Below, piece by piece: positions 1 through 33,784 of a stretch of 33,784 nt of DNA. The stretch comes from Synechococcus sp. Tobar12-5m-g (GTDB lineage: Bacteria > Cyanobacteriota > Cyanobacteriia > PCC-6307 > Cyanobiaceae), in assembly GCF_024345415.1 (NCBI RefSeq), contig NZ_JAGQBB010000025.1, positions 1 to 33,784 on the forward strand, read 5' to 3'. The notes below the pieces were generated by a model, which was not told where the DNA came from, did no database searches, and worked only from the letters and a program-made list of their open reading frames with translations. The position numbers were made by a program, and so were the translations under genes. How positions within the stretch are numbered: position 1 is the stretch's first letter; every line of letters begins with the position of its first letter.

Positions 1-53
1 TTTTTGGCCGTGGACTGCTCGTAATCACCAAAGCCGAGCTGCTTGATGCCCAT
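1..53 (-). CDS. IS5-family transposase, N-terminal fragment (runs off the window)
   Basis: Only the first 17 codons are present, reading MGIKQLGFGDYEQSTAK and continuing beyond base 1. The pattern of a short basic start, then GFxDYEQ, then TAKK resembles the N-termini of IS5-family DDE transposases, which carry out cut-and-paste or replicative movement of the element. The catalytic DDE residues would lie off the window. The start is ATG at 53-51, with a weak purine-rich stretch (acaggg) just upstream. It is read opposite to the pilC remnant. The short length limits certainty. Confidence 0.65.
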   Translation of the reverse strand, partial: MGIKQLGFGDYEQSTAK

Positions 54-121
54 GAACCCTGTTCACGCCTGCGATCACACGGCCATTCTCGCGCAGGGTG
101 GTGGGGTTTTCCAGAGTCTCC
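1..121 (-). mobile_element. IS5-family insertion sequence, transposase-proximal end (partial)
   Basis: This is the end of an insertion sequence whose body lies to the left of the window. On the minus strand an ATG at 53 opens a frame that reads like the N-terminus of IS5-type transposases. About 68 bases separate that ATG from the inferred IS end at 121. The terminal bases on the minus strand begin GGAGACTCTGG, which has the GG start usual for IS5 ends, and they abut CTAA (122-125). CTAA fits the YTAR 4-bp target duplication of the IS5 subgroup. The pilC reading frame becomes recognisable immediately after this junction and is unrecognisable before it. The family call rests on remembered motifs. 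The opposite end and the second CTAA copy lie outside the window. Confidence 0.72.
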
Positions 122-379
122 CTAAGCGTGGCGCTCTCGCGCAAACGGGTCTTTCCGGAGATGGCCCTCAGCATGCTGGAGATCGGTGAGGAAACAGGCG
201 AAATGGACAAGATGCTCTCCAAGGTCGCTGACTTCTACGAAGACGAGGTGGCGGCGGCGGTGAAGGTCATCACCGCCCTGCTGGAGCCGGTGATGATCGT
301 GCTCGTCGGCATCATCGTGGGTGCGATCCTGCTGGCGATGTACCTACCGATGTTCTCGATCTTCGACAAGATCAAATAG
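122..379 (+). pseudogene. pilC: pilC 3' remnant, type IV pilus inner-membrane platform protein, disrupted by the IS
   Basis: PilC is the polytopic inner-membrane platform of type IV pili (type II secretion F family). It recruits the PilB/PilT motor ATPases for pilus extension and retraction. The remaining ~85 codons encode the end of the second cytoplasmic domain (FPEMALSMLEIGEETGEMDKM), a coiled stretch, and the last transmembrane helix (LLEPVMIVLVGIIVGAILLAMY), ending FDKIK. Full-length PilC is about 400 residues. Upstream of 122 the frame turns into unrelated sequence with stops at 44-46 and 53-55, where the IS lies. A GTG at 98 could start a short product, but it would lack the first cytoplasmic domain and the first membrane helices. 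The TAG stop at 377-379 overlaps the end of the convergent flavoprotein gene. The IS may occur in only part of the population. Confidence 0.82.
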
Positions 380-1643
380 AGGCTGCCGCAGCCGCGATCG
401 CCGATCCCGCCAGCCAACCGGAGCTCCAGCAGTGCTGGAAGTTGAAGCCGCCGGTCACCCCGTCCACATCAAGCAGTTCACCGGCGAAGTAGAGACCGGG
501 GTGGCGGCGGCTTTCCATCGTGGCGAAGTTCACCTCCCCCAGGGCCACGCCTCCGGCGGTCACGAACTCCTCGCCGAAGGGGCCGCGACCGCTCACCGCG
601 TAGCGGCTGGCGCGCAGGGCCACCACCAGGCGCTGCTGCTCCAGGCGACTCAGGTCGGCCCAGCGCTTCTCCTGGTTGACCTGGTGGCTGGCGAGCAGGT
701 GGAGCCACAACCGCCGGCTCAGCTCAGGCCAGGGGCGCCAATTGGCCAGCTGGCGCTTGGCCTGCTCCCGTCGCGCGGTGGCACAGGCCGCCTCCAGCTC
801 AGCGACGGACCTGCCACCACTCCAGTCGATGCGCAGCTCGGCGCGATAGTCCTCCTCCTTGAGGGCACGGGCTGCGAAGGCCGTGAGCCGCAGGGTGGCC
901 GGACCACTCAGCCCCCAGTGGGTGATTAGGGCCGGACCCCGTTGGCGGAAGCGCCGCTCAGCCAGCACCAGCTCCAGCTCGACCGGATCCATCACCACGC
1001 CACTGAGCTGTGCCAGGGGATTGGCCTCCAGAGCCAGGGTGAACAGGGAAGGCACCGGTGCCACCACGCCGTGGCCCAGCTGGCCGGCCAGGTACCTGCC
1101 ACTGGGGTGGCCACCGGTCGCCAGCAGCAGCCGGGCGCAACGCAGGCGCTCCTGGCCACGCCCCGCCGCATCAGCAGTGAGCCGCAACTGCAGAGCAAAA
1201 CCCCCTTCGCCCAGGGCCTCAACAGCCCGGAGCGATGCCCCCCGCCAGAGGGTGACCCCAGCCGTTGCCGCCGCCGTCTCCAGAAGCTGGGCAACGGAGC
1301 TGGATCGATTGCTGCGGGGAAACAGCCGTCCGTCCGGTTCTTCCACCAGCTCCAGGCCCCGCTGGGCAAACCAGGCCAGGGTGTCGCCGGTGGCAAAGCG
1401 ATTGAACGGGCCCCGCAGGGCTTTGCCTCCCCGGGGGTAATGGCCCACCAGGGCCTTGGGGTCCCAGCAGGCGTGGGTGACATTGCAACGGCCACCGCCA
1501 CTGATCAGCACCTTGCCAAGCGCCTGGGGGGTGGCCTCCAGCAGCAACACCCCGGCCACCCCCTGCTCCGCAGCGGTGATGGCGGCCATGAAGCCGGCCG
1601 GTCCGCCGCCGGCCACCACCAGGGAACGGTCGAAGGGCAGCAT
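372..1643 (-). CDS. NAD(P)/FAD-dependent oxidoreductase, BaiN/HI0933 (YhiN) family
   Basis: This is a predicted cytosolic flavoprotein of the HI0933-like family. The substrate is not established for most members. The 423-residue protein has the expected family length. An N-terminal dinucleotide-binding motif GGGPAG (residues 12-17) is followed by the family signature SGGGRCN (48-54). Near the C-terminus a GELLDVDGVTGGFN stretch forms the second FAD contact. I chose the ATG at 1643, placing the Rossmann strand close to the N-terminus; the frame stays open to 1814, but those 57 residues look like non-coding sequence. This ATG lies only six bases from the dusA start on the other strand, so the two genes diverge from an almost zero-length gap. 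Its TGA (374-372) overlaps the pilC stop region. The family assignment is firm and the reaction is unknown. Confidence 0.88.
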   Translation of the reverse strand: MLPFDRSLVVAGGGPAGFMAAITAAEQGVAGVLLLEATPQALGKVLISGGGRCNVTHACWDPKALVGHYPRGGKALRGPFNRFATGDTLAWFAQRGLELVEEPDGRLFPRSNRSSSVAQLLETAAATAGVTLWRGASLRAVEALGEGGFALQLRLTADAAGRGQERLRCARLLLATGGHPSGRYLAGQLGHGVVAPVPSLFTLALEANPLAQLSGVVMDPVELELVLAERRFRQRGPALITHWGLSGPATLRLTAFAARALKEEDYRAELRIDWSGGRSVAELEAACATARREQAKRQLANWRPWPELSRRLWLHLLASHQVNQEKRWADLSRLEQQRLVVALRASRYAVSGRGPFGEEFVTAGGVALGEVNFATMESRRHPGLYFAGELLDVDGVTGGFNFQHCWSSGWLAGSAIAAAAASI

Positions 1644-1649
1644 GGGGGG

Positions 1650-2660
1650 ATGGGAGAGGGGCACGGCCAGGGGGCGGCCGCAACGGCCGCGTATCGCTTC
1701 AGTGTGGCGCCGATGATGGACTGCACCGATCGGCACTTCCGGGTGCTGATGCGGCAGATCACCCGCCGGAGCCTGCTCTACACCGAAATGGTGGTGGCTC
1801 AGGCCCTGCATCACGGCCGCCGGGACCCCCTGCTCGATTTCGATCCCTGCGAAAAGCCGCTGGCCCTGCAGGTGGGAGGCGATGATCCGGTTTTATTGAC
1901 GGAAGCGGCGCAGCTGGCGGCGGCCTGGGGCTACGACGAAATCAACCTGAACGTGGGCTGCCCCAGTGAGAGGGTGCAGAAGGGGCGATTTGGAGCCTGC
2001 CTGATGGCTGATCCCGAGCAGGTGGCCCGCTGTGTGGAAGCAATGGCCACGGCCAGCTCCTTGCCGGTGACGGTGAAACACCGCATCGGCATCGACGCGC
2101 GAGATTCCTACGCCGAGCTGCTCCAGTTCGTGGACACCCTGGCCGCCGCTGGTGCCGCCCGCTTCAGCGTGCACGCCCGCAAGGCCTGGCTCTCGGGCCT
2201 CGACCCGAAGCAGAACCGCACCATCCCGCCGCTCCGCTACGACCTGGTCCACCGGCTCAAGCGGGAGCGGCCCGGGCTCCGCTTTGAGTTGAACGGGGGC
2301 CTGCAGGAGCTGGCCGACTGCAAGACCCAGCTGCAGCACATCGATGGTGTGATGGTGGGGCGTGCCGCCTATGACCACCCCCTGCGCTGGGGGCGGGTGG
2401 ACCAGGAGCTGTTCGGCGCGATCGCCCGGCAGAGCCCCTCGGCCTCCGCGGTGCTGCGGGGCCTGATCCCCTACGCCAGCCGTTGGTGCGACGGCGGTGG
2501 CAGGCTCTGGCCGATCGCCCGCCACCTGGTGCATCTGGTCGAGGCGGTGCCGGGGGCGCGCCATTGGCGGCGGCGGCTGGGTGAAGCGGCGGGCGCCAGA
2601 ACCGCAGGCCCCGAGGTGCTCGATCAGGCGGCCGCGGCCCTGGAGCAGCAAGGCCTATGA
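1650..2660 (+). CDS. dusA: tRNA-dihydrouridine(20/20a) synthase DusA
   Basis: This FMN enzyme reduces uridine to dihydrouridine in the D-loop of tRNAs, using NADPH. The 336-residue protein matches E. coli DusA in length and aligns by eye along most of it. Landmarks are RFSVAPMMDCTDRH near the N-terminus, the catalytic loop NLNVGCPSERVQ with the acid cysteine at about residue 104, VTVKHRIGID, HARKAWLSGL, LNGG, DGVMVGRAAY, and IPGARxWRR-like VPGARHWRRRL near the end. DusA rather than DusB/C is indicated by HARKAWLSGL and the C-terminal helical domain. The start is taken as ATG 1650 behind a run of G; GTG 1704 is an alternative, but it would cut into the conserved FSVAPM strand. The gene converges on argH with only eight bases between stops. 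Confidence 0.93.
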   Translation: MGEGHGQGAAATAAYRFSVAPMMDCTDRHFRVLMRQITRRSLLYTEMVVAQALHHGRRDPLLDFDPCEKPLALQVGGDDPVLLTEAAQLAAAWGYDEINLNVGCPSERVQKGRFGACLMADPEQVARCVEAMATASSLPVTVKHRIGIDARDSYAELLQFVDTLAAAGAARFSVHARKAWLSGLDPKQNRTIPPLRYDLVHRLKRERPGLRFELNGGLQELADCKTQLQHIDGVMVGRAAYDHPLRWGRVDQELFGAIARQSPSASAVLRGLIPYASRWCDGGGRLWPIARHLVHLVEAVPGARHWRRRLGEAAGARTAGPEVLDQAAAALEQQGL

Positions 2661-2668
2661 AGCAGGAC

Positions 2669-4132
2669 CTAGGGGGGTGGGCCCGCCGGCAGATCGGGGC
2701 GGGGCCCGGTGCCCAGCCGCAGGCGGGCCAGACGCAACTGTTCGTTCACCTGGTCGAATCCCGTGCCGCCCTCGCTGCGCCGGGCTGCCACCACCTGGCG
2801 GGGCTTGATCGCCGCGTAGACGTCGGCAGCGAAAGCGGAATGGAGCCGCTGCCAACGCTCCAGGGGTAAATCGCGCAACAGGATCCCCTCGGCCAGGCAG
2901 GCTTTCACCAGCCCTCCCACCAGCTGGTAGGCCTCCCGGAAGGGCACACCCCTGACCACCAGATAGTCGGCCACATCGGTGGCATTGGAGAAATCGGCTG
3001 CCACGGCCTCCTCCAACCGCTCGGGCCGGAAGGTGATGCCCTCCTCGATCAGGATCGCCATCGCCTCCAGACAGTCTTCGGTGGTGCGCACCACATCGAA
3101 GAGGGCCTCCTTGTCCTCCTGGAAGTCCTTGTTGTAGGCCAGGGGCAGGCCCTTGATCATCACCAGCAGACCCTGCAGATGGCCGAACACCCGGCCGGTC
3201 TTGCCCCGCACCAACTCCGGCACATCCGGGTTCTTCTTCTGGGGCATCAGGCTGCTGCCGGTGGCGCAGCGGTCGGTGAGGCGCACGAAGCCAAACTCCT
3301 CGCTGGCCCAGAGGATCACCTCCTCGGCCAGGCGGCTGAGGTGGGCCAGGATCAGGCTGGCGGCGGCGCTGAACTCGACGGCGAAGTCCCGGTCGCTGAC
3401 CGCATCGAGGCTGTTGGCATAGATCGCCTCGAAACCCAGCTCCGCAGCGGTCTGGCGACGATCAATCGGCACGGGGGTGCCGGCCAGGGCGGCGGCTCCG
3501 AGCGGGCAGATGTTCACCCGCCGGCGCACGTCGGCCAGCCGCTGCCGATCGCGTTCGGCCATCTCCACGTAGGCCAGCAGATGGTGGGCCAGGCAGAGGG
3601 GCTGGGCCCGCTGGAGGTGGGTGTACCCGGGAATCAGCGTGTCGGCGTGGGTTTCGGCCTGGCCCAGCAGGGCACGTTGAAAGCGCCGTAGCGACTCGTC
3701 GAGGCCATCGATCCTCTGGCGCAGCCAGAGGCGCAGGTCGGTGCCCACCTGGTCGTTGCGGCTGCGGCCGGTGTGGAGCTTCTTGCCCAGCGGACCGAGC
3801 AGCTCGATCAGGCGCCGCTCCACGGCGAAATGCACGTCTTCGGCTTCGAGGCCGGGGCTGAAGCGGCCGGCGGTGGCTTCAGCCCGCACCAGCTCCAGCC
3901 CCTCGATCAACTGGTCGGCCTCGGCGCCGGTGATCACGTCGCAGCGACCGAGCATGCGGGCGTGGGCGATCGAGCCGTCGATGTCCTGGGGCAGCAGGGC
4001 GATGTCGAAGCCGATCGAGGCGTTGAAGCGCTCGATCGCCGGATGCAGGCCCTGCTCGAAGCGATCACTCCAGCCGGCGGCCGTGCCGCCGGTCACCCCG
4101 CTGGACGGTTCAGACCTCTCTGCTGTCATCAA
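2669..4132 (-). CDS. argH: argininosuccinate lyase
   Basis: ArgH performs the last step of arginine synthesis, splitting argininosuccinate into arginine and fumarate as a cytosolic homotetramer. The 487-residue protein shows all three conserved regions of the fumarase/aspartase superfamily: HTGRSRNDQ (120-128), THLQRAQP (171-178) and the flexible signature loop [12 protein letters not shown] (292-303) holding the catalytic serine. The length is slightly above the usual 460-480 because of an N-terminal extension of about 20 residues. There are two adjacent ATG codons at the start. It is the last gene of the minus-strand run from the HpsJ-like gene through ftsY, 34 bases after the phosphatase gene, which suggests co-transcription. 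Confidence 0.96.
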
Positions 4133-4166
4133 CGCCGGCCCCGGCCCAGCCGCTCAGCTTGCCGCA

Positions 4167-5528
4167 TCAACCTGGCAGGGATGGCAGACTGACCTCCTCG
4201 CGCACCTTCAACACCACCATCGAGGCGTCGTCATCGAGCGGACGGCCCACCCCCACGAACCGATCCAGCCGGGAGAACAACTGATTGAGGATGACCTGGG
4301 CGCTGAGGCCGGATTGGCTTGCGGCCTGCAGGCTGCGGATCAGGCGAGCCTCATCGAAGCGTTCTCCGCCCAGGCCAGTGGCTTCGCTGACCCCATCGGT
4401 GTAATAAAGGATCACATCCCCGGGCTCGAGCACCACCTGCTCACAGCCGTACTCCGCTTCGAGCTGCAGACCGATCAGCAGCCCGGGAGCGTCGAGCCGC
4501 TCGACGCGGTAGCCCTGGCGCCGGCAGATCAGCGGCGGATTGTGGGCCGCGTTGGCATAGCGAAGCACCCGGGTGAGGGGATCGAAATCGGAGTAGAAGA
4601 GCGTGACGAAACGATGGGAATGGGCCAGATCTTCCTGGGCCAGCTGGTTGAGGTCGTGGAGGATGCGGTCGGGGGGGAGACCACTCAGCACTTCGGCGCG
4701 CAGCATGCCGCGCAGCAGGGTCATCAGCAGGCCGGCCGGCACCCCCTTGCCCATCACATCCCCCATCACCAGCGCCCAGGGAGAGGTTTCCCGCTGCCGG
4801 CCGAGGCGGTGGGGTTGGGTGGGGATGAAGTCGTAATAGTCACCTCCCACCTCGAAGGCTGGCCGGCAGCGGGCGGCCAGCTCGATCCCCTCGATCACCG
4901 GGCAGTGGTCCGGAAGGAGCTGGGCCTGGATCTCGGCACCGGTGCTGAGCTGGCGGTCGAGCCGCTCATGGCGACGGCTGTCCTCCTGGAGCCCGTCGTT
5001 CTCGATGGCCACGCCGGTGAGATCTGCCACCAGCTGGAGATGGCGGCGATGCACCTCGCTCCAGCTCATTCCGTCGCTGGAGCCAAACACATACAGCCGC
5101 CCCCACGCCTGGGTTCGCGCCACCACGGAGGTGCCGAACACAGGGGCATCGCCCAGCAGCATGCCCACCTGCCGGTCCAGTCGCTCGGCGTCCAGGGGTT
5201 GATCGGCCACCGCGGCGAGCTGGCGCAGCAGCTCCGCGCAGCGATCGGCCGGGGAGCCATGTAACTGCTCCTTCCAAAGGCTCCCGTCGGCATGGAACAC
5301 CACCAGCAGGCTGCCCTCGGCACCCACCAGGCGGGAGCTCACCAGGGGCACCAACTCGAGAAAGCGGCTCAGATTGGTGAAGCTGCGCAGGGTGAAACCG
5401 AGCGAAGCGAGCAACTCCTGGTTGCGTCGCTGTTCGCGGCTGAGGCTGTCGAGCAGCTGCCGCATCGATGCCGCCGCCGAGAGCGACGGGTGGGGCCGCG
5501 GCGGTGGGGGCGGCAGCCGTGACGGCAC
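4167..5528 (-). CDS. SpoIIE/RsbU-type PP2C serine phosphatase with N-terminal GAF-like region
   Basis: This is a PPM-family serine/threonine phosphatase of the SpoIIE/RsbU type. Such enzymes usually dephosphorylate anti-sigma-factor antagonist (STAS) proteins in stress partner-switching circuits; the partner here is not visible. The C-terminal half carries the metal-binding motifs GGDYYDF, GDVMGKGVPA, NAAHNPPL, YYTDGVSEA and DDDASMVVLK. The N-terminal half (SREQRRNQELLASLGFTLRS, then FLELVPLVSSRLVG and onward) resembles a GAF-like sensor fold. The start is uncertain. I list GTG 5528, which adds a proline-rich leader; ATG 5465 (432 residues) is equally possible, and the frame is open to 5690. 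It lies between ftsY and argH on the same strand, an arrangement I recall from picocyanobacteria. Confidence 0.87.
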   Translation of the reverse strand: MPSRLPPPPPRPHPSLSAAASMRQLLDSLSREQRRNQELLASLGFTLRSFTNLSRFLELVPLVSSRLVGAEGSLLVVFHADGSLWKEQLHGSPADRCAELLRQLAAVADQPLDAERLDRQVGMLLGDAPVFGTSVVARTQAWGRLYVFGSSDGMSWSEVHRRHLQLVADLTGVAIENDGLQEDSRRHERLDRQLSTGAEIQAQLLPDHCPVIEGIELAARCRPAFEVGGDYYDFIPTQPHRLGRQRETSPWALVMGDVMGKGVPAGLLMTLLRGMLRAEVLSGLPPDRILHDLNQLAQEDLAHSHRFVTLFYSDFDPLTRVLRYANAAHNPPLICRRQGYRVERLDAPGLLIGLQLEAEYGCEQVVLEPGDVILYYTDGVSEATGLGGERFDEARLIRSLQAASQSGLSAQVILNQLFSRLDRFVGVGRPLDDDASMVVLKVREEVSLPSLPG

Positions 5529-5694
5529 CAGTGGCTTCGGTGCGCGGCTCAACAGGGCAGTCAACTTGAGGATGAACGTTAGCAAGTTTTCAGTTGGTCC
5601 CCTGCAGAGCAGGCGGCTGGGCGGACGCCGCCATCCAGGTGAAGGGAGTGGACCCGGAGGGCGACCGGGAACCTGCCAGCCGGTGAGCACTCGG

Positions 5695-7227
5695 CTATCG
5701 CGCTAGCAGCGCCTCGACGAACTCGAAGCCGTTGAAGGGGCGCAGGTCGCGGATGCCTTCGCCGGCACCGATGAAGCGAATCGGCAGACCGGCTTCCGAG
5801 GCCACCGCCAGGGCCACGCCGCCACGGGCGCTGCCGTCGAGCTTGGTGAGCACCACGCCGGTGAGGCCGGCGGCGCTGGCGAAGGCCATCGCCTGGCGCA
5901 GGCCGTTCTGACCCTGGCTGGCATCGAGCACCAGCAGCGATTCCACCGCCGCCTCCGGAGCCAGCTTGCCGATGATGCGGCGCACCTTGGCCAGCTCCTC
6001 CATCAGGTTGTGCTTGGTCTGAAGCCGGCCGGCGGTGTCCACCAGCACCAGCTCGGTGCCCTTCGCCTTGGCGGCGCCGATCGCATCGAACACCACGGCG
6101 GCCGGATCGGCGTTGGCGCTGGGGTTGGCGATCACCGCCACGCCGCTGCGCTCGCCCCAGATCGTCACCTGCTGCACGGCGGCGGCGCGGAAGGTGTCGG
6201 CGGCGGCGATCAGGCAGCTGTAGCCGCTGCGCACGGCCAGGTTGGCCAGCTTGCCGAGGGTGGTGGTCTTGCCCACCCCGTTCACCCCCACCAGCAGCCA
6301 CACGTTGAGGCGATCGCGCTCGGGGGCCAGCAACTCCTTACCGCTGGCTGTGATCGGTTGCTCCAGCAGGGTCCGCAGCTGCTCCTTGAGGAAGCGGAAT
6401 CCCTCGGCAGGGTCCACCACCTCCCGGTTGAGGCGTTGACGCAGGGCCTCCAGCACCCGATCGGTGGCGCTCACCCCCACGTCGGCCCTCAACAGGAGGC
6501 TTTCGAGCTCGTCGAGCACCTCGGGGGTGAGCGGATCGTCGCCAAGGGTTTCGAGCAGCTGGGCCACGAAGCCCTGACGGCTTTTCTCCAGGCCTCTGCG
6601 CAGGCGGCCGAGCCAGTCGATCTCCTCGAGCGACACCTGGTCGGGCCGGCGCCCCTGGGCCGCCAGCACCTCCGCCGACCAGCTGAATTCGGCATCGAAG
6701 CTGCCTAGCCGTGGCGCCGTCTCGTCGGTTTCGGAAGCGGGCCGCGGGGCTACGGCGGAAGGAGTGGCCGGCGCCCCTGGGCTCGCTTTGGCCAGAAGCT
6801 CTGCCTGCCGTTGCGCGCGACCCGCCGCCGCCTGCTCCAGCAGGGACAGCCCCGGGCTGGAGGGCTGGGCTGGGGGTGGGGGTTCAGGACTGGAATCCAG
6901 GCCAGGCTCGCAGACTGGCGCAGGCTCCGGCTGAGACTCAGGCTCCAGCTGTTGTTCAGCTTGCTGTTCGGCCTGTTGTTCGGCTTTGAGGCGGGCATAG
7001 GCCTTGCGGGCCCAGGCCAGGGCCTCCTGATCCACGGTTGCCTTCGGTGACACCGGCTCGACGGTGGCTTTTGGCTCGCTGACGACGGGGACAGGGGGGG
7101 ATTCGGCGATAGACGGCCCGGCCAGCTCGGCGGTGAGGTCCGGCGCGGATCCAGGGGCCACCGCGGGAACGTCGTCTAAGGGAGCTTCTAGAGGGGCGGC
7201 TTTGCGCTTGAACCAGTCGAACACCAT
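5695..7227 (-). CDS. ftsY: signal recognition particle receptor FtsY
   Basis: FtsY is the SRP receptor GTPase that docks SRP-ribosome complexes at the membrane for co-translational insertion, including of thylakoid proteins. The 510-residue protein has the typical NG domain. It contains the P-loop GVNGVGKTTT (314-323), the DTFRAAA insertion-box region, DTAGRLQTK (from about 397), TKLDGSARGG (from about 461) and the C-terminal helix GIRDLRPFNGFEFVEALL. The N-terminal ~200 residues form a long, low-complexity acidic A region rich in Pro, Glu and Gln, including three AEQQ repeats; this is longer than in many bacteria. The start at ATG 7227 gives a basic MVFDWFKRKAA membrane-contact start. It lies 23 bases downstream of nusB on the same strand. 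Confidence 0.96.
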   Translation of the reverse strand: MVFDWFKRKAAPLEAPLDDVPAVAPGSAPDLTAELAGPSIAESPPVPVVSEPKATVEPVSPKATVDQEALAWARKAYARLKAEQQAEQQAEQQLEPESQPEPAPVCEPGLDSSPEPPPPAQPSSPGLSLLEQAAAGRAQRQAELLAKASPGAPATPSAVAPRPASETDETAPRLGSFDAEFSWSAEVLAAQGRRPDQVSLEEIDWLGRLRRGLEKSRQGFVAQLLETLGDDPLTPEVLDELESLLLRADVGVSATDRVLEALRQRLNREVVDPAEGFRFLKEQLRTLLEQPITASGKELLAPERDRLNVWLLVGVNGVGKTTTLGKLANLAVRSGYSCLIAAADTFRAAAVQQVTIWGERSGVAVIANPSANADPAAVVFDAIGAAKAKGTELVLVDTAGRLQTKHNLMEELAKVRRIIGKLAPEAAVESLLVLDASQGQNGLRQAMAFASAAGLTGVVLTKLDGSARGGVALAVASEAGLPIRFIGAGEGIRDLRPFNGFEFVEALLAR

Positions 7228-7250
7228 GGCTTGCTCGGAAGTATCTGGGC

Positions 7251-7862
7251 TCAGCGGGCTGTGATCAATCGCCGCAGGACACCGTTGATCATGCGGCGTC
7301 CCTGCTCGTCGCTGTAGCGGTTGGCTAGCTCCACCGCCTCGTTGCAGGCCACGGCGGCGGGCGTGCCGAAGCTGTGCAAGTCCACCGCCGCCAGGCGCAG
7401 GATGTCGCGATCGATGCGGGGCAGGCGGGTCAACCGCCAACCCTCCATCACCCCATCGAGCTGTCGGTCGAGCTCCTCGCGGCGCTCCAGCACGGCCCGG
7501 GCCCGGTCGATGGCGCCCCGGCGGATCTCCTCCTGGTCGGCCAGCATCAGCAGGCGAGGCAGTTCGAGACCGGCGGAGAGGCGATTGATCGCCTGCTCGG
7601 CATGGCTCAGACCGCTCTGAAGGTGCTCGCGCACCCGCGGCAGCTGGGCTTCGTCATCGATGAGTTCACTGTCGAGCAACTGCTGCTGAGCGTGCTGCAG
7701 GTCGAGGGCGGAGTGGTCGAGCGCCTCACGCACATGCTGGCCGAGGCTGGTGAGGGCCTGCTGCAGCAGGGCATCGAGGGGCAGGTCGGCGGCGGGCAGG
7801 CGGTCATGGATCTGGCCAAGCATCAGCAGGGCCAGTTCACGGGAAACGGATCGACTCTGCAT
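7251..7862 (-). CDS. nusB: transcription antitermination factor NusB
   Basis: NusB binds boxA RNA with NusE (S10) and promotes antitermination, mainly on rRNA operons. The 203-residue protein has the NusB all-helical fold. It starts MQSRSVSRELALLMLGQI and ends with the conserved LPRIDRDILRLAAVDL, TPAAVACNEAVELANRYSDE and INGVLRRL stretches. Compared with E. coli NusB (139 aa), it has a ~60-residue middle insertion of charged helices, which I believe is common in picocyanobacterial NusB. The frame is open upstream to 8084, but that part is antisense to the DUF502 gene, so ATG 7862 is the start. It sits 31 bases after the DUF502 gene and 23 before ftsY. Confidence 0.94.
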   Translation of the reverse strand: MQSRSVSRELALLMLGQIHDRLPAADLPLDALLQQALTSLGQHVREALDHSALDLQHAQQQLLDSELIDDEAQLPRVREHLQSGLSHAEQAINRLSAGLELPRLLMLADQEEIRRGAIDRARAVLERREELDRQLDGVMEGWRLTRLPRIDRDILRLAAVDLHSFGTPAAVACNEAVELANRYSDEQGRRMINGVLRRLITAR

Positions 7863-7893
7863 CAAACAAGCGCAACGAGGGGCTTGAGCGGAC

Positions 7894-8646
7894 TCAGGCC
7901 TTGGTGGGGGGGGTGGAGGAAAACACCGGAGCGCGCAGCTGGGAGAGCAGGCTGGAGAAGCTGCGGCTGGCCGTGCTGGCCCGCTCGTCGTCGGGGCTGA
8001 CGATGCCTGCCGAAATGATCGTGCGGAAGGCATCCTCCACCGAAAGATCGACGTCACGGACGCCACTTTCAGGCACCACCGCATACCAACCGGTGGTGGG
8101 ATTGGGGGCTGTGGGGATGAACACGCTCAACATCGGCTCCTGGAAGCCACTCTGCACGGCAGCACCGATCACGCCGGTGACGAACCCAACGGCGAACAGG
8201 CCCTCCCGTGGATACTCCACCAGCACCACCCGGCGAAAGCGGGTGGAGTTGTCACGGAAGACCGTTTCGAGCAGTTGCTTGAGCGTTTTATAGACCGATC
8301 CGGCCAGCGGGATGCGCTGCAGGGTTCCTTCGCCGAAATCGAGGAGCCAACGGCCGACGATGTTGCGGGCCATCAAGCCGATCAGCAGGATGGCCAGCAA
8401 GGGGACCAGCAGCCCGACCCCCAGGTTGATCAGATCCTGAAGGAGCGGATTGAGGGTGTTGAACGGATTGAACTGCTTCGGAATCGTGGTGAGAAAGGCC
8501 AGCACGAAGCGGCTCACCGTGGTGGCCAGCCAGATGGTGGTCGCCAGGGGAATGACCACCAGCAGACCGGCGATCAGATCATTCTTGAGGTCCTGCTGCA
8601 GGCGTCCCCCCAGTGGCTGATCCGATCGTGGATTGGATTGAACCAA
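7894..8646 (-). CDS. DUF502 family membrane protein
   Basis: This is an integral membrane protein of the DUF502 family, widespread in bacteria and plants (plant relatives are the LCV/COV proteins). Its biochemical role is unknown. The 250 residues contain two hydrophobic segments (about 24-48 and 70-92), then the conserved core MARNIVGRWLLDFGEGTLQR, IPLAGSVYKTLKQ, RVVLVEYPREG and FIPTAPNPTTGWYAVVPE. These match the family pattern well. No ATG lies at a sensible position; the best start is TTG 8646, giving MVQSNPRSDQPLG. It precedes nusB and ftsY in the same direction and is probably in the same transcript. Confidence 0.87.
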   Translation of the reverse strand: MVQSNPRSDQPLGGRLQQDLKNDLIAGLLVVIPLATTIWLATTVSRFVLAFLTTIPKQFNPFNTLNPLLQDLINLGVGLLVPLLAILLIGLMARNIVGRWLLDFGEGTLQRIPLAGSVYKTLKQLLETVFRDNSTRFRRVVLVEYPREGLFAVGFVTGVIGAAVQSGFQEPMLSVFIPTAPNPTTGWYAVVPESGVRDVDLSVEDAFRTIISAGIVSPDDERASTASRSFSSLLSQLRAPVFSSTPPTKA

Positions 8647-8731
8647 CGGATGGGGCCCGGCAAACCGGCGATTCGAATGCTGCCCCCAACCTAGCCAGCC
8701 AGCGGCCGGGACCGCCCACGGGGGAACGGCG

Positions 8732-9382
8732 TCAGAGCACGGCGGCCAGGGCCACCAGGGCGAAAGCCACCGCCATCAGCACGGCGGTGGCGGTGCCGCT
8801 GTACAGCCGCTGGTTGAGGGCGACGCCACTGGCCCTCTCCTCCTGCTTGAGCTGTTGCTCCATCTGCTGGAGCTGGCGGTCGATGAAGCCTCGGGCGGCC
8901 TGGAGCTTCTGATCGGCGCTGGCCTGGGGCGGCACCTGGCCGGCCTGCTCCGCCTGGCGGATCAACTGCTCGATCACCTGGGGATTCTTGCTCTGCTGCC
9001 GGGCCATCTCCAGCTGGCTGCGCTTCGCCGCCAGGGCCTGGTCGGCCTGGGCGGTCAGCGCCCCATCCCCCGTGATCGACAGCGGCACAGCCACGGCCAG
9101 GGCCAGCGCCAGCAGCGCCGCCACCGCCATCACCAGCCAGCGCAGGGGGGTGCGGGGCTGATCCGGGTGATCGAGGCGGGAGCCGAACAGCACCAGCAGC
9201 AGACCCACCAGCGCCATCGGCGACTGGCTGATCAGCCGCTCCAGCACCAATTGGACGAAGGCCTGCTCCCCCCAGTTGCCCAGGACGGCCACCGCCATCA
9301 CCTGAAGCACCAGCAGCGCGACCAGGGTGAGGCCGAGCCACCTCAAGAGGTAGCCGAGCCGGCCAGGGGCGAGTGTGCTCAC
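8732..9382 (-). CDS. HpsJ-like membrane protein
   Basis: This is a 216-residue membrane protein with four predicted helices: about residues 10-32, 47-66, 80-101, and a hydrophobic C-terminus TAVLMAVAFALVALAAVL. A long polar, Gln-rich region of roughly 80 residues (QLEMARQQSKNPQVIEQLIRQ and following) lies between helices 3 and 4 and is probably coiled coil. This layout resembles cyanobacterial HpsJ-family proteins, first linked to hormogonium polysaccharide in filamentous species; in unicellular species the role is unclear. The start is GTG 9382, chosen because the frame above it is antisense to queG and there is no ATG. It diverges from queG with only 31 bases between starts and is probably the first gene of the run to argH. 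Confidence 0.62.
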   Translation of the reverse strand: MSTLAPGRLGYLLRWLGLTLVALLVLQVMAVAVLGNWGEQAFVQLVLERLISQSPMALVGLLLVLFGSRLDHPDQPRTPLRWLVMAVAALLALALAVAVPLSITGDGALTAQADQALAAKRSQLEMARQQSKNPQVIEQLIRQAEQAGQVPPQASADQKLQAARGFIDRQLQQMEQQLKQEERASGVALNQRLYSGTATAVLMAVAFALVALAAVL

Positions 9383-9413
9383 AGCAGAATGGTGAAGTGC
9401 CAGAACTTTACGG

Positions 9414-10382
9414 GTGAGCTCAGGTCCCGAACAGGCGCGGGCGGGGGCCGGAGCACTGGCCCTGGAGCTCAAGCGGCAAGCCGGCGCCCTGGGTTTCGAG
9501 CCGACGGGCATTGCCGCCGTGCCGGCCGGCGAGCGAATGCAGCTGCGCACCGCCTCCCTGCAGCGCTGGCTGGCGGCCGGCCACCAGGCCTCGATGGACT
9601 GGATGGCCGATCCAAAGCGTCAGCGGATCGAGGCCCTGCTGCCCGGGGTGCGCAGCCTGCTGGCGGTGGGGCTGAATTACCACGTGGCCGCCGAGCGGAT
9701 GGCCGGAACCCTGGCCGTGGCTCGCTACGGCTGGGGCCGCGACTACCACCGGGTGATCGATGGCCGCCTGCGTCAGCTGGGGCGTTGGCTTGAGCACCAG
9801 GCCCCAGGGGTGCGCTGGCGCGCCTGCGTCGACAGCGCCCCTCTCCTGGACAAGGCCTGGGCCGAGCAGGCCGGCCTGGGCTGGATCGGCAAGAACGGCA
9901 ACCTGATCCACCGACGGCGGGGCTCCTGGTTCCTGATCGGTCACCTGCTCACCAACCTGGAGCTGCCGGCCGACGCCCCGGCCGAACCCCTTTGCGGCAG
10001 CTGCAGCCGCTGCCTCGACGCCTGCCCCACCGGCGCCATCCCTGAACCGTTTGTGGTGGATGCCCGCCGCTGCATCGCCTTTCACACGATTGAGAACCGC
10101 GATCCCGCGTTGCCGGCGGCGATCAGCGCCGCCATGGGGCCCTGGGTGGCCGGCTGCGACATCTGCCAGGACGTGTGCCCCTGGAACCACCAACCCCTGA
10201 TCAGCAGCGCCGATCCGGATCTGCAGCCGCGGCCCTGGTTGTTGAACCTGAAGGCGGAGGAAGCCATGGGCTGGAGCGATGAGGACTGGGACCACCGGCT
10301 GCGCGCCTCCGCCCTGCGCCGCCTCAAACCGTGGATGTGGCGCCGCAATCTTCTGGCCAGCGGCGGCAGAGAGGGCCCCTAG
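9414..10382 (+). CDS. queG: epoxyqueuosine reductase QueG
   Basis: QueG is a cobalamin-dependent iron-sulfur enzyme that reduces epoxyqueuosine to queuosine in the wobble position of GUN-decoding tRNAs. The 322-residue protein contains the ferredoxin-like pair of [4Fe-4S] motifs: CGSCSRCLDACPTGAI (Cys 194, 197, 200, 204) and CDICQDVCPW (Cys 248, 251, 255), with another cysteine at 220. Upstream are ARYGWGRDYH, and VDSAPLLDKAWAEQAGLGW with the likely catalytic Asp at 140, followed by GKNGNLIH. The start is GTG 9414. It lies upstream of the TPR gene by 26 bases on the same strand. Confidence 0.94.
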   Translation: MSSGPEQARAGAGALALELKRQAGALGFEPTGIAAVPAGERMQLRTASLQRWLAAGHQASMDWMADPKRQRIEALLPGVRSLLAVGLNYHVAAERMAGTLAVARYGWGRDYHRVIDGRLRQLGRWLEHQAPGVRWRACVDSAPLLDKAWAEQAGLGWIGKNGNLIHRRRGSWFLIGHLLTNLELPADAPAEPLCGSCSRCLDACPTGAIPEPFVVDARRCIAFHTIENRDPALPAAISAAMGPWVAGCDICQDVCPWNHQPLISSADPDLQPRPWLLNLKAEEAMGWSDEDWDHRLRASALRRLKPWMWRRNLLASGGREGP

Positions 10383-10408
10383 GCTGGAATCTCGATTGAT
10401 CGGCTTGC

Positions 10409-11332
10409 ATGGCACCGCGCTGGTTCAGCACCCTGGCGGCGGCTCCGATGGCCCTGGCCATGGTCACGGGCGTGTCCACCGCCGTGGCGGCAGCGGCCCT
10501 ACCGGCGCGGGCCGTGATCCCATACGTCTATCTGCCCCGATCTGAAGAACTGGAGTCGGCTGGTCTGGGCATCGCCCAGGCGGCCAGCCGGCTGCTGCGG
10601 CTGGGCCAGGCCGAGGATGCCGCCCGCTTGGCGGGCCTGACCGTGCAGCTGTTGCCCAACGATCCCCGCGGCTGGGTGTTGCTGGCGGAGGCCCAGCTGC
10701 GCAGCAACCAGACGAAGCAGGCCGGGGTTTCCCTGGCCCGGGCCAAACAGCTCGACCCCAGCAACCCGGGCATCTGGTTCGCGGAGGGTTCCCTCGCCCT
10801 GCGGGATGGGAAGCCGCAACAGGCCGCCGGCTTGCTGGAGAAGGGGCTCCGGTTCGACGGCAAGAACGCCGGAGCCCATTTCGACCTGGGCAACGCCCAG
10901 CTGATGCTGAGCAATCCCAACGGCGCCCTGGTGGCCTTCAAGCGCGCCGCGGAGCTGCGCAAGGACTTCTGGGAGGCGATCAACAACCAGGGGCTGGTGC
11001 TCTATGAGCTCGGTCGCCCTGAGGAGGCGATCGAGCGCTGGCGCCGTTGCCTGACGATCAACGGCAAGGCGGCGGAACCGATGCTGGCCCTGGCTACGGC
11101 CTTGAACGCCAGTCCGGCCAGCCGGCAGGAGGCCCGGCAACTGGCGGGCTCGGCCCTGGCGATCGAGCCGAATTACGTGCTCGAGGCCTTCCAGAAGGAG
11201 CAGCTCTGGGGCCCCCGTCTGCGCAGCAGCACCAGGGCCCTGCTCAGCCAGCCGGAACTCAAAGGCGCCGTCGATCGGGCCAACGCCAATGCCACCGGTA
11301 CCACCGATTCCGGCGACGACGAGGAGAAGTAG
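10409..11332 (+). CDS. TPR-repeat protein with signal peptide
   Basis: This 307-residue protein has an N-terminal hydrophobic segment (MAPRWFSTLAAAPMALAM...ALPARA) that looks like a cleavable signal peptide or anchor. At least four or five tetratricopeptide repeats follow between about residues 50 and 250, visible as repeated A-x3-Y/F-P-x-W/A-x2-L patterns such as LLPNDPRGWVLLAEAQL, LDPSNPGIWFAEGSLAL, FDGKNAGAHFDLGNAQL and DFWEAINNQGLVLYELG. The C-terminus is polar and acidic. TPR arrays mediate protein-protein contacts; the partner is not known. It sits between queG and the topoisomerase gene in the same orientation, 77 bases before the latter. Confidence 0.8.
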   Translation: MAPRWFSTLAAAPMALAMVTGVSTAVAAAALPARAVIPYVYLPRSEELESAGLGIAQAASRLLRLGQAEDAARLAGLTVQLLPNDPRGWVLLAEAQLRSNQTKQAGVSLARAKQLDPSNPGIWFAEGSLALRDGKPQQAAGLLEKGLRFDGKNAGAHFDLGNAQLMLSNPNGALVAFKRAAELRKDFWEAINNQGLVLYELGRPEEAIERWRRCLTINGKAAEPMLALATALNASPASRQEARQLAGSALAIEPNYVLEAFQKEQLWGPRLRSSTRALLSQPELKGAVDRANANATGTTDSGDDEEK

Positions 11333-11409
11333 GGACACCTCCGGAGCCCTGGACTGCCCAGACGGGATCTGTAGGCTGAGCCCCTTCCGCCCTGAGACCC
11401 CAGACCCGG

Positions 11410-13863
11410 ATGGCTGAGGAGCGCGTTCTGCCGATTTCCCTGCATCAGGAGATGCAGCGCTCCTACCTCGAGTACGCGATGAGCGTGATCGTGGGACGGG
11501 CCCTTCCAGATGTCCGCGATGGGCTCAAACCGGTGCAGCGACGCATCCTCTTCGCCATGCAGGAGCTGGGCCTCACCCCGGATCGGCCCTACCGGAAATG
11601 CGCCCGGGTGGTGGGCGACGTGCTCGGCAAGTACCACCCCCACGGCGACCAGGCCGTTTACGACGCCCTGGTGCGCCTGGCCCAGACGTTCTCCAGCCGC
11701 CATCCCCTGCTCGACGGCCACGGCAACTTCGGCTCCGTCGATGACGACCCGCCGGCGGCGATGCGGTACACCGAGATTCGGTTGGCGCCAATTGCCAACG
11801 AAGGCCTGCTCGATGAGATCAGCAGCGACACCGTCGATTTCGCCCCCAACTTCGACGCCTCCCAGCAGGAACCGACGGTGCTGCCGGCCCTGCTCCCCTT
11901 TCTGCTGCTGAACGGCTGCACCGGCATTGCCGTGGGCATGGCCACCAGCATCCCGCCCCACAACCTGGCCGAAGTGGTGGATGCCCTGATCGCCCTGATC
12001 CGCAAGCCCGATCTCAGCGACGACAAGTTGCTGGAGCTGGTGCCCGGACCGGATTTTCCCACCGGCGGCGAGGTGCTCACCGGCAGCGGCGTCCGCGACA
12101 CCTATCTGAACGGCCGCGGCAGCATTCCGATGCGGGGCGTGGCCCACATTGAGGAGATGCAGCCCGGCAAGGGTCGCCACCGCCGCGGCGCCGTGGTGAT
12201 CACCGAGCTGCCCTACCAGCTCAGCAAGGCGGGCTGGATCGAGAAGCTGGCCGAGCAGGTGAACGAGGGCAAGATCGGTGGGATCGCCGACATCCGCGAC
12301 GAAAGCGACCGCGATGGCATGCGGGTGGTGGTGGAAGTGCGGCGCGATGGCGAACCGGAGAAGGTGCTGGCCGAGCTGCAGCGCCGCACCGCCCTGCAGA
12401 GCAACTTCGGCGCGATCCTGCTGGCGCTCGTGAACGGTCAGCCCAGACAGCTCAACCTGCGCCAGCTGCTGCAGCACTTCCTCGAATACCGGGAACTCAC
12501 CCTGGTGCGGCGCACGCGGCATTCCCTCAAGCGCACCGAAGACCGGCTCGAGGTGGTGGAGGGGCTGATCCGCGCCCTCGACTCCCTGCCGGAGGTGATC
12601 GAGCGGATTCAAGCCGCTAGCGATGCCGCCGCCGCCAAGGCCAGCCTGCAGGTCCACCTCGATCTGAGCGAGCGCCAGGCCGAGGCGGTGCTGGCCATGC
12701 CCCTGCGGCGGCTCACCAGCCTTGAGCAGGACGGCCTGCGCAAGGAGGCCGCCGAGCTGGCCCAGGAACGGGAGCGGCTGCGCCACCTGCTCGACAACCG
12801 CCAGTCCCTGCTCGACGCGATGGTGGTGGAGCTGCGCGGCCTCAAGAAGCGCTACGCCACTCCCCGCCGCACCCGGCTGGTGAGCGGCGGCGACGCATTG
12901 GTAGCCCAGCGGGCGGCCGCCACCCGTCCCACCACCGAGCTGCAACGGCAGCAGGCGCTCAACGCCCTGCCACCCGACGGACGGCTGTTGATCCAGGCCG
13001 ACGGCCAGCTGCGGGTGGTGGGAGCCCAGATGCTGGGGCGCCTCCATCTCGACGAAGCCGCCCCAATCGGCGACCATCCGGCACCGGCGCGGCTGATCCT
13101 GCCGATCAACACCAAACCTGCGCTGCTGGCCTTCAGTTCCAGCGGCCGGGTGGCCCTGCTGCGCTGGGAGTTCGCCGCCCAGCAAACCGGTGGGATCGAG
13201 AAGTTCCTGCCGGAAAGCCTGGCCGGTGATGCGGTGGTCCAGCTGCTTCCACTCAGCCGGGAGCCGCAGGGAAGCCTGGGGCTGCTCAGCAGCGACGGCC
13301 GCTTCAAACGCTTGCCGATCGAAACCTTCCTAGACCTCTCCGGCCGCGCCGCCACGGTTCTCAAACTGAAGGACGGCCTGCGCCTCTGCCGGGTGGTGGA
13401 GTGCCAGGAGGGCGACGACCTGGTGGTGGCCAGCAGCACCGGCCGCATGCTGCGCCTAGCGGTGAACGACGCCAACCTGCCGGTGATGGGAAAGACGGCC
13501 CAGGGGCCTGTGCTGATGCGGCTGTTGCCTGGTGAGGAGGTGGTGGGAGCCGCCTGCGGAGCCGCCAGTGCCGATCTGCTGCTGGCCAGCAGCCTTGGCC
13601 AGATCAAGCGCCTGCGGCTCGAGAGCCTTCGGCCCTGCGAGCGGGGCGATCTCGGCCAGATCGGCCTGCGGTTCGAGCGTCGCGAGGATGTCCTCGTGGA
13701 TCTGCAGCCCACCGCGGCGGTGGTGGCGGCGACGGTGTTGAGTGGGAGGAGCTTCCGCTTGCGGCTGGAGGAGCTGGAACGGCAGGACAGCCTGGGCTCA
13801 GGGCAGAGCTTCCCCCTCAAGCCAGGGGAGACGATCAAGGAGCTGGTGCCCCTGTTGGTGTAG
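11410..13863 (+). CDS. DNA gyrase/topoisomerase IV subunit A-type protein (ParC-like)
   Basis: This is the breakage-reunion subunit of a type IIA topoisomerase. The 817-residue protein contains the winged-helix region [13 protein letters not shown], the [19 protein letters not shown] helix, and the catalytic tyrosine at residue 120 in AAMRYTEIR. The tower/coiled-coil region (about 330-480) and a C-terminal beta-pinwheel of about 300 residues follow. I cannot find the glutamine/glycine-rich GyrA box (QRRGGKG type) in the C-terminal domain; the nearest element is SGRAATVLK. This argues for a topoisomerase IV-like or second GyrA-like subunit. The position equivalent to E. coli GyrA Ser83 is Gln81, while the Asp87 equivalent (Asp85) is kept. 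Its TAG stop is seven bases from the convergent modBC stop. Confidence 0.92.
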
Positions 13864-13870
13864 GGGACCG

Positions 13871-15724
13871 TTAGCGATGCAGGGGCATGAGCTGGTCCTG
13901 GCGGGCCAGAAGGGTGAGCCGGTCGGGCTGGGAAGCCAGCTCGCGCCAGGATCGCTGGCTCACCTCCACATGAATCGGCTCCAGGGTCGTGGCCGTTGCC
14001 CCCTGCGGCACCACATAGACCGAGACCGTGAGGGCCCCCTCGCTGACATCCACCACCCGGCAGGGCCACCGATTGGCGGGGCTTTCCAGGTCTGACGCCG
14101 CGAAGGGACGCAGCTCCAGGTGGTTGGCACGAATGCCGATGGAGGTGGTGTCCCTGGGCCAGGGATGGTCCCGGTCCAGGGCAATCCCCCAGGCCGGCGC
14201 CCAAAGTTGGTGACGCGTGCGCCACTCCACCCGGGTGATGTTCTTGCAGCCGGTTAGGCGAGCCACTTCTCTGGAGAGCGGCTGATCGAAGACCCGGCGC
14301 TTCGGAGCATGGGTGAGCAACTGGCCCCGGCCGATCACCAGCAGCTCCTCGCTGAGGCGGTAGGCCTCGTCCATGTCATGGGACACCAGCAGCGAGGGAA
14401 CCCCTGATGCGTCGAGGACTTCGAGCATGTGGCGTTGGAGCTGCCTGCGCCGATGGGTGTCCTGGGAGGAGAAGGGCTCATCGAGCAGCAGCAGGTGCGG
14501 CTGGGTGACCAGGGCGCGGGCCAGGGCCACCCGTTGCTGCTGGCCTCCGGAGAGCTGGTCGGGGAAACGGTGGGCGAAGGGCAGCAGGTTCAGCGCTTCC
14601 AGTTGCACCCGGACCTGCTGCCGGCGGCGGGCCCGATCCCGAACAGCCAGGCCGAACGCCACGTTCCCCGCCACCGTGAGATGGGGGAACAGAGCGTAGT
14701 GCTGGAAGACGACGGCAATCCGCCGCTGCTGCAGGGGCCGATCGATCCCCAGGTCGCTGTCAAACAGCACCTGGCCGTTGAGGCAGATCCGCCCCCGGTC
14801 GGGGCGCTCCAGGCCGGCCAGGCAGCGCAGCAACAGGCTCTTGCCGGCGCCGGAGGCGCCGAGGATCGCCACCCGGGAGCAGGTGGTTTCGAACTGCAGG
14901 TGCAGCCGAAACGGGCCGTGGCGCCGGGCAAGATCCACCTGCAGGGCAAACGGTCGATCGCCAAGAGCGGGCTGGGCCGCCATGGTCTGGCCGGGCGTTG
15001 TTTGAGTGGGTGGAAGCTCTGCGGATGCTGGCTGCGCCGATCCAGCGACCGATCGCCACCGCGCACCGACCAGGATCCGCTGCACCAGGGCCAGGCAGAG
15101 GGCATTGAGCAGCAGAACCAGGCCGGTCCAGAACCAGGCCAGACGCAGATCGCCGGCATCGACCGCCGCGTAGATGGCCAGCGGCAGTGTCTGGGTGCGG
15201 CCGGGGATGTTGCCGGCCAGCATCAACGTGGTGCCGAACTCCCCGAGCGCCCGGGCGTAACTGAGGCTGATCCCCGCCAACAGCCCCGGCATCGCCAAGG
15301 GCAGGGTGATCTCCCGGATCACCCGCAGGGGCGTGGCACCGAGGCTGAGCGCCACCGCCGCCAGGGACGGGTCCGTCTGATCCAGGGCCGCCAGGGCCGT
15401 GCGATACATCAGCGGGAAGGAGACCACTGCGGCGCTCAGGACAACGGCCGGCCAGCTGAACACCAGCTGAAGCCCAAGCCGATGCAGCACCTGGCCGATC
15501 GGCCCGTAACGACCGAGCAGCTGCAACAGGATGAACCCCACCACCGTGGGCGGCAGGACCAGGGGCGTCAGCAGGAGCAGATCGGCGACGGTGCGGCGAG
15601 AACCCTGCCAGCGGTTGACCTGCAGGGCGGCCAGGAAGCCGAGCGGAGCGACGCAAACCACGGCCAACGCGGCGCTGCGCAGGGACAGCCAGAGCGGCGA
15701 TAGGCTTGGATCAGTGGGATTCAA
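13871..15724 (-). CDS. modBC: fused molybdate ABC transporter permease and ATPase ModBC
   Basis: A single 617-residue polypeptide joins the ModB permease and ModC ATPase of the high-affinity molybdate importer. The first ~230 residues hold five to six membrane helices and the EAA loop ([19 protein letters not shown], then [22 protein letters not shown], typical of ModB). A linker of ~45 residues precedes the ATPase, which has Walker A GASGAGKS, signature LSGGQQQR, Walker B LLLLDEP and the SHD H-loop. The last ~110 residues form a TOBE/Mop regulatory domain. The start is TTG 15724, overlapping the modA end by 14 bases; the longer frame to 15895 is antisense-like sequence. Such fusions are known in cyanobacteria. 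Confidence 0.93.
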
Positions 15725-16553
15725 GTGCTGAGCTGGCCGGCAACGGTGAGAAGCCGTGGCGGAGAAACACCTGGTGGGCGGCTGGTGTGCTGAGCGAATC
15801 CAGAAACGCCCTGGCCCGGGCAGGCTGGCGGCTGGCCTTGAGAACGGCGCCCTGATAACGAATGGGGGCGTGACTGGCCGGTGGCGCTGCGGCAACGATC
15901 CTCAGGCCTGCCACCTGCAGGGCATCGCTGCGGTAGACGATGCCGGCATCGACATTGCCGGCGGCAACAGCATTGGCGACGGCCCGCACGGACCCCAGCG
16001 GGACAAGTTTGGGCTCTACCGCAGCCGTGAGCTTGTAGGACGCCAGGGTCTGCCGGGCGTAGTCACCGGCGGGAACGGTGCGATCACCGATGGCGATCCG
16101 GCCGATGGCCTTGCTGCCCAGACCCGAAAAGCTCAAACTCCGGATGGGAGATTGCGACGGAACCACCAGCACAAGCTGGTTGCCGATCAGGTTGCGCCGG
16201 GTGCCCGCCAGCAACAGCCCCGCCTTCTGGAGGGCATCCATCGGCCGTGGCCCGGCGGAAAGGAACACATCGACCGGAGCGCCCTGCTGAATCTGTTGCT
16301 GCAACACGCCCGAGGCAGCAAAGTTGAAGCGGGGCGTTTCCGCACCCTTTTGCCTGGCAAACGACTGGGCCAGGGCCTGGATCGGCTCTGTCAGGCTCGC
16401 CGCCGCGCTGACCAGCAGCGGAGGGGTGGAGGCTGCTCGAACGGCTCCCACGGCAACGAGAGCGGATCCCGCCAGGGCAACGATGATGCGTCTGAACGAC
16501 TCTCTGCGCGGAGCGTGAATGCACGTCGGCCGCCCCCTTGTCAGCTGGCTCAC
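15711..16553 (-). CDS. modA: molybdate ABC transporter substrate-binding protein ModA
   Basis: ModA is the periplasmic receptor that delivers molybdate or tungstate to ModBC. The 280-residue precursor has a signal region of basic residues followed by IIVALAGSALVAVGAVRAAS. The mature part shows family motifs: VSAAASLTEPIQALAQ, FNFAASGVLQQQIQQGAPVD, FLSAGPRPMDAL, NQLVLVVP, IGDRTVPAGDYARQTL and AVAAGNVDAGIVYRSDA. Binding serines are expected in AAASLT and AASGVL. The start is GTG 16553, with GGAG about 11 bases upstream. It is the first gene of the operon and overlaps modBC. A 228-base promoter region precedes it. Confidence 0.92.
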   Translation of the reverse strand: MSQLTRGRPTCIHAPRRESFRRIIVALAGSALVAVGAVRAASTPPLLVSAAASLTEPIQALAQSFARQKGAETPRFNFAASGVLQQQIQQGAPVDVFLSAGPRPMDALQKAGLLLAGTRRNLIGNQLVLVVPSQSPIRSLSFSGLGSKAIGRIAIGDRTVPAGDYARQTLASYKLTAAVEPKLVPLGSVRAVANAVAAGNVDAGIVYRSDALQVAGLRIVAAAPPASHAPIRYQGAVLKASRQPARARAFLDSLSTPAAHQVFLRHGFSPLPASSALESH

Positions 16554-16614
16554 CTTCAGCTCAGCTCCTTGGTGCCGGGGAGTTCAACTCTACCAACAGA
16601 TCCACTCCAGCGCT

Positions 16615-16633
16615 ATTGCAAGCGAATGGCAAT
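16615..16633. promoter_or_regulatory. inverted repeat upstream of modA, possible operator
   Basis: ATTGC (16615-16619) and GCAAT (16629-16633) form a 5-bp inverted repeat with a 9-base spacer, centred about 70 bases before the modA GTG. It lies in the 228-base gap 16554-16781 between modA and the amine oxidase stop, where I see no gene. It does not match the classical E. coli ModE consensus. A binding role is a guess based on symmetry and position. Confidence 0.22.
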
Positions 16634-16781
16634 CGTTGGGCTAGATATTGATCGTCTGCCGGACTTCTCGATGAACACTGATCCTTTGAGGCGGATCTGT
16701 TGAGGCAGACAGCATTGATCCGTTGGACTGTTGGTTCACGGGCACGGGCGATTCAAACCCCTGATTCATCCTGCCGCTGCC

Positions 16782-18218
16782 TCAGGGCAGAGCCAAACAA
16801 CTCAGAACCTCCAGGGCTGCCCGCTCCCCGGATTCCAGCGCCCCCTCCATGTAGCTCCTCCACTGGCTGGCCGTCTCGGTGCCGGCGAAGTGCACACGGC
16901 CGATCGGTTCCGCCAGGACCGGCTGCTGGGCCTCCTGGCAACCCAGACCCAGCCGGGAGGCGTAGCCACCCTGGGCCCAGGGGTCCTCCATCCAGTCGAT
17001 CGAATGGAAGACCAACGGGGCCGCTGGAACCTCGCCCAGGGACTGGCGGATGTGCTCCAGGATGAGCGCCTGGCGCGGGCCAGGCTCCAGGGCCGCCAGC
17101 CGCTCGGCGCGGGAGGCCGTGGCGAAGGCGATCAGGATGCCGGGGGAGCCCGCCGGGTTCGATCCATCGGCCAGATGTTCGATGAGCCCCTCTGGATCCA
17201 CCACCTGGCCACTGAGGCCGGCTCGGCGCCACCAGGCCTCGCCGTAGACGATCACCGTCTTGACCACACGCCCTTTCACGATGGCGCCGCGGTACCACTG
17301 GGCCCGGCGGGCCAGCTCGGCATCAAGCGCTATCGAAGCGAGCAGCTGGGGCGGGAGGGCGAGGATCACCCGCCGAGCCCGCAGCTGACCCTGGCGTGTG
17401 GTGAGCCTGACCGCACCGGCTTCCTGGTGAACGGCCAGTACCGGTGTCGCCAGCTCCAATTCGGCGCTGAGCCCACTGGCCAGTCGCCGGGCGATGGCCA
17501 TGGCGCCTCCCGGCAGGAAGGTGTGCTCGGCCCGGGCCAGGGCCGCCAGCCCGCCGATGTTGGCGAGTTGCTGGATCACCTCGTAACAGGACACCTCCTG
17601 GACCGACGCGCAAACGCCCTCCTCGACGGTCAGGCCTACCGCGTCGCGACCCTCCTGTGTCCACGCCTTCGCTTCCAGCCAGGTCGCGACGGGCAGGGCA
17701 TCGAGAGCCTGCCGCCGCGCTTCGGTTTGAGCCGAGGGAACGGCCAGCTGCCGGGCCTGTCGCTCCCGCCGAAGCAGGATCTGAAGTTCATCCAGCTTCG
17801 CCAGCCAGGTGGAGGGAGAGAAGCCGCGGGATGGAACCGGGTCGCCGCTCTCGATCCGGAGGGCCGTGCCCATGGAGTGGCTCTGGGCGGTGGCGAGGCC
17901 GAACTCCTTGACCAGGGCCTGGATGCGCCGCTGCCCCGGGGCGATCCACTGGGCGCCGAAATCGATCCAGGCGCTGTCTCCCAGCGGCTGGCTCCAGACA
18001 CGGCCGCCCACCCCGTCTCGTGCCTCCAGCAAGCGGACCGAAAACCCGCCCCGCTTGAGCTCTCGGGCGGCCATGAGGCCGGCCAGGCCGGCGCCCACCA
18101 GCGCCGCCTCGCATTTCTCCTCATAGTCATAGAGGGCATTGAACTGTGGGAAGGAAAGCCCTTCCTGGAACTGGATGAGGTTGCGGGGCCCATGACTGGG
18201 GTGGTAACTAAATACCAT
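16782..18218 (-). CDS. FAD-dependent amine oxidase family protein
   Basis: This is a flavin amine oxidase-type protein (monoamine oxidase / polyamine oxidase superfamily), probably soluble, with unknown substrate. The 478-residue protein carries the dinucleotide-binding motif VGAGLAGLMAARELKRGG from about residue 41, then LLEARDGVGGRVWS and DFGAQWIAPGQ. It ends with the FAD-contacting motif HFAGTETASQWRSYMEGALESGERAA typical of MAO-like enzymes. The usual flavin-linking cysteine context of human MAO is absent, so FAD is probably non-covalent. The start is ATG 18218 (a TTG precedes it directly); the first ~38 residues before the Rossmann strand are unusual and could mean a later true start, but I see no better codon. 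It lies on its own between modA and ileS. Confidence 0.87.
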   Translation of the reverse strand: MVFSYHPSHGPRNLIQFQEGLSFPQFNALYDYEEKCEAALVGAGLAGLMAARELKRGGFSVRLLEARDGVGGRVWSQPLGDSAWIDFGAQWIAPGQRRIQALVKEFGLATAQSHSMGTALRIESGDPVPSRGFSPSTWLAKLDELQILLRRERQARQLAVPSAQTEARRQALDALPVATWLEAKAWTQEGRDAVGLTVEEGVCASVQEVSCYEVIQQLANIGGLAALARAEHTFLPGGAMAIARRLASGLSAELELATPVLAVHQEAGAVRLTTRQGQLRARRVILALPPQLLASIALDAELARRAQWYRGAIVKGRVVKTVIVYGEAWWRRAGLSGQVVDPEGLIEHLADGSNPAGSPGILIAFATASRAERLAALEPGPRQALILEHIRQSLGEVPAAPLVFHSIDWMEDPWAQGGYASRLGLGCQEAQQPVLAEPIGRVHFAGTETASQWRSYMEGALESGERAALEVLSCLALP

Positions 18219-18351
18219 CAAATTCCCGAGCCGGGCCTTTGCGGAGCTTCCTGAGAAATCAAGTGACGCCTAGGCCAGGCTCACCAGGTGTGGACGTCCG
18301 CCGTGATGCCAGACCCGCGCCGCGAGTTTCCGATCACGCCCTGCCGATTGT

Positions 18352-21300
18352 TCAGCCGTCGCGCCCCTCGCCTGGCAGTGTGTCGAGGATGGCGTGGCAA
18401 CGGCCGCAGATCCGTCCGCGGATGTTCTCGTTGAGCGCGTGATCCTTGACGTCCGTTTCGAAGTGCCAGCAGCGTTCGCATTTCTCGCCATGGGCTCGGG
18501 AGATCAGGATCCTCAGGTCGTCGTCATTGGCTTCCGCCAACACCGATTCAGCCACCACCGATTCCGCCAACGGCTCGGCCGGTGGAGCCCCAACAACCTG
18601 CAGCTCCGACACCAGAAACCAGTCGGCCAGGTTGTCGACCTCGGGGTGAGGACTGGTCTCGAGCCAGGCGAGGACAAGCCGCAGCGATGTAGCCTTCGGC
18701 CCTTCCCCCAATTCGATCTGCACATGAGCTTCCAGGGATGAGCCGAGCGAGGGGCGAGAATCTTGTGGGTGCGTCATTCCCACCTGCTTTTTCCGGCAAT
18801 CCTCCATGAGGCGATTGACCATTGAGCGCAGCTCCCGAAAATCGTGAATTGCGACTCTCTGCTTCTGAGGAATCACCCACTCCTGTGGAACATGAGGCCA
18901 GCCCCGCTCGAACACCGAGGGTTCCGCCACCGGATAGGGCAGGTTCTTCCAGATGTCCTCGGCCATGTGGCAAAGCACCGGTGCGATCAGGCCAGCCAGC
19001 CTCTCCACCACCAGGGCCATCACCGTCTGGCAGCTGCGGCGGCGGAAGGACCCAGGCGCACTCACATAGAGCCGGTCCTTGGCGATGTCGAGATAGAAAT
19101 TGGAAAGATCGACCACGCAGAAGTTCTGCAACGCCTGGAAGAAGCGGTAGAACTCGTAGCGCTCGAAATCGCCGCTGACCTCCTCGATCAGGGTTGCGGT
19201 GCGCTGCAGCATCCAGCGATCCAGCAGCGGCAGCGCCTCGATCGGCACGGCATCGCCCCCCTCACCCTGGGGCCTGGGATCGAAATCGTGCAGGTTGCCT
19301 AGCAGGTAGCGCGCGGTGTTGCGCACCTTGCGGCTCACATCCGCCAGCTGTTTGATGATCCCAGGGCCTAAAGGCACGTCGGCGGAATAGTCGACAGAGC
19401 TCACCCACAGGCGCAGCACATCGGCGCCGTAGGCGGGCTCCTGTTTCTCGTTGTTCCCCCCCTCCACGATCACCACCGGGTCCACCACATTGCCCAGGGA
19501 CTTGCTCATCTTGCGCCCCTTCTCGTCGAGGGTGAAGCCATGGGTGAGCACCCGCCTGTAGGGAGCTTGTCCGTTGACCGCCACGGAGGTGAGCAGGCTG
19601 CTCTGGAACCAGCCGCGGTGCTGGTCGGAGCCCTCCAGGTAGAGATCGGCGGGGTAATTGAGCGTGGTGGTGGCCTCGCCCTCCAGCCCCCCTAGCACCG
19701 CCGCCCAGGAGGAGCCGGAGTCGAACCACACGTCCATGGTGTCGGTGCCCTTGCGCCACAGGTGGGCCTCGGCGGCGTGTTCCGGCGGCAGCAGCTCCGA
19801 TTCGTCTCTCTCCCACCACACATCGGATCCGTGCGCGGCGATCAGGCCCTGGATGTGATCGAGCGTGGCCTCGTTGAGCAGCACCTCGCCGCTTTCGCGG
19901 TGAAAGAACACGGGGATCGGCACGCCCCAGGTGCGCTGGCGCGAGATGCACCAGTCGCCCCGTTCCCGCACCATCGCCTCGATGCGGTTGCGGCCGCTGG
20001 CCGGCAGCCATTCCACCGCGGCGATCGCGGCGAGCGCTTCGGCGCGGAACCCCTCCACCGAGGCGAACCACTGCTCGGTGGCGCGGAAGATCGTCGGCTT
20101 CTTGGTGCGCCAGTCGTAGGGGTAGCGGTGGGCGTAGGTCTCCTGCTTGAGCAGGGCGCCGGCCCCCTCCAGCGCCGAGATGATCGCCGGGTTGGCGTCC
20201 TTGAGCACGTTCAGCCCCGCGAACGGGCCCGCTTCGGCGGTGAGCGTGCCGCCCTCATCCACCGGGCAGAGCACGGGCAGGCCCGCCTTGCGGCCGGTGT
20301 TGAAGTCGTCAACGCCGTGGCCCGGCGCCGTGTGCACCAGGCCAGTGCCGGCCTCGGTGGTGATGTAGTCGCCGCCGATCACCACCGGGCTGGTGCGCTC
20401 CATCAGCGGATGGCGGTAGCCCATCCCCTCCAGTTCGGCCCCCTTGAGCGACAGCAGAGGCTCCAGCGGCAGCCCCAGCCGCTCCCTCAGGCTCTCCACC
20501 AACGCGCTGGCCACAATCAGATGGCGGCCCGGCTCCACCCGGCACACCGCGTAGTCGAGCGCCCCGTTCACCGACACCGCCAGGTTGGCGGGCAGGGTCC
20601 AGGGGGTGGTGGTCCAGATCGCCACCGCCAGCGTGCCCGGTGCCGGGTGGGTGGCGTCGTGTTCGCCGGTGAGGCCGATGGCGGTGAGCCGGGCGCCCAG
20701 GCCACCCGGCAGGCTCACCACCGGAAACGCCACGTAGACGCTCGGGGAGGTGTGGCCGTCGGGGTATTCCAGTTCGGCTTCGGCGAGGGCCGTGCGGGAA
20801 CTCGGGCTCCAGTGCACGGGCTTGAGGCCCCGGTAGATGTGGCCGGCCAGCACCATCTGGCCGAACACAGCAATCTGGGCCGCCTCGTACTGCTTGCTCA
20901 GGGTGAGGTAGGGCTGGTCCCAGTCGGCCCAGATGCCCCAGCGGCGGAAGCCCGCCTTCTGGCCTTCCACCTGCTCGAGCGCGTAGGCGTGGGCCCTCCG
21001 GCGCAGATCGATGGGAGTGAGGGCGCGCCGTTCCTCGCTGCCCATGGCCTGCAGCACCTTGAGTTCGATCGGCAGGCCGTGGCAGTCCCAGCCAGGAACG
21101 AATCGGGCCCGCCGACCGCGCAGCAGGGCGTGCTTGTTGATGATGTCCTTGAGGATCTTGTTGAGCGCGTGCCCCACGTGCAGGGTGCCGTTGGCATAGG
21201 GAGGCCCGTCATGCAGGGTGAAAACCGGACCCGGATTGCTGGCGCTGAGCCGCTCGTAGATCCGCCGCTCCGCCCAGAACGCCTGCAGCTCGGGCTCGCG

Positions 21301-21402
21301 CGTCTTGGCGTTGGCCCGCATCCCGAAGGGGGTCTGCAGCAGGTTCAGCGTGTCCTTGTAGGACACCGGCGGGGCGGTCACGGTGCCTGGGGGGGAGAGC
21401 AA
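18352..21402 (-). CDS. ileS: isoleucyl-tRNA synthetase
   Basis: This essential class I synthetase charges tRNA-Ile and edits valine. The protein of about 1,016 residues is full length. Motifs are PYANGTLHVGHALNK with the HIGH-equivalent HVGH at 75-78, WTTTPWTLPAN in the editing domain, the KMSKS loop (KGRKMSKSLGNVVDP), and the C-terminal zinc knuckle with CERCW and CGRC. A loop near the C-terminus (AESVVAESVLAEA) looks like a lineage-specific insertion. The start is either TTG 21402, which directly follows the TGA of the Coq4-family gene, or GTG 21381 seven codons later. The direct abutment suggests translational coupling or at least shared transcription. Confidence 0.96.
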   Translation of the reverse strand: MLSPPGTVTAPPVSYKDTLNLLQTPFGMRANAKTREPELQAFWAERRIYERLSASNPGPVFTLHDGPPYANGTLHVGHALNKILKDIINKHALLRGRRARFVPGWDCHGLPIELKVLQAMGSEERRALTPIDLRRRAHAYALEQVEGQKAGFRRWGIWADWDQPYLTLSKQYEAAQIAVFGQMVLAGHIYRGLKPVHWSPSSRTALAEAELEYPDGHTSPSVYVAFPVVSLPGGLGARLTAIGLTGEHDATHPAPGTLAVAIWTTTPWTLPANLAVSVNGALDYAVCRVEPGRHLIVASALVESLRERLGLPLEPLLSLKGAELEGMGYRHPLMERTSPVVIGGDYITTEAGTGLVHTAPGHGVDDFNTGRKAGLPVLCPVDEGGTLTAEAGPFAGLNVLKDANPAIISALEGAGALLKQETYAHRYPYDWRTKKPTIFRATEQWFASVEGFRAEALAAIAAVEWLPASGRNRIEAMVRERGDWCISRQRTWGVPIPVFFHRESGEVLLNEATLDHIQGLIAAHGSDVWWERDESELLPPEHAAEAHLWRKGTDTMDVWFDSGSSWAAVLGGLEGEATTTLNYPADLYLEGSDQHRGWFQSSLLTSVAVNGQAPYRRVLTHGFTLDEKGRKMSKSLGNVVDPVVIVEGGNNEKQEPAYGADVLRLWVSSVDYSADVPLGPGIIKQLADVSRKVRNTARYLLGNLHDFDPRPQGEGGDAVPIEALPLLDRWMLQRTATLIEEVSGDFERYEFYRFFQALQNFCVVDLSNFYLDIAKDRLYVSAPGSFRRRSCQTVMALVVERLAGLIAPVLCHMAEDIWKNLPYPVAEPSVFERGWPHVPQEWVIPQKQRVAIHDFRELRSMVNRLMEDCRKKQVGMTHPQDSRPSLGSSLEAHVQIELGEGPKATSLRLVLAWLETSPHPEVDNLADWFLVSELQVVGAPPAEPLAESVVAESVLAEANDDDLRILISRAHGEKCERCWHFETDVKDHALNENIRGRICGRCHAILDTLPGEGRDG

Positions 21403-22167
21403 TCAAGGATTATCGACCCCGGCTGCATCGGCGGCACCCTGGCGGCCGGGCGCGGCGACCAGGGTCTGGGCGGGGAGCAGGTTCAGCTCCTGCCGCCACT
21501 GCTCCAGGGGCTTCTCCCAGCCTTCCTCCCAGCGCTGGGCGAACAGGGGCCGGGCCCGTTGGCCCATCTGCAGCCCGGTGTGGATCGCCTGAACCAGTGC
21601 CGGCAGCTCTTTGGCCTCAAAGATCGTGGTGGAGAGCAGCGCCTGGGCCGTGAGCACTGCTGCCAGGGGGTAGGGGAACTGGGTGAGGTGGAAGGCCTGC
21701 AGGCCGATCTCGCCGTTCACGGAGGTGTCGAACCCGGTGACCACGTGCCAGAGGTCGTGGGTCTGGCTGAGCCGCAGTTCCACGTACACGGTGTCGCTGC
21801 TGGGCTCCATGCCGGCGTGGAGATTTGGGTCGTAGCCCAGACGGCCCAGCGCGGCGGCGTAGGCATGGCCGAGCGATCCCGCCGGTAGGGCGGCGAGCTG
21901 CTCCAGGTTCTGCTCGCCGGGGATCCAGCGCTCGTCGATCAGGGCGGCGCAGGCCGGATCACGGCGCAGGTGTTCCGCCGCCAGGGCGTAGGAGGGGGTG
22001 TCCAGCAGGCCCTCGGTAAGGGCCCCCACCAGTTCGAGGCTGCTGTCCCCGGCCGTCATGGCGAGGAAGGTGCCAAGGATGCGGAATAGGGAGGAGGGCG
22101 CCTCCGTGGTGAGGTGGGCCAGGGGATCGATGGATCCGGGCATGGAACAGGGCAGGGTGCTGGTCAT
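21403..22167 (-). CDS. Coq4-family protein
   Basis: This 254-residue protein belongs to the Coq4 family. Eukaryotic and proteobacterial Coq4 acts in ubiquinone biosynthesis. The diagnostic metal-binding motif HDxxH-x11-E is present as HDLWH at 137-141 with Glu at 153, inside SQTHDLWHVVTGFDTSVNGE. Most of the rest is helical. Cyanobacteria make plastoquinone rather than ubiquinone, so the substrate here is uncertain, though prenyl-lipid or carotenoid-like molecules are plausible. The start is ATG 22167, with GGAA upstream; a second ATG at 22143 is possible. It is divergent from a TetR regulator across a 141-base region with three operator-like repeats, and directly upstream of ileS. Confidence 0.82.
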   Translation of the reverse strand: MTSTLPCSMPGSIDPLAHLTTEAPSSLFRILGTFLAMTAGDSSLELVGALTEGLLDTPSYALAAEHLRRDPACAALIDERWIPGEQNLEQLAALPAGSLGHAYAAALGRLGYDPNLHAGMEPSSDTVYVELRLSQTHDLWHVVTGFDTSVNGEIGLQAFHLTQFPYPLAAVLTAQALLSTTIFEAKELPALVQAIHTGLQMGQRARPLFAQRWEEGWEKPLEQWRQELNLLPAQTLVAAPGRQGAADAAGVDNP

Positions 22168-22212
22168 TGGGCGTTCCGTGGAGGGGGAATGGGGCGGCGA
22201 ATGCCGAACAAA

Positions 22213-22229
22213 TGTGAGTGGTCCTCACG
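22213..22229. promoter_or_regulatory. TetR operator-like palindrome, copy 1
   Basis: TGTGAGTGGTCCTCACG, with GTGAG/CTCAC as perfect inverted arms around a 5-base centre. It is the copy nearest the Coq4-family start (about 46 bases away) and fits the shared pattern TRYGAGNRNTNCTCRYG with the two copies to its right. Assignment to the adjacent TetR regulator is inferred from position. Confidence 0.62.
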
Positions 22230-22239
22230 TCCAGGAAAT

Positions 22240-22256
22240 TATGAGCACTACTCGCG
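22240..22256. promoter_or_regulatory. TetR operator-like palindrome, copy 2
   Basis: TATGAGCACTACTCGCG has GAG/CTC arms around a 5-base centre and the same 17-base pattern as copies 1 and 3. It starts 27 bases after copy 1 and lies in the middle of the divergent promoter region. Confidence 0.58.
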
Positions 22257-22269
22257 TTTGTCAAGCGGA

Positions 22270-22286
22270 TGCGAGGATTGCTCGTG
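22270..22286. promoter_or_regulatory. TetR operator-like palindrome, copy 3
   Basis: TGCGAGGATTGCTCGTG, with CGAG/CTCG arms around a 5-base centre, shares the 17-base pattern of copies 1 and 2. It starts 30 bases after copy 2 and about 22 bases before the TetR start codon, a position suited to autorepression. Confidence 0.58.
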
Positions 22287-22308
22287 TTACAAGCCCGCCA
22301 CCCCGGCA

Positions 22309-22968
22309 ATGGCCGACGCCAGCCCAGCCCTCGGTGAGCCCTCCCCCCTGCGCCGCCAGCCCCGCCAGGCCCGCAGCCAGGAGCGGGTGCGGCGGATCCT
22401 TGAGGCGGCCGAGACGTTGTTCGTCGCCGGCGGCGTTGGCGCCACCACCACCAATGCCATCGCCGCCGAGGCCGGGGTGCCGATTGGCTCCCTCTATCAG
22501 TTCTTCCCCGACAAGGGGGCGATCCTGCGCCGCCTTGCCCAGCGCTACGGCGAAGAGCTGCACCAGGAACTCGTCGCCTTCGAGCAGGGGGAGGGCCAGG
22601 CGCTGCCCTTGGACGCCTACCTCCGGAGCATCGTGGCGCTTACGGATCGCTTCTTCCGCGACCATCCCGGCTACCCCGCCATCTTCATGGATGTGCAGAG
22701 CAGCACCGCCGATCTGATCGCCATCGAGGAGGAGGCCGATGCCCGCCTGATCGCCGACTGGTCGGGCGCACTGGTGCAGCGGGCCGCCGCCGAAGGGACC
22801 AACCTCAGCGCGGAGGATGGCCGCCTGATCGCCTACGTGCTGGTGAAGGCGATCGGCAATCTGCTGTGGCTCTCGGCCAGCCAGGAGCCTGCCTTCCGCT
22901 CCCGGCTGGTGCGGGACACCGCCGAGTTGGCCATCGGCTACCTGCGGCGCCGCATCGCCGCCGGCTGA
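22309..22968 (+). CDS. TetR/AcrR-family transcriptional regulator
   Basis: This 219-residue one-component repressor-type protein has an N-terminal helix-turn-helix of the TetR class: SQERVRRILEAAETLFVAGG, then TTTNAIAAEAGVPIGSLYQFFPDKGAILRRLAQRY (about residues 22-78). The C-terminal ligand/dimer domain is helical and unassigned. ATG 22309 puts the HTH at the usual distance; the frame is open further upstream through the operator region, which is unlikely to be coding. It is divergent from the Coq4-family gene and probably represses that gene and itself through the three palindromes. Its TGA and the TGA of the convergent Ycf66-like gene abut in the hexamer TGATCA (22966-22971). Confidence 0.91.
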   Translation: MADASPALGEPSPLRRQPRQARSQERVRRILEAAETLFVAGGVGATTTNAIAAEAGVPIGSLYQFFPDKGAILRRLAQRYGEELHQELVAFEQGEGQALPLDAYLRSIVALTDRFFRDHPGYPAIFMDVQSSTADLIAIEEEADARLIADWSGALVQRAAAEGTNLSAEDGRLIAYVLVKAIGNLLWLSASQEPAFRSRLVRDTAELAIGYLRRRIAAG

Positions 22969-23565
22969 TCAGGGCTCCGGTTCGACGGGCTTCGTCTCTG
23001 TGGACGGGGCATGGTCCTGGGCGTCCTTGATCGCCTGTTGCACGAGTACGTCCACCTCCTCAAAGGAGCTCACCACCGTCAGGGGCGGATCAGACAGGAC
23101 CGCCGATTCCTGCTCGGACGGTTCCGGGCGTACCCAGCGCTTGGTGACCTGCGGGCTTTGGGTGGCCTTTGCGCTCATGCGTTGCTTCAACCAGCCGCCC
23201 AGGCTGGAGGAAGAGGCCTGCAACCCGTTGACGAGCTGAGCAAGGGTGGCGCCCAGCTGGCTGAGGCTGGTGCGCCAGCGCTCCTGGGCCCAGAAGCGCT
23301 GCCGCTCTTCGTCGCTCAGCTGCCGCCAACGCCCCAGGCTCACCTCGGTGCCCAGGCGCCCGATCAGCAGCCCGCCACAGAGCACGGCCAGCATCGGGGC
23401 GCCGCTGAGCCGCTCAGCGCTGGTCACCAGCACCAGGCCGAGCAACAGCACCAGGGCGCCCCAGAAGGCGTCGCGGGGGCGGCTCAGCTCCGGCACCAGC
23501 AGCGAAACCAGCAGCACGGTCAGGCCTGCCAGGAGGGCCAGGATTCCGCCGAGGGTGGCAAGCAT
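22969..23565 (-). CDS. Ycf66-like membrane protein
   Basis: This 198-residue protein has three hydrophobic segments in its first ~75 residues (about 3-24, 32-47, 56-70). A polar region of helices follows (LSDEERQRFWAQERWRTSLSQLGATLAQLVNG), then a Pro/Glu-rich acidic tail. The N-terminal part (VPELSRPRDAFWGALVLLLGLVLVTSAERLSGAPML) resembles the Ycf66 family of cyanobacteria and plastids, which is of unknown function. The match is from memory and moderate. The start ATG 23565 is 54 bases from the divergent tRNA-Leu gene. It converges on the tetR gene with no gap. Confidence 0.6.
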   Translation of the reverse strand: MLATLGGILALLAGLTVLLVSLLVPELSRPRDAFWGALVLLLGLVLVTSAERLSGAPMLAVLCGGLLIGRLGTEVSLGRWRQLSDEERQRFWAQERWRTSLSQLGATLAQLVNGLQASSSSLGGWLKQRMSAKATQSPQVTKRWVRPEPSEQESAVLSDPPLTVVSSFEEVDVLVQQAIKDAQDHAPSTETKPVEPEP

Positions 23566-23619
23566 GGAGAGGGCTCGGGATCAGGGCCATTCTGGGCGCC
23601 TCGATACAGTTGGGGCCAC

Positions 23620-23701
23620 GCCCACCTGGCGGAATTGGTAGACGCGCTGGTTTTAGGGTCCAGTGGCTTCGGTCGTGGGGGTTCAAGTCCCCCGGTGGGC
23701 A
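23620..23701 (+). tRNA. tRNA-Leu (anticodon UAG)
   Basis: This is a class II tRNA of 82 bases without encoded CCA. The acceptor stem GCCCACC (23620-23626) pairs with GGTGGGC (23694-23700), with A as discriminator at 23701. The D-arm is GGCGGAATTGGTAGACGC. The anticodon loop TTTAGGG places TAG at 23654-23656. The variable arm contains TGGCTTCGGTCG, and the T-arm is GGGGG-TTCAAGT-CCCCC. The last anticodon stem pair appears to be T-T, leaving four good pairs. The leucine identity fits the long variable arm and discriminator A. The 3' end overlaps the 3' end of the opposite-strand binding-protein gene by 19 bases. Confidence 0.95.
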
Positions 23702-24624
23702 TCGACGGGGACCCTCCCGCCCGGGGCCGGGACTGGGGGCACCTCCTCCTTGAGATCCACCATCAGTTGCATGGTTTCGATCGAGAGATCGCGGAGGTCC
23801 TGGGTCAGAGGCGCCGCGCTATTCGGACCGAACCACTGATCGAAGATGGCCGTTTCCTTGGGCCGGCCGGCAATGAATCCCTGCATGTAGCGGATCAGCG
23901 CCATGTCGACGATGCGCTGAAAGCTGGAATCATTCTGAGGCACCATGCAGGCGATGCCCTCCTTGGAGTAGGCATCCTGAGCCACCTTGAACGGGGCCGG
24001 CTGGGGCTGTCGCTGCAGCCAGGAATAGAGCAGGACGCCATCATCAGCAAAGGCGTCGATCTCTCCTGCCTTGAGCGCCCGATAGCCACTGTCCCTGTCG
24101 TCGATCCGCACCAGGATCGCCCGGGGTTGCTGCTTGCGAATCGCCACTTCACTGGTGGTTCTCGGCAGCACACCAACCCTTTTGGCCAGCAAGGACTCGG
24201 GTGTGGAGAGGTCTGAATCCCGGCGGACCAGCAGCTGGGTGCCGGTGATGCCGTAGCTCACCGAAAAATCAACCTTTCGATCCCGTTCCCAGGTGAAGCT
24301 GCTGGCATCGCAGACGAGGCTGACCTCGGCGGCGACCAGCCGGGGAATGCGCTCATCGGTATCCAGCGCCACCAGCTTCAGGCGCACCGGACGGCCCAGC
24401 TCGAGGGCCAACTCCGCGGTGATCCGTTGCATCATGTCGATCGAATAACCGACCAACTCTCCAGCCCCATTCCTGTAGGCATAGGGGAAGGCATCCTTGC
24501 TGGTTCCCGCCGTTAACACACCGGTTCGGGCAACCTGATCCATCACCGGGCCCGCCTGAGATGGCCCGGCAGCCACCACAGCAGACAGGCAAGCCACGGC
24601 CATAAAAATTAGATGAACCAACAC
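23683..24624 (-). CDS. amino-acid-type ABC transporter periplasmic binding protein (orphan)
   Basis: This is a family 3 solute-binding protein (PBPb/GltI type) for polar amino acids or a similar ligand. After an N-terminal hydrophobic signal (LIFMAVACLSAVVAAGPSQA), the mature protein begins TGVLTAGTSKDAFPYAYRNGAGELVGYSIDMMQRI, the hallmark of this family. DRKVDFSVSYGITGTQLLVR, LLAKRVGVLPRTTSE and LKAGEIDAFADDGVLL follow. The total is about 313 residues from GTG 24624; ATG 24603 is a shorter alternative and the frame is open to 24738. There is no permease or ATPase gene nearby, so it must work with components encoded elsewhere or as a sensor. It ends inside the tRNA-Leu gene on the other strand. 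Confidence 0.85.
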   Translation of the reverse strand: MLVHLIFMAVACLSAVVAAGPSQAGPVMDQVARTGVLTAGTSKDAFPYAYRNGAGELVGYSIDMMQRITAELALELGRPVRLKLVALDTDERIPRLVAAEVSLVCDASSFTWERDRKVDFSVSYGITGTQLLVRRDSDLSTPESLLAKRVGVLPRTTSEVAIRKQQPRAILVRIDDRDSGYRALKAGEIDAFADDGVLLYSWLQRQPQPAPFKVAQDAYSKEGIACMVPQNDSSFQRIVDMALIRYMQGFIAGRPKETAIFDQWFGPNSAAPLTQDLRDLSIETMQLMVDLKEEVPPVPAPGGRVPVDAHRGT

Positions 24625-24728
24625 TGATATCGTTATGAATTGGCAGCTAAAGTACCATGGGTTCACCGTATGGCCCGTCAGTTTCCCACCCTTCGTTTCT
24701 TCCGGCGGCCTCGGGCTCCGCTCCCACC

Positions 24729-24926
24729 ATGTCCCCATCCACCCTTGAGCTGGGCACCGAAGACTGGCGGCGCCTCCGCGATGCGCTGCGGTATCAGGCG
24801 CGCGACCTCCATCACCGTTCCTACGCGGTGCCGGCCGACCGCCGTGAGCTCCTCTGGGAGGAGATGGATCGTTGCCTGTCCCTGGCCGGGCGGATCGAGG
24901 GACTGATCGTCAGGGAGGAAGCCTGA
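24729..24926 (+). CDS. small hypothetical protein, 65 aa
   Basis: I do not recognise a family. The 65-residue product is rich in Arg, Glu and Leu, strongly helical and soluble: MSPSTLELGTEDWRRLRDAL onward, with no signal or membrane segment. Its codon use is like that of neighbouring genes and the frame is uninterrupted from an ATG with a short spacer. The frame is open upstream to 24657, but that part overlaps the promoter side of the divergent binding-protein gene. It ends 22 bases before the convergent pstS stop. Small conserved proteins of this style are common in picocyanobacteria. Confidence 0.55.
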   Translation: MSPSTLELGTEDWRRLRDALRYQARDLHHRSYAVPADRRELLWEEMDRCLSLAGRIEGLIVREEA

Positions 24927-24948
24927 GGATCGCTGGCTTGCGGGCGGC

Positions 24949-25989
24949 TCAGTTCTTGATCTTGGCCACCTCAGCCTTGGCCCGCTCGAGCACGTCACCG
25001 GTGAGGGGAACGAAGCCGAGCTCGGCCGCCTGCTTCTGGGGTCCTTCGCCCAGGGCCCAGGCCAGGAACGTGCGCACCGCCTCGGCCTTGTCATCCCCCT
25101 GGCCGCTCTGGTAGGCGAGGATCCAGGTGAAGGCCACGATCGGGAAGCTGTCCTCGCCGGCAGGATTGCATTCCTCGCCCCCAAGGCGCTCGTCGAGGGG
25201 AACCTGGTTCAGGGCGGCCGCCCCGGATTTGGAATCGGCGACCACGAACTTGCCTGCCTTGTTCTGCAGCGCCGCTGGCTTGACGACGCCCCGCAGGAAA
25301 GCCTGGTTGACGTAGCCGATTGAACCTGGCGTGTTCTGGATCAACCCAGCCACGCCTTCATTGCCACGGCCGCCCACGCCCACCGGCCAGTTGACGGCAG
25401 TGCCGGTGCCCACCTTCGTCTTCCATTCCTCCGAGAAGCAGGAAAGGGAATTGGTGAAGCCGAAGGTGGTGCCAGAGCCATCGGAGCGGTGGGCCACCAC
25501 GATCGGCCGGGCGGGGCAACCCAGGGCGCTCCAGTTCTTGATCTTGCCCAGGAAGATGTCAGCCAGCTGGGCCTGGGTGAGCTTGAGGTCGGGGCAGTCG
25601 GGGTTGTTGTAGGCGGGGCTGATCGTGCCGCCCAGCATCGGGATCTGCAAGGCACCCCGCTTGGCGGCCATGCCTTCCTTGAAGTTCTCGGCAGTCAGGC
25701 TCTTATCGGTGGCGCCAAAGTCGACGGAACCGGAGAGGAAGGAGCGCACACCGGTGCCGGACCCCACCGACTGGTAGTTGACCAGATAGCCCTTCTCCGC
25801 CTTGTAGTCGGAGGCCCAGCGCTGGTAGGCCGGAGCGGGGAAGGAGGCGCCTGCTCCGTTCACCGAGGGCAGGCGCCTGCCACCACCGCAGCCGGTCGCG
25901 GTCAAAGCGACGATGATCAGGCTGATCGGCACGAGCCGGTGCTGGCTTCCCAGCGCCTGGGTCAACCGTTGGGGCAGGAACGGGAACAT
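24949..25989 (-). CDS. pstS: phosphate ABC transporter substrate-binding lipoprotein PstS
   Basis: PstS is the high-affinity phosphate receptor of the Pst importer. The 346-residue precursor has a lipoprotein signal ending in LTATGC (Cys34), so it is probably anchored to the membrane. Phosphate-contacting loops are NGAGASFPAPAYQRW, SVGSGTGVRSFL with DFGATDKSL, and AHRSDGSGTTFGFT. GRGNEGVAGLIQNTPGSIGYV is also typical. The start ATG 25989 fits the signal peptide. The pstCAB genes are not adjacent. Upstream (25990-26119) there are repeats (GTGTC/GACAC and two CTGGACAC), but I cannot find a convincing tandem Pho box, so regulation by phosphate is assumed from the family only. Confidence 0.95.
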   Translation of the reverse strand: MFPFLPQRLTQALGSQHRLVPISLIIVALTATGCGGGRRLPSVNGAGASFPAPAYQRWASDYKAEKGYLVNYQSVGSGTGVRSFLSGSVDFGATDKSLTAENFKEGMAAKRGALQIPMLGGTISPAYNNPDCPDLKLTQAQLADIFLGKIKNWSALGCPARPIVVAHRSDGSGTTFGFTNSLSCFSEEWKTKVGTGTAVNWPVGVGGRGNEGVAGLIQNTPGSIGYVNQAFLRGVVKPAALQNKAGKFVVADSKSGAAALNQVPLDERLGGEECNPAGEDSFPIVAFTWILAYQSGQGDDKAEAVRTFLAWALGEGPQKQAAELGFVPLTGDVLERAKAEVAKIKN

Positions 25990-26057
25990 CGCCAGAGCCG
26001 CTGGGGTGATGTAGAGCTAGTCGATTCAACGCTTTGGGAGATTATCGGCTCCTTAAG

Positions 26058-26090
26058 GTGTCACCCTGGACACGAAATCGTGCTGGACAC
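26058..26090. repeat. short repeats upstream of pstS
   Basis: CTGGACAC occurs twice (26066-26073 and 26083-26090), a spacing of 17 bases. GTGTC (26058-26062) forms an inverted repeat with GACAC (26069-26073). They lie 70-100 bases before the pstS ATG and next to the end of the upstream RCK-type gene. They could be regulatory, but they do not match the remembered Pho-box consensus. Confidence 0.3.
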
Positions 26091-26119
26091 CGTATCGAGG
26101 TGGGGCCCTGAGCCTGGCT

Positions 26120-28111
26120 TCAATCCATAGATGCAATGGGCTGCAGGGAGCAGCGCACACCCAGGCGGGTGAGTTTGCTCTGCACCAGCCGAGCGAAGTC
26201 TTCGTCGAGGGGGTCACTGAGGTGGGTGCCGCCATCCAGCAGGTGGGCCATGGCACCGGGGGGCTGGCCGAAGTATCTGCCCAGACACTGCTTCACCTCG
26301 AACAGGGCCTCCGCAGGCAGATGCGCTTCCAGCTGGAGCCGCCAGCCGGGTGAATCCAGCCGCCCGAGCTCGATGCGTCGCAGGCCGCTCAGGTCGGCGA
26401 GGATCACCAGCTGGTCCCCCTCCGCCAGGACGGTTTCCGGCGCCGGCAAGGCCTTGGCCCCGGCCGTCCCTGGCTGCCCCCGGGTGATCACCGTCACCCC
26501 GTAGCCGCTCTCGAGGCGGGCGATGCTGCGGCCCCAGAGGCTGTCGCCCGTTTTGATCTGATAGCGCACCAGCAGCAGATTGCTCCCCTGGATCCGGGCG
26601 ATGCCTTCGACCCGCTCGCCGAAGGCGGTGGCCACCAGGGCATCGCAGGCCAGGTCCATGGTGGAGAGCACCGTGACGCCGCCCAGCAGCTCTCCCAGCC
26701 GTTCGGCAGCCTCGACCGCGTGGCTGAGGATCACCAACCGGGCCTTTGGCCAGCGCTGCTGCAGCGACAGGGCCCCGTGCAGATTGGCCAGCAGATCCGT
26801 CGAGAGCAGGCCGATCGCCTCGACCCGGCAGTGCCTCAGCAGGGTTTCGGCATTTTCCAGCCGCTCCACCACCACACCCTCCCGGGTGGCGCTGCCGCCG
26901 TTGCCGCTGGCTTCCACCCGCACCACCTGGAGGCGCGCCCGCTTCAGGGCCGCCCCCACCTGGGCGGCCATGGCCCCACCATGAAGCAGCAGGATCTGGG
27001 CGCTGCCGCGCTTCAAGGGGCGGGGTCTGGTGATGCCGAAGCGGGCGCTGAGCAGGCGCTCCAGGATCACTGCCACCAGTCCGGAGGTCAGCAGGGTCCC
27101 GATCAGGGAATAGAGCAGGGTTCCGGCGATCAGCCGACCATCGACATCGGCAAGCGTCTGCTTCGGGCTCTCGGCCAGCAGCACGTTGACTGGATCGACG
27201 TATTCGCCCTTGAGCAGGGCCAGGGTGACGAACAGACCCTGCCGCCAGCCCCCCTGCAGGGAGAACACGCCGATGCCCCCCGCCAGCAGAAGCAGCAGCA
27301 GGGCTGGGACGATCGATTGCAGCGGGGTGCGCTGGCGCAACCATTCCCAGGCGCGTTGCCAGGGCCGCATCAGCCGCTGGGCCCTGAAACGTCCCCGCCT
27401 GATGCGTCCCTCAGCCGCGGCGCTCTCCCCGGCCGGGAGCTGGGTTGGGATGCTGGTGAGGCTGCGGCGGAAGCCCAGCGGGCTGACCACCATGTGGCCC
27501 CGGGGACTGGCTCCCCAGCCGGTTTCGCGAGGCAACCGCAAGAGGCGATAGTTCCGGTCGTAGGCGGAGGCGGCGGCGATCTCGGCCGGGTCGATCGCAT
27601 CGAACACTTCGAAGCGGTGGCCATCCACTTCGAAAAGGGCCGCCTGGTCGCCCGAGCGCAGCGACTGGGCAACGGCGCCGGCCGTGAGCAGGAGGGGATC
27701 GACGACGGCGATCCCTGGCAGTCGTTGTTCGAGCAGGGCTCCGAAGGAGGCGTCCTGGCTGGAGGAGCGAACCACGATCTCGGCACTGGGGTTGAGCAAC
27801 CGAACCTGGAGCGCCGCCTCGAAATTGACCGTGCTCTCGGAACTCAGCAGCAGCACCGACCGTGCCTCCACCACCCCAACCCGGCGCAGGGCTTCCGGCC
27901 GGCGCATGTCCCCCTGCAGCACCTGGCCCGCGAGTGCCACCGCCAGCTCGGGGTGGGTCCAGGCCGGGGCGTTCAGGTCAAGGCAGATCAGCGCGGACTC
28001 GAAATCGAGCAGACGCAGCAGGCAGGCCTGGCCAAGCGATCCGAGCCCGCAGACCACGATGGGTCTCTGGTGTGGCATCGGATGGATCGGCAATGGCGCC
28101 ATGCCACCCAT
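26120..28111 (-). CDS. two-RCK-domain NAD-binding membrane protein (TrkA-N/CASTOR-POLLUX-like)
   Basis: This is a 663-residue predicted ion-transport-related protein. The N-terminus has a Rossmann/RCK-N fold starting RPIVVCGLGSLGQACLLRLL (about residues 16-35). Around 270-350 there are two strongly hydrophobic helices (IVPALLLLLLAGGIGVFSL and LIAGTLLYSLIGTLLTSGLVAVIL) joined by a loop of about 50 residues. A second RCK-N-like domain begins ILLLHGGAMAAQVGAALKRA, and an RCK-C/TrkA-C-like domain includes ITRGQPGTAGAKALPAPETVLAEGDQLVI. I see no TVGYG-type selectivity filter in the loop, so it is not a standard potassium channel. RCK before and after the membrane part is unusual. ATG 28111 is the start. 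Ion or transport partner is unknown. Confidence 0.75.
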   Translation of the reverse strand: MGGMAPLPIHPMPHQRPIVVCGLGSLGQACLLRLLDFESALICLDLNAPAWTHPELAVALAGQVLQGDMRRPEALRRVGVVEARSVLLLSSESTVNFEAALQVRLLNPSAEIVVRSSSQDASFGALLEQRLPGIAVVDPLLLTAGAVAQSLRSGDQAALFEVDGHRFEVFDAIDPAEIAAASAYDRNYRLLRLPRETGWGASPRGHMVVSPLGFRRSLTSIPTQLPAGESAAAEGRIRRGRFRAQRLMRPWQRAWEWLRQRTPLQSIVPALLLLLLAGGIGVFSLQGGWRQGLFVTLALLKGEYVDPVNVLLAESPKQTLADVDGRLIAGTLLYSLIGTLLTSGLVAVILERLLSARFGITRPRPLKRGSAQILLLHGGAMAAQVGAALKRARLQVVRVEASGNGGSATREGVVVERLENAETLLRHCRVEAIGLLSTDLLANLHGALSLQQRWPKARLVILSHAVEAAERLGELLGGVTVLSTMDLACDALVATAFGERVEGIARIQGSNLLLVRYQIKTGDSLWGRSIARLESGYGVTVITRGQPGTAGAKALPAPETVLAEGDQLVILADLSGLRRIELGRLDSPGWRLQLEAHLPAEALFEVKQCLGRYFGQPPGAMAHLLDGGTHLSDPLDEDFARLVQSKLTRLGVRCSLQPIASMD

Positions 28112-28235
28112 CTTCGGTAGCGGGGGTTAAGGGAGGCTCAACAACTCCCACCCCGCCGCAATCCGCTCCTGGCGATGCGGTTGGCTCCATCCCCTGGCTG
28201 ATGCTGTTGCACTGGCCGATCGCCCTGGGGCCACG

Positions 28236-28640
28236 GTGGCGATCCTGATCCTGGGCGCCTCTCTCGGCCGGATGCCTCAGCAGCCCGTCAAGATCCAGCT
28301 GGTGATGGATGCGCCGTTGCCCGTGGCAGGCCAGGTGGATTTCGGCAGCATCAAGACGCCGCTCCTGGTCGAGAGGATCCAGACCCCGATCCGCACCGAG
28401 CCGCTGGTGACCCGGCCGATCGCGGCCAACTTCACCCTTTTCGATGGGGTGGAACTGGCTTCTCCCCTTTCTGTCTCGGTGCCCAAGCTGAGCAAGGGCC
28501 TGGGGGTGTCAGTCCGCGGCCCCATCAATGCCAGCGTGATCGGCGATGTGGCGGCGGTGGTGCGGGGCACTGTCGATGGCAAGGTCGATGTATCGGTTCC
28601 CGAAACCCTTCAGCACCGCCGCATTCAGCTGGGCCTCTGA
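28236..28640 (+). CDS. hypothetical exported/membrane-anchored beta-rich protein, 134 aa
   Basis: I do not recognise this protein. GTG 28236 is the first possible start after a stop at 28128. The product begins with a short hydrophobic stretch MAILILGASLGRM, which could be a weak anchor. Many alternating Val/Ile/Thr segments then suggest beta strands (for example VAAVVRGTVDGKVDVSVPE). There are no cysteines and no catalytic-looking motifs. It is divergent from the RCK-type gene, with ~124 bases between starts, and is followed after 131 bases by the small membrane protein with an HLR1-like promoter. Confidence 0.5.
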   Translation: MAILILGASLGRMPQQPVKIQLVMDAPLPVAGQVDFGSIKTPLLVERIQTPIRTEPLVTRPIAANFTLFDGVELASPLSVSVPKLSKGLGVSVRGPINASVIGDVAAVVRGTVDGKVDVSVPETLQHRRIQLGL

Positions 28641-28725
28641 AGGATCAGCTTCCTTGGTGAGGACCTGATCATCAAATTCAATCGAAACCGCCCCTCGGCA
28701 GCTCCAGGGAAGGCTGGAACCTCGC

Positions 28726-28743
28726 TTTACAAATCTTTACGCT
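28726..28743 (+). promoter_or_regulatory. HLR1-like element (putative RpaB binding site)
   Basis: TTTACAAA-TC-TTTACGCT matches the cyanobacterial HLR1 layout of two (G/T)TTACA(T/A)(T/A) repeats two bases apart. The first repeat is perfect and the second imperfect. RpaB uses this element to regulate high-light and photosynthesis genes. It lies 29-46 bases before the ATG at 28772, overlapping where a -35 box would sit if TAAGAT (28751-28756) is the -10. That position would usually mean repression in low light. Confidence 0.55.
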
Positions 28744-28748
28744 AAGCT

Positions 28749-28768
28749 GATAAGATCTTATCGTAAAG
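28749..28768. promoter_or_regulatory. 14-bp perfect palindrome and inverted TTTACG box in the same promoter
   Basis: GATAAGATCTTATC (28749-28762) is a perfect 14-bp palindrome over the likely -10 region. Just after it, CGTAAAG (28762-28768) is the inverted copy of CTTTACG (28735-28741), so a third TTTACG box faces the other way. It could bind a dimeric regulator or form a hairpin near the transcript start. No regulator is identified. Confidence 0.45.
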
Positions 28769-28771
28769 CCC

Positions 28772-28990
28772 ATGGAAGCCTTGCTCGGGATTCTTTACTT
28801 CACTTTTTTTGCGGTGATTGCAGGCGGCGCCTTCGCCTTGATGCGCCAGAATCTTCAATCCACCGACTGGAGTGCCAAGCCCCGCGGCGTGGCCTCCTCC
28901 CATCCAGAAGTCCCCCTCCAGGGTGATGAATTGCTCTATGTGGACTTGAGCCGCGAGCGACTGGAGCGTTTATTCGAAGAAACAGCCTGA
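28772..28990 (+). CDS. small membrane protein, DUF2973-like
   Basis: This 72-residue protein has one N-terminal membrane helix (ALLGILYFTFFAVIAGGAFALM), a short linker containing a SHPE motif, and an acidic C-terminus DELLYVDLSRERLERLFEETA. The layout of N-terminal helix, HPE linker and acidic end resembles the cyanobacterial DUF2973 family, of unknown function. The ATG is well placed after an AAAG stretch. Its promoter carries an HLR1-like element, so light-dependent expression is likely if RpaB is present. It converges with the hypothetical gene ending at 29023; I see no clear terminator between them. Confidence 0.7.
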   Translation: MEALLGILYFTFFAVIAGGAFALMRQNLQSTDWSAKPRGVASSHPEVPLQGDELLYVDLSRERLERLFEETA

Positions 28991-29022
28991 GGTGATCATC
29001 CACCACTGAGGTGCTATCGGGT

Positions 29023-29739
29023 TTAAATCGTCATCGTGGAGATCGTTTTCAAGGGGGTGGCGCTGATCGAGTCAACCACGAAGCTCGACCAGGTGGAAAC
29101 GGCCCCGGCAGACGATTCGATCAGTGGAAACTCGATGCGCTTGCGTTGATAGGTGAAGCCCACGCAAGTGAGATTCGCATCATCCGCCATCAACGACCAC
29201 AGCACCTTGAGCTGATCCCGTCCGTAGTCGCTCGGTGGTCCGCCTGGCGGCAACTCGAAGACATGGCCAGGGTCACAGCGGATTGCCCATGGATTCTCCC
29301 AGGAGAGATAGTGGCCATCCTCCGTCGGGTAGAACCAGCAGGTTTCATTGCTGCCGGCTTGAAGCGGCAGGCTGTCGAGCCGCTGGACGGCGGAATCGTC
29401 ACGATTCGGATCCTCCAGGCTGTAAACTTCGAGCCACTGCCCGGCTGGATCGAAGCTGGGGATCAGGGCATCGCAAACCAGCCGGCGTTGCCGCTGGCCT
29501 GGAGGCCGGTCACCATCCGCTTGCTCAGCGAATGGATCCTGGCCGGAGTGATTGGCCTTGCCGCTGGCAAGCAGATCCTGCAGAGATCCGCTCCAGCCAT
29601 CAGGACAGCGGTAGATCCGCAGGGCCTTGCCTTGCCGGACCGTTGCTGCTTGCTGGCGCACCAGATCAGTCCACCGCAGCAGGGGGCCGGCCAGGTCAGG
29701 AACACTTGAGCTCAGAACGAAGCGAAGGGCGTCAGACAT
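29023..29739 (-). CDS. hypothetical protein, 238 aa
   Basis: I do not recognise a family. The 238-residue protein is soluble-looking, without a signal or membrane helix, and moderately rich in Trp, Asp and Pro. It contains the stretch CWFYPTEDGHYLSWENPWAI and a preceding acidic region. The start is ATG 29739. The GC content near its end is a little lower than that of the housekeeping genes. It lies between the small DUF2973-like gene (convergent) and hli (same direction, with a terminator between them), so it is probably transcribed on its own. Function unknown. Confidence 0.68.
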   Translation of the reverse strand: MSDALRFVLSSSVPDLAGPLLRWTDLVRQQAATVRQGKALRIYRCPDGWSGSLQDLLASGKANHSGQDPFAEQADGDRPPGQRQRRLVCDALIPSFDPAGQWLEVYSLEDPNRDDSAVQRLDSLPLQAGSNETCWFYPTEDGHYLSWENPWAIRCDPGHVFELPPGGPPSDYGRDQLKVLWSLMADDANLTCVGFTYQRKRIEFPLIESSAGAVSTWSSFVVDSISATPLKTISTMTI

Positions 29740-29771
29740 CGGCCCAGGATAAGAAGTGGTGCAAGAACAGC

Positions 29772-29809
29772 AAAAAGCCAGGTCTACCTTGAACGGCGGA
29801 CCTGGCTTT
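29772..29809 (-). terminator. Rho-independent terminator of hli
   Basis: A perfect 11-bp stem, AAAGCCAGGTC (29774-29784) with GACCTGGCTTT (29799-29809), and a 14-base loop. On the minus strand the stem is followed by TTTTTG, as expected for a terminator 20 bases after the hli stop codon. Confidence 0.88.
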
Positions 29810-29828
29810 GAATGGATGGAAAAAGGAA

Positions 29829-29972
29829 TCAGCCGAGGCCGATCTGGCTGAGGATGCCTTGACCGGTGAGCAGCTCGGTGGCCAGGCCGATCACGAAGCC
29901 CAGCATGGCCATGCGGCCATTCCAGGTTTCGGCGAACTGAACGAAGCCAAAGCGGGAGGTGGATTCAGTCAT
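29829..29972 (-). CDS. hli: high-light-inducible protein (one-helix chlorophyll-binding)
   Basis: This 47-residue single-helix thylakoid protein belongs to the Hli/SCP family. These proteins bind chlorophyll and carotenoid, protect photosystem assembly intermediates and dissipate energy under light stress. The chlorophyll-binding motif is visible as FAETWNGRMAMLGFVIGLATE, with Glu and Asn/Arg ligand positions, followed by LLTGQGILSQIGLG, the standard C-terminus. ATG 29972 gives MTESTSRFGF; an in-frame ATG at 29999 would add nine residues and has a better-placed AAGG upstream, so the start is not settled. A strong terminator follows. Confidence 0.93.
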   Translation of the reverse strand: MTESTSRFGFVQFAETWNGRMAMLGFVIGLATELLTGQGILSQIGLG

Positions 29973-30079
29973 GACGGAGGTGAGGGGTGATGCCTTCATG
30001 AAGCGTAACACCTTTCTTGCGTTGTGTGTCGGATTGGTCGGCTGGGGTTGCGCATTCCCCTTTTCCCTCTCTGGCCAGC

Positions 30080-30715
30080 TCAAGGGCCCTTCGGCTTTGG
30101 CTTGGCAGGCCCGCCCGTTGCCGGTGGGGTTTTGGGTGGGGCATTTGGTGGGGTAGCCGTCGACGCGCCGGCAGCGGGCTTTGCATTGGCGCACAGGGAG
30201 GCGATCATCCGGTCTTCACCGCCGATGGTCTTGGATTCGTCGGCCGAAAGGGGCAGCCGCCACTCCTCCCAGGCTCCTGCACCGGTCCTGCGGGTGAGTT
30301 TGAGACTGGGGCAATGAACGGCCACGCTGGCCTGCACCGGGGGCTCGCCGCATTCCACGGTGGTGGATCGGACGTCACCCTCGCTGAGCCGCCAGGTGCT
30401 CCAGTCGTAGCGACAGGGACCGAAGCTGCGCCACCGTGGGGCCTTGAGCTTGCGGATTCGCTCCAGCAGCTCCTTTTCCTTGCTGCTGGGGCTGGCGTCC
30501 GATTCCACAGTGCCCTCGGGCTTGAGGGCGGGCTTGCTTTGCAGCGGTGGCGGTGCCGTGACCTGGCCGCGCGCGCTGATGTTGGTTCCCAGAACCAATC
30601 CTAGAACCGATACAGATGACAGCCCCAGGGCCAACCAGAGCGCTGGGGCGAGGCGGAATTGCCCCCTGGAACCTGGTCCACATCGTTTTGTGGATCGTCT
30701 CGGGGATCGTTCCAT
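30080..30715 (-). CDS. hypothetical membrane-anchored protein with Pro-rich tail, 211 aa
   Basis: I do not recognise this protein. It starts at ATG 30715 with a basic N-terminus and one membrane helix (LAPALWLALGLSSVSVLGLVLG). A Pro/Ser/Lys-rich linker follows, then a compact domain with four cysteines (in FGPCRYDW, TVECGEP, VHCPSLK and SLCANAK) that could form two disulfides outside the cytoplasm. It ends in a Pro/Ala/Lys-rich tail (TPPNAPPKTPPATGGPAKPK). The domain also has conserved-looking Trp residues (WRSFGPCRYDWSTWRL). It lies between hli and cyAbrB on the same strand. Confidence 0.66.
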   Translation of the reverse strand: MERSPRRSTKRCGPGSRGQFRLAPALWLALGLSSVSVLGLVLGTNISARGQVTAPPPLQSKPALKPEGTVESDASPSSKEKELLERIRKLKAPRWRSFGPCRYDWSTWRLSEGDVRSTTVECGEPPVQASVAVHCPSLKLTRRTGAGAWEEWRLPLSADESKTIGGEDRMIASLCANAKPAAGASTATPPNAPPKTPPATGGPAKPKPKGP

Positions 30716-30744
30716 CGCCTCCAACCCCACGATCAATCGCGAAT

Positions 30745-30773
30745 CCTGCCATGGCCCGGGAACGGATGGCAGG
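30745..30773. repeat. inverted repeat between the Pro-rich-tail gene and cyAbrB
   Basis: CCTGCCAT (30745-30752) and ATGGCAGG (30766-30773) form a perfect 8-bp inverted repeat with a 13-base loop in the 126-base gap 30716-30841. It could be an operator or part of a termination structure of cyAbrB; there is no T-run on either side. Confidence 0.4.
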
Positions 30774-30841
30774 TCGAGGTGATGTTGTTGAAAGGAGTGC
30801 GTCCCTGCCTGGAACTCAGCGTTGCCCTGGCGGGTGCCGCC

Positions 30842-31216
30842 TCATTCTTCGTCGCCCTCGTCGCTGCCGACGGGCACCAGGCGAATCTGCTTGCGGCCGA
30901 GCTTCAGCTCAAACTCATCACCGGGCTTGAGATCGAGCAGCCCGGTGTAGGCCTTGCCCACCAGCAGGTTGCCGTTGCCCTGAACCGTGGCGATGTAGCT
31001 GAGCTTGCGGCCGGCTTTGGTTCCCATGCCGTTGCCACTTCCGTTGCCGAGGCTGACGCCTTTGGCCTCGAGCAGCGCCTCATAAAAGGCGGTGAAATTG
31101 AGCCGCTCGCTTCCATCCTTCTTGGTGCTCAGGTAGCCGCAGCTGCGCACCAGATCAGATTTGGAGGCATCGCCGAGCTCCTTGACTTTGGTCAGCAGGT
31201 CGGATCCAGTCAGCAT
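30842..31216 (-). CDS. cyanobacterial AbrB-type transcriptional regulator (cyAbrB)
   Basis: This 124-residue DNA-binding protein is of the cyAbrB family, found throughout cyanobacteria. Members influence carbon/nitrogen balance, hydrogenase and toxin genes. The N-terminal conserved part is MLTGSDLLTKVKELGDASKSDLVRSCGYLSTKKDG, ERLNFTAFYEALLEAKG follows, and the C-terminal AbrB fold contains KLSYIATVQGNGNLLVGKAYTGLL and KPGDEFELKLGRKQIRLVPVG. In this subfamily the DNA-binding AbrB domain is C-terminal. The start is taken as ATG 31216; ATG 31246 is in frame and has purines upstream, so an N-terminal extension of ten residues is possible. It lies 85-116 bases after the racemase gene on the same strand. 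Confidence 0.93.
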   Translation of the reverse strand: MLTGSDLLTKVKELGDASKSDLVRSCGYLSTKKDGSERLNFTAFYEALLEAKGVSLGNGSGNGMGTKAGRKLSYIATVQGNGNLLVGKAYTGLLDLKPGDEFELKLGRKQIRLVPVGSDEGDEE

Positions 31217-31301
31217 GATGGTGGGATGGGATAACTGATTCAACATAGCAATCCACGGGAGCCTTTTCAATGGCCCGTGCCGTGTTTGTCAGCCGTTGTT
31301 G

Positions 31302-32432
31302 TCACAAGTCCGCCAAACTGACCCGATCCGAATCCTGCCGAACCATCCGTCGGGAGATGAACGGGGAGGTCATCGCCCTGAGCAGGGCCCCGTAACTCAG
31401 CTGAAACGACAATTCCGTGCCGACGGGAACGGCGATGGTGCCGGTATCGAGGACCAGATGATCACTGCTGGCGCCAAGAAGCTCCATGCCGGCGGGGGGT
31501 GTCAGGCCGCTTGGATCCACATCCTGAACGCCAAGGGCGAGCAGCACGCGCCAGCGATCGCCACAGTCCCTCTCTGCCCCAGCCCCCGGCAGGTTGGCTT
31601 GGAGCGGGCGGGCTTGAGCCAGACCGAAGGCCGTCTGCCGTTGTTCTCCCCGGGGCAGGCTTGGCTTGCGATTCGATTCGATCACTTCGGCGATCAGGGT
31701 GAACGCGTTGGTGCACAGGCCCGCAATCGGCTGGCGCTGCAGCGGTTCCCGGCCTAGCAGGATCGATTCACCCAGGCGAAGATTGTTGATCCGACCCACC
31801 ACCCCTCCGGCCAGCAGCCAGGGCAGGTTGGCGGAGTTTCCTCCCGAAACCTGCTCGAGCGCGATGCCGAACCGGCTCTCCAGGGAGATGGCCAGATCCG
31901 AGAGTTCGGCCATCGATCCATCGGTTGGAACCACCCCGTTCTGGCAGCCCAGATTCGTGCCAATTCCGATCAGTTTCAGGCCGGGCAGCAGCAACACATG
32001 CTGAGCAACCCCTTCGAGCTGTTGCGGCAGGATTCCCTCGCGCCGATCACCGAGTTCCACCATCAGCACCACGCCATGGCGGCGTCCACGGGCCATGGCG
32101 GCGGCGGATAGATGATCCATCACCTCCCGTTCGGTGTTGAGGCTGACATCGGCGACGGCGACCACCCGGGCCACCTGGCTCAACATGGGCGAGCGGATCA
32201 GGGTGATCGGCAGGTTCACCCCGGCTTGCCGCAGCGATTCGATCGTTTCGATGCGCGGCTCGCCGATCCCGGCGATACCCGCCTCCGTGAGGATGGCGAC
32301 AATCGGCGGTGAGCCGAGGGTGGCCTTGGTCACCGCCGTGACGCTGATTCCCTGGCTGCTCAGACGATTCACCAATTGCCGGGCGTTGTGCTGAATCCGA
32401 TCGAGCCGAATCTCCAGCCGCGGGGCCGTCAA
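31302..32432 (-). CDS. PLP-dependent racemase, alanine/ornithine racemase (Orr-like) family
   Basis: This 376-residue fold-type III PLP enzyme has the pyridoxal lysine at about residue 36 (VTAVTKATLG). The N-terminal TIM barrel shows MVELGDRREGILPQQL, GIGTNLGCQNG, EQVSGGNSANLPWL and RLGESILLG. The C-terminal MELLGASSDHLVLDTG and FQLSYGALLRAMTSPFISR match ornithine racemase-type proteins rather than classical Alr, which carries a catalytic Tyr domain. The substrate is unproven. The start is TTG 32432, which shares TTGA with the stop of the upstream DUF1611 gene, so the two are translationally coupled and probably act together. Confidence 0.85.
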   Translation of the reverse strand: MTAPRLEIRLDRIQHNARQLVNRLSSQGISVTAVTKATLGSPPIVAILTEAGIAGIGEPRIETIESLRQAGVNLPITLIRSPMLSQVARVVAVADVSLNTEREVMDHLSAAAMARGRRHGVVLMVELGDRREGILPQQLEGVAQHVLLLPGLKLIGIGTNLGCQNGVVPTDGSMAELSDLAISLESRFGIALEQVSGGNSANLPWLLAGGVVGRINNLRLGESILLGREPLQRQPIAGLCTNAFTLIAEVIESNRKPSLPRGEQRQTAFGLAQARPLQANLPGAGAERDCGDRWRVLLALGVQDVDPSGLTPPAGMELLGASSDHLVLDTGTIAVPVGTELSFQLSYGALLRAMTSPFISRRMVRQDSDRVSLADL

Positions 32433-33547
32433 GGGGTGAGGGCAACCGGCTCACGGACCAGTTCAGGGAAGGCCCGCAGCACCATCTCCACCAGGCGTTC
32501 CGGCGAACGGGTCAGGGCATCGGTGGCGGGGATGGCCAGTTCCACCTCGTAGAGGGCAATCGCCGCCGTGACCTGCCCATCGTCCATGCCTTCGTGGTTG
32601 ATGCACAGACCGATGACCTTTGTGTTCGAGAACGTTTCAATCAAGGCGATTTCGCTGGCGGGCGAGGGCATCGGCAGGGCGGGGAAGTCGCTGAGCCGCT
32701 TCCGCATCGGGGCGTGCTGCAGCACGACGGCCTGGGGTTGGCTGCCCCGCAGGATGTAGGCCGAGCTGAGATAGGCGGGATGGCTGAGGGCGCCCTGCCC
32801 CTCGATCACGATCACCTCGGGCTGGCCATCCGCATGGGCCCCCAGCACGGCGGCCTCCACCTCGCCGGAGCAGAACTGGCAGGGGATGGCATCAAGGGCG
32901 ATGCCGTGGCGGGCCCCCTGGATCAGGCCGGTCTGCCCGGTGCCCACCATGACCGCCCGGATGCCCCGCGCCCTGAGGGCACGGGTGAGGATCAGGGCGG
33001 TGGTGCGTTTGCCGATGGCGCCATCGGTGCCCAGCACCGCGATCCGCCGGCCCGGCAGCGCCGCGACCGCTCCGGTGAACATGTGGAGGTCTTTCTTGGC
33101 AGGGGGGCGGCGCACATCGACGATCGAAACGCTGCGGGCAGCGGCGGCGGCCACGAAGGCGGGGTCGTCGTTGAGAAACTCATGCAGCCCATTGATCAGA
33201 TGCAGGCCGGCACCGAGTGCCGCAAGCATCACGCCGCGCTCCACGGGGGTGAGCATGCCGCTGGCCGGGGCGACGCCGAAGATGAACACATCGGGCCGCT
33301 CGGGGGCCATCGCCAGGGCTTCGCCCAGATCGGCCACCACCGGGATCCCGTTGGCGATCCCGTCGAGGACGGCGCCAGCGTCCTGGCCGGCGGCCTGGCT
33401 GTCGATCACCGAGAGGATGCGGTATCGCTCCGAATGGCGCACCAGCCCATTGGCGGTTTTGCCATCGAGGCGGCCGAAATTCCCTTCGCAATACACAGTG
33501 GCCGTCGGGGACGGAGGCAGGCCGAGGGCATGCAACGATGAAGACAT
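32429..33547 (-). CDS. DUF1611 family P-loop protein (DgcN-like)
   Basis: This 372-residue protein belongs to the DUF1611 family. It has an N-terminal Rossmann-like domain (about 15-150) and a P-loop NTPase-like C-terminal domain with GTDGAIGKRTTA (from 173), reminiscent of the GTDxxxGKT loop of dethiobiotin synthetase-type enzymes. GTGQTGLIQGARHGIALDAI and EVIVIEGQGALSHPAY follow. One branch, DgcN, has been described as an N-acyltransferase in D-glutamate catabolism; whether that applies here is unknown. The start is ATG 33547; upstream frame to 33634 has no support. It precedes the racemase gene with TTGA overlap. Confidence 0.86.
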   Translation of the reverse strand: MSSSLHALGLPPSPTATVYCEGNFGRLDGKTANGLVRHSERYRILSVIDSQAAGQDAGAVLDGIANGIPVVADLGEALAMAPERPDVFIFGVAPASGMLTPVERGVMLAALGAGLHLINGLHEFLNDDPAFVAAAAARSVSIVDVRRPPAKKDLHMFTGAVAALPGRRIAVLGTDGAIGKRTTALILTRALRARGIRAVMVGTGQTGLIQGARHGIALDAIPCQFCSGEVEAAVLGAHADGQPEVIVIEGQGALSHPAYLSSAYILRGSQPQAVVLQHAPMRKRLSDFPALPMPSPASEIALIETFSNTKVIGLCINHEGMDDGQVTAAIALYEVELAIPATDALTRSPERLVEMVLRAFPELVREPVALTP

Positions 33548-33732
33548 CAAAAAAATCAGGTTGGAGTGAACCCGGAAGGGCGACCAAATGGTCCGCTCGG
33601 ATCCAATCGAACGGGGATAACCAGTGGTCCCCAAGAATGGGGTCTGTTGCTCTTAGCCTAGGGAAGCTCTGGACAACACGTCCGCATAGCCAGTCGCGGT
33701 CCACCAATTGTTCGGATTGGACTATTTCAGCA
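33548..33732. other. non-coding region upstream of the DUF1611 gene with small inverted repeats
   Basis: I see no gene here. It holds GACCA-AA-TGGTC near 33581, CCCC-AAGAAT-GGGG at 33629-33642 and CCAAT-TGTTCGG-ATTGG at 33704-33720. The DUF1611-racemase promoter, read leftwards, should lie here; TTGTCC followed by TAAGAG around 33650-33675 (minus strand) is a possible but weak -35/-10. Confidence 0.35.
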
Positions 33733-33760
33733 GAGATCAGGCTGGAATGAGCCTGATCTC
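33733..33760. terminator. perfect 11-bp hairpin, possible terminator
   Basis: GAGATCAGGCT (33733-33743) pairs perfectly with AGCCTGATCTC (33750-33760) around a six-base loop. There is no T-run after the stem on either strand, so it could be an atypical terminator of a gene to the right, or another RNA or DNA structure. The window ends 24 bases later. Confidence 0.5.
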
Positions 33761-33784
33761 ACCATGTTTGGGGACTGGCCCGCT

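Follow-up and report, generated by a model that had tools for sequence, protein, structure and literature searches.

A DUF1611 protein and an Orr-like PLP racemase encoded by a widespread, tightly coupled gene pair: a possible amino-acid racemisation and modification module

The DUF1611 gene and the Orr-like racemase gene described here form a real, widespread and tightly coupled pair. They were found in the window, the whole stretch of 33,784 nucleotides that was analysed, which makes up contig 18 (33784 bases) of the 47 in a cyanobacterial assembly of 2.95 Mb. By analogy with known systems the pair is read, with a probability of about one half, as a dedicated two-enzyme module in which the Orr-like enzyme would racemise a free amino acid and the DUF1611 protein would modify one of the enantiomers.

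Both genes are situated on the minus strand. The DUF1611 gene (32429-33547) starts with an ATG at 33547, has a stop codon ending at 32429 and encodes 372 amino acids; it belongs to the Orr-paired clade, called "type O" below. The gene for the Orr-like fold-type III PLP racemase (31302-32432) starts with a TTG at 32432, has a stop codon ending at 31302 and encodes 376 amino acids. The stop of the first and the start of the second overlap by the four nucleotides TTGA (32429-32432, minus strand; TCAA on the plus strand), in agreement with the preliminary description of this DNA. The TTG start is supported by the relatives, in which ATGA, GTGA or TTGA forms the overlap at the equivalent place. The two genes may stand alone in their transcript before cyAbrB, as the preliminary description has it, although upstream of the DUF1611 gene the contig stops after 237 nt. 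Downstream, cyAbrB (30842-31270; PF14250) follows at a distance of about 30-85 nt, depending on which cyAbrB start is chosen, and there is a weak promoter-like match near it at 31270-31242 (one found, 0.5 expected). A fixed link between the pair and cyAbrB is rejected, no cyAbrB having been found around the 86 other type-O loci, some of which are short contigs.

Relatives were collected by scanning GTDB contigs with seven cyanobacterial type-O DUF1611 sequences, and the best 80 of the 550 confirmed loci were analysed. Orr lies directly downstream of DUF1611 in 78 of these 80 (77 found by phmmer, together with L135, whose contig ends inside Orr), an adjacency far beyond chance. The preliminary description had made its proposal depend on a conserved neighbourhood in relatives, and such a neighbourhood exists. 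The two exceptions are L122 and L172, at which tblastn finds no Orr. No match to Orr occurs anywhere in the L122 genome. The L172 genome, the one genome found in which DUF1611 and Orr are both present and unlinked, has a type-O DUF1611 and only an unlinked Orr resembling the unpaired kind. The 71 aligned relatives among these best 80 are 61-75% identical to the window DUF1611 protein. According to their record titles, the 80 span about a dozen phyla, including Cyanobacteria, Actinomycetota/Acidimicrobiia, Alpha-, Gamma- and Deltaproteobacteria, Planctomycetota, Verrucomicrobiota, Pontiellaceae, Lentisphaeria, Gemmatimonadota, Krumholzibacteriota, Acidobacteriota, Nitrospinota, Nitrospirota and Omnitrophota; the majority are MAGs. 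L123, titled "Bifidobacterium breve", is placed among the cyanobacteria by the tree, and at least this title looks wrong.

When the window and six other cyanobacteria are added to the best 80 of the 550, a four-nucleotide NTGA overlap is seen in 70 of the 87 type-O loci (ATGA in 37, GTGA in 18, TTGA in 15). The others comprise 14 loci with different spacings as assigned by script, of which L151 and L168 also show ATGA and have their Orr cut by the contig end, and three without a countable Orr. DUF1611 comes first and Orr second wherever a type-O locus has both genes. When the trees of the two families are compared over 62 loci, the mirror-tree correlation is 0.91, the best of 1000 permutations giving 0.36; it is 0.90 without the divergent cyanobacteria, and shared descent of the hosts adds to it. 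The pair is also carried, with its four-nucleotide overlap intact, by five of the plasmids examined, from Phaeobacter, Vibrio europaeus, Aliiroseovarius, Ruegeria and V. parahaemolyticus. A further plasmid, from V. nigripulchritudo (L256), has a type-O-like DUF1611 that scores 325 bits with the type-O profile and shares 37% identity with the window protein, and no racemase within the approximately 7 kb read. There is no sign of a larger conserved operon: clustering of the neighbours around the best 80 of the 550 loci gave, beyond the pair, only groups of 4-7 loci, and Pfam searches of 86 of the 201 listed neighbours returned 91 families, the commonest occurring in five, with no steady cue to a substrate.

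The association was also examined in genome samples of Cyanobacteria, Pseudomonadota, Actinomycetota and Verrucomicrobiota, the centre genome of each draw being included by construction. Orr is also known in Bacillota and Thermotogota, and T. maritima gave a match in the controls of the cyanobacterial sampling. A strong Orr match (above 290 bits, the next best being 54) occurs in 7 of 244 cyanobacterial genomes, each time with DUF1611 directly upstream. Among 229 pseudomonadotal genomes seven have a strong Orr (at least 249 bits), of which five adjoin DUF1611; the two genomes whose strong Orr is unpaired have no DUF1611, and all five genomes with full-length copies of both genes have them paired. 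The genes are likewise adjacent in the four of 198 actinomycetotal genomes that have both at full length, and Orr without DUF1611 is common in that phylum. In Verrucomicrobiota a strong Orr (above 340 bits) is found in 10 of 288 genomes, where four follow DUF1611, five are fused to an arginase and one stands singly; a search confined to these strong-Orr genomes finds no DUF1611 in the six with a fused or single Orr. Nor is there a DUF1611 within the stretch examined at any of 13 unlinked Orr loci. The curated Orr cut-off of 480 bits (NF040742) is reached by no genome sampled in the four phyla.

The family assignments given in the preliminary description hold for both proteins. The DUF1611 protein exceeds both Pfam gathering scores, with 84.5 bits (22.6 required) for PF17396, the N-terminal Rossmann-like domain, and 214.7 bits (25 required) for PF07755, the C-terminal P-loop domain. 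Its AlphaFold2 model has a mean pLDDT of 93.7. The best solved matches, which extend over nearly the whole length, are 2OBN (Z 42.0), 2G0T (Z 38.6) and DgcN itself (7XRJ, Z 32.5, rmsd 4.4 over 325 residues), so that the link to DgcN noted earlier is upheld by the fold. Identity with DgcN is nevertheless rejected, because the protein scores 169.8 bits against NF041892, below the curated equivalog cut-off of 480.

The dethiobiotin-synthetase-like P-loop that had been proposed for this protein is also present. The Walker A sequence GTDGAIGKRT (residues 173-182; 33002-33031, minus strand) has G173, D175, G179 and K180 conserved to at least 90% in DUF1611 proteins of both partner classes. P-loop synthetases and ATPases match the model over about residues 154-368 only, CTP synthetase, cobyrinic acid a,c-diamide synthase and dethiobiotin synthetase (BioD) giving Z values of about 14 (3OF5: Z 14.4, rmsd 3.3 over 180 residues). 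In the model the likeness to BioD is one of fold only, and membership of the BioD family is not claimed.

A comparison of 77 type-O with 54 other DUF1611 sequences shows that the P-loop, the TGQ motif, D219, the EGQG motif, H256, N317 and D343 are common to both partner classes. Other positions mark the class (type O/other: Q224/D, E229/A, H318/T, R181/M, Q210/I). Type-O proteins also have acidic residues at E229, D287, E299 and E319, positions that are mostly non-acidic in other DUF1611 proteins.

The racemase has a PF01168 domain (86.5 bits, cut-off 24.1). It matches NF040742, a model that carries the NCBI type "exception", over residues 4-362 and model positions 2-350 of 351, and its conserved residues and full-length similarity place it in the Orr family; the score of 296.8 bits is below the curated 480. 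A plain alanine racemase is rejected, the TIGR00492 (alr) score being 28.7 of the 168 bits required. The AlphaFold2 model (mean pLDDT 93.5) has the fold-type III structure, matching alanine racemases with Z up to 29.6 and rmsd 3.0-4.1, D-threonine aldolase with Z 28.7 and an rmsd of 2.6, lower than for the alanine racemases, and YhfX with Z 27.3. The identity to these structures is 15-21%, and a phmmer search of PDB sequences with the racemase gave no match at 1e-3 where the fold search did. The domain and the fold matches thus bear out the earlier assignment of the partner to the fold-type III PLP enzymes rather than to the enolase-type racemases.

By alanine-racemase numbering, K36 (32325-32327, minus strand) is presumably the Schiff-base lysine that binds PLP, R131 the carboxylate-binding arginine and R219 the arginine facing the pyridine nitrogen. 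K36 is present in all of the 61 Orr-paired, five arginase-fused and five other Orr proteins compared. Besides these three residues the racemase keeps an Orr-specific set. The paired proteins and the five arginase fusions compared share K36, R131, C163, R219, E252, K256, D304, D324 and H325, and the SSDH motif of the C-terminal domain (residues 322-325; 31458-31469, minus strand) is conserved in paired, unpaired and arginase-fused Orr. The paired proteins differ from most other Orr proteins at residues such as W205 and N202, which could change the specificity. Residues of the paired type are no proof of coupling, since the unpaired Orr of L262 has them in a genome that lacks DUF1611.

DUF1611 genes not paired with Orr were examined at 73 loci: 34 cyanobacterial (with the seven type-O loci making 41 of the 79 matches of at least 178 bits), 22 of 37 from Pseudomonadota, 13 of 28 from Actinomycetota (matches of at least 190 bits), and L219-L222. 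An enolase-superfamily gene lies within 2 kb in 67 of the 73, and adjoins DUF1611 in 63 of these (at L070, L084, L090 and L096 it is within 2 kb); at L224 the distance is 3.4 kb. No such gene was found at L087, L089, L226 and L228, of which L226 adjoins a gene for the glutamate symporter GltS, and at L219 a MurL-like/creatininase protein takes the place of the enolase-type partner. The enolase label was assigned with queries or profiles made from the adjoining gene, and was confirmed by Pfam or NCBIfam in all nine loci tested (L002, in the window's own genome, L083, L101, L102, L197, L204, L213, L220 and L221). The L221 pair passes both curated cut-offs (DgcN 544.5/480, DgcA 495.7/400 bits). 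The window's own genome has its DUF1611 gene with an enolase-type partner, containing MR_MLE Pfam domains, at G000:C12, and on two haloarchaeal plasmids DUF1611 adjoins an annotated dipeptide epimerase. The MurL reading of the 795-residue partner is weak, with 25.6-26.5 bits for a cut-off of 700 and no good match among PDB sequences.

In a midpoint-rooted tree, for which 41 of the 77 type-O sequences were used, the type-O proteins are monophyletic (support 0.991). Their sister is an Acidobacteriota clade (0.933; both together 0.972), in which DUF1611 is partnered either by enolase-type genes (L220, L241) or by the MurL-like protein. Since the Orr-paired proteins form one clade, the tree suggests, subject to the rooting, that the simplest history is a single exchange of an enolase-type partner for Orr. 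DUF1611 looks like a companion of racemases, the fold of the partner following the DUF1611 clade. Tentatively, one might go further and regard DUF1611 as a general companion of racemases having unrelated folds: enolase-type, PLP fold-type III and perhaps a MurL-like fusion of ATP-dependent epimerase and creatininase (L219, L239-L242). The Orr branch would then reverse the logic of DgcN-DgcA, a free amino acid being racemised and one enantiomer then trapped, and many bacterial phyla would make an N-modified D-amino acid not described before, such as N-acyl-D-ornithine.

The two-enzyme module would operate as follows. The Orr-like enzyme, to judge from its fold and conserved residues, would interconvert the two enantiomers of a free amino acid, most probably a basic one such as ornithine. 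The DUF1611 protein, to judge from DgcN and from its own fold, would use its P-loop and an activated donor (acetyl-CoA or ATP) to modify one enantiomer at its amine. The likeliest such step, acylation of the D form at the nitrogen, would draw the equilibrium towards a single product. The substrates of enolase-type racemases such as DgcA are N-acylated. PLP racemases require a free alpha-amine, so that racemisation should precede modification if the alpha-amine is the modified site, the reverse of the Dgc route, in which, in agreement with PMC11747546, D-glutamate is first N-acetylated and then racemised. A chemistry different from Dgc, as had been expected, is thus favoured indirectly, by textbook PLP chemistry and by the division of DUF1611 residues according to partner. 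The earlier idea of a D-amino-acid or acyl-amino-acid module is supported in part: families, folds and neighbourhood agree with it, but both proteins miss the curated cut-offs, and neither DgcN nor Orr activity can therefore be read from family membership. Acetyl-CoA is reported to be the DgcN donor. ATP-dependent synthetases and ATPases share the DUF1611 fold, which does not point to acetyl-CoA.

Arginase makes ornithine, and five verrucomicrobial Orr proteins (half of the ten strong ones there; PF00491, 84-204 bits) and one from Pseudomonadota (L186; PF00491, 57 bits) are fused to an arginase. Ornithine is thus the best guess for the substrate of the Orr family, a guess based on a different Orr branch from the paired one. 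The extra acidic residues of type-O DUF1611 would suit a basic substrate. At L172 the type-O DUF1611 gene, which has no Orr beside it, is directly preceded by a gene for arginine deiminase, 32 nt before the longest possible DUF1611 reading frame, a single supporting case for an ornithine-type substrate.

The fold matches would also allow the DUF1611 protein to be an ATP-dependent synthetase of the dethiobiotin-synthetase, CTP-synthase or cobyrinate-synthase kind rather than an acyltransferase, carboxylating, phosphorylating or ligating the amine or carboxylate of a D-amino acid supplied by the racemase. The conserved Walker A sequence and the synthetase matches described above are consistent with this, as are Foldseek rows for cyclic 2,3-diphosphoglycerate synthetase and MurD, which have low TM-scores. 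However, a shared fold does not show a function, and the only named activity in the DUF1611 family (NCBIfam, PDB titles) is that of the N-acetyltransferase DgcN, which has the same P-loop; a synthetase is a rather unlikely alternative.

It is doubtful that the pair serves salvage from D to L, Orr racemising environmental D-amino acids and the L form then being N-acylated into metabolism. By clustering, 7 of the best 80 of the 550 loci have a gene for an MlrC-type (M81) metallopeptidase close to the pair (confirmed by Pfam in L114 and in 5 of the 86 neighbours scanned), oligopeptide-binding proteins follow the pair in L125 and L128, and upstream in L172 there is an ABC transporter, of the polar-amino-acid type by eye and with its ATPase confirmed by Pfam. 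Such genes speak for salvage, but no transporter or peptidase is conserved among the diverse neighbours, and the cassette spreads as two genes.

Another order of events, in which DUF1611 first modifies a side-chain amine (such as N5 of ornithine) without touching the alpha-amine and the product is then racemised by Orr, would reconcile a Dgc-like sequence of modification and racemisation with PLP chemistry and would match the order of the genes. It is improbable: reactions need not follow gene order, and the residues of arginase-fused and other Orr proteins, for which the free diamino acid is presumably the substrate, are retained in the paired Orr. That the genes are chance or housekeeping neighbours having no joint function is refuted by the 78 of 80 relatives (best 80 of 550), the four-nucleotide overlap, the mirrored trees and the five plasmids.

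No paper naming both DUF1611 and a racemase was found in a search that excluded preprints and took in few subscription papers; the mention of DUF1611 in PMC6695200 concerns other matters. PMC12363236 names Woeseiaceae as a dgcN carrier. The type-O DUF1611 of a Woeseiaceae genome (L147) scores 162.5 bits against DgcN (480 required), and the same genome has an enolase-type pair (L223); environmental counts of dgcN may thus include Orr-paired DUF1611 genes. For a domain of unknown function the present results provide a testable rule, namely that DUF1611 is usually adjoined by an amino-acid racemase whose fold tracks the DUF1611 clade. If the two-enzyme reading is right, picocyanobacteria, Acidimicrobiia, Planctomycetota, Woeseiaceae and others are predicted to have an ordered two-step pathway with a new metabolite, partly borne on plasmids.

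The closest known system is DgcN-DgcA, in which DgcN is said to acetylate D-glutamate first and the enolase-type DgcA to racemise the N-acetyl product. Both systems have a DUF1611 enzyme of the same two-domain fold beside an amino-acid racemase, and the P-loop and the TGQ and EGQG motifs are shared. They differ in that the downstream neighbour here is a PLP fold-type III enzyme and not a DgcA (the contig end closes off the upstream side, but 78 of the 80 relatives have the same Orr partner), and in the low DgcN score and the class residues of the window DUF1611. The genome of Labrenzia sp. OB1 (L159) has a true dgcN-dgcA pair, a second enolase-type pair and an Orr pair, so that its Orr pair is not simply its dgcN. 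Compared with the curated Orr, the window racemase keeps K36, R131, R219, E252, K256, D304 and SSDH, but falls short in score and is paired with DUF1611, which is absent from the unlinked Orr loci examined. The pair of DUF1611 with a dipeptide-epimerase-like protein (putatively the Anabaena 2OBN type), which is present in the window's own genome, has the same DUF1611 family and close linkage, but its partner is of the enolase superfamily and its DUF1611 belongs to a separate clade. Alanine racemase, D-threonine aldolase and D-serine dehydratase share the fold-type III structure of the window racemase, but similarity in sequence is low, as the alr score and the identities to the fold matches show. 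The pair is best described as a DgcN-DgcA-like system having an exchanged, unrelated racemase, with a function that is in part inferred.

Natural fusions of the Orr racemase with an arginase were seen in six loci, five from Verrucomicrobiota (L259, L260, L261, L263 and L264) and one from Pseudomonadota (L186). The Orr part is N-terminal and comprises about 370 residues, and the arginase part matches PF00491 in Pfam with scores of 57 to 204 bits in the six proteins. The fusions suggest a direct route from arginine to D-ornithine.

In five other verrucomicrobial loci (L125, L128, L134, L170 and L268) the start region of Orr lacks ATG, GTG and TTG, while the Orr reading frame is intact. The codon at the overlap of the DUF1611 and Orr genes is TTA, CTA or ATA, and in L170 the sole standard Orr start is 313 nt upstream, within DUF1611. 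An AUC start is suggested for Orr from the sequence of these loci, because in all five an in-frame ATC, preceded by a G-rich stretch, occurs a few codons 5' of the overlap.

The neighbors of the pair were compared in the best 80 of 550 relatives of the type-O DUF1611, the clade paired with Orr. A gene for a Cys-rich repeat protein is situated 5' of DUF1611 on the same strand in seven of the 80 loci and on the opposite strand in L177. The protein is also encoded on three Roseobacter-group plasmids. It is represented by L251:6959-7798, with homologues in L121, L131, L135, L144, L147, L164, L177 and L179, and looks secreted; the only Pfam match of the L251 protein is a marginal EGF-like one (28.1 bits, cut-off 27). 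Clustering placed another homologous gene close to the pair in L114, L124, L142, L148, L165, L168 and L181 (7/80). Its L114 member is an M81/MlrC-type metallopeptidase according to Pfam, a family matched by five of the 86 neighbors scanned.

On plasmids L251, L252, L254 and L255 the pair is surrounded by stress genes in varying sets (GroEL/GroES, Hsp20, HflK/HflC, NhaA, Crp/Fnr), a setting that resembles a mobile stress-tolerance island.

In Acidobacteriota (L219, L239-L242) a protein of about 800 residues has a weakly MurL-like N-terminal half and a creatininase C-terminus. Of 199 genomes searched, four have this gene at full or nearly full length, and in all four it adjoins a type-O-like DUF1611. 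An enolase-type gene comes after these two genes in L241.

The Synechococcus sp. Tobar12-5m-g genome has a second DUF1611 gene outside the window (contig C12, 55499-56101), directly 3' of an enolase-superfamily epimerase gene. This genome thus holds both kinds of pair, DUF1611 with Orr and DUF1611 with an enolase-superfamily epimerase, the latter being the partnership found in DgcN-DgcA.
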